Assembly (NCBI GenBank): GCA_002780005.1
Contig: PEWV01000022.1
Coordinates: forward strand, 1-45,817
Source: Candidatus Aquitaenariimonas noxiae
GTDB lineage: Bacteria > Omnitrophota > Gorgyraeia > Aquitaenariimonadales > Aquitaenariimonadaceae
Direction of reading: 5' to 3'
DNA: 45,817 nucleotides
Within the stretch, counting starts at the first letter, position 1, and each line of letters starts with the position of its first letter. The notes beneath the pieces were generated by a model that was not told where the DNA came from, did no database searches, and saw nothing but the letters and a program-made list of their open reading frames with translations. Positions 1 to 45,817 of this stretch are shown piece after piece. Made by a program: the position numbers and the translations under genes.

Positions 1-30
1 AAAAAGAACTACTACTAATTGAAACATGAA

Positions 31-80
31 AACCGGACATTCTTGCTTTGCTAGAAACAGGACATTTTTGCCTTGCAATA
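31..80. repeat. Two tandem copies of a 25-bp repeat, IS-end-like
   Basis: Two adjacent 25-bp units (31-55 and 56-80) share the core GGACATT followed by a TTGC-rich tail. From memory, paired repeats of this type occur at the ends of integrase-type insertion sequences; that identification is inference and no transposase is visible. It sits at the left edge of the window, where an assembly break at a mobile element would be natural. Confidence 0.4.
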
Positions 81-99
81 ACATTATGATGTAAATCAA

Positions 100-128
100 T
101 TGACATATATAGGGCCACATGTTAAAAT
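100..128 (+). promoter_or_regulatory. Sigma70-type promoter for the first operon
   Basis: TTGACA at 100-105, a 17-bp spacer and TAAAAT at 123-128. Transcription would start near 135. A GAGG ribosome site at 141-144 precedes the ATG at 150, so the leader is only about 15 nt. It probably drives the LPS block and possibly the gat genes. Confidence 0.7.
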
Positions 129-149
129 AACCTAACTTTTGAGGTAAAT

Positions 150-1085
150 ATGAGAGAATATAAGCCGTTGGATAAGTTAAAGTTGCGTTCAATAAAAAGC
201 AGGACCAGCAAGGTTGATATCAGCTTATTTGCCGAACCGTTAAAGAAGAAAACATCGTTCAACAATTTTTATAATTCGCTTCCGCATATCCTCGCAGCCA
301 GAGACTTAAGAAAGCTGGTCGACGCAATTGTCAAAGCCAAGAAACGCAACAAAATGGTTATATTCATGTTCGGGGCCCATGTTATAAAATGCGGGTTGTC
401 TTCGCTTTTAATAGAGCTTATGAAGAAAGGTGTAGTTAAGGCAATAGCTATAAACGGGGCAGGCGTTATCCACGATACGGAGATCGCCATGGTCGGCAAG
501 ACAAGCGAGGACGTTGACGCGTCCTTAAAAGACGGGTCCTTCGGTATGACAGAAGAATCCGCGCTTTTTATAAATGACGCGATAGATAAGGGCGCAGCCA
601 AAGGCCATGGGATAGGAAAGGCAGTGGGGACCGAGATCGAGCGGGCAAAATTCCCGTACAATGATTTCAGCATACTATATTGGGGTGTCAGGTTGAATAT
701 CCCGGTTACGGCCCACGTAGCTATAGGCACAGATACAATACATATGCATTCTTCTTGCAACGGCCTTGCCCTAGGCGAAGGGGCGCTTATAGATTTTAGG
801 AATTTTATATATAGCGTGTCAAAACTGAATGGCGGAGTTGTCGTGAACTTTGGCTCGGCAGTTATACTTCCTGAAGTCTTTTTAAAGGCGGTAAGCGCAT
901 CCAGAAATTTAGGCCATAAGGTTAAAGATTTTACAACCGCAAATTTTGATATGTACAGGTTATATCGTCCCCAAGAAAATGTGGTGAGACGCCCGACCTC
1001 TATGGGGGGTGAAGGTTTCAATTTTGCTGGCCACCACGAAATAATGATCCCGCTGCTTTACCAAGCGATAGTGGAGAAATTATGA
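150..1085 (+). CDS. Conserved protein, possibly deoxyhypusine-synthase-like fold
   Basis: A 311-residue soluble protein with no signal peptide or membrane segment. I do not recognise it with certainty. The segment around residues 70-110 (GAHVIKCGLS, then INGAGVIHD) has the glycine-rich pattern of the NAD-binding region of the deoxyhypusine synthase family. The lysine-bearing active-site motif of true deoxyhypusine synthase is not evident, and bacteria generally lack eIF5A, so another reaction is likely. The C-terminus has a conserved-looking GGEGFNFAGHHE stretch. The start at 150 has GAGG five bases upstream and follows the promoter at 100. The gene overlaps the kinase gene by 4 bases (ATGA), so a role in sugar or LPS precursor metabolism is possible but unproven. 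Confidence 0.5.
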   Translation: MREYKPLDKLKLRSIKSRTSKVDISLFAEPLKKKTSFNNFYNSLPHILAARDLRKLVDAIVKAKKRNKMVIFMFGAHVIKCGLSSLLIELMKKGVVKAIAINGAGVIHDTEIAMVGKTSEDVDASLKDGSFGMTEESALFINDAIDKGAAKGHGIGKAVGTEIERAKFPYNDFSILYWGVRLNIPVTAHVAIGTDTIHMHSSCNGLALGEGALIDFRNFIYSVSKLNGGVVVNFGSAVILPEVFLKAVSASRNLGHKVKDFTTANFDMYRLYRPQENVVRRPTSMGGEGFNFAGHHEIMIPLLYQAIVEKL

Positions 1086-2080
1086 AGACATTGGGTTTTG
1101 AAAAGTTAAAAGAAATTATCAATAAATTCAAAAAGGCTAAAGTGCTCGTCGTGGGAGACTTGATGCTCGACGAGTATGTATGGGGCGATGTGACGCGCAT
1201 ATCTCCCGAAGCCCCGGTGCCGATAGTGAAAGTTAATAAAGAAAACTTTATGCCCGGCGGGGCCAGTAATGTCGCTAATAATATAGTTACGCTGGGAGGT
1301 AAGGCAATTTTGGTAGGAGTTATAGGCAGCGATGGCAGGGGAGAGATATTGAAAAAAACCCTTAAAGATAAAGGAGTGGATATAGGCGGCGTGATCAGCG
1401 ATATCTCAAGGCCTACTACTTTAAAGACTCGAGTGATCGCGTCCCATCAGCAGGTGGTTCGAATCGACAAGGAGAAGACCGACCCCCTATCGTCAAAAGT
1501 ATTATCTAAAGTGATAGATTACGTCAGAAGAAAACTAGAGGACGTAGATTCTCTAATTATAGAAGATTACGGAAAAGGCGTTATCATACCGCAACTTTTA
1601 GACAAGGTCGTCAGCATGGCGAGGGCGAAGAATAAACTTATAATAGTCGACCCCAAAGAAGAGAATTTTTCATTCTATAAAGGTATTACCGGCATAACTC
1701 CGAATCAGCACGAGGCGTCCTGCGCCGTAGGTTTCGCGATAAAAGACGAGGAAACCTTGAATAAAGCCGGTTTCAAATTATTGAATAAGCTTGGCTGTAA
1801 AGTCGTGGTCATAACGCTCGGGGAGCGCGGTATGCGTGTCTTCGAGAGAAGAAAAAGATCAGTCCATATACCGACGGTCGCTCAGGAAGTTTTTGATGTC
1901 TCAGGCGCTGGCGATACTGTAATAGGCACTTTTACTTTATCGCTAAGTTGCGGAGCTGAGCCGATAGTCGCGGCGCATATCGCGAACTGCGCGGCAGGCA
2001 TAGTGATCGGCAAGTTAGGAACTGCAGTAGTGACAAAAGACGAATTGATAGAGAGGATAAAAAAGGAGATGGAAAGATGA
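1082..2080 (+). CDS. PfkB-family heptose-7-phosphate kinase (HldE/RfaE1 kinase domain)
   Basis: A 332-residue ribokinase-fold sugar kinase. The substrate motif GGASNVANN lies near residues 59-67. The C-terminal motif DVSGAGDT (272-279) carries the catalytic base Asp278. Length and sequence match the kinase half of HldE (RfaE1), which phosphorylates D-glycero-D-manno-heptose 7-phosphate at C1 for LPS inner-core heptose. The nucleotidyltransferase half (RfaE2) is absent, and no gmhA or gmhB is in the window, so those steps must be encoded elsewhere or the substrate differs. The gene overlaps both neighbours by 4 bases, and the next four enzymes make CMP-Kdo. Confidence 0.85.
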   Translation: MKTLGFEKLKEIINKFKKAKVLVVGDLMLDEYVWGDVTRISPEAPVPIVKVNKENFMPGGASNVANNIVTLGGKAILVGVIGSDGRGEILKKTLKDKGVDIGGVISDISRPTTLKTRVIASHQQVVRIDKEKTDPLSSKVLSKVIDYVRRKLEDVDSLIIEDYGKGVIIPQLLDKVVSMARAKNKLIIVDPKEENFSFYKGITGITPNQHEASCAVGFAIKDEETLNKAGFKLLNKLGCKVVVITLGERGMRVFERRKRSVHIPTVAQEVFDVSGAGDTVIGTFTLSLSCGAEPIVAAHIANCAAGIVIGKLGTAVVTKDELIERIKKEMER

Positions 2081-2883
2081 AAGTAGTCGGCGTAATACCG
2101 GCCAGGTATAATTCCACAAGATTTGAAGGAAAGGTAATAGCTGACCTCCTGGGGAAGCCCATAATCCAGCATGTGTACGAGAAGGCGAAAGCCGCTAGGC
2201 TTTTAGACGACCTGATAGTAGCCGCGGATGATGACAGGGTGGTGAAGATAGTTAAAGACTTCGGCGGCAAGGTCATTTATACTTCACCGAAGCAGCCGAC
2301 AGGCTCCGACAGGATTGCTGAGGTTGTAAATCCGCTTGACGTAAAGATTGTCATAAACATACAAGGCGATGAGCCTTTGATCGAGCCTAAGATGATAGAC
2401 GAGCTGGCAAGAGTTTTGCTTAACGATGAGAAACTGGTGATGGCAACCCTGGTTAAAAAAATCAACAACCCCGAAGATATAAACAATCCAAATGTTGTTA
2501 AGGTAGTCATTGATAGGGCCGGCTTCGCGCTTTATTTTTCAAGATTCCCCATTCCGTACGTCAGGATAGGCGATTCCTTAATAGCCGCTGCGGCAGAGGC
2601 AATGCCCAATGAAGCAGGCAGGGCCAAGAATATTGTGTATTATAAACATATAGGGCTTTACGCATACACGAAAGACTTCTTATTCACATTTACAAATCTT
2701 CCCCCTTCGCCTCTGGAGGAAGCAGAAGAACTCGAACAACTCAGGGCGTTAGAATACGGTTATAAAATAAAAACCGTTGAAACCGAATTTGAGACAGTCG
2801 GGGTTGACACGCCTCAAGACCTAGAAAAGGCGAAGGAAACCTTGACTAGCTCCAGAAAAGCAGAAAATGCAAAAAATAGTTAA
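2077..2883 (+). CDS. kdsB: 3-deoxy-manno-octulosonate cytidylyltransferase
   Basis: CMP-Kdo synthetase, 268 residues (the family is usually about 250). It activates Kdo with CTP for transfer to lipid A. The N-terminal nucleotide-binding motif IPARYNSTRFEGK is clear, followed by QPTGSDRIAEV and the acidic INIQGDEPLI that binds metal. The ATG overlaps the kinase gene by 4 bases. The C-terminus has a short charged tail beyond the usual end, and its last 17 bases overlap the start of kdsA in another frame. It acts in the cytoplasm. Confidence 0.95.
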   Translation: MKVVGVIPARYNSTRFEGKVIADLLGKPIIQHVYEKAKAARLLDDLIVAADDDRVVKIVKDFGGKVIYTSPKQPTGSDRIAEVVNPLDVKIVINIQGDEPLIEPKMIDELARVLLNDEKLVMATLVKKINNPEDINNPNVVKVVIDRAGFALYFSRFPIPYVRIGDSLIAAAAEAMPNEAGRAKNIVYYKHIGLYAYTKDFLFTFTNLPPSPLEEAEELEQLRALEYGYKIKTVETEFETVGVDTPQDLEKAKETLTSSRKAENAKNS

Positions 2884-3697
2884 AGTTTCGAAAAATATCA
2901 AGATCGGCGGAAGAGAACCGTTAGTTTTGATCGCAGGGCCGTGTGTGATCGAATCCGAAAAAAGCGCTTTATATCACGCCGAGGCGATCAGAGACTTAAC
3001 AAGCCGCTATAAGGTCCCGTTCATATTTAAATCAAGCTATGATAAGGCGAACCGAACATCCGTCTCTTCTTTTAGGGGCCCTGGTTTAAAAAAGGGATTG
3101 GAGATCTTAAGTAAGGTAAAAAAAGAGTTTGGGATTCCTGTTTTAAGCGATGTCCATTGCAGCGAAGAAATAGGCGAAGCCGCTAGTGTCCTGGATATAA
3201 TTCAAATCCCTGCCCTTTTATGCCGCCAGACAGATCTGATCGTGAAGGCGGCCCGAACGAATAGAATTATCAATATAAAAAAAGGCCAGTTCATTTCTCC
3301 GTATGACATGAAAAATGCCATAGAGAAAATCGAATCGACCGGTAATAAGAAGATTTTAGTGACCGAGAGGGGGACGCTTTTTGGTTATAACAATTTAGTC
3401 AGCGATTTTCGCTCAATTGTTATCATGAAAGATTTCGGCTACCCTGTTATATATGACGCAAGCCACTCTGTTCAAATGCCCGGAGCCCTCGGTGATAAAA
3501 GCGGAGGGATGAGGGAATTTATGCCGCCATTGATCGCCGCGGCCGCTTCGGTCGGATGCGACGGTATCTTTGTGGAAGTTCACACTAATCCTGCGCAGGC
3601 TTTGTGCGACGGGCCCAATATGTTATCCTTAAAAACATTGGGATCAGTTATTCTGTTAATAAAAGAAGCCCAAAAAGTTGGGAGGCATTTTAGATGA
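2867..3697 (+). CDS. kdsA: 2-dehydro-3-deoxyphosphooctonate aldolase (Kdo-8-P synthase)
   Basis: Condenses phosphoenolpyruvate with arabinose 5-phosphate to Kdo 8-phosphate; 276 residues, typical length. The motif IAGPCVIES places a cysteine at residue 26, where metal-dependent (class II, Aquifex-type) enzymes have Cys and the E. coli type has Asn. A metal-dependent enzyme is therefore likely. FKSSYDKANR and the C-terminal DASHSVQMPG are the substrate-binding segments. The gene starts inside kdsB (17-base overlap) and its end overlaps kdsD by 4 bases, consistent with tight translational coupling. Confidence 0.95.
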   Translation: MQKIVKVSKNIKIGGREPLVLIAGPCVIESEKSALYHAEAIRDLTSRYKVPFIFKSSYDKANRTSVSSFRGPGLKKGLEILSKVKKEFGIPVLSDVHCSEEIGEAASVLDIIQIPALLCRQTDLIVKAARTNRIINIKKGQFISPYDMKNAIEKIESTGNKKILVTERGTLFGYNNLVSDFRSIVIMKDFGYPVIYDASHSVQMPGALGDKSGGMREFMPPLIAAAASVGCDGIFVEVHTNPAQALCDGPNMLSLKTLGSVILLIKEAQKVGRHFR

Positions 3698-4653
3698 TAA
3701 TAAAACGGGCCAAAGACGTTATCGATATAGAAGCCGCGGCCATTACCAGCCTGAAGGGTAAAATCGGCAGGGAGTTTGTAAAAGCCGTAGAGGCTATAAG
3801 TAAATGCAAAGGGAGGGTCATTGTGAGCGGGATGGGCAAGCCAGGCTTTATCGCCCAGAAAATATCCGCGACACTTTCTTCTACAGGAACACCGTCTTTA
3901 TATCTTCATCCGGCAGAAGCCCTGCACGGCGATTTAGGCAGGATCACAAAAGGTGACATAATGATAGCTTTCTCAAATAGCGGCGAGACAGAAGAGATCG
4001 TAAAGTTCCTTCCGATAATAAAAAAGATAGGGATAAAACTCATATCGTTTGTAGGGAATGTTAATTCTACCCTGGCTAAGAATAGTGATTATGTTTTGAA
4101 TACATGCGTCAAAAAAGAGGCATGCTCGCTCGGGCTTGCTCCGACAGCCTCGACTACGGCCATGCTTGCAATGGGAGACGCACTGGCTGTTGCATTATTA
4201 GATAAAAAAGGGTTTAAAGAAAAGGATTTCGCGTTTTATCATCCTGGTGGAACTCTTGGCAAGAGGCTCCTTCTTACAGTTGACGACATCATGAGAAAAA
4301 AAGCAGATCACCCGATAGTGCGAGATACCTTGAAGGTCAAAGAAGTACTTCTCAGGATCACAAGCGCGAGGGCGGGCAGCGCTACTGTTGTTGACGCAGG
4401 CGGAAAGCTGGTTGGTATTTTTACGGACGGAGACTTGCGCCGCCATATAGAAAAAGATAAAAACCTGCTTTTAAGAAAAGTGAAGGACGTAATGACGAAA
4501 GCGCCGACAGTCATAAAACGAAATCGTCTCGCAGCCGAGGCGTTTCAAATACTGCAGGCTAAAAAAATAGACGAGATACCGGTAGTGGACGATAAGAATA
4601 GGCCGATCGGCCTGGTTGACGTGCAGGATTTATTGAAGGCGGGAATTGTTTAG
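3694..4653 (+). CDS. kdsD: Arabinose-5-phosphate isomerase (KpsF/GutQ family)
   Basis: Converts ribulose 5-phosphate to arabinose 5-phosphate, the substrate of KdsA. The 319 residues hold a sugar-isomerase SIS domain at about 30-165 (VSGMGKPGFIAQK, then SNSGETEE) and a tandem CBS pair at about 200-319. This is the standard architecture. Position directly after kdsA supports the Kdo role over a gut-operon role. Its stop codon TAG is the first three bases of a TAGGG heptamer array (4651-4685). Confidence 0.95.
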   Translation: MIIKRAKDVIDIEAAAITSLKGKIGREFVKAVEAISKCKGRVIVSGMGKPGFIAQKISATLSSTGTPSLYLHPAEALHGDLGRITKGDIMIAFSNSGETEEIVKFLPIIKKIGIKLISFVGNVNSTLAKNSDYVLNTCVKKEACSLGLAPTASTTAMLAMGDALAVALLDKKGFKEKDFAFYHPGGTLGKRLLLTVDDIMRKKADHPIVRDTLKVKEVLLRITSARAGSATVVDAGGKLVGIFTDGDLRRHIEKDKNLLLRKVKDVMTKAPTVIKRNRLAAEAFQILQAKKIDEIPVVDDKNRPIGLVDVQDLLKAGIV

Positions 4654-4685
4654 GGTTTAGGGACTAGGGAATAGGGATTAGGAAA
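4651..4685 (+). repeat. 7-bp TAGGG array starting at the kdsD stop
   Basis: Five heptamers run without a break: TAGGGTT, TAGGGAC, TAGGGAA, TAGGGAT, TAGGAAA. The first TAG is the stop codon of kdsD. The last unit, AGGAAAAGAG with the bases that follow, is the likely ribosome site of kdsC at 4690. Because 7 is not a multiple of 3, the array puts TAG in all three frames. Confidence 0.85.
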
Positions 4686-4689
4686 AGAG

Positions 4690-5217
4690 ATGGATGCTAG
4701 AATTATAGAAAGAGCGAAGAAAATAAAACTCCTTATTACCGATGTAGACGGTATATTGACGGATGGAAGGATAGTATACGGTAATTACGGCGATGAGCTG
4801 AAATTTTTTGACGTGCAGGATGGTCTTGGGTTAGCGCTTCTAAAGAGAGCTGATATAAAAGTCGCTATAATAACCGCAAAGAAATCCAAAGTCGTTAAAA
4901 TGAGGGCGAGGGAATTAGGGATAAGCGCTTTATATCAAAATTGCCGCGACAAGCTTAAAGTTTTCAACAAATTGGTGAAAAAGTACAGGATCACTCCGGA
5001 AGAAGTCTGTTTTATAGGTGATGATCTTATTGACATATCCCCGCTCAAGAGGGCCGGGCTTGCGGTCTCTGTCCCGAATGCCGTGGAAGAAGCTAGATCC
5101 AGTGCTCATCTGATCACAACGAGGAAAGGCGGGCGCGGCGCCGTAAGAGAGGTTTGCGATCTGATCCTGAAATCGAGCGGGAAATGGGAAGCGGTAACAG
5201 GTAAATATTTTAAATAA
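4690..5217 (+). CDS. kdsC: Kdo-8-phosphate phosphatase, HAD family
   Basis: A 175-residue HAD-superfamily hydrolase that removes phosphate from Kdo 8-phosphate. The DVDGILTDG motif near residues 18-26 holds the nucleophile Asp and the acid Asp. A threonine-containing IITAKKS follows, then FIGDDLIDISPLKRAG for magnesium binding. There is no cap domain, as usual for the tetrameric KdsC type. It completes the four enzymes from ribulose 5-phosphate to CMP-Kdo within one operon. Confidence 0.93.
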   Translation: MDARIIERAKKIKLLITDVDGILTDGRIVYGNYGDELKFFDVQDGLGLALLKRADIKVAIITAKKSKVVKMRARELGISALYQNCRDKLKVFNKLVKKYRITPEEVCFIGDDLIDISPLKRAGLAVSVPNAVEEARSSAHLITTRKGGRGAVREVCDLILKSSGKWEAVTGKYFK

Positions 5218-5222
5218 ACTAT

Positions 5223-5513
5223 ATGGGTGCAATAAAAAAAGAAGATATTGAATATGTAGCTTATTTATCCAGGCTTAAGATTCCGCCTGAGCAAATCGGC
5301 CGGTTTACCAGCCGCTTAAGTAATATCCTATCGTATATCGACAAATTGAAAAACGTAGACATAAAAGATACGCTCCCAACCAGCCATCCGCTTTCCTTGA
5401 AGAATGTTTTTAGGAAAGACGAAGTAAGAAAGTCCCTGAATGCGGCGGATGCCCTTAAAATAGCACCCGAGGTTAAGGACGCGTTTTTTAAAGTCCCAAA
5501 GGTAATAGAATAA
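5223..5513 (+). CDS. gatC: Asp-tRNA(Asn)/Glu-tRNA(Gln) amidotransferase subunit C
   Basis: A 96-residue GatC. It wraps around and stabilises the GatA-GatB pair that amidates mischarged Glu-tRNA(Gln) or Asp-tRNA(Asn). Family features seen are the start [12 protein letters not shown], a central helix [14 protein letters not shown] and the downstream [16 protein letters not shown]. The ATG lies 5 bases after the kdsC stop with no good ribosome site, so coupled translation is likely. gatA follows after 7 bases. Confidence 0.93.
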
Positions 5514-5520
5514 ATTCGAT

Positions 5521-6957
5521 ATGGATTTATATAAACTCACAGCCCACCAATTAAAAGAATTATATCATAGTAAAAAAATCTCAAGCGCCGAAACTGTCGA
5601 TTCAATAATGTCAAGGATCGATTCTGTCGAGAAAAACGTGAAGGCATTCGTGCTAGTAAATAGGAACGCAAAAGACCAAGCCAAAACGCTCGACGGGAAC
5701 GGAAGACTTGCCGGTATCCCGGTACTCGTCAAAGACAACATTTGCGTAAAAGACGAAGAAACTACATGCGCCTCGAAGATACTGGAAGGATTCAAACCTC
5801 CGTACGACGCGACCGTAGTCCTTAAATTAAAAAAAGAAGGGGCATTGCTCTTGGGCAAGTCAAACATGGATGAATTTGCTTTTGGTTCAAGCTGCGAAAC
5901 CTCATGTTACGGGCCGACAAAAAATCCGTGGAACCTCGATACCATTCCCGGAGGTTCGAGCGGAGGCTCGGCGGCCGCTGTGGCTGCGGATGAAACGATC
6001 CTTGCCATCGGTTCGGATACCGGCGGTTCGATTCGCCAACCGGCTGCGCTATGCGGCGTTGTCGGGATGAAGCCTACCTATGGCAGGGTTTCTAGGTATG
6101 GCCTGATAGCCTTTGCATCAAGCCTGGACCAGATAGGCCCTATAACAAAGGATGTTCATGATGCCGCGCTTCTAATGAATGTCATCGCCGGTTACGACCC
6201 TTATGATTCGACCTCTGCCGATTTACCCGTACCGGACTATACAAAGTCGCTTGTGAAAAATGTGAAGGGGTTAAAAATAGGCATACCCAAAGAGTATTTT
6301 ATCGACGGAATGGATAAAGAAGTGGAGAAATATGTTTGGGACGCTATCAAACTATTAAAAAGCTTAGGCGCGGAATATGAAGAGGTATCTTTGCCTCATA
6401 CCGATTATGCGGTAAGCTGCTATTATATTATCGGCCCTAGCGAGGCCAGTTCAAATTTAGCCAGATTCGACGGCGTTCAATACGGCCGCAGGTCCAAAGG
6501 CGCGAATTCCATAATAGAGATGTATATAAATACGCGAAGCGAAGGTTTCGGGGACGAAGCAAAGAGGAGGATAGTGTTAGGGACGTATGCGCTGTCAAGC
6601 GGTTATTATGAGGCGTATTATTTAAGGGCCATGAAGGTCAGGACGAAGATAAAAGAAGATTTTGACAAAGTGTTTAAAAAATATGATTGTATCATTACTC
6701 CGACTTCTCCGAGTGCTGCGTTTAAAATAGGCGAAAAAAGCGATGACCCGCTGGCTATGTATTTATCAGATATATTTACGATATCGGCGAACCTGTCGGG
6801 AATGCCGGCCATTTCCGTTCCTTGTGGATTTACTAAGAGCGGCCTGCCTATAGGGCTGCAGATACTCGGTAAGCCGTTTGATGAAGAGCTGCTTTTCCGA
6901 GTCGCGTACACATATGAACAAAGAACTGATTGGCATAATTGGAAACCGAAACTGTAG
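5521..6957 (+). CDS. gatA: Asp/Glu-tRNA amidotransferase subunit A
   Basis: A 478-residue amidase-signature protein that releases ammonia from glutamine for transamidation. The catalytic triad is complete: Lys71 in VLVKDN, cis-Ser146 in PGGSSGGS and nucleophile Ser170 in DTGGSIRQ. Length is normal. It sits with gatC upstream, while gatB is separated by a 195-bp gap full of short repeats. Its TAG stop is in register with the 7-bp array that follows. Confidence 0.96.
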
Positions 6958-7010
6958 AAAACAGGGTTTAGGGAATAGGGGTTAGGGAATAGGGGTTAGG
7001 GATTAGAGGA
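6955..7010 (+). repeat. 7-bp TAGGG array in register with the gatA stop
   Basis: Eight heptamers counted from the stop codon: TAGAAAA, CAGGGTT, TAGGGAA, TAGGGGT, TAGGGAA, TAGGGGT, TAGGGAT, TAGAGGA. It is the first part of a composite element that continues into the 10-bp-phased arms at 7011. Confidence 0.85.
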
Positions 7011-7135
7011 GGTTGCTTGAGGTTACGGGAAGTTACGGGAGGTTACGGGAAGTTGCAAAAGAGCTTTAGCAACTTTAAGAAACATTGCGTAACATTAAGA
7101 AACCTTAAGTAACATCCGGAATGATTAGCGATTAG
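7011..7135. repeat. 10-bp-phased inverted array, copy A (before gatB)
   Basis: Five GTTRC pentamers spaced exactly 10 bp (7012, 7022, 7032, 7042, 7052) form the left arm. Five GNAAC pentamers spaced exactly 10 bp (7069, 7079, 7089, 7099, 7109) form the right arm. The innermost pair AAGTTGC/GCAACTT is perfectly complementary. The tail after the right arm (ATCCGGAATG, then TTAGCGATTAG) is shared with copy B at 14121. The gatB start follows 17 bases after the element. Confidence 0.88.
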
Positions 7136-7152
7136 GAGTTTAGGAAAAAACT

Positions 7153-8601
7153 ATGAAATACGAAACTGTTATAGGGTTAGAGGTCCACGTTCAATTAGCG
7201 ACTAAGTCGAAGATATTTTGCGGCTGCAGCACGGAGTTCGGGGCACCGCCCAATAGCCACACCTGTCCTGTGTGCCTGGGGCTTCCCGGAGCCCTTCCGG
7301 TCTTGAACGAGGAAGTGATGAATCTTGCAATAAAAGTGGCGTTGGCGTTAAATTGCAGCGTATCAAAGATAATGAAGTTTGACAGGAAGAACTATTACTA
7401 TCCTGATTTGCCCAAGAATTTCCAGATCTCGCAGTATGATATGCCGCTTGCCTCAGACGGTTATTTAGAAATAGAAACAAGCGGAGGATTAAAAAAGATA
7501 GGTGTTAAACGCGCGCACCTGGAAGAGGACGCGGGTAAGCTTATCCACGATGAAGCGAAAAGGTTCAGCCTTGTTGATCTTAACAGGACAGGCATCCCGC
7601 TTCTGGAAGTAGTGAGCGAACCCGAAATATCCGCGCCGGAAGAGGCGTATCAGTACCTTATTAATCTAAAGGCGATCTTACAATACTTGGACGTTTCGGA
7701 TTGCAATATGGAAGAGGGAAGCCTGAGGTGCGACGCGAACGTTTCAATAAGACCTGAAGGCCAAAAGTCATTAGGCAATAAAGTAGAGATCAAGAATATG
7801 AATAGCTTCAAAGGCGTCAAGGCCGCGTTAGAATACGATATAGACAGGCAGATCTCTCTTGCGGAAAAGGGAGAGAGAATATCGCAGGAAACAAGGTTAT
7901 GGAATAGCCAGAAGTCTGTTACTATTTCAATGCGCTCAAAAGAAGAAGCGCACGATTATAGATATTTCCCCGAGCCTGACCTCGTTCCGTTTGAAGTAGA
8001 GAAAAAAAGAATCGATGGAATTAAAAACACCCTCCCGGAATTACCTAACGCTAAAAGAGAGCGCTTTCAAAGCGAGTATCAGCTATCCGTTTATGATGCG
8101 TCGGTATTGGTGAGCGATAAGAATATGGCCGATTACTTTGAGGAAGCAATAAAGATAGATCCGAAAAATCCTAAAACAATCGCCAACTGGATGATAAATG
8201 ACATATCGGCAGCGGCAAGCGCTACAAATCTTAGCTTTAACGAAGTTAGAATAAAACTAAAATCGCGGTACCTTGTTAATATGATAAAAATGATAGACTC
8301 AGGGCTTATCAGCGGAAAGATCGCAAAAGATATTCTTAAGGTGGCGATAGAAACCGGAAAAAGCCCTTATGAGATCGCGAAAGAAAAAAACTTGGTTCAG
8401 ATCTCGGGCGAAGATGAGATCAGAAAAGTTGCCAGAGATGTGATGGCCGGTAATAAAAAGTCAGTAGCGGATTATAGGGAGGGCAAGAAGCAATCGTTTA
8501 CCTTTTTAGTCGGCCAGGCGATGAAAGTCACAAAAGGTAAGGCAAATCCGAAATTATTAAATAAAATTCTTGAGGAAGAATTACAAAAGGGGGATGCATG
8601 A
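7153..8601 (+). CDS. gatB: Asp/Glu-tRNA amidotransferase subunit B
   Basis: A 482-residue GatB, the kinase and transamidase subunit that binds the mischarged tRNA. The N-terminus GLEVHVQLATKSKIF is diagnostic. The zinc site Cys23, Cys25, Cys38, Cys41 is complete. The catalytic cradle is followed by a helical linker and the YqeY-like tail (about residues 340-482) that contacts the tRNA. The last bases overlap the protease gene (ATGA). The gap from gatA may give this gene its own control. Confidence 0.96.
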   Translation: MKYETVIGLEVHVQLATKSKIFCGCSTEFGAPPNSHTCPVCLGLPGALPVLNEEVMNLAIKVALALNCSVSKIMKFDRKNYYYPDLPKNFQISQYDMPLASDGYLEIETSGGLKKIGVKRAHLEEDAGKLIHDEAKRFSLVDLNRTGIPLLEVVSEPEISAPEEAYQYLINLKAILQYLDVSDCNMEEGSLRCDANVSIRPEGQKSLGNKVEIKNMNSFKGVKAALEYDIDRQISLAEKGERISQETRLWNSQKSVTISMRSKEEAHDYRYFPEPDLVPFEVEKKRIDGIKNTLPELPNAKRERFQSEYQLSVYDASVLVSDKNMADYFEEAIKIDPKNPKTIANWMINDISAAASATNLSFNEVRIKLKSRYLVNMIKMIDSGLISGKIAKDILKVAIETGKSPYEIAKEKNLVQISGEDEIRKVARDVMAGNKKSVADYREGKKQSFTFLVGQAMKVTKGKANPKLLNKILEEELQKGDA

Positions 8602-9971
8602 AGGCAAGGAGAATTGTTTTTATTATTTTAGCGTTAGCCATATTTATGAGTTTTAACATTCAGGGCGGTATGTGCAAACAGAAGCAGGAGCCCAAGCAAG
8701 CTTCCGGAGGAGATCTCTATAATGAGATAGAACTATTTTCGGATACCATAAGCATAATAAAAACCGATTACGTGAAAGACGTGGGGCCTAAAGAGCTCAT
8801 ATACGGGGCATTAAAAGGCATGCTTAGCAGCCTTGATAGCCACAGCCAGTTTATGGACCCGGATACCTATAACGAGATAAAGGTAGAGACTACCGGAAAA
8901 TTCGGAGGCTTAGGCATCGAAATTACTATAAAAGACGGTCTCTTGACCATTGTTTCTCCTATAGAAGGAACCCCCGCGTTCAATGCCGGCTTAAAGGCCA
9001 ATGACAAAATCGTTAAAATAGACGGGGAGATCACCAGGGATATCACTTTGATCAGCGCCGTTAAAAAATTGCGCGGAGAACCTGGAACAAAAGTAACGCT
9101 TACTATCTTGCGCGAAAAAGCCGAGAGTATTTTTGATGTAACGGTGACGAGGGATATTATACGGATAGAAAGCGTCAAAAGAGCGGAAATACTTGAAGAC
9201 GGCATAGGATATATAAGAATAACCGAATTCCAGGAAAATACTTCCAAGGATCTGGGAACGGCTTTAGAGAAGCTGAAAAAGGACGGGATGAATAGCCTTA
9301 TTCTGGATCTGCGGAATAACCCGGGCGGCCTCTTAAGCGTTTCTGTGGATGTGGCTGAGAAATTTATTGAGAAAGGAAAAATGATAGTCTCGACTAAAGG
9401 CCGCATGAAGAGCCAGAACATGGAATTTAAGGCAAGAGATCCCAAGCCGTACATGGATTTCCCGATAGTGGTTCTGGTAAATGAAGGTTCGGCAAGCGCT
9501 TCCGAGATCGTCGCCGGCGCTCTTCAGGACCACAAGCGTGGCATACTTCTCGGAACAAAGACGTTCGGTAAAGGGTCTGTGCAGACGGTCATACCGCTTA
9601 GGGACGGCTCGGCGCTGCGGCTTACTACGGCGCAATATTTTACCCCGAGCGGCCGCTCCATAAATGGGGAAGGTATAAATCCTGACATAATGATCGAATT
9701 AGAAGAGAAAACAGCCGAAAAAGATGAAATGAAGGAAGGGAAAAAGGAAGAGAAGAAAGAAGACATTTTTGAAAAACTTGAAAAGGAACCTAAAGAAGGC
9801 TTAACTCCCCCGGAAGACAAAAAAGGTGATGAGAAAAAATCAGACAGCAAAAAAACCGAAGAGAAGAAAGAAGAAGTCAAAAAGAAGAGCGAGATAATTT
9901 ATGACTCTCAGCTTTTAAGGGCCATAGATCTTTTAAAAGGTTTAAAGGTATACAAAACAATTAGCGGATAA
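8598..9971 (+). CDS. Carboxy-terminal processing protease, S41 family
   Basis: A 457-residue CtpA-like periplasmic protease. An N-terminal hydrophobic signal (about residues 5-26) is followed by the short S41 helical region and a PDZ domain at about 95-180 (KFGGLGIEITI, then GTPAFNAGL). The catalytic domain has the serine motif GSASASE at 297-303 and Lys325 in TFGKGSVQT, so it should be active. Residues from about 370 to 440 are almost entirely Lys, Glu and Asp, an unusually long charged low-complexity tail. The start overlaps gatB by 4 bases and the stop overlaps the next ATG (TAATG). Confidence 0.92.
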   Translation: MKARRIVFIILALAIFMSFNIQGGMCKQKQEPKQASGGDLYNEIELFSDTISIIKTDYVKDVGPKELIYGALKGMLSSLDSHSQFMDPDTYNEIKVETTGKFGGLGIEITIKDGLLTIVSPIEGTPAFNAGLKANDKIVKIDGEITRDITLISAVKKLRGEPGTKVTLTILREKAESIFDVTVTRDIIRIESVKRAEILEDGIGYIRITEFQENTSKDLGTALEKLKKDGMNSLILDLRNNPGGLLSVSVDVAEKFIEKGKMIVSTKGRMKSQNMEFKARDPKPYMDFPIVVLVNEGSASASEIVAGALQDHKRGILLGTKTFGKGSVQTVIPLRDGSALRLTTAQYFTPSGRSINGEGINPDIMIELEEKTAEKDEMKEGKKEEKKEDIFEKLEKEPKEGLTPPEDKKGDEKKSDSKKTEEKKEEVKKKSEIIYDSQLLRAIDLLKGLKVYKTISG

Positions 9972-10762
9972 TGGTCTTAAAGAAAAGGGCGTTTCTTACA
10001 ATATTAGCGGTTCTAATAATTCTCTTGGGAACATTTTTTCTCTTAAAGACAGGAAAAAAAGAAGTTATCAAAGAAAAAGAAATGCCGGTGATCGCTAAAG
10101 TTAAGGTCGCGATCGTGATAGACGACCTCGGCTATAGCCTGAAAAATTTAGAACTCTTAAACAGTATTAAGAAGCCACTGACGCTTTCCGTGCTGCCGAA
10201 TCTCCCTAATTCTAAAGCGGCCGCTGTAGAAACGGCAAAAAACGGCTATGAGATCATTATGCACCTGCCGCTCGAACCAAAAAATAAAACCGCGACCCTC
10301 GAGGCAGGCACGCTTTTAGTGGATATGCCGAAAGAGGCTTTAACGGAAAAACTAAATACCGGCATAGCCAGTCTCTCACGCATTAAAGGCGTGTCGAACC
10401 ATATGGGGTCAAAGGCGACCGAAGACAGAGATTTTATGATGATTATATTCAAAGAATTAAAACGGAAGAAACTTTATTTTTTCGATAGCGTTACGACCGA
10501 TAAAAGCGTGTGCAAAGAGTTGGCGAAGGAAATGCACATGCAGTTCGCCGAGAGAAATATTTATCTTGATAATATCGGCGAGTCAAATTATATAAAGGGG
10601 CAGCTAAGGCGGCTTGTTAGCGAGGCTAAAAAGAACGGCTCAGCTATAGCTATAGGCCACGACAGGCGTATGACTATAAAGACGTTGGCCGAAGAGATGC
10701 CTAAGCTAGAAAATGAAGGCGTGGAATTTGTTTTTTTATCAAAACTCCTAAAGAGGTATTAG
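9971..10762 (+). CDS. Divergent polysaccharide deacetylase (YibQ family)
   Basis: A 263-residue protein with one N-terminal membrane segment (about 7-25) and a periplasmic domain of the divergent polysaccharide deacetylase family. The start motif VAIVIDDLGYS and the IIMHLPLEP motif match the family and supply the acidic and histidine residues of the fold. Its pairing with a CtpA-type protease is common in Gram-negative genomes, often near envelope genes. The substrate is not known; a role on peptidoglycan or another envelope glycan is inferred. Confidence 0.85.
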   Translation: MVLKKRAFLTILAVLIILLGTFFLLKTGKKEVIKEKEMPVIAKVKVAIVIDDLGYSLKNLELLNSIKKPLTLSVLPNLPNSKAAAVETAKNGYEIIMHLPLEPKNKTATLEAGTLLVDMPKEALTEKLNTGIASLSRIKGVSNHMGSKATEDRDFMMIIFKELKRKKLYFFDSVTTDKSVCKELAKEMHMQFAERNIYLDNIGESNYIKGQLRRLVSEAKKNGSAIAIGHDRRMTIKTLAEEMPKLENEGVEFVFLSKLLKRY

Positions 10763-10765
10763 AAG

Positions 10766-11773
10766 GTGCTAACACTCGGCGTAGAGACATCATGCGATGA
10801 GACCGGCGTGGCTATTACCGACGGGAATAAAGTGTTATCCAGTATAGTCTCGTCCAGCGTTCATTTGCACTCCAGATTCGGCGGGGTTGTGCCCGAGATA
10901 GCCTCGAGGCATCACGTCGAATTTATAGGCTACTGCCTTCGGGACGCCTTTAAAAAAGCAAACGCGGATTTCGGAGATGTCAAATTGGTTTCGGTGACGC
11001 AGGGGCCCGGGCTTATGGGCTCGCTTCTCGTGGGCGTGTCTTTAGCTAAATCGATCAGTTTCGCGCTTGATATCCCTATCGTGGCAGTGAACCATGTTGT
11101 TGCGCATATATGGTCCGCCTTTTTAAACAGTGAGCGCAAAATGAGTTTCCCGTTTGTCGCCTTGGTCATATCGGGCGGACATACCAGCATTTTTCATGTG
11201 AAATCCGCTATAAAGTTAGAGCCGCTCGGGCAGACCAGGGACGACGCGTGCGGCGAATCGTTTGATAAGGTGGCGAAGATGCTGGGGTTGGGTTACCCGG
11301 GAGGGCCCATTATAGAGAAGAGGGCAAAAGATGGCGATCCTAAAAGGATAAGGTTCCCACGGTCATATCTTGGTGACTCGCTTGATTTTAGTTTCAGCGG
11401 GATAAAGACAGCTGTGTTATATTATATCAGGGGAAAAGAAAAGAACAGCGGAAAATTAAACGCCTCCGGGGTAAATGATGTATCCGCCGGATTTCAGGAG
11501 TCCGTAGTCGAGGTGATAGCAAAAAAGGCCGTTCTGGCGTGCAAGCGGAAAAAGAGCGATCATCTTGTTGTGGGCGGAGGTGTGAGCATAAATAAAAGAT
11601 TAAGAGAGGCCTTGATCGAAGAGGCCAGGCCCTGCGATATAGAAGTTATTTTTCCAAAACCGGAATTTTGCCTGGATAATGCCGCGATGGTAGCTTATCT
11701 TGGCGGCGAGCTTTATAAAAACGGAATAGTGTCGAATCTGGATTTCAAGGCATTTCAGTACAGCGAGTTTTAA
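10766..11773 (+). CDS. tsaD: tRNA N6-adenosine threonylcarbamoyltransferase
   Basis: Transfers threonylcarbamoyl to A37 of ANN-decoding tRNAs. The 335-residue ASKHA-fold protein begins at a GTG codon (10766), three bases after the upstream stop. That start gives the family N-terminus LGVETSCDETGVAI. The metal-binding histidines are His110 and His114 (VNHVVAHIWS), and the late aspartate sits in FCLDNAAMVAY. Length is normal. TsaB, TsaC and TsaE are not in the window. Confidence 0.96.
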   Translation: MLTLGVETSCDETGVAITDGNKVLSSIVSSSVHLHSRFGGVVPEIASRHHVEFIGYCLRDAFKKANADFGDVKLVSVTQGPGLMGSLLVGVSLAKSISFALDIPIVAVNHVVAHIWSAFLNSERKMSFPFVALVISGGHTSIFHVKSAIKLEPLGQTRDDACGESFDKVAKMLGLGYPGGPIIEKRAKDGDPKRIRFPRSYLGDSLDFSFSGIKTAVLYYIRGKEKNSGKLNASGVNDVSAGFQESVVEVIAKKAVLACKRKKSDHLVVGGGVSINKRLREALIEEARPCDIEVIFPKPEFCLDNAAMVAYLGGELYKNGIVSNLDFKAFQYSEF

Positions 11774-11786
11774 AGGAGGTTAAAAT

Positions 11787-12452
11787 ATGATCAGTGATCT
11801 GGATATGTTTACTAGATTAGTAGTGGCAGCTATTCTTAGCGGTATAATTGGATTCGAAAGAGAGAGGTTCGGGAGGGCAGCAGGATTGCGGACGCATATT
11901 CTTGTCGGCACCGGTTCCGCGCTCATAATGCTGACTTCTATGTACATGTTCGATATCTATAAAGGAGTGGCGCAGGTGGATCCTTCAAGGATAGCGGCGC
12001 AAGTCGTTGCCGGGATAGGTTTTCTCGGGGCCGGCACTATTTTAAGATCGCAGACATCGGTGAGGGGGCTTACCACCGCAGCCAGCCTTTGGGCTGTAGC
12101 CGCTATAGGCCTTGCTGTCGGGTGCGGGATGTTCCATGGGGCTGAGATCGCGACCGCGCTCGTCCTTGTGGTATTGTTCGTATTTTCGAAACTTGAGTGG
12201 TCGCTATTGAAAAAAGATTGTTTTAGGACCATCGTTATCAGCACAAAGGGAAGCGCGGAAGAATTAGGCAAGATAAGAGAAGTGCTGTCAAAATACGGCG
12301 TAGAGATAAAGGATTTTGGCATAGAAAAACAAGAAGGCAAACCATCGGTTCTGGTGAGAATGCACCTTAAAGTATTGACAAATATCGCGTATGATAAGAT
12401 AATATTTGATATAACGAAATTAGACGGTGTAGATAAGGCTAATTGGGAGTAA
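11787..12452 (+). CDS. MgtC/SapB-family membrane protein
   Basis: A 221-residue protein with four to five N-terminal membrane helices (residues 1-145). It carries the MgtC signatures GFERERFGRAAGLRTH and GFLGAGTI, then a cytoplasmic ACT-like tail (about 150-221). MgtC proteins act in magnesium stress and, in some bacteria, modulate ATP synthase; which role applies here cannot be read. A strong AAAGGAGGT ribosome site precedes the ATG. The neighbours do not suggest magnesium transport. Confidence 0.88.
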   Translation: MISDLDMFTRLVVAAILSGIIGFERERFGRAAGLRTHILVGTGSALIMLTSMYMFDIYKGVAQVDPSRIAAQVVAGIGFLGAGTILRSQTSVRGLTTAASLWAVAAIGLAVGCGMFHGAEIATALVLVVLFVFSKLEWSLLKKDCFRTIVISTKGSAEELGKIREVLSKYGVEIKDFGIEKQEGKPSVLVRMHLKVLTNIAYDKIIFDITKLDGVDKANWE

Positions 12453-12474
12453 AACTTAAAAAGGGGGTGCGAAA

Positions 12475-13014
12475 ATGATGAGGAGAAGGAGAGAGGAAGA
12501 GGAAACTAAAGAAAAGATTTTAGACGTAGACGCGGCTATGCAAGGAACCCTTACATTTAGAGACCCTGTAAATTTGAGAATAAACGGTAAATTTGAAGGC
12601 AAGCTTGTAACTAAAGGAAGCCTCGCGGTAGGCGAGCATGCGATCGTTAACGCCGATATCGACGGCGAAACGATAACCGTAGCCGGCAGGGTAAACGGCA
12701 ATATAATCGCGCGGCAGGAGTTACGGCTGACGTCCCCGGCGCATATAGTCGGCAATATAATAACACCGCTTTTGAACATAGAGTCAGGCGCCATATTGGA
12801 TGGAAATTGTAAAATGAGCTCTATCGATACCACGAAGCCCACAGGGGCTCTTTTTATGTCGATGGAAGAAGTCGCGAAGTATCTGGAGGTCGAACCAACT
12901 GTTGTTGCCGAGTGGGCATCTAACGGAAGGATACCTGCCATAAAAGAAGCTAATACTTGGAAGATAGAGCGCAGCAAGCTTGACGAGTGGGTCGCGAACG
13001 GGAAAATAAAATAG
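12475..13014 (+). CDS. Bactofilin fused to a C-terminal excisionase-type HTH
   Basis: A 179-residue protein with two parts. Residues about 17-118 are a bactofilin beta-helix, a polymer-forming cytoskeletal domain built from short repeats such as TFRDPVNLRINGKFEG and SLAVGEHAIVNADI. Residues about 125-179 read as a MerR/excisionase-type helix-turn-helix (MSMEEVAKYLEVEP, then SNGRIPAIKEANTWKI, ending SKLDEWVANGK). Bactofilins are usually single-domain, so the fusion is notable. A GGGGG ribosome site lies 6 bases upstream of the ATG. Forty-four bases downstream is a second HTH gene of the same type. Function is unknown; a scaffold that binds DNA or another HTH partner is inference. Confidence 0.85.
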   Translation: MMRRRREEEETKEKILDVDAAMQGTLTFRDPVNLRINGKFEGKLVTKGSLAVGEHAIVNADIDGETITVAGRVNGNIIARQELRLTSPAHIVGNIITPLLNIESGAILDGNCKMSSIDTTKPTGALFMSMEEVAKYLEVEPTVVAEWASNGRIPAIKEANTWKIERSKLDEWVANGKIK

Positions 13015-13058
13015 TTTTCCCGATAGTTTATCAATATTGCAACGGATAAGGACGCTGT

Positions 13059-13355
13059 ATGCCAGAAAGACTTTTGGACACAAAGGAAGTAGCGTGCTAT
13101 TTGGGCATAAGAGAAAAGGATGTCAAAAATCTTGTGGCTATGGGAAAACTTCCGGCCTACAAAATAGGAGGGGCCTTCCTAAGATTCAAATTTGAGCAGG
13201 TAGATGCGTTAAAAAATACAATTCTTCCGGCTTCATTTAAATCAAAAGATGTCAGCCTGCTGGAAAGGCTCGCGGATTTTTTGCGCTTTAACGATTTTTA
13301 TATCATTTCTATTATCATTGCGATCGGTTTGCTGCTCGTAATATTATATTTTTAA
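13059..13355 (+). CDS. Small excisionase-type HTH protein with C-terminal membrane tail
   Basis: A 98-residue protein. Residues 4-52 form a helix-turn-helix of the excisionase type (LLDTKEVACYLGIREKDV, then GKLPAYKIGGAFLRFK). Residues about 79-98 are a hydrophobic tail ending at the C-terminus (IISIIIAIGLLLVILYF), which should anchor it in the inner membrane with the HTH in the cytoplasm. The similarity of its HTH to the tail of the upstream bactofilin suggests a related pair. The stop overlaps the larB start by one base (TAATG). Confidence 0.8.
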   Translation: MPERLLDTKEVACYLGIREKDVKNLVAMGKLPAYKIGGAFLRFKFEQVDALKNTILPASFKSKDVSLLERLADFLRFNDFYIISIIIAIGLLLVILYF

Positions 13356-14107
13356 TGCATAAAAAATCACTGAAAAAGATATTAAAAAATATACGGGATA
13401 GAAAAATTTCTTTGCAACAGGGGATCCAGCTACTAAAAGAGTTGCCCTATGTTGATCTGAGATTTGCAAAGCTCGACGCGCATAGGGCTTTGCGGAGGGG
13501 GTTTCCGGAAGTCATATTTGCCGAAGGTAAAACGCTGGAACAAATCGGACAAATAAGCGGATCAATCCTCGCAAGGGAAGGCATCCTTTTTATAACAAGG
13601 GCTGATCAGAAAGTTTTTAATTATCTAAAAAAAACGTACCCAAGTTTAAAATACCATCCGCTGGCCAGGATCATTTATAATAAGAAATTAGATAAAAGGA
13701 AAAAAGGCGGTAAAATTCTTATAGTCAGCGCAGGTACAGCGGACTTGAAAGTAGCGGAAGAAGCGCGGCTTACCCTTGAAGTTATGGGGTGCAAGGTTGG
13801 AGTGCTTTACGATGTAGGAGTGGCCGGTATACATCGGTTGCTGGATAAAATAGGTATTCTTAATAAGGCAGCCGTCATCATTGTGGTAGCCGGCATGGAA
13901 GGCGCGTTGGCAAGCGTGGTAAGCGGCCTTGTATCGAAACCTGTAATAGCTGTCCCTACAAGCGTTGGGTACGGGGCAAGCTTTAAAGGGATCGCGCCTC
14001 TTTTAACGATGCTGAATTCTTGCTCGCCGGGCATCGGTGTCGTAAATATCGACAACGGTTTCGGAGCAGGATATCTTGCTAGCTTAATAATAGGGAATAG
14101 GGAATAG
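13355..14107 (+). CDS. larB: Nickel pincer cofactor biosynthesis protein LarB
   Basis: A 250-residue LarB. In lactate racemase maturation it carboxylates and hydrolyses nicotinic acid adenine dinucleotide, the first step to the nickel-pincer nucleotide. The C-terminal half (about 120-250) is a PurE-like domain, with SAGTADLKVAEEA and SVGYGASFKGIAPL. Cys223 in NSCSPGIGVVNIDNG matches the cysteine that traps the substrate. The last residues and the stop codon are encoded by a TAGGGAA heptamer array. larC follows after a 158-bp repeat-filled gap; larE and larA are not in the window. Confidence 0.92.
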   Translation: MHKKSLKKILKNIRDRKISLQQGIQLLKELPYVDLRFAKLDAHRALRRGFPEVIFAEGKTLEQIGQISGSILAREGILFITRADQKVFNYLKKTYPSLKYHPLARIIYNKKLDKRKKGGKILIVSAGTADLKVAEEARLTLEVMGCKVGVLYDVGVAGIHRLLDKIGILNKAAVIIVVAGMEGALASVVSGLVSKPVIAVPTSVGYGASFKGIAPLLTMLNSCSPGIGVVNIDNGFGAGYLASLIIGNRE

Positions 14108-14118
14108 GGAATAGCAGA
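14091..14118 (+). repeat. 7-bp TAGGGAA array overlapping the end of larB
   Basis: Units TAGGGAA, TAGGGAA, TAGGGAA, TAGCAGA. The first two units lie inside larB and encode its last residues (GNRE), and the third begins with the larB stop TAG at 14105. The array therefore reaches into the coding region rather than starting after it. Confidence 0.87.
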
Positions 14119-14120
14119 AG

Positions 14121-14257
14121 AGGTTACTTAAAGTTGCGGGAAGTTACGGAAGGTTGCGGAAAGTTGCAAAAAGAGCTTTCGTAACCTTAAGAAACATTAC
14201 GTAACATTAAGAAACCTTAAGTAACATCCGGAATGGTTAGCGACTAGCGATTAGATG
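14121..14257. repeat. 10-bp-phased inverted array, copy B (before larC)
   Basis: Left arm GTTRC pentamers at 14123, 14133, 14143, 14153 and 14163; right arm GTAAC or GAAAC at 14181, 14191, 14201, 14211 and 14221, all exactly 10 bp apart. The right arm and following ATCCGGAATG are nearly identical to copy A (7079-7123). The tail then has heptamers TTAGCGA, CTAGCGA, TTAGATG. The larC ATG follows at 14266. Confidence 0.88.
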
Positions 14258-14265
14258 AGGAAATT

Positions 14266-15396
14266 ATGAAGGTACTCTATCTGGATTGCTCGAGCGGAAT
14301 AAGCGGTGATATGTTCGTCGGGGCCATGCTTGACGCCGGACTGAACCTGTCTTTTTTAAAAAAAGAGCTGTCAAAACTGAACATAGGCGGTTATAAAATC
14401 TCCAAAAGAAGCGTCATGCGTAATTCGATCAAAGGTATGAAATTTGACGTGCTTATAGACGATAAGAAACATGTCCACCGGCCGCTTAAAGAAATATTAA
14501 CGGTTATAGAAAAGAGTAAATTGGATAAAGATGTTAAGGAGCTTTCAAAGTCGATATTTTTAAATATAGCCAAGGCAGAGGCGAAAGTACATAATGTCAA
14601 GGATGTGAAAAAAGTCCATTTTCGTGAGCTAGGCCACCTTGATTCGATAATCGATATCGTCAGCGCCTCTATCGCGGTCAAGGCGTTAAATATCGGGAAG
14701 GTGTACGGTTCTTATTTAAATTCAGGAAAGACCATGCCTGCAGCGTCAAATTTGCTCGAAGGCTATAAAGTGGCCTTTGCCCGCATACCTTATGAATTGA
14801 TAACCCCGACCGGAGCCGGCATTTTCACAACGCTGGTCGATAAAAATGAAACCCCGCCGCCCATGGAAGTGCTAAAAACGGGTTACGGCGCCGGGACATA
14901 TGAGATAAAGGAGATCCCGAACCTTTTAAGAGTAGTTGTAGGAGATGTAAGCGAGCTTCTATATAATGAAGATAAGGTCATAGTAGTTGAGACCAATATC
15001 GATGACACCAGACCTATAATTTATGATTATATCATGGAAAGGCTTTTTGGCTCAGGGGCATTAGATGTTTTTATAACATCCACTCATATGAAGAAATCCA
15101 GAATAGGAGCCCTGCTTACCGTGTTAGTGAGGCCCTCGGATCTTAATAAGATCGCAAAGATTATATTTGAAGAAACTACCACAATTGGGTTAAGATATTA
15201 CCAAGCTAATAGATTCACTTTAAAACGGGAGATAAAAAAAGTCAAAACAAAATACGGCGCTGTAAACTTTAAAATAAGTAAAATAGAAGGCGATAGCTAC
15301 AGGCTTAGTCCGGAATATGAGGATTGCAGGAAATTAGCAAAGAAATTTAAAGTGCCGCTTCAGGAAGTTTACGAAGGGGTCCTTAAGGAAAGATGA
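14266..15396 (+). CDS. larC: Nickel pincer cofactor biosynthesis protein LarC
   Basis: LarC inserts nickel into the pincer nucleotide. The 376-residue protein is one continuous frame, unlike Lactobacillus larC, which needs a programmed frameshift. The N-terminus CSSGISGDMFVGAMLDAG is diagnostic. HFRELGHLDSIIDI supplies the histidine and acidic cluster, and the C-terminal domain has ETNIDDTRP and HMKKSRIGALLTVL. A GAGG ribosome site lies in the tail of the repeat element upstream. CooS and AcsB in this window also use nickel, but LarC is not known to serve them. Confidence 0.92.
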   Translation: MKVLYLDCSSGISGDMFVGAMLDAGLNLSFLKKELSKLNIGGYKISKRSVMRNSIKGMKFDVLIDDKKHVHRPLKEILTVIEKSKLDKDVKELSKSIFLNIAKAEAKVHNVKDVKKVHFRELGHLDSIIDIVSASIAVKALNIGKVYGSYLNSGKTMPAASNLLEGYKVAFARIPYELITPTGAGIFTTLVDKNETPPPMEVLKTGYGAGTYEIKEIPNLLRVVVGDVSELLYNEDKVIVVETNIDDTRPIIYDYIMERLFGSGALDVFITSTHMKKSRIGALLTVLVRPSDLNKIAKIIFEETTTIGLRYYQANRFTLKREIKKVKTKYGAVNFKISKIEGDSYRLSPEYEDCRKLAKKFKVPLQEVYEGVLKER

Positions 15397-15404
15397 AATA
15401 GCCT

Positions 15405-16379
15405 ATGAAGAGCAAGATATTTTTTATTTGTACTTCGATCCTGTTTCTAGCATACGGCCTCGCCATAGCTGACAAAGTAACGCTTAAAGACGGCACAATG
15501 CTTAAGGGTGTCATTGTTGAAGATTACGCCGACAGGATAACGCTGTCTACCTTTGAAGGCGAGAAATCAATTATGAAATCAGACGCGACCGCCATAGAAT
15601 CCGATACGATAGAGGATAACATCTTGGGCTTGGCAGCGCAATATACCGATAAAAGCGATTTCGAAAAAGCTTATTATTATTACGAACAGGCGTATAAGTT
15701 AAATCCGGGTTCCAAAGCTGCCAGGGACGGTTTTACCGTTTCAAGGCAGATCCTTTTTAAAAAAGAGCAACTTCTGCAGCAGGCCGAAGTTAAAAAATGG
15801 AATATGATACAGGAATTTAATCGCTCAAAAATTTCCGGGGTCGATACAATCAAAAAAGATAACGACGCGGCCCTGAAAGATTCTATCGGCATAAAGCTTG
15901 AGATGGAAGGAACAAGCCCTAAAGTCACAGAAGTCTTAAAAGGTTCTCCCGCCGATAGCGTTGGTATTATGAGAGGCGATAAAATTATTGCTATATGGTC
16001 ACGGCTTACAGGGTATCTCAGCAAAAAAGACCTGTTATCGCGGCTCCTTGATCCTAACCAGACAGAGTTAAAACTGACCATAGAAAGGGCCATGGCAGTT
16101 ACTAAAGAGAAGCCTTCGGTATTGACAAGCGCGCAAGACCTTGTCGGCGCTACATTTGTTCTGCAATATGAAGGCATTACCGTGGAGAATGTCATTTCGG
16201 GAGGCCCGGCTGACAAAGCCGGGCTTAAGCCAGGGGATTTAGTCATAAGCGTGCGCGGCAATTTTACTCGTTACATGAGCCTTGATATGATGTATAATAT
16301 CATAAAGGAATGCAAAAATAAGGTAGATTTCGTTGACAGAAGAGAAGTGACCGTTTGGAAGAAAACAAGCATACAATAA
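15405..16379 (+). CDS. Secreted protein with two PDZ domains
   Basis: A 324-residue protein with a signal peptide (about 1-22, ending near YGLAIA). Next come a small beta domain (VTLKDGTMLKGVIVEDY), one or two TPR-like helices (about 75-105) and a charged helix. Two PDZ domains follow, at about 155-230 (GSPADSVGIMRGDKI) and 245-320 (GGPADKAGLKPGDLV). There is no protease domain. It may be a periplasmic scaffold or a lipid or peptide binder; I do not recognise a named family. It follows larC by 8 bases and precedes the HAMP protein by 14. Confidence 0.8.
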   Translation: MKSKIFFICTSILFLAYGLAIADKVTLKDGTMLKGVIVEDYADRITLSTFEGEKSIMKSDATAIESDTIEDNILGLAAQYTDKSDFEKAYYYYEQAYKLNPGSKAARDGFTVSRQILFKKEQLLQQAEVKKWNMIQEFNRSKISGVDTIKKDNDAALKDSIGIKLEMEGTSPKVTEVLKGSPADSVGIMRGDKIIAIWSRLTGYLSKKDLLSRLLDPNQTELKLTIERAMAVTKEKPSVLTSAQDLVGATFVLQYEGITVENVISGGPADKAGLKPGDLVISVRGNFTRYMSLDMMYNIIKECKNKVDFVDRREVTVWKKTSIQ

Positions 16380-16393
16380 GGGAGGTAAGAAAT

Positions 16394-17002
16394 ATGGGAA
16401 ACGGAGAATTTTCTAAACGAAAACAGTATCTCATAGCAAGCAAATTTCAGCTTAAGTATACAGCCCTTGTTGTTGTCTTCATGTTCCTGATAGCATGGCT
16501 TGCGGGATATACGATTTATTATACCGTATTCGGTTTATTGGGCGAGAAACTGGCAAATGTATACCCCCAGGGAAGATTGGCTTTGATATTCAAAACCGTT
16601 AATATCGTCCTTTTAATACGTGTAGCCCTTTTAATTCCTTTCGTAGTGATGATATCGATTATCCTCTCTCATCGAATAGCAGGCCCTGTTTACAGAATGG
16701 AGCGGTATATCAACGAAGTCTCAAGCGGCGATCTCTCTTCGATATTAAAACTCAGAAAACGCGACGAATTCAAGAGCCTGGCTGAGGCTATTAATAAAAT
16801 GACGCAGGGGTTCGCCAAGCTAACCAAGGACAATAAAGATTCGATAATCAAGCTTTCTTCGCTTTTGGATGACCTGAATGAAACGGTATCTCATCCTAAA
16901 TTCAATAAAGATAAGGCTATTTCTCTGGTAAAAGAAGCCGACAGAAAGGCTAACGAGCTAAAACGCAGATTTTCGCAATATCGCGTGGGGGAAGAAGCTT
17001 AG
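16394..17002 (+). CDS. Membrane protein with HAMP domain, no output domain
   Basis: I place the start at 16394, preceded by GGGAGG at 16379-16384, rather than at 16355 inside the upstream gene; this gives 202 residues. Two membrane helices (about 20-45 and 66-92) flank a short periplasmic loop. A HAMP segment follows (about 93-145, with RIAGPVYRMERYI and DEFKSLAEAINKM), and then a coiled-coil tail. No kinase, methyl-accepting or cyclase domain is present. Such stand-alone HAMP proteins may signal through partners. It closes this transcription block. Confidence 0.8.
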   Translation: MGNGEFSKRKQYLIASKFQLKYTALVVVFMFLIAWLAGYTIYYTVFGLLGEKLANVYPQGRLALIFKTVNIVLLIRVALLIPFVVMISIILSHRIAGPVYRMERYINEVSSGDLSSILKLRKRDEFKSLAEAINKMTQGFAKLTKDNKDSIIKLSSLLDDLNETVSHPKFNKDKAISLVKEADRKANELKRRFSQYRVGEEA

Positions 17003-17033
17003 TTCGTATCCCGGGTGGCATAAAAAATTTTCC

Positions 17034-17061
17034 TTGACATATTTTAGTTTCGTGTTATAGT
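17034..17061 (+). promoter_or_regulatory. Strong sigma70 promoter upstream of polA
   Basis: TTGACA at 17034-17039, a 16-bp spacer and TATAGT at 17056-17061 with an upstream TGT, giving an extended -10. Start is expected near 17068, about 140 bases ahead of the polA ATG. It probably opens the polA to rnhB housekeeping block. Confidence 0.75.
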
Positions 17062-17067
17062 ATAAGC

Positions 17068-17206
17068 GCTTTGAATTGAACTACTTAGAAATTGGCATTC
17101 CTCACGAATAGCACATCCGATGACCTCTAATAAAGCCAACAAGATCAAATTTCTATAACAATGTTGATTAATATTTATACAAGCTATCTACGGTATTAGC
17201 ATAATA
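17068..17206 (+). promoter_or_regulatory. Possible structured leader of polA
   Basis: About 140 bases between the predicted start of transcription and polA contain no open frame. TAGAAATTGGC (17086-17096) can pair in two blocks with GCCAA (17135-17139) and AATTTCTA (17148-17155), enclosing about 40 bases. No clear ribosome site precedes the polA ATG. It could be a regulatory leader or a small RNA; I cannot match it to a known family. Confidence 0.35.
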
Positions 17207-19867
17207 ATGACAAAGAAAGCAAAGCTGGTTCTCATCGACGGTAATTCATTATGTTACAGGGCTTATTATGCTATCAGGGGTTTGACCTCCTCCAAAGGTT
17301 TTCCCACAAATGCCATATACGGTTTTGTCACAATGCTTAACAAGATCGTAGAAGACAATGCGCCTACGCATCTAGCCGTGGCATTTGACAGGAAAGAGCC
17401 GACTTTCAGGCATAAGAAGTTTAAGGAATATAAGATCACAAGAAAACCCATGCCGGACGACCTGGTAGGCCAGATACCGTATATAAAAGATGTATTAAAG
17501 GCTTACAACATAGCCGCTTTCGAACTGGCCGGCTATGAAGCGGATGATATTCTGGCTACGATCGCCAAAAAGGCAGCGAAAAAAGACTTCCTCACGTTCA
17601 TAGTTACGGGCGATAAGGACATGCTGCAGTTAGTTAATTCCAATACAATGGTTTGTGATACCCATAAAGACGATTTGATCTATGACGCCTCAAAAGTCGA
17701 ACAAAGGTTCGGCGTAGGGCCGGATCTCATTAAAGATATAATGGCTTTAATGGGCGATTCTACCGATAATATACCCGGCATACCGGGTATAGGGGAAAAA
17801 GGCGCTATGGAACTGGTAAAAAAGTTTGGCACCATAGAGAATCTTTTGTCCAGCGTGGACAAAGTAGACAGCAAGTCTAAAAGAGAGCTTTTAATAGAGC
17901 ACGCCGAACTTGCGAAGATGAGCAAGGAACTCGCGACCCTTGACTATGATGTTCCCATTGAAGTGGATCTGGATAAACTTGAAGTGGCCCTACCTGATAA
18001 AAGAAGACTCCTTGAGATTTTTAAAGAATTGAACTTTAAAAGCTTGGTGAATCAGCTCTCGACAAGAAAAGAATTAGACGCCGCGTATAAATTGATAGAC
18101 AGCGAAGCAGGATTCGATAAATTTTTTAATGATATAAAAAAGGTAAAAGAATTTGCGCTTGATTTTGAGACTACGAACGCCGATCCGATGGTAGCCGAAC
18201 CTATAGGTATTTCTTTCTGCTGGGAAGAGGGCAAGGCCTTCTATGTAGCATTCTCGGAAAAAGGGCCGCTTAGCAAAAAGAATGTGTTTGAAAAATTACG
18301 GCCGTTATTTGAGAACGAAAATATTAAAAAAGTCGGGCAGAATATAAAATATGAGATCCTGATATTGATGAATAACGGAGTAGATCTAAAAGGGATAGAT
18401 TTTGACACTATGGTAGCCTCATACCTTCTTAATCCGTCAAAACTTAACCATAATCTTGAAGACATATCGCTGGAGTACCTCGATCACAAAATGATATCGA
18501 TAACCGACCTCATCGGAAAAGGCAAGAAACAGATCAGCATGAAAGACGTGGATATAGAGGCTGTTTCCAAATATTCGTGTGAGGATAGCGACGTAACGTT
18601 TAGACTTAAAAATATCCTGGATAAGGACATGTCGGAAAAAGGCCTTAGCGAATTATTTTACAATGTAGAAATGCCGCTCGTGAAGGTGCTGGCAAAAATG
18701 GAATTTAACGGTGTATGCATAGATACGGATCTCATGGAGAGCCTGGGCAAAGAAATGGAGGGCTCCTTAAAAAAGCTCGAGGCTGAAATTTATAAGATCG
18801 CAGGCGAGGAATTTAACATAAATTCACCAAAGCAGCTTTCGGTCATTCTGTACGAAAAACTGAAATTGCCCGTTGTCAAAAAAACAAAAACAGGCCTCTC
18901 GACCGACGAATGGACCTTGAGAAGGCTGGCTGTCCGCCATGAATTGCCTAATAAATTGTTAAGTTTTAGAGAGCTGGCAAAGTTAAAATCCACATATATC
19001 GATGCCCTTCCGAAACTTATTAATCCGAAAACGGGAAGGGTGCACACATCTTTTAACCAAACAGTTACAGCTACCGGAAGGCTTTCCTCAAGCGAGCCGA
19101 ACTTGCAGAATATCCCGATAAAAACCGACCTAGGCAAAATGATCCGTAAGATCTTTGTGCCGACCGATAAGAAGAACCTGCTTTTATCTTGTGACTATTC
19201 GCAGATAGAACTTAGGGTCTTGGCGCATCTCGCGAACGATAAGACCTTGATACACGCTTTCCAGAAAGGCCTTGATATACACGCCTATACGGCTTCGCTG
19301 ATATTCGGGGTTCGAGAAAAGGATGTTGACGAGTCTATGCGCAATACGGCCAAGACCGTCAATTTCGGGATAGTATACGGTATGAGCGCGTTCGGGCTCT
19401 CGAGCGCCCTGGAAATAGACATAGAAAAGGCAAAAAATTTCATCGATTCTTATTTTGAAAGATACCCCAGGGTAAAGGAATATATAGAGGAATGCATCGC
19501 TACGGCCAAGGAAACGGGTTATGTCACAACGCTTATGAACAGACGCAGGTATATCCCTGACATTGATAATGCGGATATAAGGGTCAGGCAGTTCGCCGAG
19601 CGCACGGCTATAAATACCCCTATCCAGGGCTCGGCCGCCGATATTATAAAGGTAGCCATGCTGAACATAGACAAGATGCTTGAGGAAAAAGGCCTTTCCG
19701 CGAAAATGACCATGCAGGTCCATGATGAGCTGGTATTCGATGTCCCCGAAAAAGAACTCGATAAGACAAGGCAGATCGTAAAAAAATGTATGGAAGAGGT
19801 TATAAATTTAAAAGTCCCGATAGTCGCGAAGGCGTCTATGGGGAAGAACTGGCTGGACATAGAATGA
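17207..19867 (+). CDS. polA: DNA polymerase I
   Basis: An 886-residue family A polymerase for Okazaki-fragment processing and repair. The 5' nuclease domain (about 1-295) starts with LVLIDGNSLCYRAYYA and keeps the metal-binding acids. The 3'-5' exonuclease domain (about 315-490) has its acidic residues (LDFETT, VGQNIKYEI, YSCEDSDVT), so proofreading should be active, unlike Taq polymerase. The polymerase motifs are DYSQIELRVLAHL, RNTAKTVNFGIVYG and QVHDELVFDVP. The stop overlaps the coaE start. Confidence 0.97.
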   Translation: MTKKAKLVLIDGNSLCYRAYYAIRGLTSSKGFPTNAIYGFVTMLNKIVEDNAPTHLAVAFDRKEPTFRHKKFKEYKITRKPMPDDLVGQIPYIKDVLKAYNIAAFELAGYEADDILATIAKKAAKKDFLTFIVTGDKDMLQLVNSNTMVCDTHKDDLIYDASKVEQRFGVGPDLIKDIMALMGDSTDNIPGIPGIGEKGAMELVKKFGTIENLLSSVDKVDSKSKRELLIEHAELAKMSKELATLDYDVPIEVDLDKLEVALPDKRRLLEIFKELNFKSLVNQLSTRKELDAAYKLIDSEAGFDKFFNDIKKVKEFALDFETTNADPMVAEPIGISFCWEEGKAFYVAFSEKGPLSKKNVFEKLRPLFENENIKKVGQNIKYEILILMNNGVDLKGIDFDTMVASYLLNPSKLNHNLEDISLEYLDHKMISITDLIGKGKKQISMKDVDIEAVSKYSCEDSDVTFRLKNILDKDMSEKGLSELFYNVEMPLVKVLAKMEFNGVCIDTDLMESLGKEMEGSLKKLEAEIYKIAGEEFNINSPKQLSVILYEKLKLPVVKKTKTGLSTDEWTLRRLAVRHELPNKLLSFRELAKLKSTYIDALPKLINPKTGRVHTSFNQTVTATGRLSSSEPNLQNIPIKTDLGKMIRKIFVPTDKKNLLLSCDYSQIELRVLAHLANDKTLIHAFQKGLDIHAYTASLIFGVREKDVDESMRNTAKTVNFGIVYGMSAFGLSSALEIDIEKAKNFIDSYFERYPRVKEYIEECIATAKETGYVTTLMNRRRYIPDIDNADIRVRQFAERTAINTPIQGSAADIIKVAMLNIDKMLEEKGLSAKMTMQVHDELVFDVPEKELDKTRQIVKKCMEEVINLKVPIVAKASMGKNWLDIE

Positions 19868-20454
19868 TAATAGGCGTAACTGGGAGTTTCGGGACCGGGA
19901 AGACCACTGTTGCCAAGATGTTTGCGGCAAAAGGCGCAAAGATTTTGGATGCCGATAAGCTAGCGCACCTGGCATTGAAGAAGGGCACTCCTACCCATAA
20001 GAAAATTGTTTTATATTTCAAAAAAGAGGGAGTGCTGAATAAAGATGGCCTAGTAGATAAGAGGAAATTAGCTAAGGCCGTTTTCGGTAATAGAAAAAAA
20101 CTAAAAAGACTTACCGGGATCATACAGCCATTCGTAATAAAGAAAATAAAAGATTTCGTCAGACAAATGGGTCGAAAAGGCACTATCGTAATAGACGCCC
20201 CGCTCTTAATTGAAGCCGGCCTTCATAAAATGGTCGATAAATTAATCGTAGTAAAAGCTGACCGCAAGACACAGTTGTTAAGATGTATTAAAAAAAAGAA
20301 TTTTAAAAAGGAGGAAGTGATAGCTAGGATCAAAAACCAGATGCCACTGGCAAGAAAGATGAAAATGGCCGATTACGTAATCGATAATAACGGCAATTTA
20401 GCCGACACTAAAAAACAAGTAGGGAAAATATGGAGGGAGATTAAATGGATATAG
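19864..20454 (+). CDS. coaE: Dephospho-CoA kinase
   Basis: The last step of CoA synthesis, phosphorylating dephospho-CoA. I place the start at 19864, overlapping the polA stop by 4 bases (ATGA). A longer in-frame extension from 19786 would lie inside polA and lacks family similarity. The resulting 196 residues are normal length. The P-loop is GSFGTGKT at about 7-14, followed by ILDADKLAH and [11 protein letters not shown]. The gene overlaps rho by 10 bases. Confidence 0.94.
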
Positions 20455-21692
20455 CAGAACTAAAGGAAATGAAGGTTTCAGATCTTAACAAACTTGCGAA
20501 AGATCTTAAGATAAACGGTATAGGGGTCCTAAAAAAACAGGATCTAATATTCCAGATCCTGAAGGCAAAGACCGAAAAGGAGGGGCTCATATTCGGCAGC
20601 GGGACGCTTGAAATCTTACAGGACGGTTTCGGTTTTTTGAGGAGCTCCGACTATAATTATCTTCCGAGCCCGGACGATATATACGTATCTCCCTCTCAGA
20701 TAAGAAAGTTTGACTTAAGGACTGGGGATACGGTAAGCGGCCAGGTCCGGCCTCCGAAGGAGGGAGAGAGGTATTTCGCCCTGCTTAAGGTTGAAGCCGT
20801 TAACTTTGAGAATCCGGAAAGCGCTAAGGATAAAACACTATTTGATAATCTAACTCCGCTTTATCCTAATGAGCGGCTTATACTGGAAAACGACCCGAAA
20901 GATGTATCGACCAGGATCATGGACCTTTTGACTCCAATAGGAAAAGGCCAGCGCGGCTTGATAGTCGCCCAGCCTTATAGCGGCAAAACGATCCTATTGC
21001 AGAAGGTCACGAACGCGATAACCAAAAATTATCCGGACGCTATTCCAATAGTCCTTCTAATAGATGAAAGGCCGGAAGAAGTCACAGATATGAAAAGGTC
21101 CGTAAAGGGTGAGGTAATAAGCTCCACGTTTGATGAGCCTGCCGAGCGGCATGTCCAGGTCGCGGAGATAGTTTTGGAGAAAGCAAAAAGACTTGTCGAG
21201 CACAAGAAGGATGTGGTAGTATTGTTGGATTCGATCACCCGCTTAGCGAGGGCTTATAATGCGGTTATGCCGCATTCAGGAAAAATTCTCTCAGGAGGCG
21301 TGGATTCGAACGCGTTGCACAAGCCAAAAAGATTTTTTGGCGCTGCAAGAAACGTTGAAGAAGGTGGCTCGCTTACAATAATCGCGACAGCCCTTGTGGA
21401 TACGGGTTCGCGCATGGATGAAGTTATTTTTGAAGAGTTCAAAGGTACGGGCAATATGGAATTGCAGCTGGATAGGAACCTGTTCCAGAAGAGGATTTAT
21501 CCGGCCATAGATATTAAGCGTTCCAACACCAGAAAAGAAGAACTCCTGGTCAACGAAGACGAGCTGCAGCGTATCTGGATCTTGCGCAAGGTGCTTAACG
21601 AGCTTAATTCCATAGAAGCCATGGAGCTTTTGATAGAGAAACTTTCAAAGACTAAGACGAATGCCGAGTTTTTGATGAGTATGAATCAATAA
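20445..21692 (+). CDS. rho: Transcription termination factor Rho
   Basis: A 415-residue hexameric RNA helicase that ends transcription. The N-terminal Rho_N helices begin [16 protein letters not shown]. The RNA-binding cold-shock-like domain (about 45-120) contains GFGFLRS, and the ATPase core has P-loop QPYSGKT and Walker [17 protein letters not shown]. No long insertion is present. Presence of Rho fits the lack of clear hairpin-plus-U-run terminators in this window. Confidence 0.97.
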
Positions 21693-21701
21693 GGCAGTAG
21701 T

Positions 21702-21729
21702 TTAGGGGTTAGTAGTTAGGGATTAGGGA
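21702..21729 (+). repeat. 7-bp TTAGGG array after rho
   Basis: Units TTAGGGG, TTAGTAG, TTAGGGA, TTAGGGA between rho and rpmE. Here the phase is off by one base from the TAA stop at 21690, so this array is not in register with its stop codon. A separate AAAGGAG ribosome site for rpmE follows. Confidence 0.75.
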
Positions 21730-21764
21730 TTTAAAAAATATAGAAATAAAAAAGGAGAAGAGAA

Positions 21765-21962
21765 ATGAAGGAAAAGATCCATCCGCAGTATAAGGAAACG
21801 ACCATTACGTGCGCGTGCGGCAACACGATCCATACGCGCTCGACAAGGCAGAACATCAGAGTTGAAATATGTAGCAAGTGCCATCCTTTTTTCACGGGTA
21901 AGCAGAAATTGGTTGACAGCGCCGGTATGGTCGAAAAATTCAGGAAAAGATACGGAAAATAA
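21765..21962 (+). CDS. rpmE: 50S ribosomal protein L31, zinc-binding type
   Basis: A 65-residue L31. Cys16, Cys18, Cys36 and Cys39 (CAC, then CSKC) make it the zinc-binding form, which some bacteria swap for a cysteine-free paralogue during zinc limitation. [18 protein letters not shown] is the conserved C-terminal half. The gene is preceded by an AAAGGAG site and followed after 6 bases by prfA. Confidence 0.95.
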
Positions 21963-21968
21963 TCAGTC

Positions 21969-23045
21969 ATGTTCAAGGCTTTGATAGAAAAAAAAGAGCG
22001 TTTTGACGAGCTCCACAAATTGATCTCAGACCCGAAGGTCATAGCTAATAATTTGCAGTACCAGAAGTACGCTAAAGAACTGGCCTCGCTTAAAGGGGTG
22101 ATCGAAAAATACGAAGCTTATCAGAAGGTCTTAAAAGAGCTGCAGGAGGCAAGGGCCATTGTCGAGTCAAAGCACCACGATAGCGACATGGTCGGACTGG
22201 CCAAGGAAGAAATAAAAACGCTCGAGAAAAAGAAGAAACTCTTTGAAGACGACCTCATTGCGACATTGACGGACGACCCCGATAAGGGTAAAGACATTAT
22301 AATGGAAATAAGAGCCGGGACAGGCGGGCTTGAGGCGAGTTTATTCGCGGCGGATCTCTTCCGTATGTATTCTAAATATGTAGTTAAGAGGGGCTGGAAG
22401 ATGGAGATGCTCTCGAGCAATATCACCGAAAAAGGCGGGTTCAAAGAAGTAATTTTTTCTGTATCCGGCCAGGAAGTTTACGGCGACATGAGATATGAAA
22501 GCGGGACGCATAGGGTCCAAAGGGTCCCGGAAACAGAAGCCTCGGGCAGGATCCACACCTCAGCAGCGACCGTGGCAGTTTTCCCTGAAGCTGAAGAGGT
22601 GGATTTAGAGATAGATCCGAAAGATATAGAAATAGACGTATTCAGATCCGGAGGAGCCGGTGGACAGCACGTTAACGTTACAGATTCGGCTGTGAGGATA
22701 ACACATAAACCGTCAGGTTTAGTTGTAAGTTGTCAGGATGAACGCTCGCAGCATAAAAATAAGGCAAAGGCCATGCGTGTTTTGCGGACGCGTCTTATGG
22801 AGAAGATGAAAGAGGATCAGGCGAGCAAACGTTCCCAGGACAGAAAGATTCAGGTAGGGAGCGGGGACCGCTCCGAAAAGATAAGGACTTATAATTTTCC
22901 CGACGGAAGAGTTACCGATCACAGGATAGGCTTAACAATACATGATCTGGAAAATATTTTAGAGGGTGACTTGGATAAATTAGTGATAGGGCTTAAGGAT
23001 GCCGACCGTAAACTTAGGCTTGCAGGCACTAAAAAGGCATCATGA
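21969..23045 (+). CDS. prfA: Peptide chain release factor 1
   Basis: A 358-residue RF1 that reads UAA and UAG stops. The codon-recognition tripeptide P187-E188-T189 (the PxT of RF1) identifies it as RF1 rather than RF2. The catalytic GGQ is at residues 231-233. The C-terminal [12 protein letters not shown] is typical. The stop overlaps prmC, the enzyme that methylates the GGQ glutamine, by 4 bases. RF1 is relevant here because many genes in this window end in TAG. Confidence 0.97.
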
Positions 23046-23917
23046 TAAGCTCGGAATTATTAAAGAAAAATATTGAGTCAAAACTGGATTGGGCGGCTGA
23101 TTATTTAGGGCTTTGCGAGGTCTCGAGCCCCAGACTGGACGCAGAGCTTATAATGTCGCATGTACTTGAACGCAAGAAGGCGGAATTTTTTACCACCGCC
23201 TTTGAAGCCAATTATTCTTTTAAAGAAGACGAGCTAAAAAGGTTCGAACGACTTGTCCATCTTAGAGGGACAAGATATCCCCTCCAGTACATTACAGGTT
23301 TGGTTGATTTTATGGGCCTGGACCTGAAAGTGAAACCCGGCGTATTCATTCCTCGTCCGGAGACAGAAATATTAGTGGAAAACGCTACGCGCCGCGTTTC
23401 TGGGAATCCTTTTATTTTAGACCTCTGCACCGGCAGCGGTAATATAGCCGTGAGCCTCGCAAAGTTTTTAGAAGGCGCAACCGTGATGGCGTCTGACATA
23501 TCCGATGACGCTCTTAAGATCGCTGAAGACAATATAAAATTACACAAGCGCAATAATATCAAACTGATCAAAAGCGACTTATTTGAGAATATAGACGAAT
23601 ACCGGATCGACCTGATCATATCGAATCCTCCGTATGTTGCGGAAGAGGATTTTGAAAGCTTAATGCCTGAGTTATTATACGAGCCGATATCTTCGCTTTA
23701 CGGCGGGTCGGACGGCCTCTATTTTTATAGGAAAATTTTTGACAAGGCTTCATTCTTCCTCGCAAAAGACGGATATTTGATAGTTGAAATAGGATATAAC
23801 CAGATCGAGCAGATAAAAAACATTTTGTCTGTTTCTAATAAATTATTTGTCGAAGAAGTTGTAAAGGATTATAATGGCATAGATAGAGTTGTGGTGATCA
23901 GGAGAAAAAATGGATAA
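23042..23917 (+). CDS. prmC: Release factor glutamine methyltransferase
   Basis: Methylates the glutamine of the GGQ motif of release factors with S-adenosylmethionine. The 291 residues contain an N-terminal helical domain, the PLQYITG segment, the SAM-binding [15 protein letters not shown] and the catalytic N195-P-P-Y198. It overlaps prfA by 4 bases and murA by 8, a tight and familiar prfA-prmC pairing. Confidence 0.95.
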
Positions 23918-25175
23918 ATTGATCATTGACGGCGGCGTGAGGCTAAAAGGCAGCGTTGAGGTAAGCGGCGCAAAGAATGCGGCGCTGCCTATTTTGGCAG
24001 CCACCCTGCTGGCAGATGAAAAAAGCGTTATAAAGAACGTTCCCACGAGCCTCCTTGACGTAATTACCATGGTTAAGATCATCCGCTATTTAGGGGCGAA
24101 GGTCGAGGTGCAGGGGAATACGATAACCGTAGAACCGAAAGGTTATAAGGGATGCACGGCGCCGTATAAGTTTGTGAGCACAATGAGGGCATCTATTTGT
24201 TTGCTGGGGCCGCTTTTAGGTAAGCAGAAATATGCCGAGGTTTCGTTCCCCGGAGGGTGCGTTATAGGTCCGAGGCCGGTCGATCTTCACCTGAAAGGCA
24301 TTAAGGCATTGGGCGCGAAAGTTAAAATATACGGCGGTTATATAATTGCTGACGGAAGAAATTTAAGAGGTTCCCATGTGTATCTCGGCGGGCATTTTGG
24401 CTCAAGCGTTTTGGCAACGGCGAACGTTATGATGGCTGCGACCCTCACGAAAGGCAGGACGATCATAGAAAACGCGGCTTGCGAACCCGAGGTCGTGGAC
24501 CTGGCGCATTTCCTTAAACAAATGGGCGCTAAGATAGAAGGCGAATCCACGCACAAGATAGAAATAGAGGGCGTGAAAAAATTAGCAGGCGCTGAGCATA
24601 TGCTCATAGCAGACAGGATCGAGACCGGCACCTATATGATAGGGGCTGCGATCACGGACGGCGACATAGTTATAAAAAAGGCGAATCCCAACCATTGCAT
24701 AGCCCTTATAGATAAACTAAGGGAAGCCGGGGTTTCGATAACATTCGGGAAAAATGAGATCCATGTAAGAAAGACAAGGTCCCTCAAGCCGGTAGACGTT
24801 ACAACATTGCCGTATCCAGGGTTCCCTACGGATATGCAGGCACAATTCATGTCTTTAATGTGCGTGACAAAAGGGATAAGTGTTATTACCGAAAAAATAT
24901 ACCCGGAGCGTTTTATGCATTTGAGCGAATTGAACAGAATGGGCGCAAATATAATTTTAGAAGGCCCCACGGCGATAGTGAAGGGTGTTAAGAATCTCAG
25001 CGGGGCGCCGCTGATGGCGTCAGATCTTCGCGCGAGCGCGGCTCTTGTACTAGCAGGCCTTGCCGGAAAAGGTAAGAGCGAAGTTTTGAGGGTGTATCAT
25101 CTTGATAGAGGTTATGAGGACATGGAGAAAAAGCTATCAAGGTTGGGCGCTAAAATTTGGAGAGAAAAAGAATAA
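23910..25175 (+). CDS. murA: UDP-N-acetylglucosamine 1-carboxyvinyltransferase
   Basis: The first committed step of peptidoglycan synthesis, adding enolpyruvate to UDP-GlcNAc. It has 421 residues. Cys117 in PGGCVIGPRPVD is the residue modified by fosfomycin; in some phyla it is replaced by Asp, but here it is retained. GAKNAALPILAA near the N-terminus is the other hallmark. It shows that the organism makes a peptidoglycan precursor. Confidence 0.97.
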   Translation: MDKLIIDGGVRLKGSVEVSGAKNAALPILAATLLADEKSVIKNVPTSLLDVITMVKIIRYLGAKVEVQGNTITVEPKGYKGCTAPYKFVSTMRASICLLGPLLGKQKYAEVSFPGGCVIGPRPVDLHLKGIKALGAKVKIYGGYIIADGRNLRGSHVYLGGHFGSSVLATANVMMAATLTKGRTIIENAACEPEVVDLAHFLKQMGAKIEGESTHKIEIEGVKKLAGAEHMLIADRIETGTYMIGAAITDGDIVIKKANPNHCIALIDKLREAGVSITFGKNEIHVRKTRSLKPVDVTTLPYPGFPTDMQAQFMSLMCVTKGISVITEKIYPERFMHLSELNRMGANIILEGPTAIVKGVKNLSGAPLMASDLRASAALVLAGLAGKGKSEVLRVYHLDRGYEDMEKKLSRLGAKIWREKE

Positions 25176-25210
25176 AAGTTTAACAAAGCAAGAGGAAAGG
25201 AGTAGTAATT

Positions 25211-25459
25211 ATGGCAGTAGTTATAAGACTAAGAAGGATGGGGACGAACAAAAGGCCTTTTAACCGCGTGGTAGTAGCTGATAGTCGCAGCTCTCGAGAC
25301 GGCAGGTTCCTGGAAGGCATAGGCTATTATAATCCGTTGACGAATCCCGCTCAGATAAAGATCGACGCGGAAAGGGCGAAGCATTGGGTTAAGGCAGGAG
25401 CGAAACCATCTGTTGCTGTGAAGAACTTATTTAAAAAAGCAGGCATAAAAATAGAATAA
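25211..25459 (+). CDS. rpsP: 30S ribosomal protein S16
   Basis: An 82-residue S16, normal length, with [21 protein letters not shown] and [12 protein letters not shown]. An AGGAAAGGAG ribosome site precedes the ATG. It begins the rpsP-trmD-rplS-rnhB block. In most bacteria rimM (and often a KH-domain gene) lies between rpsP and trmD; here only 21 bases separate them. Confidence 0.96.
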
Positions 25460-25480
25460 CTTTTAAGATACGGCAAAATT

Positions 25481-26185
25481 ATGCGGATAGATGTATTGAC
25501 GATCTTCCCGAAAATGTTTGACGCAGTTTTGGGGGAGTCTATAATAAAACGTGCTGTAAATAAAGGCATTGTGAAAATACGGCTTTATGATTTGAGGGAT
25601 TTCACGGACGATAAGCACGGTAAAGTTGATGACAAGCCTTTCGGAGGCGGTGCGGGAATGGTGATGGCCGTTCAGCCTATTTATAACGCGCTTCTGAGCG
25701 TTACGGGAAAAACATCTAAAGGTAACAAGGGAGTCAAAAAAGACTTGAAGGTCATATTGCTTACGCCGCAGGGAAAGAGGCTTGATCAAGGTCTGGCTAA
25801 TCGACTTGCAAAGTGTAAACATTTGATTTTAATATGTGGGCATTACGAAGGCGTAGATGAACGCGTGAGGCATTTAGTAACCGACGAGATCTCAATAGGA
25901 GATTATGTATTAACGGGGGGTGAGCTTCCGGCTATGGTGGTCATAGATGCCATTACAAGGCTAGTGCCGAGTGTTCTCGGGGATGAGGATTCTTCAAAGT
26001 TTGATAGTTTTCAAGGCGGATTGATCGAGCATCCTCACTATACCCGACCGCGCATTTTTAAGGATATGAGCGTTCCGGAAGTGCTTTTAAGCGGCGACCA
26101 TGATGCAATAAAGAAGTGGCGGCATAAAGAAGCCGTAAAGAGAACAAAGGAAAGAAGACCGGATTTATTAAAAAATAAAAATTAA
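25481..26185 (+). CDS. trmD: tRNA (guanine37-N1)-methyltransferase
   Basis: Methylates G37 of tRNAs that read CNN codons, preventing frameshifts. The 234-residue protein has the trefoil-knot SPOUT fold motifs [20 protein letters not shown] and [11 protein letters not shown], with the catalytic-region aspartate in SVLGDEDS. Length is normal. It lies between rpsP and rplS as usual, but without rimM. Confidence 0.96.
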
Positions 26186-26199
26186 AGTGGAGGAAAAAG

Positions 26200-26592
26200 A
26201 TGGATAAGATGAAACAGGTGGAAAGCAGTTATTTAAAAAAGGATATTCCTCAATTCAACGTGGGCGATACCGTAATCGTCAATGTCAAGATACAGGAAGA
26301 GGGCAAGATAAGAATACAAGCCTACGAAGGTACGGTCATAGCCCGCAGAGGCAGCGGTATAAATGAAGCATTTACCGTGAGAAGAATATCTTACGGAGAG
26401 GGCGTTGAAAGAGTTTTTCAGCTGCATTCTCCTATGGTCGATAAGATCGAAGTGGTTAAAAAGGGTGTAGTGAGAAGAGCAAAACTCTATTATCTCAGGA
26501 AGAGGGTAGGAAAGAGGACAAAGGTCGACGAAAAATCTACAGAAGAACAAAATGAGATACCACGAGAGAAAGGCCCAACAGAAGGGGTTTAA
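26200..26592 (+). CDS. rplS: 50S ribosomal protein L19
   Basis: A 130-residue L19. The core (about 15-105) has [33 protein letters not shown] and [12 protein letters not shown] charged tail of roughly 20 residues beyond the usual end ([16 protein letters not shown]) is encoded where the gene overlaps rnhB by 41 bases. A GGAGG ribosome site is present. Confidence 0.95.
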
Positions 26593-27151
26593 GGTAATTG
26601 CCGGGGTAGACGAGGCGGGTCGCGGCCCGCTTGCCGGACCGGTCGTAGCAGGATGCGTTATTCTCGGCAAAAAACGATTCTCTTGTCTAATAAAAGATTC
26701 TAAAGTTTTATCTCCCAGACAAAGGCTTATATCCTACCTAGAGATAACCGAAACTTCACAGTTCAGCGTTGGTATAGTAGATGAGCAGACCATAGATCGA
26801 ATCAACATCTACCAGGCTACTATTCTAGCTATGGAAGAAGCTATCCGTAGCATAAAAACCCAGCCAGATTTTATCTTAATAGACGGCGGAGTCAAATTAA
26901 ATATCCCGCATCCCCATGTGCACATAAAAGGCGGTGACGCTAAAAGCGTCTCAATAGCAGCAGCTTCAATAATTGCCAAAGTTACACGCGATAATCTGAT
27001 GTTAAAATACGACAGCCTCTACCCTCAATACGGTTTCGCGAGGCATAAAGGCTACGGCACCAAAGAACATTTCAAAGCTTTGGAAAAGTATGGGCCCTCG
27101 CCTATTCACAGAAAAACATTCGCTCCGGTATCTAATTTTAACCAAACTTAA
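26552..27151 (+). CDS. rnhB: Ribonuclease HII
   Basis: Removes RNA from RNA-DNA hybrids and misincorporated ribonucleotides. The 199 residues have the type II signature [14 protein letters not shown] near the N-terminus and further acidic residues in LIDGGVK and AKVTRDNLM. The ATG lies 41 bases inside rplS; a later start would cut into the active-site strand. It ends the housekeeping block, 13 bases before the promoter of the next island. Confidence 0.94.
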
Positions 27152-27164
27152 TATTTGTTTTTAT

Positions 27165-27193
27165 TTGACATAATCACCGAATATTTATATAAT
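27165..27193 (+). promoter_or_regulatory. Perfect consensus sigma70 promoter of the Wood-Ljungdahl island
   Basis: TTGACA (27165-27170), a 17-bp spacer and TATAAT (27188-27193) match the bacterial consensus exactly. Start is expected near 27200. A GGAGGG ribosome site (27215-27220) sits 6 bases before the TTG start of fhs at 27227. No operator-like palindrome overlaps it, suggesting high, possibly constitutive expression. Confidence 0.88.
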
Positions 27194-27226
27194 AGCAGGC
27201 TAATAACCTTTCACGGAGGGCTAAAA

Positions 27227-28951
27227 TTGAACAACATCAAATCAAAATCTCCAAAAATATTAAGCGATATTGAAATAGCGCAGGCAGCCAAAATGAAGCC
27301 AATAGTCGAAATCGCCGAAACATTAGGCATCAAGGAAGGTGATTTGGAATTTTACGGTAAATACAAGGCTAAAGTCTCGCTGGACGTGCTGGCGCGCAAT
27401 AAATCCAAGAAAGACGGAAAATATATAGACGTTACTGCTATTACCCCTACGCCGCTTGGCGAAGGAAAAACCGTTACGACGATAGGTCTTTCCATGGCGC
27501 TTAACAAGATCGGCAAAAAGACAACAGTATGCATCAGGCAGCCGTCGCTCGGCCCGGTATTCGGCATAAAAGGAGGGGCAGCAGGCGGCGGTTATTCTCA
27601 GGTAGTCCCTATGGAAGATTTCAATTTGCATCTTACAGGGGATGTTCATGCAGTCGGGCTCGCGCACAATCTGGCAGCCGCATTTTTGGACAATTCTATT
27701 TATAAGAAAAACCCGCTTAACATAGACCCGCGGTCCATTGAGTGGAGGCGGGTTGTGGATATAAGCGATCGGTATTTGCGTAATATAATAGTCGGACTGG
27801 GCACTAAAGACGACGGCCTGCCGCGGCAGAGCGGATTCGACATTACAGTTTCAAGTGAGGTAATGGCCATTCTTGCTTTAACGACCGACTTGAAAGACCT
27901 AAGAAAGAGGGTCGGGAAGATTGTGCTCGCTACGACATATGACGGAAAACCTGTCACTACGGAAGATATTAAGGTTGCCGGCGCGATGGCGGTTCTTTTG
28001 AAAGACGCTATTAAGCCGAACCTGATGCAGACGCTGGAGAACACTCCTTGTTTAGTTCACGCCGGGCCTTTTGCTAACATTGCCCACGGGAATAGCTCGA
28101 TTCTGGCGGATAAGATAGCGCTTAAACTCAGCGAGTATGTAGTGACAGAAAGCGGTTTCGGCGCGGATTGCGGCGCTGAAAAATTCTTCGATATAAAATG
28201 CCGCTACAGCGGATTAAAGCCTAATGCGGCCGTTATGGTTTGTTCTATAAGGGCGTTAAAGATGCATAGCGGCGACTTTACGGTAATAGCCGGGAAGCCT
28301 TTAAGCAAGGGACTGGTGACCGAAAATATAGATGCCGTAGAGAGGGGATGCGCGAACCTGGAAAAGCATATCGAGAATATTAAAACTTTTGGTATCCCTG
28401 TCGTAGTTGCGATAAATAAATTTACTACCGATACGGATAAGGAAATAGAGGCTGTTAGGAAAAGGGCACTGCGCTCAGGCGCGGATGACGCCTTGGTGAG
28501 CGAGGTGTGGGCAAGAGGCGGCGCCGGAGGGGCCGACCTGGCAAAAGCTGTAGTGAAGGCCGCAGAAAAGCCAAGCAACTTCGGATACCTTTATTCTCTC
28601 GATATGCCGATTAAAGCAAAGATAGAAAAAATAGCCTGCGAAATATACGGGGCTGCTAAAGTTGAATATTCGCCCATAGCAGAGCAGAAAATCAAGCGGT
28701 ACGAGAAATGGGGCTACGGGAATCTACCTATCTGCATGGCAAAGACCCATTTATCGTTGTCGCACGACCCCGCATTAAAAGGCAGGCCGACCGGTTTTAC
28801 TTTACCCATAAGGGATATGCGCGCATCCATAGGTGCTGGTTTCTTGTATCCTTTATGCGGCGAGATGCGCACAATGCCAGGCTTGCCGTCTCATCCCGCA
28901 GGCGAAGTGGTCGATATTGATGATGAAGGAAAAGTGTTGGGGCTATTTTAA
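27227..28951 (+). CDS. fhs: Formate-tetrahydrofolate ligase
   Basis: Activates formate with ATP to 10-formyl-THF, the first folate step of the methyl branch. I choose the TTG at 27227 (574 residues, close to the usual 555-560). It has GGAGGG six bases upstream, whereas the ATG at 27155 lies ahead of the promoter and could not be on its transcript. The P-loop is TPLGEGKTVTT near residues 75-85. IRQPSLGPVFGIKGGAAGGG and the C-terminal MRTMPGLPSHPAG are diagnostic. First gene of the island. Confidence 0.95.
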   Translation: MNNIKSKSPKILSDIEIAQAAKMKPIVEIAETLGIKEGDLEFYGKYKAKVSLDVLARNKSKKDGKYIDVTAITPTPLGEGKTVTTIGLSMALNKIGKKTTVCIRQPSLGPVFGIKGGAAGGGYSQVVPMEDFNLHLTGDVHAVGLAHNLAAAFLDNSIYKKNPLNIDPRSIEWRRVVDISDRYLRNIIVGLGTKDDGLPRQSGFDITVSSEVMAILALTTDLKDLRKRVGKIVLATTYDGKPVTTEDIKVAGAMAVLLKDAIKPNLMQTLENTPCLVHAGPFANIAHGNSSILADKIALKLSEYVVTESGFGADCGAEKFFDIKCRYSGLKPNAAVMVCSIRALKMHSGDFTVIAGKPLSKGLVTENIDAVERGCANLEKHIENIKTFGIPVVVAINKFTTDTDKEIEAVRKRALRSGADDALVSEVWARGGAGGADLAKAVVKAAEKPSNFGYLYSLDMPIKAKIEKIACEIYGAAKVEYSPIAEQKIKRYEKWGYGNLPICMAKTHLSLSHDPALKGRPTGFTLPIRDMRASIGAGFLYPLCGEMRTMPGLPSHPAGEVVDIDDEGKVLGLF

Positions 28952-28955
28952 ATAA

Positions 28956-29021
28956 AGTTTACAGTTAACAGTGTAGAGTGGCGATGCTGTAAACAGTAAA
29001 CTGTACACTGTACACTATAGG
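28956..29021. repeat. 7-bp inverted arrays between fhs and fchA
   Basis: Left arm heptamers AGTTTAC, AGTTAAC, AGTGTAG (28956-28976). Right arm heptamers CTGTAAA, CAGTAAA, CTGTACA, CTGTACA, CTATAGG (28987-29021). The right arm carries reverse-complement versions of the left units, so the arms can pair. The left arm is in register with the fhs stop TAA at 28949. The unit sequence is unrelated to TAGGG. Confidence 0.8.
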
Positions 29022-29032
29022 AAGGTATGCGA

Positions 29033-29644
29033 ATGCAATACATTAAACAGTCACTAGAAAAATACATAGAAGACCTTGGCGCAAGGCTTCCTGCGCCGGG
29101 CGGAGGGAGCGCGAGCGCGGCTTGCGGTTCATTAGGGGTGGCGCTCGTATTGATGGTTTCGAATTTTACCCTTGGCAATGAAAAATACGCCGCTTACGAA
29201 AAAGAAATAAAAAAGATCATCGCCGAAGCCGAGAAATTGAAGAAGAAATTATTAAAATTTATAGATGAAGATGTGGAGGCTTACAAAAAACTCTCAGCTG
29301 TTTACAAACTTCCAAAGGAAGAAAGAGATTCCACTTTAGAAGCCGCTTCGAAAGAGGCGCTCGCTGTGCCGCTCGACATATGCCGCGCGGCACATGAAGC
29401 GATGCAGCTTGTAAAGTCGCTGCTTGAAAAAGGCAACAGGAATCTCATAAGCGATGTCGGCATCGCCGCGAGCATGATTTATAGCGCGTTCGAATCCGCA
29501 AAAATGAATGTGGATATAAACTTGAAACAGATAAGAGATGAAGAATTTGTTAATAAGATCGATAAAGAGATCATGGATATGGGCGGCGAGGTTAAAAGAT
29601 CATCGAGCTTGGTCATAAAAGAGGTTTGTGATAGGTTGAAATAA
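29033..29644 (+). CDS. fchA: Methenyl-THF cyclohydrolase, formiminotransferase-cyclodeaminase family
   Basis: A 203-residue all-helical FTCD_C protein. In acetogens FchA interconverts 10-formyl-THF and 5,10-methenyl-THF. The N-terminus has the family motif LPAPGGGSASAACGSLGVAL. I prefer the ATG at 29033, seven bases after GGAAGG (29020-29025), over 29027, which is too close. It sits between fhs and folD. Its presence fits the loss of the cyclohydrolase lysine in the neighbouring FolD. Confidence 0.9.
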   Translation: MQYIKQSLEKYIEDLGARLPAPGGGSASAACGSLGVALVLMVSNFTLGNEKYAAYEKEIKKIIAEAEKLKKKLLKFIDEDVEAYKKLSAVYKLPKEERDSTLEAASKEALAVPLDICRAAHEAMQLVKSLLEKGNRNLISDVGIAASMIYSAFESAKMNVDINLKQIRDEEFVNKIDKEIMDMGGEVKRSSSLVIKEVCDRLK

Positions 29645-29654
29645 GGGGGTAGCA

Positions 29655-30509
29655 ATGGCAGCTATATTATTGGAAGGAAAAGTTCTCGCTTCAGCGATCA
29701 AGGAGAGGCTGGCAAAAGATGTAGAGGGATTAAAGAAAAAAGGAAAAACCCCCAAGTTGGTTGCTATTCAGGTGGGTGAAAACGCAGCATCAGCCGTTTA
29801 TTTGAAGTCCCAGTCGAAGAACGCCGAGGCCCTGGGAATAGAATATGAACTTATAACTATGGATAGCGAAACCAAAGAGGATGAGCTTATAAAAAAAATA
29901 GTCAGTTTAAATAATGACTCGCGGGTAAACGGTATCATATTGCAATTGCCCGTACCTGAACATATAAATGCGAGACGTGTAATATGCCATATAAATCCAG
30001 CGAAAGACGCAGAGGGCATGCATCCCGAGAATTTAGGCAGACTCGTTTTAGCAGAGGCAAAGGTAGCCCCATGCACGCCGCTCGCGGTAATGGAGCTTAT
30101 AAAATCCACAAATGTTAATTTATACGGCAAAGAGGTAGTGGTGGTGGGCCATTCCGAAATCGTAGGCAAGCCGTTAAGCTTATTGCTGCTTAAGGAATTT
30201 GCCACGACTACGGTCTGCCATATCGGGACAGGCCAGAGGGGAACGCTGCCGGACCATGTGAAAAGGGCCGAGATCCTCATTGTTGCCGTAGGAAAAGCTT
30301 CTCTCATCAAGGGCGAATGGATAAAAGATGGTGCGATCGTTATAGATGTCGGCGTAAATAAAATCGGAGATAAAATAGTAGGCGATGTTGAGTTCGAAAC
30401 GGCTAAAGAAAAAGCTTCGTTCATAACTCCTGTTCCCGGAGGAGTTGGCCCCCTTACAGTTACGATGCTTATGCGGAATCTGGTCGAGGCGGCCAAATTA
30501 CAAGAATGA
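29655..30509 (+). CDS. folD: Methylene-THF dehydrogenase, FolD with altered cyclohydrolase site
   Basis: A 284-residue FolD, full length, with GPLTVTMLMRN and VTP-type PGGVGP near the C-terminus and a Rossmann segment VVVGHSEIVGKPLS. Aligned by eye to E. coli FolD, Tyr50 and Gln98 are kept (Tyr49, Gln97). However, catalytic Lys54 is Gln53 (in YLKSQSK) and Asp121 is Glu120 (in KDAEGMHP). In human MTHFD1, replacing the equivalent Lys56 abolishes cyclohydrolase while dehydrogenase remains. I infer a dehydrogenase-only enzyme working with FchA. Cofactor preference (NAD or NADP) cannot be read safely. An AAGGGGG ribosome site precedes the ATG. Confidence 0.92.
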   Translation: MAAILLEGKVLASAIKERLAKDVEGLKKKGKTPKLVAIQVGENAASAVYLKSQSKNAEALGIEYELITMDSETKEDELIKKIVSLNNDSRVNGIILQLPVPEHINARRVICHINPAKDAEGMHPENLGRLVLAEAKVAPCTPLAVMELIKSTNVNLYGKEVVVVGHSEIVGKPLSLLLLKEFATTTVCHIGTGQRGTLPDHVKRAEILIVAVGKASLIKGEWIKDGAIVIDVGVNKIGDKIVGDVEFETAKEKASFITPVPGGVGPLTVTMLMRNLVEAAKLQE

Positions 30510-30534
30510 TTACAGTGATAACAAATATATTAAT

Positions 30535-31410
30535 ATGAGTCTGTTAAAAGAAAAATTAAATTCCGGTAAATTCGCCATTACAGGTGAGATAGCTCCACCA
30601 AAAGGCACCGATGTAAAAGAGATACTAGAGGATGCAGAACGCATGAAGAACAGAGTAGATGCTGTAAATGTTACTGATATACAAAGCTCTGTGATGCGGG
30701 CAGGTTCTCTTGTGTTATGCCATCTTTTAAAACAGAAAGGCATAGAGCCTGTATATCAAGTTACTTGCAGGGATAGAAATAGGCTTGCCCTTCAGTCAGA
30801 TATTCTCTCTGCAGCTATACTGGGCATTGAGAACGTGCTGATTTTAACCGGCGACCATCAGGGGTTGGGCGACCATCCGCAAGCCAAAGGCGTGTTTGAT
30901 TTGGATTCCGTGACCCTTTTGGAAGTCGTAAAAACATTGCAAAGCGGCAAAGACATGGTGGGAAACGAGCTTAAAGGAAAGCCCAGCTTTTGCGTTGGCG
31001 CAGTAGTGAACCCTGGTGCAGACCCGCTCGAGCCCGAGATAATAAAGATGGAAAAAAAGATAAAAGCAGGCGCAGAGTTCTTTCAGACCCAGGCCGTATA
31101 CGACCCTGCGCTTTTTGAAAGATTCATGAATGCCGCCAAGCATCTCAATGCAAAGATTCTGGTGGGTATCGTGCTTTTAAAGTCGGCCGGCATGGCGAAA
31201 TACATGAATGAAAATGTCGCTGGCGTTTTTGTGCCAGATGAACTTATAAAGGAAATACAATCGGCAAGCAAAGAGGATAGGCCCAAGAAGAGTGTGGAAA
31301 TAGCAGCCCGTCTTATAAAAGAGATGCGGGGCATGTGTCAGGGCGTGCATTTGATGCCACTTGGTTGGGATAAGCTTGTGCCCGGAGTTTTGGACCAGGC
31401 GGGACTGTAA
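30535..31410 (+). CDS. metF: Methylenetetrahydrofolate reductase
   Basis: Reduces methylene-THF to methyl-THF, the last folate step of the methyl branch. I choose the ATG at 30535 (291 residues, the MetF norm); the longer frame back to 30445 lies within folD. ITGEIAPPKGTD is the N-terminal barrel strand and LTGDHQGLGDHP the flavin-binding loop. No clear ribosome site is seen. No MetV zinc partner and no RnfC-like or Hdr-like subunit is adjacent, so the electron donor is unclear. Confidence 0.9.
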   Translation: MSLLKEKLNSGKFAITGEIAPPKGTDVKEILEDAERMKNRVDAVNVTDIQSSVMRAGSLVLCHLLKQKGIEPVYQVTCRDRNRLALQSDILSAAILGIENVLILTGDHQGLGDHPQAKGVFDLDSVTLLEVVKTLQSGKDMVGNELKGKPSFCVGAVVNPGADPLEPEIIKMEKKIKAGAEFFQTQAVYDPALFERFMNAAKHLNAKILVGIVLLKSAGMAKYMNENVAGVFVPDELIKEIQSASKEDRPKKSVEIAARLIKEMRGMCQGVHLMPLGWDKLVPGVLDQAGL

Positions 31411-31414
31411 AATA

Positions 31415-32194
31415 ATGAGAATCGCATTTACTGGTAAAGGCGGGGTAGGAAAGACGACGTTGGCCGCTTTATTTATTCGCTCTTTGGCGAACGATAATAG
31501 GCGGGTTTTAGCCGTAGATTGCGACCCAGATTCTAATCTTGCCGCAGCGTTGGGTTTTCCTGATGGCGCGAAGATTAAGCCCATATCAATGATGAAGGAT
31601 CTTATACATGAGCGGATGGAGATGAAAAAAGGAGAGCCGCCTATTTTTTACAAATTAAATCCGAACATCGATGATATTCCGAAAAAGTTTGTCAAAAGAA
31701 AGAATTCCATAGACCTTATTAACATGGGAACGGTTGAAAAGGGCGGAAGCGGCTGCGTTTGCCCTGAGAGCACGTTTATGAGGAATCTCCTTTCGGAAAT
31801 TGTATTAAGCGAAGGCGAAGACATCGTTCTGGATATGGACCCTGGGATTGAGCATCTCGGGAGGCGTACCGCAAAATCAGTGGATGGGTTTATTACGGTC
31901 GTCGAGCCGAGCATCAACAGCGTCGAGACAGCAAAAAAGATTAAGAAATTAGCCGGCGATATAGGTGTGAAGAGCGCCTATGTTATCGGTAATAAGATAA
32001 AGGACGCGAAGGATAAGAAATTTATAGAATCTAATTTCCAGAAAGAAGAAATTTTGGGAATGATTCCGCATAGCGAGAATATTTCGGATTTAGACAAGAA
32101 AAGCAATCGTGCCCTAAACGATAAAAGGATTATCGACGAAGTGGACAGGATAAAGAATATTTTATTTAAGGAGGAAAAGTATGCCGGAAAATAG
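31415..32194 (+). CDS. cooC: CO dehydrogenase nickel-insertion ATPase CooC
   Basis: A MinD-type ATPase that matures the nickel-iron C-cluster of CODH. The start at 31415 gives 259 residues and puts the deviant Walker A GKGGVGKTT at residues 7-15; upstream frame to 31361 lies inside metF. The CxC metal motif is in GSGCVCPES at about residue 110. VLDMDPGIEHLGRR is the switch region. The end overlaps cooS by 14 bases, consistent with dedicated maturation of that enzyme. Confidence 0.93.
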   Translation: MRIAFTGKGGVGKTTLAALFIRSLANDNRRVLAVDCDPDSNLAAALGFPDGAKIKPISMMKDLIHERMEMKKGEPPIFYKLNPNIDDIPKKFVKRKNSIDLINMGTVEKGGSGCVCPESTFMRNLLSEIVLSEGEDIVLDMDPGIEHLGRRTAKSVDGFITVVEPSINSVETAKKIKKLAGDIGVKSAYVIGNKIKDAKDKKFIESNFQKEEILGMIPHSENISDLDKKSNRALNDKRIIDEVDRIKNILFKEEKYAGK

Positions 32195-34121
32195 GTCTAT
32201 AGACCCAGCATCTGTAGATGCCTTGAAGAAGGCTAAGGCGGAAAATATCGAGACCGTATGGGACAGGTATGATGCGATGCAGCCGCAATGCGGTTTTGGC
32301 GAACTCGGAATATGTTGCAGGATTTGCAATATGGGGCCGTGCAGGATCGACCCATTTGGCGAAGGCCCTCAGGAAGGCGTGTGCGGCGCAAACGCGGATA
32401 CCATAGTGGCGAGGAATTTGGCTCGAATGATAGCGGCAGGTGCGGCAGCCCACTCTGACCACGGAAGAGACGTCGCCAATACGTTGATTCTTGCAGCAGA
32501 AGGCAAGACCGATGCCTACAAGGTAAAGGATATCCAAAAATTGCGTCGGATTGCAGAAGAATACGGAATCAATACCTCAGGCAAAGACGATTCAAAGATA
32601 GCCCTTGAGGTTGGGAAGGCAGCCCTCGTTGAGTTCGGCCAGCAAGAGGGCGAGTTGAAATTCGCAAAAAGGGCCCCGCAGAAAAGACAGGAATTGTGGC
32701 GAAAACTCGGAATCATGCCCCGAGGCATCGACAGGGAGATAGTCGAAATGATGCATAGGACAACCATGGGCGTTGATAATGACTATAAAAATATTATTGG
32801 GCAAGGCATGAGGACCTCGTTGACGGATGGATGGGGCGGCTCGATGATAGCCACAGAATTGCAGGATATATTATTTGGCTCGCCGAAACCGATTCGAGCT
32901 AATGTTAACATGGGAAATCTAAGGGAAGACGAAGTAAATATAATCGTCCATGGCCATGAACCGACTCTTTCAGATGTCGTGGTTGCGGCAAGCCGCGACC
33001 CGGAGCTCCTGGAGCTGGCAAAAAAATATGGCGCCAAAGGAATAAATCTCGGCGGAATATGCTGCACGGCGAGCGAAATACTCATGAGGCACGGCATTCC
33101 GGTTACAGGCAATTTTCTACAGCAGGAATTGGCTGTGATTACGGGCGCTGTGGATTTAATGATGGTGGACGTTCAATGTATTATGCCGTCGCTCAGCAAT
33201 ATAACAAAGTGCTACCATACAAAATTGGTCACCACGTCTCCGAAATGCAAGATTCCTAATGTAACCCATGTTGAATTTCACGAGGAAAAAGCGTATGAAA
33301 CCGCAAAGGAAATCCTACGGATGGGTATAGAGAATTTCAAAAATAGAAAAAAGAACGCGATACAGATTCCGTCCAACACAAAAGGTTTTATAGCTGGGTT
33401 TACAGCCGAGACCGCGTTTAATATCTTAGGCGGCAGGTATCGCTCAACCTATAGGCCTCTCAATGACGCTATCATAAGCGGGAGACTTAGGGGGGCAGCC
33501 GGCGTTGTGGGTTGCTGCAATCCGAATATAAAGCACGATTGGGCGCATCTGACCATGATAAAGGAACTCATAAAGAACGACGTGCTTGTTGTGACGACAG
33601 GGTGCAGTGCAATTGCGGCCGCAAAGGTAGGGTTGCTTGACCCTGAGGAGGGAAAACGGTTTGCCGGTAGAGGTCTACAGGAAATATGCGAGGCCGTGGG
33701 CATACCGCCAGTTTTACATTTAGGATCCTGTGTTGATAACTCGAGAATTTTGATAGTGCTCTCCAATGTCGTTAAAGAAGGAGGCCTTGGAGACGATTTG
33801 AGCGATCTGCCGGTTGCGGGTGCGGCGCCTGAATGGATGAGCGAAAAGGCAGTGGCTATCGGTTTCTATGTTGTTGCGAGCGGTGTCTTTACTATTTTCG
33901 GGACACCTCAGCCCGTACTTGGAAGCAAGAATGTGACAAGGTACTTATGCGACGATCTCGAAAAAATAGTCGGCGGAAAATATGCGTTTGAGGCAGACCC
34001 GGTAAAAGCAGCTCGGCTTATGATTGAACATATGAACAAGAAGCGCGCGGCGCTTAAGCTAGCCCCGGTAATGTATGAGGAAGGAAGCTTGAAAAAAGAA
34101 AAAGTGGCTATAAGCGCTTAG
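32181..34121 (+). CDS. cooS: Anaerobic carbon-monoxide dehydrogenase catalytic subunit
   Basis: A 646-residue Ni-Fe CODH. It reduces CO2 to CO for acetyl-CoA synthesis or oxidises CO. N-terminal cysteines 37 and 45 fit the D-cluster and 46, 49, 54 and 68 the B-cluster, with the same spacing as Carboxydothermus CODH-II. C-cluster ligands are all present by motif: IIVHGHEP, GGICCTAS, VDVQCIMPS, VVGCCNPN, VTTGCSAIA and HLGSCVDN. It fills the place of AcsA, which is otherwise missing. An AAGGAGG site precedes the ATG. Confidence 0.96.
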   Translation: MPENRSIDPASVDALKKAKAENIETVWDRYDAMQPQCGFGELGICCRICNMGPCRIDPFGEGPQEGVCGANADTIVARNLARMIAAGAAAHSDHGRDVANTLILAAEGKTDAYKVKDIQKLRRIAEEYGINTSGKDDSKIALEVGKAALVEFGQQEGELKFAKRAPQKRQELWRKLGIMPRGIDREIVEMMHRTTMGVDNDYKNIIGQGMRTSLTDGWGGSMIATELQDILFGSPKPIRANVNMGNLREDEVNIIVHGHEPTLSDVVVAASRDPELLELAKKYGAKGINLGGICCTASEILMRHGIPVTGNFLQQELAVITGAVDLMMVDVQCIMPSLSNITKCYHTKLVTTSPKCKIPNVTHVEFHEEKAYETAKEILRMGIENFKNRKKNAIQIPSNTKGFIAGFTAETAFNILGGRYRSTYRPLNDAIISGRLRGAAGVVGCCNPNIKHDWAHLTMIKELIKNDVLVVTTGCSAIAAAKVGLLDPEEGKRFAGRGLQEICEAVGIPPVLHLGSCVDNSRILIVLSNVVKEGGLGDDLSDLPVAGAAPEWMSEKAVAIGFYVVASGVFTIFGTPQPVLGSKNVTRYLCDDLEKIVGGKYAFEADPVKAARLMIEHMNKKRAALKLAPVMYEEGSLKKEKVAISA

Positions 34122-34130
34122 GAGGCAAAC

Positions 34131-34664
34131 TTGACAGACAAAAAACAGAAAAAGGGCGTTAAAATATTCTGCGACATAACTAAGTGCTTAGGCTGTAAGG
34201 CATGCGAACTCGCGTGTGCCGTCGAGCATTCAAAAGCGAAAGAGCTCGCGCTCTCTATCAAAGAGAAACCAACCCCTAAAAAGAGAAGGAAGGTTTCAGG
34301 GGTTGAGGACAAAATAATGTCTTTTGGTTGCCAGCACTGTGAAGAAGCACCTTGCGTAGCGGCGTGCATGAGTAGCGCGATGTACAAGGACCCTGTAACA
34401 GGCGAGACAAAACACGACAAGGACAAGTGCGTAGGCTGTTGGATGTGCATTATGGTTTGTCCTTTCAGCGCAATTATACAGGACGTGACCGATAAGGTAG
34501 CAATGAAATGCGACCTTTGCCCCGACAACGAAGACTATGCCTGCGTTGCTGCATGCCCGACTAATGCGCTATTCTCGGGAACCCCTGAAGAATTTAAAAG
34601 GAGAGTAGAGGAAAAATCTTCTCCCGCGGCTCTTAAAAGAACTAAAATAAAAAGTGGAGTATAG
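34131..34664 (+). CDS. CooF-like ferredoxin with four [4Fe-4S] motifs
   Basis: A 177-residue electron-transfer protein starting at TTG (34131) with GGAGG at 34121-34125. Four cysteine clusters are visible: CLGCKACELAC, CQHCEEAPCVAAC, CVGCWMCIMVC and CDLCPDNEDYACVAAC. This is the DMSO-reductase-B / CooF type pattern. Lying directly after cooS and before a flavoprotein, it probably takes electrons from the CODH D- or B-cluster. It could equally deliver electrons for CO2 reduction. Confidence 0.9.
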   Translation: MTDKKQKKGVKIFCDITKCLGCKACELACAVEHSKAKELALSIKEKPTPKKRRKVSGVEDKIMSFGCQHCEEAPCVAACMSSAMYKDPVTGETKHDKDKCVGCWMCIMVCPFSAIIQDVTDKVAMKCDLCPDNEDYACVAACPTNALFSGTPEEFKRRVEEKSSPAALKRTKIKSGV

Positions 34665-34665
34665 C

Positions 34666-35952
34666 ATGCGATATTGTATTATAGGCGGAAGCGCAGCAGG
34701 CACGAGCGCCTGTGAAATGATAAGGGGGATAGATAAAAAAGCCGATATCACCTTAATAACTGATGAAAAATTCGCTCTGTATTCGCGGTGTCTTTTATCA
34801 TACCTACTCGCCGGCTCTATCAATGAGGATAAATTAAAATTTAAAGAAAAGGATTTTTTTGAAAGGAATAAAATAGAAGCGCTATTGGGTGTGCGTGTAG
34901 AAAAAATAGATTCCAAAAAAAGAGAGCTAGGGCTTTCGAATAAGAAAAAGGTAACGTTTGACAGGCTTCTTATTGCCACAGGCGCCCGCCCCAAAGAGAT
35001 GGGCATTCCCGGCGAAGACAAAAAAGGCGTTTTCGCGTTGCGGACCATAGAAGACGCCAGAGGCATATTGAATCGCTCCAATAAAGGTGTCAAGCGCGTA
35101 GCTATTCTCGGCGGCGGCCTCATTGGCATGAGAGACGCGTACGCCTTGGGCCATAAAGGGTTTGACATAAAGGTTATAGTGAAATCAGGCCAGATATTAT
35201 CTCAGATGATGGAGAAGGAAGGGGCAGAAATAATAGAAGCCCATATAAAGAAATTCGGGGTAGATGTCATGAAAGGGCTTGCCGCAACCGAAATATTGGG
35301 CAAGGACGAAGTTAGCGGAATAATTTTGGATAACGGCAACAAATTAGATTGTGAATTGGTAATTGTGGGGAAGGGTGTAGCGCCTAATATAGAATTGGCA
35401 AAAGACATAGGCCTAGCTACGAAGGAAGGGATTATAGCCGATGATTATTTAGCCGCGTCACAGGACGGCATATGGACAGCGGGCGATGTCTGCGAGGCAA
35501 AAGACCTTGTCACCGGAGAAAAAACAGTTAATGCCTTGTGGCCATGCGCGGTTGAGCAGGGAAGGGTCGCCGCCCTCAACATGGCAGGCAAAAAAACAAA
35601 ATACGAAGGCTCGCAAAGCATGAATTCGCTCGACCTATTCGGGCTTTCCACCATTTCTATCGGTGTCACAAAGCCAAAGGGCGCGGGCTATGAAATACTT
35701 ACGTCAAAAACCGAAAACTCCTACAAAAGACTTGTCATAAAGGGCGATATTTTATGGGGCATGACACTCGTGGGTAAAGTCGAAAACGCAGGCGTTTACG
35801 GTATTCTTATAAGGAATAAGATAAATATCAGCGATTATAAAAAGATTCTTTTAAGAGACGATTTTAATTACGCAAAGATCCTTCCTTTGATTAAAAAGGA
35901 AGCTCAGAAGTTTTGCAAGCCCGAATTTCAGGATATATTATTGACTTATTAG
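34666..35952 (+). CDS. FAD/NAD(P)-dependent oxidoreductase (FNOR of a CODH module)
   Basis: A pyridine-nucleotide disulfide-oxidoreductase fold protein of 428 residues from the ATG at 34666, with GGAG six bases upstream; a GTG at 34654 is the alternative. FAD-binding CIIGGSAAGTSA is at the N-terminus, NAD-binding ILGGGLIGMRDAYALG in the middle, and WTAGDVCEA near residue 275. CooS-CooF-flavoprotein modules are known in CO-oxidising bacteria, where they are thought to link CO to NAD(P)H. That role is inferred from order. Confidence 0.88.
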   Translation: MRYCIIGGSAAGTSACEMIRGIDKKADITLITDEKFALYSRCLLSYLLAGSINEDKLKFKEKDFFERNKIEALLGVRVEKIDSKKRELGLSNKKKVTFDRLLIATGARPKEMGIPGEDKKGVFALRTIEDARGILNRSNKGVKRVAILGGGLIGMRDAYALGHKGFDIKVIVKSGQILSQMMEKEGAEIIEAHIKKFGVDVMKGLAATEILGKDEVSGIILDNGNKLDCELVIVGKGVAPNIELAKDIGLATKEGIIADDYLAASQDGIWTAGDVCEAKDLVTGEKTVNALWPCAVEQGRVAALNMAGKKTKYEGSQSMNSLDLFGLSTISIGVTKPKGAGYEILTSKTENSYKRLVIKGDILWGMTLVGKVENAGVYGILIRNKINISDYKKILLRDDFNYAKILPLIKKEAQKFCKPEFQDILLTY

Positions 35953-36038
35953 AGCTTCATAAGATTATGATTTCAATGATGAAAAAGCATAACCATAAGC
36001 GAATTACTGTAACCTATAATAAATAGGAGGACACGGGA

Positions 36039-38216
36039 ATGTCAAAAATAGTTGCGACGGCTGCCATACGGGGTGCCAATAAAATCGCAAAGGAATGCGA
36101 AGCGTTTTTGAACAAGGCGATAAAAGAAAAAGGTAAAAATCAAAAGGTCGAATTTCCGGAGACGGCATTTTATCTTCCCATGGCTTACGCGCTCTTAGGC
36201 GCTGAGGTAAAGACGCTCGGCGATATGATCCCCATCCTGGAACATGTAAAGGGCCTGCTTCATGAGGAACCGTCTGAAAAGCTCTGGCTTCCGTATCTCG
36301 GTGACGCGCTCGATTCAGGCGTAGCTACTCTTCTCGCAGAGGAGATTATCGTGGCGTTGAGGTATCTTTACGGCCAGGAGCCGCAGCCTGACTGCATAGG
36401 ATTTTTTACAGATACAATCTTAAGGACCCTGGGCATACAATTGGTAGACGGAAGGATGCCGGGTTTTGCAGCCATCTTAGGCGCGGCGAAAGACAATAAA
36501 ACAGCGGTTGAGATTGTCAGGGAATTCCAGAAACGCAATATTTTGTGTTTTGTAGGTTCAAGTTCCAACGGAAAAAGCATTATAGATCAGCTTAAAGAAG
36601 AAAATGTTAATATGGGCTGGGAAAATTATATAGTTCCTTACGGCCGCGACACCATTACAGGCATATATCCGCTTCATTGGGCCATCAGGGGGGCGCTTAC
36701 CTTCGGCGGCCATAAAAAGGGCGAGGCATTGAAATGCCTCAAGTATTGCAAGAAAAGGATATTCGCGTTTGGTTTAACCTTGGGCCCGATTGATGACGTG
36801 AAATACGCTACCGGCGCTGGCGCAATCAACATGGGATTTCCTATAATCGCCGATACAGATATACCGGAAATACGGCCGACCGGCATATGCACGTATGAGC
36901 ATCTTGTAAAACAGCTCGATTATAAAAAGATTGTTTCTACATGTATTGAGATCCGTGGGGTTAAAGTAAAAGTTTCGGAGATTCCCATACCCGTCGCCTA
37001 TAGCGCCGCGTTTGAAGGAGAGAGGGTGCGCAGAGAGCAGATGTACGCACAGTTCGGCGGAAAATACTCTACGGCGTTTGAATATGTAAGAACAAAGGGA
37101 TTGAATGAGGTTGAAGATAACAAGATCGAAGTTATTGGCCCGGATATAGATTCTATACCCGAGGGCGGGGCTGCGCCGCTAGGTATTTTAGTGGAAGTCG
37201 CCGGCAGGAAGATGCAGAAGGATTTCGAGCCTATCCTGGAGCGGCAGGTCCATTCATTCCTGAACGAGGCAATGGGCCTATTCCATATGGGCCAGAGAAA
37301 CATGTGTTGGATGAGGGTGTCAAAGGACGCTTTTAAGAAGGGGCTCAGGTTGCGCCACTTTGGCGTAATTCTGCACGCGCGCCTGCACGATACATTCGGC
37401 GCCATAGTTGATAAGGCGCAAGTTACAATTTATACCAAACAAGAAGACGTGGATAAGGTGATGAAAGAGGCACTAAAGGCCTATAATGAGCGGGATGAGC
37501 GTTTAGCAGGCATGACCGATGAAAGTGTAGATACATTTTATTCCTGTACCCTCTGCCAGAGCTTTGCGCCTAACCATCTTTGCATAGTCAAACCCGAAAG
37601 ATTAGGGTTATGCGGCGCCTATACGTGGCTCGATGCCAGGGCGTCGTTTGAATTAAACCCCACTGGGCCCAATCAACCGATAAAAAAAGGAGAAGTGCTT
37701 GACCCTGAAAGGGGCGAATGGAAAGGCGTAAATGATTTTGTCTATATGAGATCGAATAAAACATTGGAAAAATTCCACGGCTATTCTATTATGACGTATC
37801 CTGAAACAAGCTGTGGCTGTTTCGAATGCATTATTGCTATTTTGCCGGAAGCCAATGGGTTTATGATTGTGAATCGCGAATATGCAGGGATGACGCCGTG
37901 CGGAATGAAGTTTTCTACGTTAGCGGGTTCTGTGGGCGGCGGAGCCCAGACACCCGGATTTATGGGTGTAGGCAGACTCTATATAGTAAGCCACAAATTT
38001 ATCGCTGCCGATGGCGGATTAAAAAGGCTTGTGTGGATGCCGAAGGAGCTCAAGGAAGCCTTGGGCGACAAATTAAAGAAAAGATGCCAGGAAGAGGGAA
38101 TGCCTGACTTGATAGACAAGATAGCGGATGAGACAGTCGCTACGACCTCTGAGGAATTACTGGCACATTTAAAGAAAGTTAAACATCCCGTTATGGAAAT
38201 GGCGCCGGTGATGTAG
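36039..38216 (+). CDS. acsB: Acetyl-CoA synthase, CODH/ACS subunit (AcsB)
   Basis: Builds acetyl-CoA from CO, a methyl group and CoA at the Ni-Ni-[4Fe-4S] A-cluster. It has 725 residues, including the N-terminal bacterial domain that binds CODH and forms the CO tunnel, which archaeal versions lack. Cluster cysteines 503, 506, 515 and 525 have the exact spacing of Moorella AcsB, and Cys592-Gly-Cys594 holds the distal nickel. GGAGG precedes the ATG. The 86-base gap upstream shows a -10-like TATAAT but too close to the ribosome site to be used. Confidence 0.97.
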   Translation: MSKIVATAAIRGANKIAKECEAFLNKAIKEKGKNQKVEFPETAFYLPMAYALLGAEVKTLGDMIPILEHVKGLLHEEPSEKLWLPYLGDALDSGVATLLAEEIIVALRYLYGQEPQPDCIGFFTDTILRTLGIQLVDGRMPGFAAILGAAKDNKTAVEIVREFQKRNILCFVGSSSNGKSIIDQLKEENVNMGWENYIVPYGRDTITGIYPLHWAIRGALTFGGHKKGEALKCLKYCKKRIFAFGLTLGPIDDVKYATGAGAINMGFPIIADTDIPEIRPTGICTYEHLVKQLDYKKIVSTCIEIRGVKVKVSEIPIPVAYSAAFEGERVRREQMYAQFGGKYSTAFEYVRTKGLNEVEDNKIEVIGPDIDSIPEGGAAPLGILVEVAGRKMQKDFEPILERQVHSFLNEAMGLFHMGQRNMCWMRVSKDAFKKGLRLRHFGVILHARLHDTFGAIVDKAQVTIYTKQEDVDKVMKEALKAYNERDERLAGMTDESVDTFYSCTLCQSFAPNHLCIVKPERLGLCGAYTWLDARASFELNPTGPNQPIKKGEVLDPERGEWKGVNDFVYMRSNKTLEKFHGYSIMTYPETSCGCFECIIAILPEANGFMIVNREYAGMTPCGMKFSTLAGSVGGGAQTPGFMGVGRLYIVSHKFIAADGGLKRLVWMPKELKEALGDKLKKRCQEEGMPDLIDKIADETVATTSEELLAHLKKVKHPVMEMAPVM

Positions 38217-38244
38217 GAATATGAAATGCAGGTTAGGAAGGTTA

Positions 38245-38343
38245 GGATACCAGTATATCAGGGTATCAGGATACCAGGGACAGAAATTTTGATAACCTGA
38301 TATTCTTATGTTCTTTCTCCGATATCCTGATAGCCCGATAACC
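38245..38343. repeat. 8-bp inverted arrays between acsB and acsC
   Basis: Left arm octamers GGATACCA, GTATATCA, GGGTATCA, GGATACCA (38245-38276). Right arm octamers TGATAACC, TGATATTC (38290-38305) and CGATATCC, TGATAGCC, CGATAACC (38320-38343), complementary to the left units. The design matches the 7-bp arrays elsewhere but with a different unit length. The 159-base gap holds no gene; AGAGGAG before acsC is its ribosome site. Confidence 0.78.
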
Positions 38344-38375
38344 CAAGGTAGATTTTTTACAAGAGGAGAAAAACT

Positions 38376-39713
38376 ATGGCATTAAGCGGACTAGAGATAT
38401 ATAAGCATTTGCCAAAGACGAACTGCAAAGACTGCGGTTTCCCGACGTGCCTTGCCTTTGCGATGCAGCTCGCGGCCAAAAAGGTGTCGCTTGATAAATG
38501 TCCGCATGTATCGGAAGAGGCAAAAAAGGTATTAGAAGGCGCCTCGCAACCACCCATACGGCTTGTGACTATCGGTACGGGAGAGAATAAGCTGGAGCTT
38601 GGAAACGAGACCGTTATGTTTCGTCACGAGGAACGTTTTTATCATCCGGCAGGCATAGGCGTATTAGTGGAGGACACCTTAGACGACAATGCCCTCAAAT
38701 CGCGCATAGACAAAATCAATAAATTGAAATTCGAAAGAGTGGGTAGAGAGATAAAAATAGATTTGATAGCTGTAAAAAACTCATCTAAATCCGCCGCGCA
38801 ATTCGCAAAGGTAATAAAAGCGATTGTAGAAAAAACCAAGCTCAATCTTATTCTTATGAGCGAAAATGTGGGCAACTTAAAAGAATGCATAAAAGTTGCT
38901 AAGGAAAAGAAGCCCTTGTTATACTGCGCGACAAAATCAAATTACCAGGAAATGGCGCAGCTTGCGAAAGAACACAGCCTTCCTCTCGCCGTGCACGCCG
39001 AAAACCTCGAAGAATTAGCTGATCTCACGCAAAAGATAGTTTCCTTGGGTGTCCAGGATTTGGTTTTAGACACAGGGCCAAAGAGCCCGCGAAAGAAGAT
39101 ATGCGACTTGACATATACTAGACGCATGGCTTTAAAGAAGACTTTTAGGCCGTTAGGTTATCCTACGATAGTTTTTACGCAGAGCAGCGAACCGAATGAT
39201 GAAGTATGCGAGGCGGCCGGATATGTCGTGAAATATGCCGGCATCGTGATAACAAAGGGCGCGGAGCCATGGCAGCTACTGCCCCTTCTCACAGTCAGAA
39301 GCGATATTTATACCGATCCGCAAAAACCAGTTCAGGTTGAACCGAAAGTGTACGAAATAGGCGCTGTTAAAAAAACATCGCCGGTCCTGGTAACGACTAA
39401 TTTTTCCATTACATACTTTACGGTTGCCGGCGAAGTCGAAGCAAGCAAAATCCCTGCCTATGTTATATCTTGCGATGCCGAAGGTATGTCGGTGTTGACG
39501 GCATGGGCGGCTGAGAAATTTACGGCGGAATCTATTGCTAAGATGCTCGATACTTCCGGCATTTCGGGAAGGATTTCTCATAAGAATGTCGTAATACCAG
39601 GTTATGTAGCCGTGTTGAGCGGAAAGCTGGAAGAAGAATCAGGCTGGAAAGTACTGGTCGGCCCGAAAGAGGCATCCGGCATTCCTTCTTATCTGCGGTC
39701 CATGGCTTCATAG
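38376..39713 (+). CDS. acsC: Corrinoid iron-sulfur protein large subunit
   Basis: The 445-residue large subunit of the CFeSP, which carries the methyl group on cobalt from AcsE to AcsB. The N-terminal [4Fe-4S] motif is C-x2-C-x4-C-x16-C (NCKDCGFPTCLAF, then DKCPHV), followed by a TIM barrel and a C-terminal cobalamin domain with GIVITKGAEPW. AcsD is the partner subunit. Length is normal for bacteria. Confidence 0.95.
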   Translation: MALSGLEIYKHLPKTNCKDCGFPTCLAFAMQLAAKKVSLDKCPHVSEEAKKVLEGASQPPIRLVTIGTGENKLELGNETVMFRHEERFYHPAGIGVLVEDTLDDNALKSRIDKINKLKFERVGREIKIDLIAVKNSSKSAAQFAKVIKAIVEKTKLNLILMSENVGNLKECIKVAKEKKPLLYCATKSNYQEMAQLAKEHSLPLAVHAENLEELADLTQKIVSLGVQDLVLDTGPKSPRKKICDLTYTRRMALKKTFRPLGYPTIVFTQSSEPNDEVCEAAGYVVKYAGIVITKGAEPWQLLPLLTVRSDIYTDPQKPVQVEPKVYEIGAVKKTSPVLVTTNFSITYFTVAGEVEASKIPAYVISCDAEGMSVLTAWAAEKFTAESIAKMLDTSGISGRISHKNVVIPGYVAVLSGKLEEESGWKVLVGPKEASGIPSYLRSMAS

Positions 39714-39745
39714 TAGGTTTTAATCCGTATTATAAAAGAGGTGCA

Positions 39746-41707
39746 GTGAGTACTAAATATACACTTGAGTTGCGGCCCGATAAAAAAGAGATTAAGGTAA
39801 GCAAAGGCGAAAATTTACTTGCCTGCGCTATCAAGGCAGGGGTATATCTCAATTCGAGCTGCGGCGGAGACGGCGTGTGCGGCAGGTGCAAAGTGCTGAT
39901 AAAAAAGGGAGACTACAAGACCGAACCCACGGGAAGGCTGACGAGCGAAGAAAAGAAGAAAGGTTATGTATTGGCCTGCCTTACCACTATACAGGGTGAT
40001 CTCACCGTCCATATCCCGAAAGAATCGAAGTTGGATTTAGCAAAAATTTCGGATGGAGACGCCCAGTTCCTGAGGCTTAAAGGTATATATTCTGAAGCGG
40101 AAGAAGCAGATGCGGGCAAGGCAATTATCGATGAGAGTATTTATTCGCACAGCCCCCTCGCGACAAAAGTGTATCTACAGCCGCCCCTTCCCACGCTTGA
40201 AGATAGTATAAGCGATTTGGAGAGGCTGTATAGGGAGCTCCGAAAAACCAGAGACATCCCCATCATGCAAACAGGCCTTACTAATATCAAGAGATTGGGC
40301 AGTCTCCTTCGCCATAGCAATTGGAAGATTACCGCCACCTTAGGCAAGAGGAACGAGACCACAGAGATAGTTGTTATAGAACCGGGTGATACATCGAATA
40401 GAAACTTAGGCGTAGCCTTTGATATAGGCACCACCACGGTTACGGGCCAACTAGTTAATCTCAATACCCGAAAAATACTCGGCACAAAGGCAACTTATAA
40501 TAAACAGGTGGCTTTTGGCAGCGATGTTATCTCCAGAATAATATACGCTACAGAGGAACATGGGTTAGAAAGGCTCCACCACGCTGTTGTAGATAATATG
40601 AATGACATCATAAGGGTTTTGATTGAAGAAACCAAATTGAATCTGACCGATATCATGGGTGTTATGTGCGCCGGGAACACAACGATGATTCATCTATTAT
40701 TAAGGGTAGACCCGACATTTATCAGAAGGGAACCTTATGTGGCGACAGCGAATTTTGTGCCTGTTATCCGCGCGGCTGAGGTAGGGATAAAAATTCATCC
40801 TAGAGGATTATTGGCGTGCGTGCCTGGCGTGTCAACGTATGTGGGCGGGGATATAACAGCTGGTGTCGTTGCAAGCGGCATCGCGAATGAGGCAAAAACA
40901 ACACTTTTAATAGATATAGGCACCAACGGCGAGATTGCGTTAGGAAATCGCGAGTGGCTTGTTTGCTGTTCGGCTTCAGCAGGCCCTGCCTTTGAAGGGA
41001 GCGGGGTTACATGCGGCATGAGGGCTACAAAGTGCGCTATACAGGGCGTGAAGATAAAGGATCGCCAGGACGGCATTAAGCTTACTACTATTAAAGGCGG
41101 CAAGCCATGCGGAATTTGCGGCTCGGGTTATATAGATATCTTGGCCGAACTTTTCCGAAACGGCATAATGAATAAAAACGGAAAAATAAATAGAGAAATA
41201 AAATCAAAGAGGGTGAGAGAAGGAAAAGACGGCCTGGAATATGTAGTATGCTGGAAAGAAGAGTCGGAGGCAGATAGCGATATCGTGATTTCCGAAGCTG
41301 ATATTGAAAACCTGAAGTGCTCAAAGGGCGCTATTTATTCTGCGGCAGCAACGCTGCTAAAAAAAGTCGGATTGACATTTAAAGATATCGACCAGGTAAT
41401 GATAGCCGGCGGATTCGGTACCAACATAGACATAGACAAGGCTATTATGATAGGCCTCCTTCCTGATATAGACAGGGCTAAATTCAAATTTATAGGCAAC
41501 AGTTCCCTTGTCGGCTCGAGAGAAATCTTGCTTTCCTATCAGGCCATGGAAAAGGCCGAAGAGATTGCCAGAAAAATGACTTATATAGAATTGAGCGTTG
41601 AGCCAAGGTATATGGATGAGTATGTCGCCAGCCTCTTTTTCCCGCATACGGACCTGGATAAATTCCCGAGCGTAAAAGAGGCCATCAGAGGGGTGCGGTC
41701 GAAATGA
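39746..41707 (+). CDS. Corrinoid protein reductive activator (RACo-type ASKHA protein)
   Basis: A 653-residue protein that reactivates cobalt(II) CFeSP to cobalt(I) with ATP. The N-terminal [2Fe-2S] domain has Cys39, Cys45, Cys48 and Cys78 (SSCGGDGVCGRCK, LACLTT). A linker and an actin-like ASKHA ATPase follow, with AFDIGTTTVTG, LIDIGTNGEIALG and MIAGGFGTNIDID. The start is GTG at 39746 with GAGG four bases upstream. Place between acsC and acsD matches the acsV-type gene of acetogens. The end overlaps the second cooC by 4 bases. Confidence 0.92.
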   Translation: MSTKYTLELRPDKKEIKVSKGENLLACAIKAGVYLNSSCGGDGVCGRCKVLIKKGDYKTEPTGRLTSEEKKKGYVLACLTTIQGDLTVHIPKESKLDLAKISDGDAQFLRLKGIYSEAEEADAGKAIIDESIYSHSPLATKVYLQPPLPTLEDSISDLERLYRELRKTRDIPIMQTGLTNIKRLGSLLRHSNWKITATLGKRNETTEIVVIEPGDTSNRNLGVAFDIGTTTVTGQLVNLNTRKILGTKATYNKQVAFGSDVISRIIYATEEHGLERLHHAVVDNMNDIIRVLIEETKLNLTDIMGVMCAGNTTMIHLLLRVDPTFIRREPYVATANFVPVIRAAEVGIKIHPRGLLACVPGVSTYVGGDITAGVVASGIANEAKTTLLIDIGTNGEIALGNREWLVCCSASAGPAFEGSGVTCGMRATKCAIQGVKIKDRQDGIKLTTIKGGKPCGICGSGYIDILAELFRNGIMNKNGKINREIKSKRVREGKDGLEYVVCWKEESEADSDIVISEADIENLKCSKGAIYSAAATLLKKVGLTFKDIDQVMIAGGFGTNIDIDKAIMIGLLPDIDRAKFKFIGNSSLVGSREILLSYQAMEKAEEIARKMTYIELSVEPRYMDEYVASLFFPHTDLDKFPSVKEAIRGVRSK

Positions 41708-42462
41708 GCGCTATTATAGGATTCGCAGGAAAGGGCGGCACAGGAAAAACGACTGTAGCGAGTTTAGTAATCAGTTGGCTTGTAAAAAATAAAAAAACCC
41801 CCATTCTGGCGATAGATGCGGACCCGAATTCCACGCTGGCAGAGACTTTGGGCTTGAAAGACGATAAAGGCATTGTCCAAATTGTAGACGAGTTCTCCCG
41901 GGAAAAAGAAACACTGCCCACCGGTTTGTCAAAAGAGCGTTTTTTTGAACAAAAGATACAGGAGCTTCTAAATGAAACGGATGGTTTTGACCTTCTTTCC
42001 ATGGGAAGGCCCGAAGGCCCGGGGTGTTATTGCTATATCAATAATGTGCTTAGGGGTATTATGGAGAGGCTGACAAAGTCTTATATGTATACTGTTATCG
42101 ATAATGAAGCCGGCATGGAGCATCTTTCTCGCAGAACCGCCAGGGCGATCAATGTACTTTTTATAATAAGCGACGAAACGCCGGTAGGCATAAGGTCTGC
42201 GAGGCGAATATGTGATTTAGTAAAAGAACTCGAGATTAAGATAAAAAGCACCTATTTGATTGTGAATAGGAACAAAAATACCTCGGAAGAGATGACGAAA
42301 GAGATAAAAAACTCAAAACTCAAATTAGCGGGCACAATACCCGAGGATGAGCAAATTTATAAATTAAGCGCGGAAGGAAAGCCGGTAAGCGAATTGCGCG
42401 ATGAATCTCCAGCCAAAAAAGCTATAGATAATATCTGCAAATCATTTATTGACGGAATATAG
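41704..42462 (+). CDS. Second CooC-type nickel-insertion ATPase (AcsF-like)
   Basis: A 252-residue MinD-type ATPase, paralogous to the gene at 31415. Walker A GKGGTGKTT is at residues 9-17, the CxC motif in GPGCYCYINN, and DNEAGMEHLSRR is the switch. In acetogens a CooC homologue beside acsC/D (AcsF) is tied to nickel loading of the ACS A-cluster. Two copies flanking CooS and AcsB suggest one for each enzyme. It ends 11 bases before acsD with an AGGAGG site between. Confidence 0.9.
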   Translation: MSAIIGFAGKGGTGKTTVASLVISWLVKNKKTPILAIDADPNSTLAETLGLKDDKGIVQIVDEFSREKETLPTGLSKERFFEQKIQELLNETDGFDLLSMGRPEGPGCYCYINNVLRGIMERLTKSYMYTVIDNEAGMEHLSRRTARAINVLFIISDETPVGIRSARRICDLVKELEIKIKSTYLIVNRNKNTSEEMTKEIKNSKLKLAGTIPEDEQIYKLSAEGKPVSELRDESPAKKAIDNICKSFIDGI

Positions 42463-42473
42463 GAGGCGAGAAT

Positions 42474-43448
42474 ATGGCTTTGGAACTCTTAAAAGAAAGA
42501 TGGTCAAGCGCGATAAATGTCCTTAAGGTCGGCGCGGTAAAAGAGGAAGGCGGAACGCGCGCTTCAGCAATTACCGTTGGAGGCCAGACAACATTGCCTT
42601 TCCTGCTTGACGAAGGGGGAATGCCGCATAGGCCCGTTGTAGCGATGGAGATATTTGACGTTGCCCCGCTCGAGTGGCCGGTCTCCTTACTGGAACCATT
42701 CGGCGACGCGGTTAAAGATCCTGTAAAATGGGCAAAAAAATGTATAAATGAGTTTAAAGCCGACCTTATTTGCCTTACCCTTAAAGGGACTCACCCGGAG
42801 GCTGAAAACATATCAGCCGATAAAGCGGTTGAGTTAGTTAAAAATATGCTTAAAGAAATATCAACGCCGCTAATAATAATTGGTTCGGGAGACAAGGAAA
42901 AAGATAACGACGTCCTTGCCAGATGCAGCCAGGCAACAAAAGGCGAAAATTGCTTATTCGGACTGGCTGCGCAGGACAATTTTAAGACATTGGTGGCTTC
43001 GTGCATGGCAGATGACCATTGCATCATAGCCGATTCCCCGATAGATATAAATATCGCTAAGCAGGTTAATATTTTAATAACAGATATGGGTTTTAAACCA
43101 GAAAAAATAGCCATGCATCCCAGCACGGCGGCATTAGGCTATGGCATGGAATACGTCTACTCCATTATGGAGCGTTCAAGGCTTGCCGCGTTTGTCGGCG
43201 ACAAAATGCTCGCCATGCCGTTTATTATTTTTGTCGGACAGGAAGCCTGGAAGGTAAAAGAGGCAGCGGCAAATGTTGCGGACGAGCCCGGCTGGGGCGA
43301 CGAACGCATGCGGGGCCCTCTTTGGGAAGCGGCAACAGCGGTAGCCATGCTGCACGCCGGCGCAGACATCCTTGTTATGCGCCATCCGGAAGCAGTTGCG
43401 ACTGTGAAAAGATCTATTGATAGTATGATGAAAGGAAATAATGATTGA
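42474..43448 (+). CDS. acsD: Corrinoid iron-sulfur protein small subunit
   Basis: The 324-residue small CFeSP subunit, a TIM barrel that pairs with AcsC and helps bind the corrinoid. MEIFDVAPLEWP near residue 60 and AMHPSTAALGYGMEYVYSIMER near 205-225 are typical. AGGAGGC precedes the ATG. The TGA stop (43446-43448) lies inside the left inverted end of a 208-bp element. The protein end looks normal, so the insertion may have replaced only a few codons. Confidence 0.95.
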   Translation: MALELLKERWSSAINVLKVGAVKEEGGTRASAITVGGQTTLPFLLDEGGMPHRPVVAMEIFDVAPLEWPVSLLEPFGDAVKDPVKWAKKCINEFKADLICLTLKGTHPEAENISADKAVELVKNMLKEISTPLIIIGSGDKEKDNDVLARCSQATKGENCLFGLAAQDNFKTLVASCMADDHCIIADSPIDINIAKQVNILITDMGFKPEKIAMHPSTAALGYGMEYVYSIMERSRLAAFVGDKMLAMPFIIFVGQEAWKVKEAAANVADEPGWGDERMRGPLWEAATAVAMLHAGADILVMRHPEAVATVKRSIDSMMKGNND

Positions 43449-43652
43449 TTACCTATCCTGGACTCAAAATTTTTCCTGCCTATATAAATTTATCACGTGC
43501 AGGAACGTCCTTCGCTTCGGCAAAAATCAGGGGCAGAAATAACTCACCCCACACCAACAGGTGTGGGGTTCGAACAAATTTCAGCCCTTTTATAAACCGA
43601 TTTTTACCTTGCTCAGGACTAAAATTTTGAAATGTCCAATCTGGGTAATCAA
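43445..43652. mobile_element. 208-bp MITE-like element with inverted ends
   Basis: Perfect 9-bp ends TTGATTACC (43445-43453) and GGTAATCAA (43644-43652) extend into imperfect arms of about 45 bp (TGGAC, then CAAAATTTT on both). Further matching blocks run inward (AAAAATC, GGGC, GAAAT). The centre is a perfect 9-bp hairpin, CCCCACACC (43547-43555) and GGTGTGGGG (43560-43568), with a 4-base loop. The left arm holds an extra hairpin CCTGC/GCAGG. No gene is inside. It fills most of the 290-base gap between acsD and acsE and supplies the acsD stop codon. Confidence 0.68.
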
Positions 43653-43669
43653 GTCATATATGGGAAACT

Positions 43670-43715
43670 AAGCGGGCGTCATCCCACCTTTGGCGGAATT
43701 ACAGGACCCGCATCA
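43670..43715. repeat. REP-like imperfect palindrome upstream of acsE
   Basis: From AGCGGGCGTCATCC to GGACCCGC the sequence is imperfectly self-complementary around CCACCTTTGGCGG. The GTCATCCC and GCGGAAT pieces recall REP palindromes of many bacteria. It could fold in the leader of acsE. Other copies are not seen in this window. Confidence 0.45.
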
Positions 43716-43738
43716 TTTGGTAATAGAAGGAGAACGAT

Positions 43739-44527
43739 ATGCTAGTAATAGGCGAACTTATAAATGGCATGTACCAAAACGTTGAGCAGGCAATAAAAAC
43801 TAAAAACCGCTCGATAATTCATAAGTTAGCAAAAGAACAGCTTGAAGCCGGGGCAGACATGCTCGATATTAATGCGGGACCTCACGGCGCCGATCCGAAA
43901 GAAACTATGAGGTGGCTTATTGAAACTATCCGCGAGGTAACGCCTGCTCCCCTGGCGATAGACAGCACAAAACTCGATGTTGTAGAATTGGGATTAAAAC
44001 TTGCAGGCGAAGGCTCTATGATAAACTCCACAAAAGCCGACGATGAAAAATTGGATATATACGTTCCTCTCGCAAAAAAGTATAAAGCAAAACTCATAGG
44101 GCTTACGATGGATAAAAAAGGCGTTCCGCGAGATAAAAACGTAAAGTGCGAGTTGGCAGCTAAGATTTTAGCCAAATGCATGGAAATGGACTTGCCCCTG
44201 GAAGACGTGTATATAGACCCGATAGTCCTGCCTGTAAACGTTGCCCAGGCCCAGTGCGCCGAGCTTCTAGATGTTTTGCGGGAATTCAAACTCATAAGCG
44301 ACCCACCGCCGCAAACAGTTGTCGGCTTGAGCAATGTGTCGCAGGGAACAAAGCAGAGGTCGCTTATAAATCGCACCTATTTGGTTATGGCTGTCGCTAG
44401 CGGTCTTTCCGGCGCCATTGTTGATCCGCTTGATAAAGAGCTAATGGACGCCATGATAACGGCAGAGCTTTTATTGAATAAAAATATATATTGCGATTCG
44501 TATATAGATGCATATAGAAAGAGATAG
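43739..44527 (+). CDS. acsE: 5-methyltetrahydrofolate:corrinoid iron-sulfur protein methyltransferase
   Basis: Transfers the methyl group from methyl-THF to cobalt(I) of the CFeSP. The 262 residues form a pterin-binding TIM barrel: LVIGELINGMYQNV, GADMLDINAGPHG, LAIDSTKLDVV and MINSTK line the folate site. The asparagine in VVGLSNVSQG matches the one that assists methyl transfer. An AAGGAGAA site precedes the ATG. It is the last of the Wood-Ljungdahl genes, followed by panB after 32 bases. Confidence 0.95.
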   Translation: MLVIGELINGMYQNVEQAIKTKNRSIIHKLAKEQLEAGADMLDINAGPHGADPKETMRWLIETIREVTPAPLAIDSTKLDVVELGLKLAGEGSMINSTKADDEKLDIYVPLAKKYKAKLIGLTMDKKGVPRDKNVKCELAAKILAKCMEMDLPLEDVYIDPIVLPVNVAQAQCAELLDVLREFKLISDPPPQTVVGLSNVSQGTKQRSLINRTYLVMAVASGLSGAIVDPLDKELMDAMITAELLLNKNIYCDSYIDAYRKR

Positions 44528-44559
44528 ATACTATTTAGTATGTAGAGAAGGAGGAGGAA

Positions 44560-45366
44560 ATGTTGGATAAAAAGATTACGATACAAGAATTGCAAGAAAA
44601 GAAAAAACGCGGTGAAAAAATCACTATGCTTACAGCTTACGATTATCCGATAGCCTCTATGGTTGATGAAGCGGGCATAGATATGATTCTCGTCGGAGAT
44701 TCGTTAGGGATGGTCGTATTGGGTTATAAAGATACGCTGTCGGTCAGTATGGATGACATGATACGCCATTCTCAGGCGGTAAAGAGGGCTACAAAGCGGG
44801 CGTTAATAGTGGGAGATATGCCTTATAAATCTTTTGATACGCCCAAAGATGCTGTCAAGAACGCAAAGCGGTTCATAGAAGAAGCCGGTTGTGACGCTGT
44901 GAAATTGGAAAATCAGGAAGAAAGCTCTTTTGATTCGGCAGCCGCGATTATAAAAGCTGGGATAGCAGTAGAAGGGCATCTTGGCCTGACGCCCCAGAGC
45001 GTTGAGAAATTAGGGGGTTTTAAAGTCCAGGGCAGGACGCCTGAGGCAGCGCAGAAAATTATAGACAATGCCAAAAGGCTGGAAAAGATGGGTTGTTTTT
45101 CTATAGTTTTGGAATGCGTGCCCGCAGAGCTCGGCAAAATGATTACAAAAAGTCTTTCGATTCCCACGATCGGTATCGGAGCCGGGGCTGATTGCGACGG
45201 CCAAGTTTTGGTCATACACGATATCATAGGGTTGTTCGAGCGCTTCACGCCCAAGTTTGTAAAAAAATACGCAATCTTGGCGCCTGTAATAAAGGATGCC
45301 GTCAGACAGTATATAAAGGAAGTGAAGGAAGGAAAGTTTCCTTCAGCAGATCATATCTTTAAATAG
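44560..45366 (+). CDS. panB: 3-methyl-2-oxobutanoate hydroxymethyltransferase
   Basis: The first step of pantothenate synthesis: ketoisovalerate plus methylene-THF gives ketopantoate. The 268 residues have MLTAYDYPIASMVDEAG, LVGDSLGMVVLGY with the magnesium-binding aspartate, and VECVP-like LECVPAELG with the catalytic glutamate. GGAGGAGG precedes the ATG. It consumes the methylene-THF made by the folD product upstream. Its TAG stop is the start of a TAGGGTA array. Confidence 0.95.
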   Translation: MLDKKITIQELQEKKKRGEKITMLTAYDYPIASMVDEAGIDMILVGDSLGMVVLGYKDTLSVSMDDMIRHSQAVKRATKRALIVGDMPYKSFDTPKDAVKNAKRFIEEAGCDAVKLENQEESSFDSAAAIIKAGIAVEGHLGLTPQSVEKLGGFKVQGRTPEAAQKIIDNAKRLEKMGCFSIVLECVPAELGKMITKSLSIPTIGIGAGADCDGQVLVIHDIIGLFERFTPKFVKKYAILAPVIKDAVRQYIKEVKEGKFPSADHIFK

Positions 45367-45430
45367 GGTATAGGGTATAGGGTATAGTAAAGGCACTAAT
45401 CCCTAAACCCTGACCCCTAAGCTCTAAAAA
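45364..45430. repeat. 7-bp inverted arrays starting at the panB stop
   Basis: Left arm TAGGGTA three times then TAGTAAA (45364-45391), beginning at the panB stop codon. Right arm CTAATCC, CTAAACC, CTGACCC, CTAAGCT, CTAAAAA (45396-45430), the complementary type. The arms can pair through GGGTA/TACCC-like and TAGGG/CCCTA contacts with a loop of a few bases. The panE ATG follows 10 bases later, and the last bases (GAGGG) serve as its ribosome site. Confidence 0.82.
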
Positions 45431-45440
45431 GAGGGTTTCG

Positions 45441-45817
45441 ATGAGGATAGTTATTGTCGGCCCCGGGGCTATGGGATGTCTTTTCGGGGCCTTTTTGGCT
45501 AAATTCGGCGAAGACATTTATCTCCTTGATAGAAGAGACAAAAGGGCCGAATATATAAATAAAAACGGCATAAAGGTCGAAGGCATAAGCGGCGAATTCA
45601 AAATAGCCGTTAAGGCCACCTCGAATCCTAGCGATATCGGCGAATGCGCGCTTGTTATAATCTGCGTCAAATCCTACGACACAGAGGCCGCCATAAAAAG
45701 TATAAAATCCATAATAAAGAAAGACACCCTTGTTCTTACCCTGCAAAACGGCGTTGGTAACGTAGAGGCGATCAGTAAAATAGCAGGCGAAGAAAAAACG
45801 ATCGGCGGCGTTACTTC
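45441..45817 (+). CDS. panE: 2-dehydropantoate 2-reductase, 5' part only
   Basis: The frame opens at ATG 45441 and runs off the window after about 125 codons. The N-terminal Rossmann motif VIVGPGAMGCLFGAFLA and the segment VIICVKSYDTEAA, followed by TLQNGVGN, are typical of ketopantoate reductase (NADPH-dependent). Placement after panB supports the pantothenate role over a generic paralogue. The catalytic lysine region lies past the edge. Confidence 0.92.
   Translation, partial: MRIVIVGPGAMGCLFGAFLAKFGEDIYLLDRRDKRAEYINKNGIKVEGISGEFKIAVKATSNPSDIGECALVIICVKSYDTEAAIKSIKSIIKKDTLVLTLQNGVGNVEAISKIAGEEKTIGGVT

Follow-up and report, generated by a model that had tools for sequence, protein, structure and literature searches.

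A probable mobile hairpin element between acsD and acsE and its relatives across a class of Candidatus Omnitrophota

The acsD-acsE spacer and its hairpin

The window analysed here comprises the 45,817 nucleotides of contig PEWV01000022.1 from Candidatus Aquitaenariimonas noxiae. Towards its end, acsD (42474-43448, plus strand) is followed by acsE (43739-44527, plus strand), names proposed in an earlier sequence-only reading that hold at the Pfam level, where the products fall into the CdhD and Pterin_bind families, respectively. Between the two genes lies a whole-length imperfect palindrome of 208 bp (43445-43652, no strand assigned) and then, 5' of acsE, the remaining spacer (43653-43738), in which a Shine-Dalgarno-like AGAAGGAG can be read on the plus strand at 43725-43732. 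The palindrome starts with TTGATTACC (43445-43453) and finishes with GGTAATCAA (43644-43652), the perfect 9-bp inverted ends that the earlier reading had described; both can be extended outwards by four bases, ATGA (43441-43444) on the left and TCAT (43654-43657) on the right, the latter past a one-base bulge, G. As also described, no target-site duplication is visible at this copy, and the acsD stop codon (TGA, 43446-43448) falls inside the left end. The AcsD C-terminus here reads ...MMKGNND, while those of relatives end at LMK or a few residues beyond. Therefore, the arrival of the element appears to have swapped only the final codons of acsD, in agreement with the proposal that it had altered the end of the gene.

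The long imperfect arms of the element are borne out by its RNA fold, at -79 kcal/mol against -40.2 +/- 4.2 for shuffled sequences (z -9.3), none of the 200 shuffles being as low. Read along the plus strand, the left arm contains a small hairpin of 29 bp, CCTGC...GCAGG (43475-43503), a private insertion that the other copies lack, followed by AACG (43504-43507), identified in alignments as the remnant of a conserved left-arm bulge motif, TTAACG, adjoining a CC/GG helix. The central perfect hairpin of the earlier reading occupies the apex (43546-43569, ACCCCACACC-AACA-GGTGTGGGGT), and its sequence varies between families with compensation. It stands on a conserved internal loop, with AACTC on the 5' side (43541-43545) and TCGAACA on the 3' side (43570-43576; CTCGGACA in other families). 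The conserved asymmetric bulge CCCTTTTATAAACCG (43585-43599), further along the right arm, provides the best sequence tag of the whole family (CCTTTTAKAAACCG).

Copies, distribution and conserved architecture

The search for further copies in the genome, recommended by the sequence-only reading, was carried out on a source assembly of 1.93 Mb in 81 contigs, 97% complete. By DNA search, four further diverged copies were found (76-86% identity over partial length), and a covariance model, R1, built from ten copies, raised the number in this genome to about ten. Using this model, whose E-values are rough, matches were obtained in 20 of the 147 genomes of the class at E<=0.01. In a phylum sample of 384 genomes, 12 had matches at E<=1e-6, all of them belonging to the class of the source genome. 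The strong carrier genomes span at least eight families of this class within Candidatus Omnitrophota. Weak matches (under ~40 bits) occur in several genomes and were not taken as strong evidence, as they are possibly other hairpins. The core tag CCTTTTAKAAACCGATTT is accompanied by the full surrounding architecture only in Candidatus Omnitrophota records. Its matches outside Omnitrophota in the genome collection have flanks devoid of this architecture and were put down to chance; carriage by phages was likewise discarded, since the matches of the 18-mer tag on viral contigs, as far as they were read, had no element in their flanks.

Across the family, elements range from ~180 to 330 bp. The copies of the source genome have a common inner core and ends that differ from copy to copy while remaining complementary within each of them, with TTGATTACC/GGTAATCAA at acsD-acsE and pairs such as TTGCCTACCC/GGGCAGGCAA and TTGATCGCCC/GGGCAATCAA elsewhere. 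Extra small hairpins are inserted in several copies; one subfamily (L099, L101-L103) shares an insertion in the right arm, and the copies of genome G000 that carry one common inserted hairpin are evidence of recent amplification. Another recurring subfamily is found in G057 and the related G212. The G057 copies, with 21 terminal-repeat sites, are near-identical and bounded by 22-bp ends (AAACCTAAGCCTACRGTTAYGG), which likewise points to recent amplification. The metagenome-assembled genomes of the carriers are fragmented, and copies frequently lie at contig ends, as expected for repeats.

In several G000 copies (L005, L100, L102 and L103), the TTTTAT^AAACC bulge is interrupted at one and the same position by a 23-bp palindrome, CCCTCGACTTCGCTCGGGACAGG, or a close variant of it. 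In G057 (L187, L177, L188), hairpin elements belonging to several families lie one inside another, among them a larger one with the sequence AAATTTTCTCCACCCAC...GGGTGGAGAAAATTT, and in G019 two copies of the element stand ~70 bp apart in opposite orientations (L111:4006-4471).

From base to tip, the architecture starts with the variable terminal repeat and a loop zone, whose left side is often CTCGCTC and whose right side is often TCGCTCGC. These are continued by the helix AAAATTT, the left-hand bulge TTAAC, a helix similar to GCCTC and the pairing of AAAAATCGG with CCGATTTTT. Further inward, the right-hand bulge TTTTAKAAA is followed by a helix of freely varying sequence, the internal loop AACTC / TCGRACA and the apical hairpin. 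Among 27 copies, 88.4% of the cells are paired; the proportion falls to 67.1% in shuffles and does not exceed 48.3% in controls with one side slid. Changes on both sides were observed in 42 of the 49 pairs. The distribution of these changes depends on the distance between copies: sister copies of one genome, with more than 90% identity, differ mostly on one side, whereas between genera the changes are mostly two-sided. This pattern fits selection on the fold in copies that are still moving, followed by drift once they have landed, and speaks against a functional role where the copies have landed. It also disfavours arm-to-arm copying (quasi-palindrome correction) as the main cause of covariation, since sister copies differ mainly on one side. 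Both the class-wide extent of the family and the covariation of its structure lay beyond the view of the sequence-only reading.

Mobility, the nature of the fold and its alternatives

A comparison of the acsD-acsE junction in relatives, also recommended at the outset, was possible in 28 relatives, those where acsD and acsE were both located. Their gap has a median of 12.5 bp and is 15 bp or shorter in 16 of the 28, and the element is present at this junction in none of them (0/28). The earlier reading had set against mobility the case of a single copy with the region conserved as an acsE leader, and both parts of that case fail. In two genomes, G061 (L142) and G001 (L145), the spacers reach 884 and 869 bp and contain an apparent cation-efflux-like gene, judged by eye.

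Presence and absence at orthologous sites can also be followed at the end of another gene, read by eye as UvrA from its C-terminal sequence, where genome G210 carries a copy (L243). The terminal repeat of this copy supplies a new stop (AAGCCATAA), a TAA, to the gene. The copy is missing in the congeners G201 (flanking gene 95% identical), G074 (92%), G178, G139, G017, G111 and G234; G095 has the left end of the element in common with G210. Beside this element there is a different hairpin repeat of ~160 bp (L243:1701-1866), present in dozens of copies in the genomes of genus g18, which sometimes occupies the same gene end in place of the element.

The family thus combines short, non-coding sequences and terminal inverted repeats with dispersed copies that are present or absent at orthologous sites, as in MITEs. 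Between co-directional genes, 12 copies run with and 11 against the direction of the genes (the ORFs being chosen mechanically). A clean empty site with base-exact and unambiguous boundaries was not found among these comparisons, and no target-site duplication is consistent across copies, whose ends differ between genomes. TA is present at both outer ends in five copies (L013, L015, L039, L250 and L254, from G050, G096 and G152), and not elsewhere. In addition, the flanks of several copies are complementary to each other above the level of shuffled pairs (mean 3.95 vs 1.10; 0 of 5000 permutations). This complementarity may reflect insertion into small hairpins or merely longer terminal repeats, and part of it may be repeat sequence beyond the boundaries that were set.

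A fold kept as RNA is expected to tolerate G-U pairs and not A-C mismatches. In the element, the GU:AC counts are 26:23, compared with 80:11 in the RNase P RNA of 17 genomes of the same class, mostly carriers (Fisher p 9e-6, a value to be read with the non-independence of cells from related copies, and an alignment fitted to the plus strand, in mind). The scarcity of G-U pairs therefore suggests that the fold matters as DNA. The two strands are not equivalent, as most copies have a slightly better fold on the minus strand, 28 of 31 with RNA parameters (20/23 in a smaller set) and 23/23 with DNA parameters. Together, these data are evidence, not proof, that the structure is constrained as DNA with one strand preferred.

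Two readings would place the function of the hairpin in RNA. The sequence-only reading had left the choice between a non-autonomous transposable element and a structured RNA; the first part of this proposal stands, while the second is disfavoured by the few G-U pairs and the random orientation of the copies. A cis-acting mRNA element (an acsE leader, an attenuator, a terminator or a stabilising hairpin) would suit a location between two genes of one operon and an apical hairpin resembling a weak terminator on the minus strand, but its absence from acsD-acsE in all the relatives compared, and the occurrence of the other copies in either orientation next to unrelated genes, make it highly improbable, and an acsE leader or riboswitch was rejected on the same junctions together with the random orientation. 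For the copy at 43445-43652 itself, no sign of regulation of acsE was seen, and its hairpin in the transcript could influence mRNA decay. It is also improbable, if less so, that the family represents the multiplied gene of a structured trans-acting non-coding RNA transcribed from the minus strand. Such an RNA would account for the strong covariation around conserved internal loops, the better RNA fold of the minus strand and the tandem G-A-like motifs in its loops; the near absence of G-U pairs in comparison with RNase P RNA, the patchy presence, the random orientation and a promoter signal not above chance speak against it. Neither does the element match any bacterial family in Rfam, the miRNA families matched by L117 being long-hairpin artefacts far below their cut-offs. 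Therefore, the many copies, their absence at the junction of relatives and their insertion in either orientation indicate a non-autonomous mobile element rather than an acsE leader, and the acsD-acsE hairpin is very probably one resident copy of a family of such DNA elements spread through the class.

Two narrower explanations specify the enzyme that would move this mobile DNA family, for which three partner protein families were examined (RVT_1, DDE_3 and Y1_Tnp), none of them yielding an identifiable transposase for the element. Movement based on a reverse transcriptase was rejected, as RVT_1 is absent from the source genome. It is possible, albeit doubtful, that the element is REPIN-like and moved by a RAYT or an IS200/IS605-type Y1 (HUH) transposase that takes single-stranded DNA in its folded form as substrate. 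The hairpin extends over the whole length with compensatory changes, no consistent target-site duplication is seen, the strands are asymmetric and Y1_Tnp genes occur in 11 of 12 carrier genomes; moreover, the left flank of the G057 copies is often ATCC while the right flank is variable, a pattern that would suit a Y1 enzyme. Against this, Y1_Tnp is about equally common in genomes without the element (19/23), no copy lies within ~3 kb of any of 35 Y1_Tnp genes, which led us to reject RAYT adjacency, and the ends of the carriers' elements differ, with no common GTAG or CGTC tag of a conserved REP. In the class as a whole, Y1 (IS200/RAYT-like) transposase genes are near-ubiquitous, in 30 of 35 genomes and with up to 11 per genome. 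We consider it rather unlikely that the family consists of classical MITEs derived from a DDE insertion sequence, whether an IS630/Tc1-mariner-like one with a TA target or a member of some other DDE family. Terminal inverted repeats and the TA flanks of G050, G096 and G152 would suit a DDE enzyme, but the IS630-type DDE_3 domain was found in none of the 15 carrier genomes, and on this basis an IS630/Tc1-mariner origin was discarded. Among the 21 terminal-repeat sites of G057, no autonomous partner with the same ends was recovered, in carrier genomes that are fragmented.

Relation to known repeats and a possible mode of movement

Among described repeats, REPINs and ERIC-type MITEs come closest to the element. 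REPINs are REP doublets forming hairpins, for which compensatory changes in the stem have been reported (PMC3116915). Like them, the element is small, dispersed, extragenic and non-coding, the whole of it forming one long hairpin. In contrast, REPINs have highly conserved REP 16-mers at their ends and a freer spacer, with REPs in the immediate vicinity of a RAYT, whereas the ends of the element vary, its internal loops are conserved across the families of the class and no Y1 gene is nearby. With ERIC, Correia and QMITE2 elements, the last of which lie mainly 3' of genes (PMC10969869), it shares its short length, inverted ends, mostly intergenic location and multiple copies. These MITEs are recognised by sequence similarity, in contrast to the element, in which the stems are mostly replaced between carriers while the fold and the loops are kept; moreover, unlike in this type, a TA duplication is not established here. 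The integron attC sites, where extrahelical bases and unpaired spacers set the choice of strand (PMC2727003), offer a third comparison, as imperfect palindromes with little sequence conservation in which structure prevails over sequence. Nevertheless, the copies of the element are solitary and dispersed rather than arranged in a cassette array, and the core boxes RYYYAAC/GTTRRRY of attC, including the R'/R'' GTTRRRY core, are absent from its ends as read by eye. The bcr1-type repeats of Bacillus cereus are also mobile repeats with a conserved secondary structure, although they belong to a different phylum and are likened to the element by description only. Accordingly, we file the element as a hairpin MITE outside the REPIN, IS630-MITE and attC families, and all its copies together as a family of small mobile elements of Omnitrophota that had not been filed before.

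The retention of the fold while most letters change suggests that the moving enzyme reads the fold itself. We infer that a protein supplied in trans would recognise the fixed bulges and loops of the folded DNA, whether this is extruded or in single-stranded form, and would copy or move the hairpin as a whole, in many cases placing it right where a gene ends. There, with the stop that the terminal repeat brings in frame (TGA for acsD, TAA for the presumed uvrA), the host gene would be shortened or lengthened by only a few C-terminal codons. Once landed, copies would drift by mutations in one arm at a time and by small hairpin insertions such as that of the acsD-acsE copy. A bolder form of this proposal, that these elements are a class-wide mobile DNA lineage identified by the shape of its folded single-stranded DNA, with bulges and loops that stay fixed on stems that are freely replaced, and served by a structure-specific recombinase distinct from both RAYTs and integron integrases, is speculative and, in our estimation, unlikely.

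Small bacterial repeats have mostly been described within a single species or genus and are detected by their sequence, while here a structural profile unites elements that are largely overlooked by sequence searches and come from at least eight families of an uncultured class. The comparison of G-U counts with an RNA control from the same class offers a simple means of discriminating between a DNA fold and an RNA fold. Should the fold prove to be the substrate, this family would supply a binding target with which to fish for the enzyme. For the host, the acsD copy illustrates that such an element can enter the end of a core gene of the carbon-fixation operon and, as it carries a stop codon of its own, do little harm.
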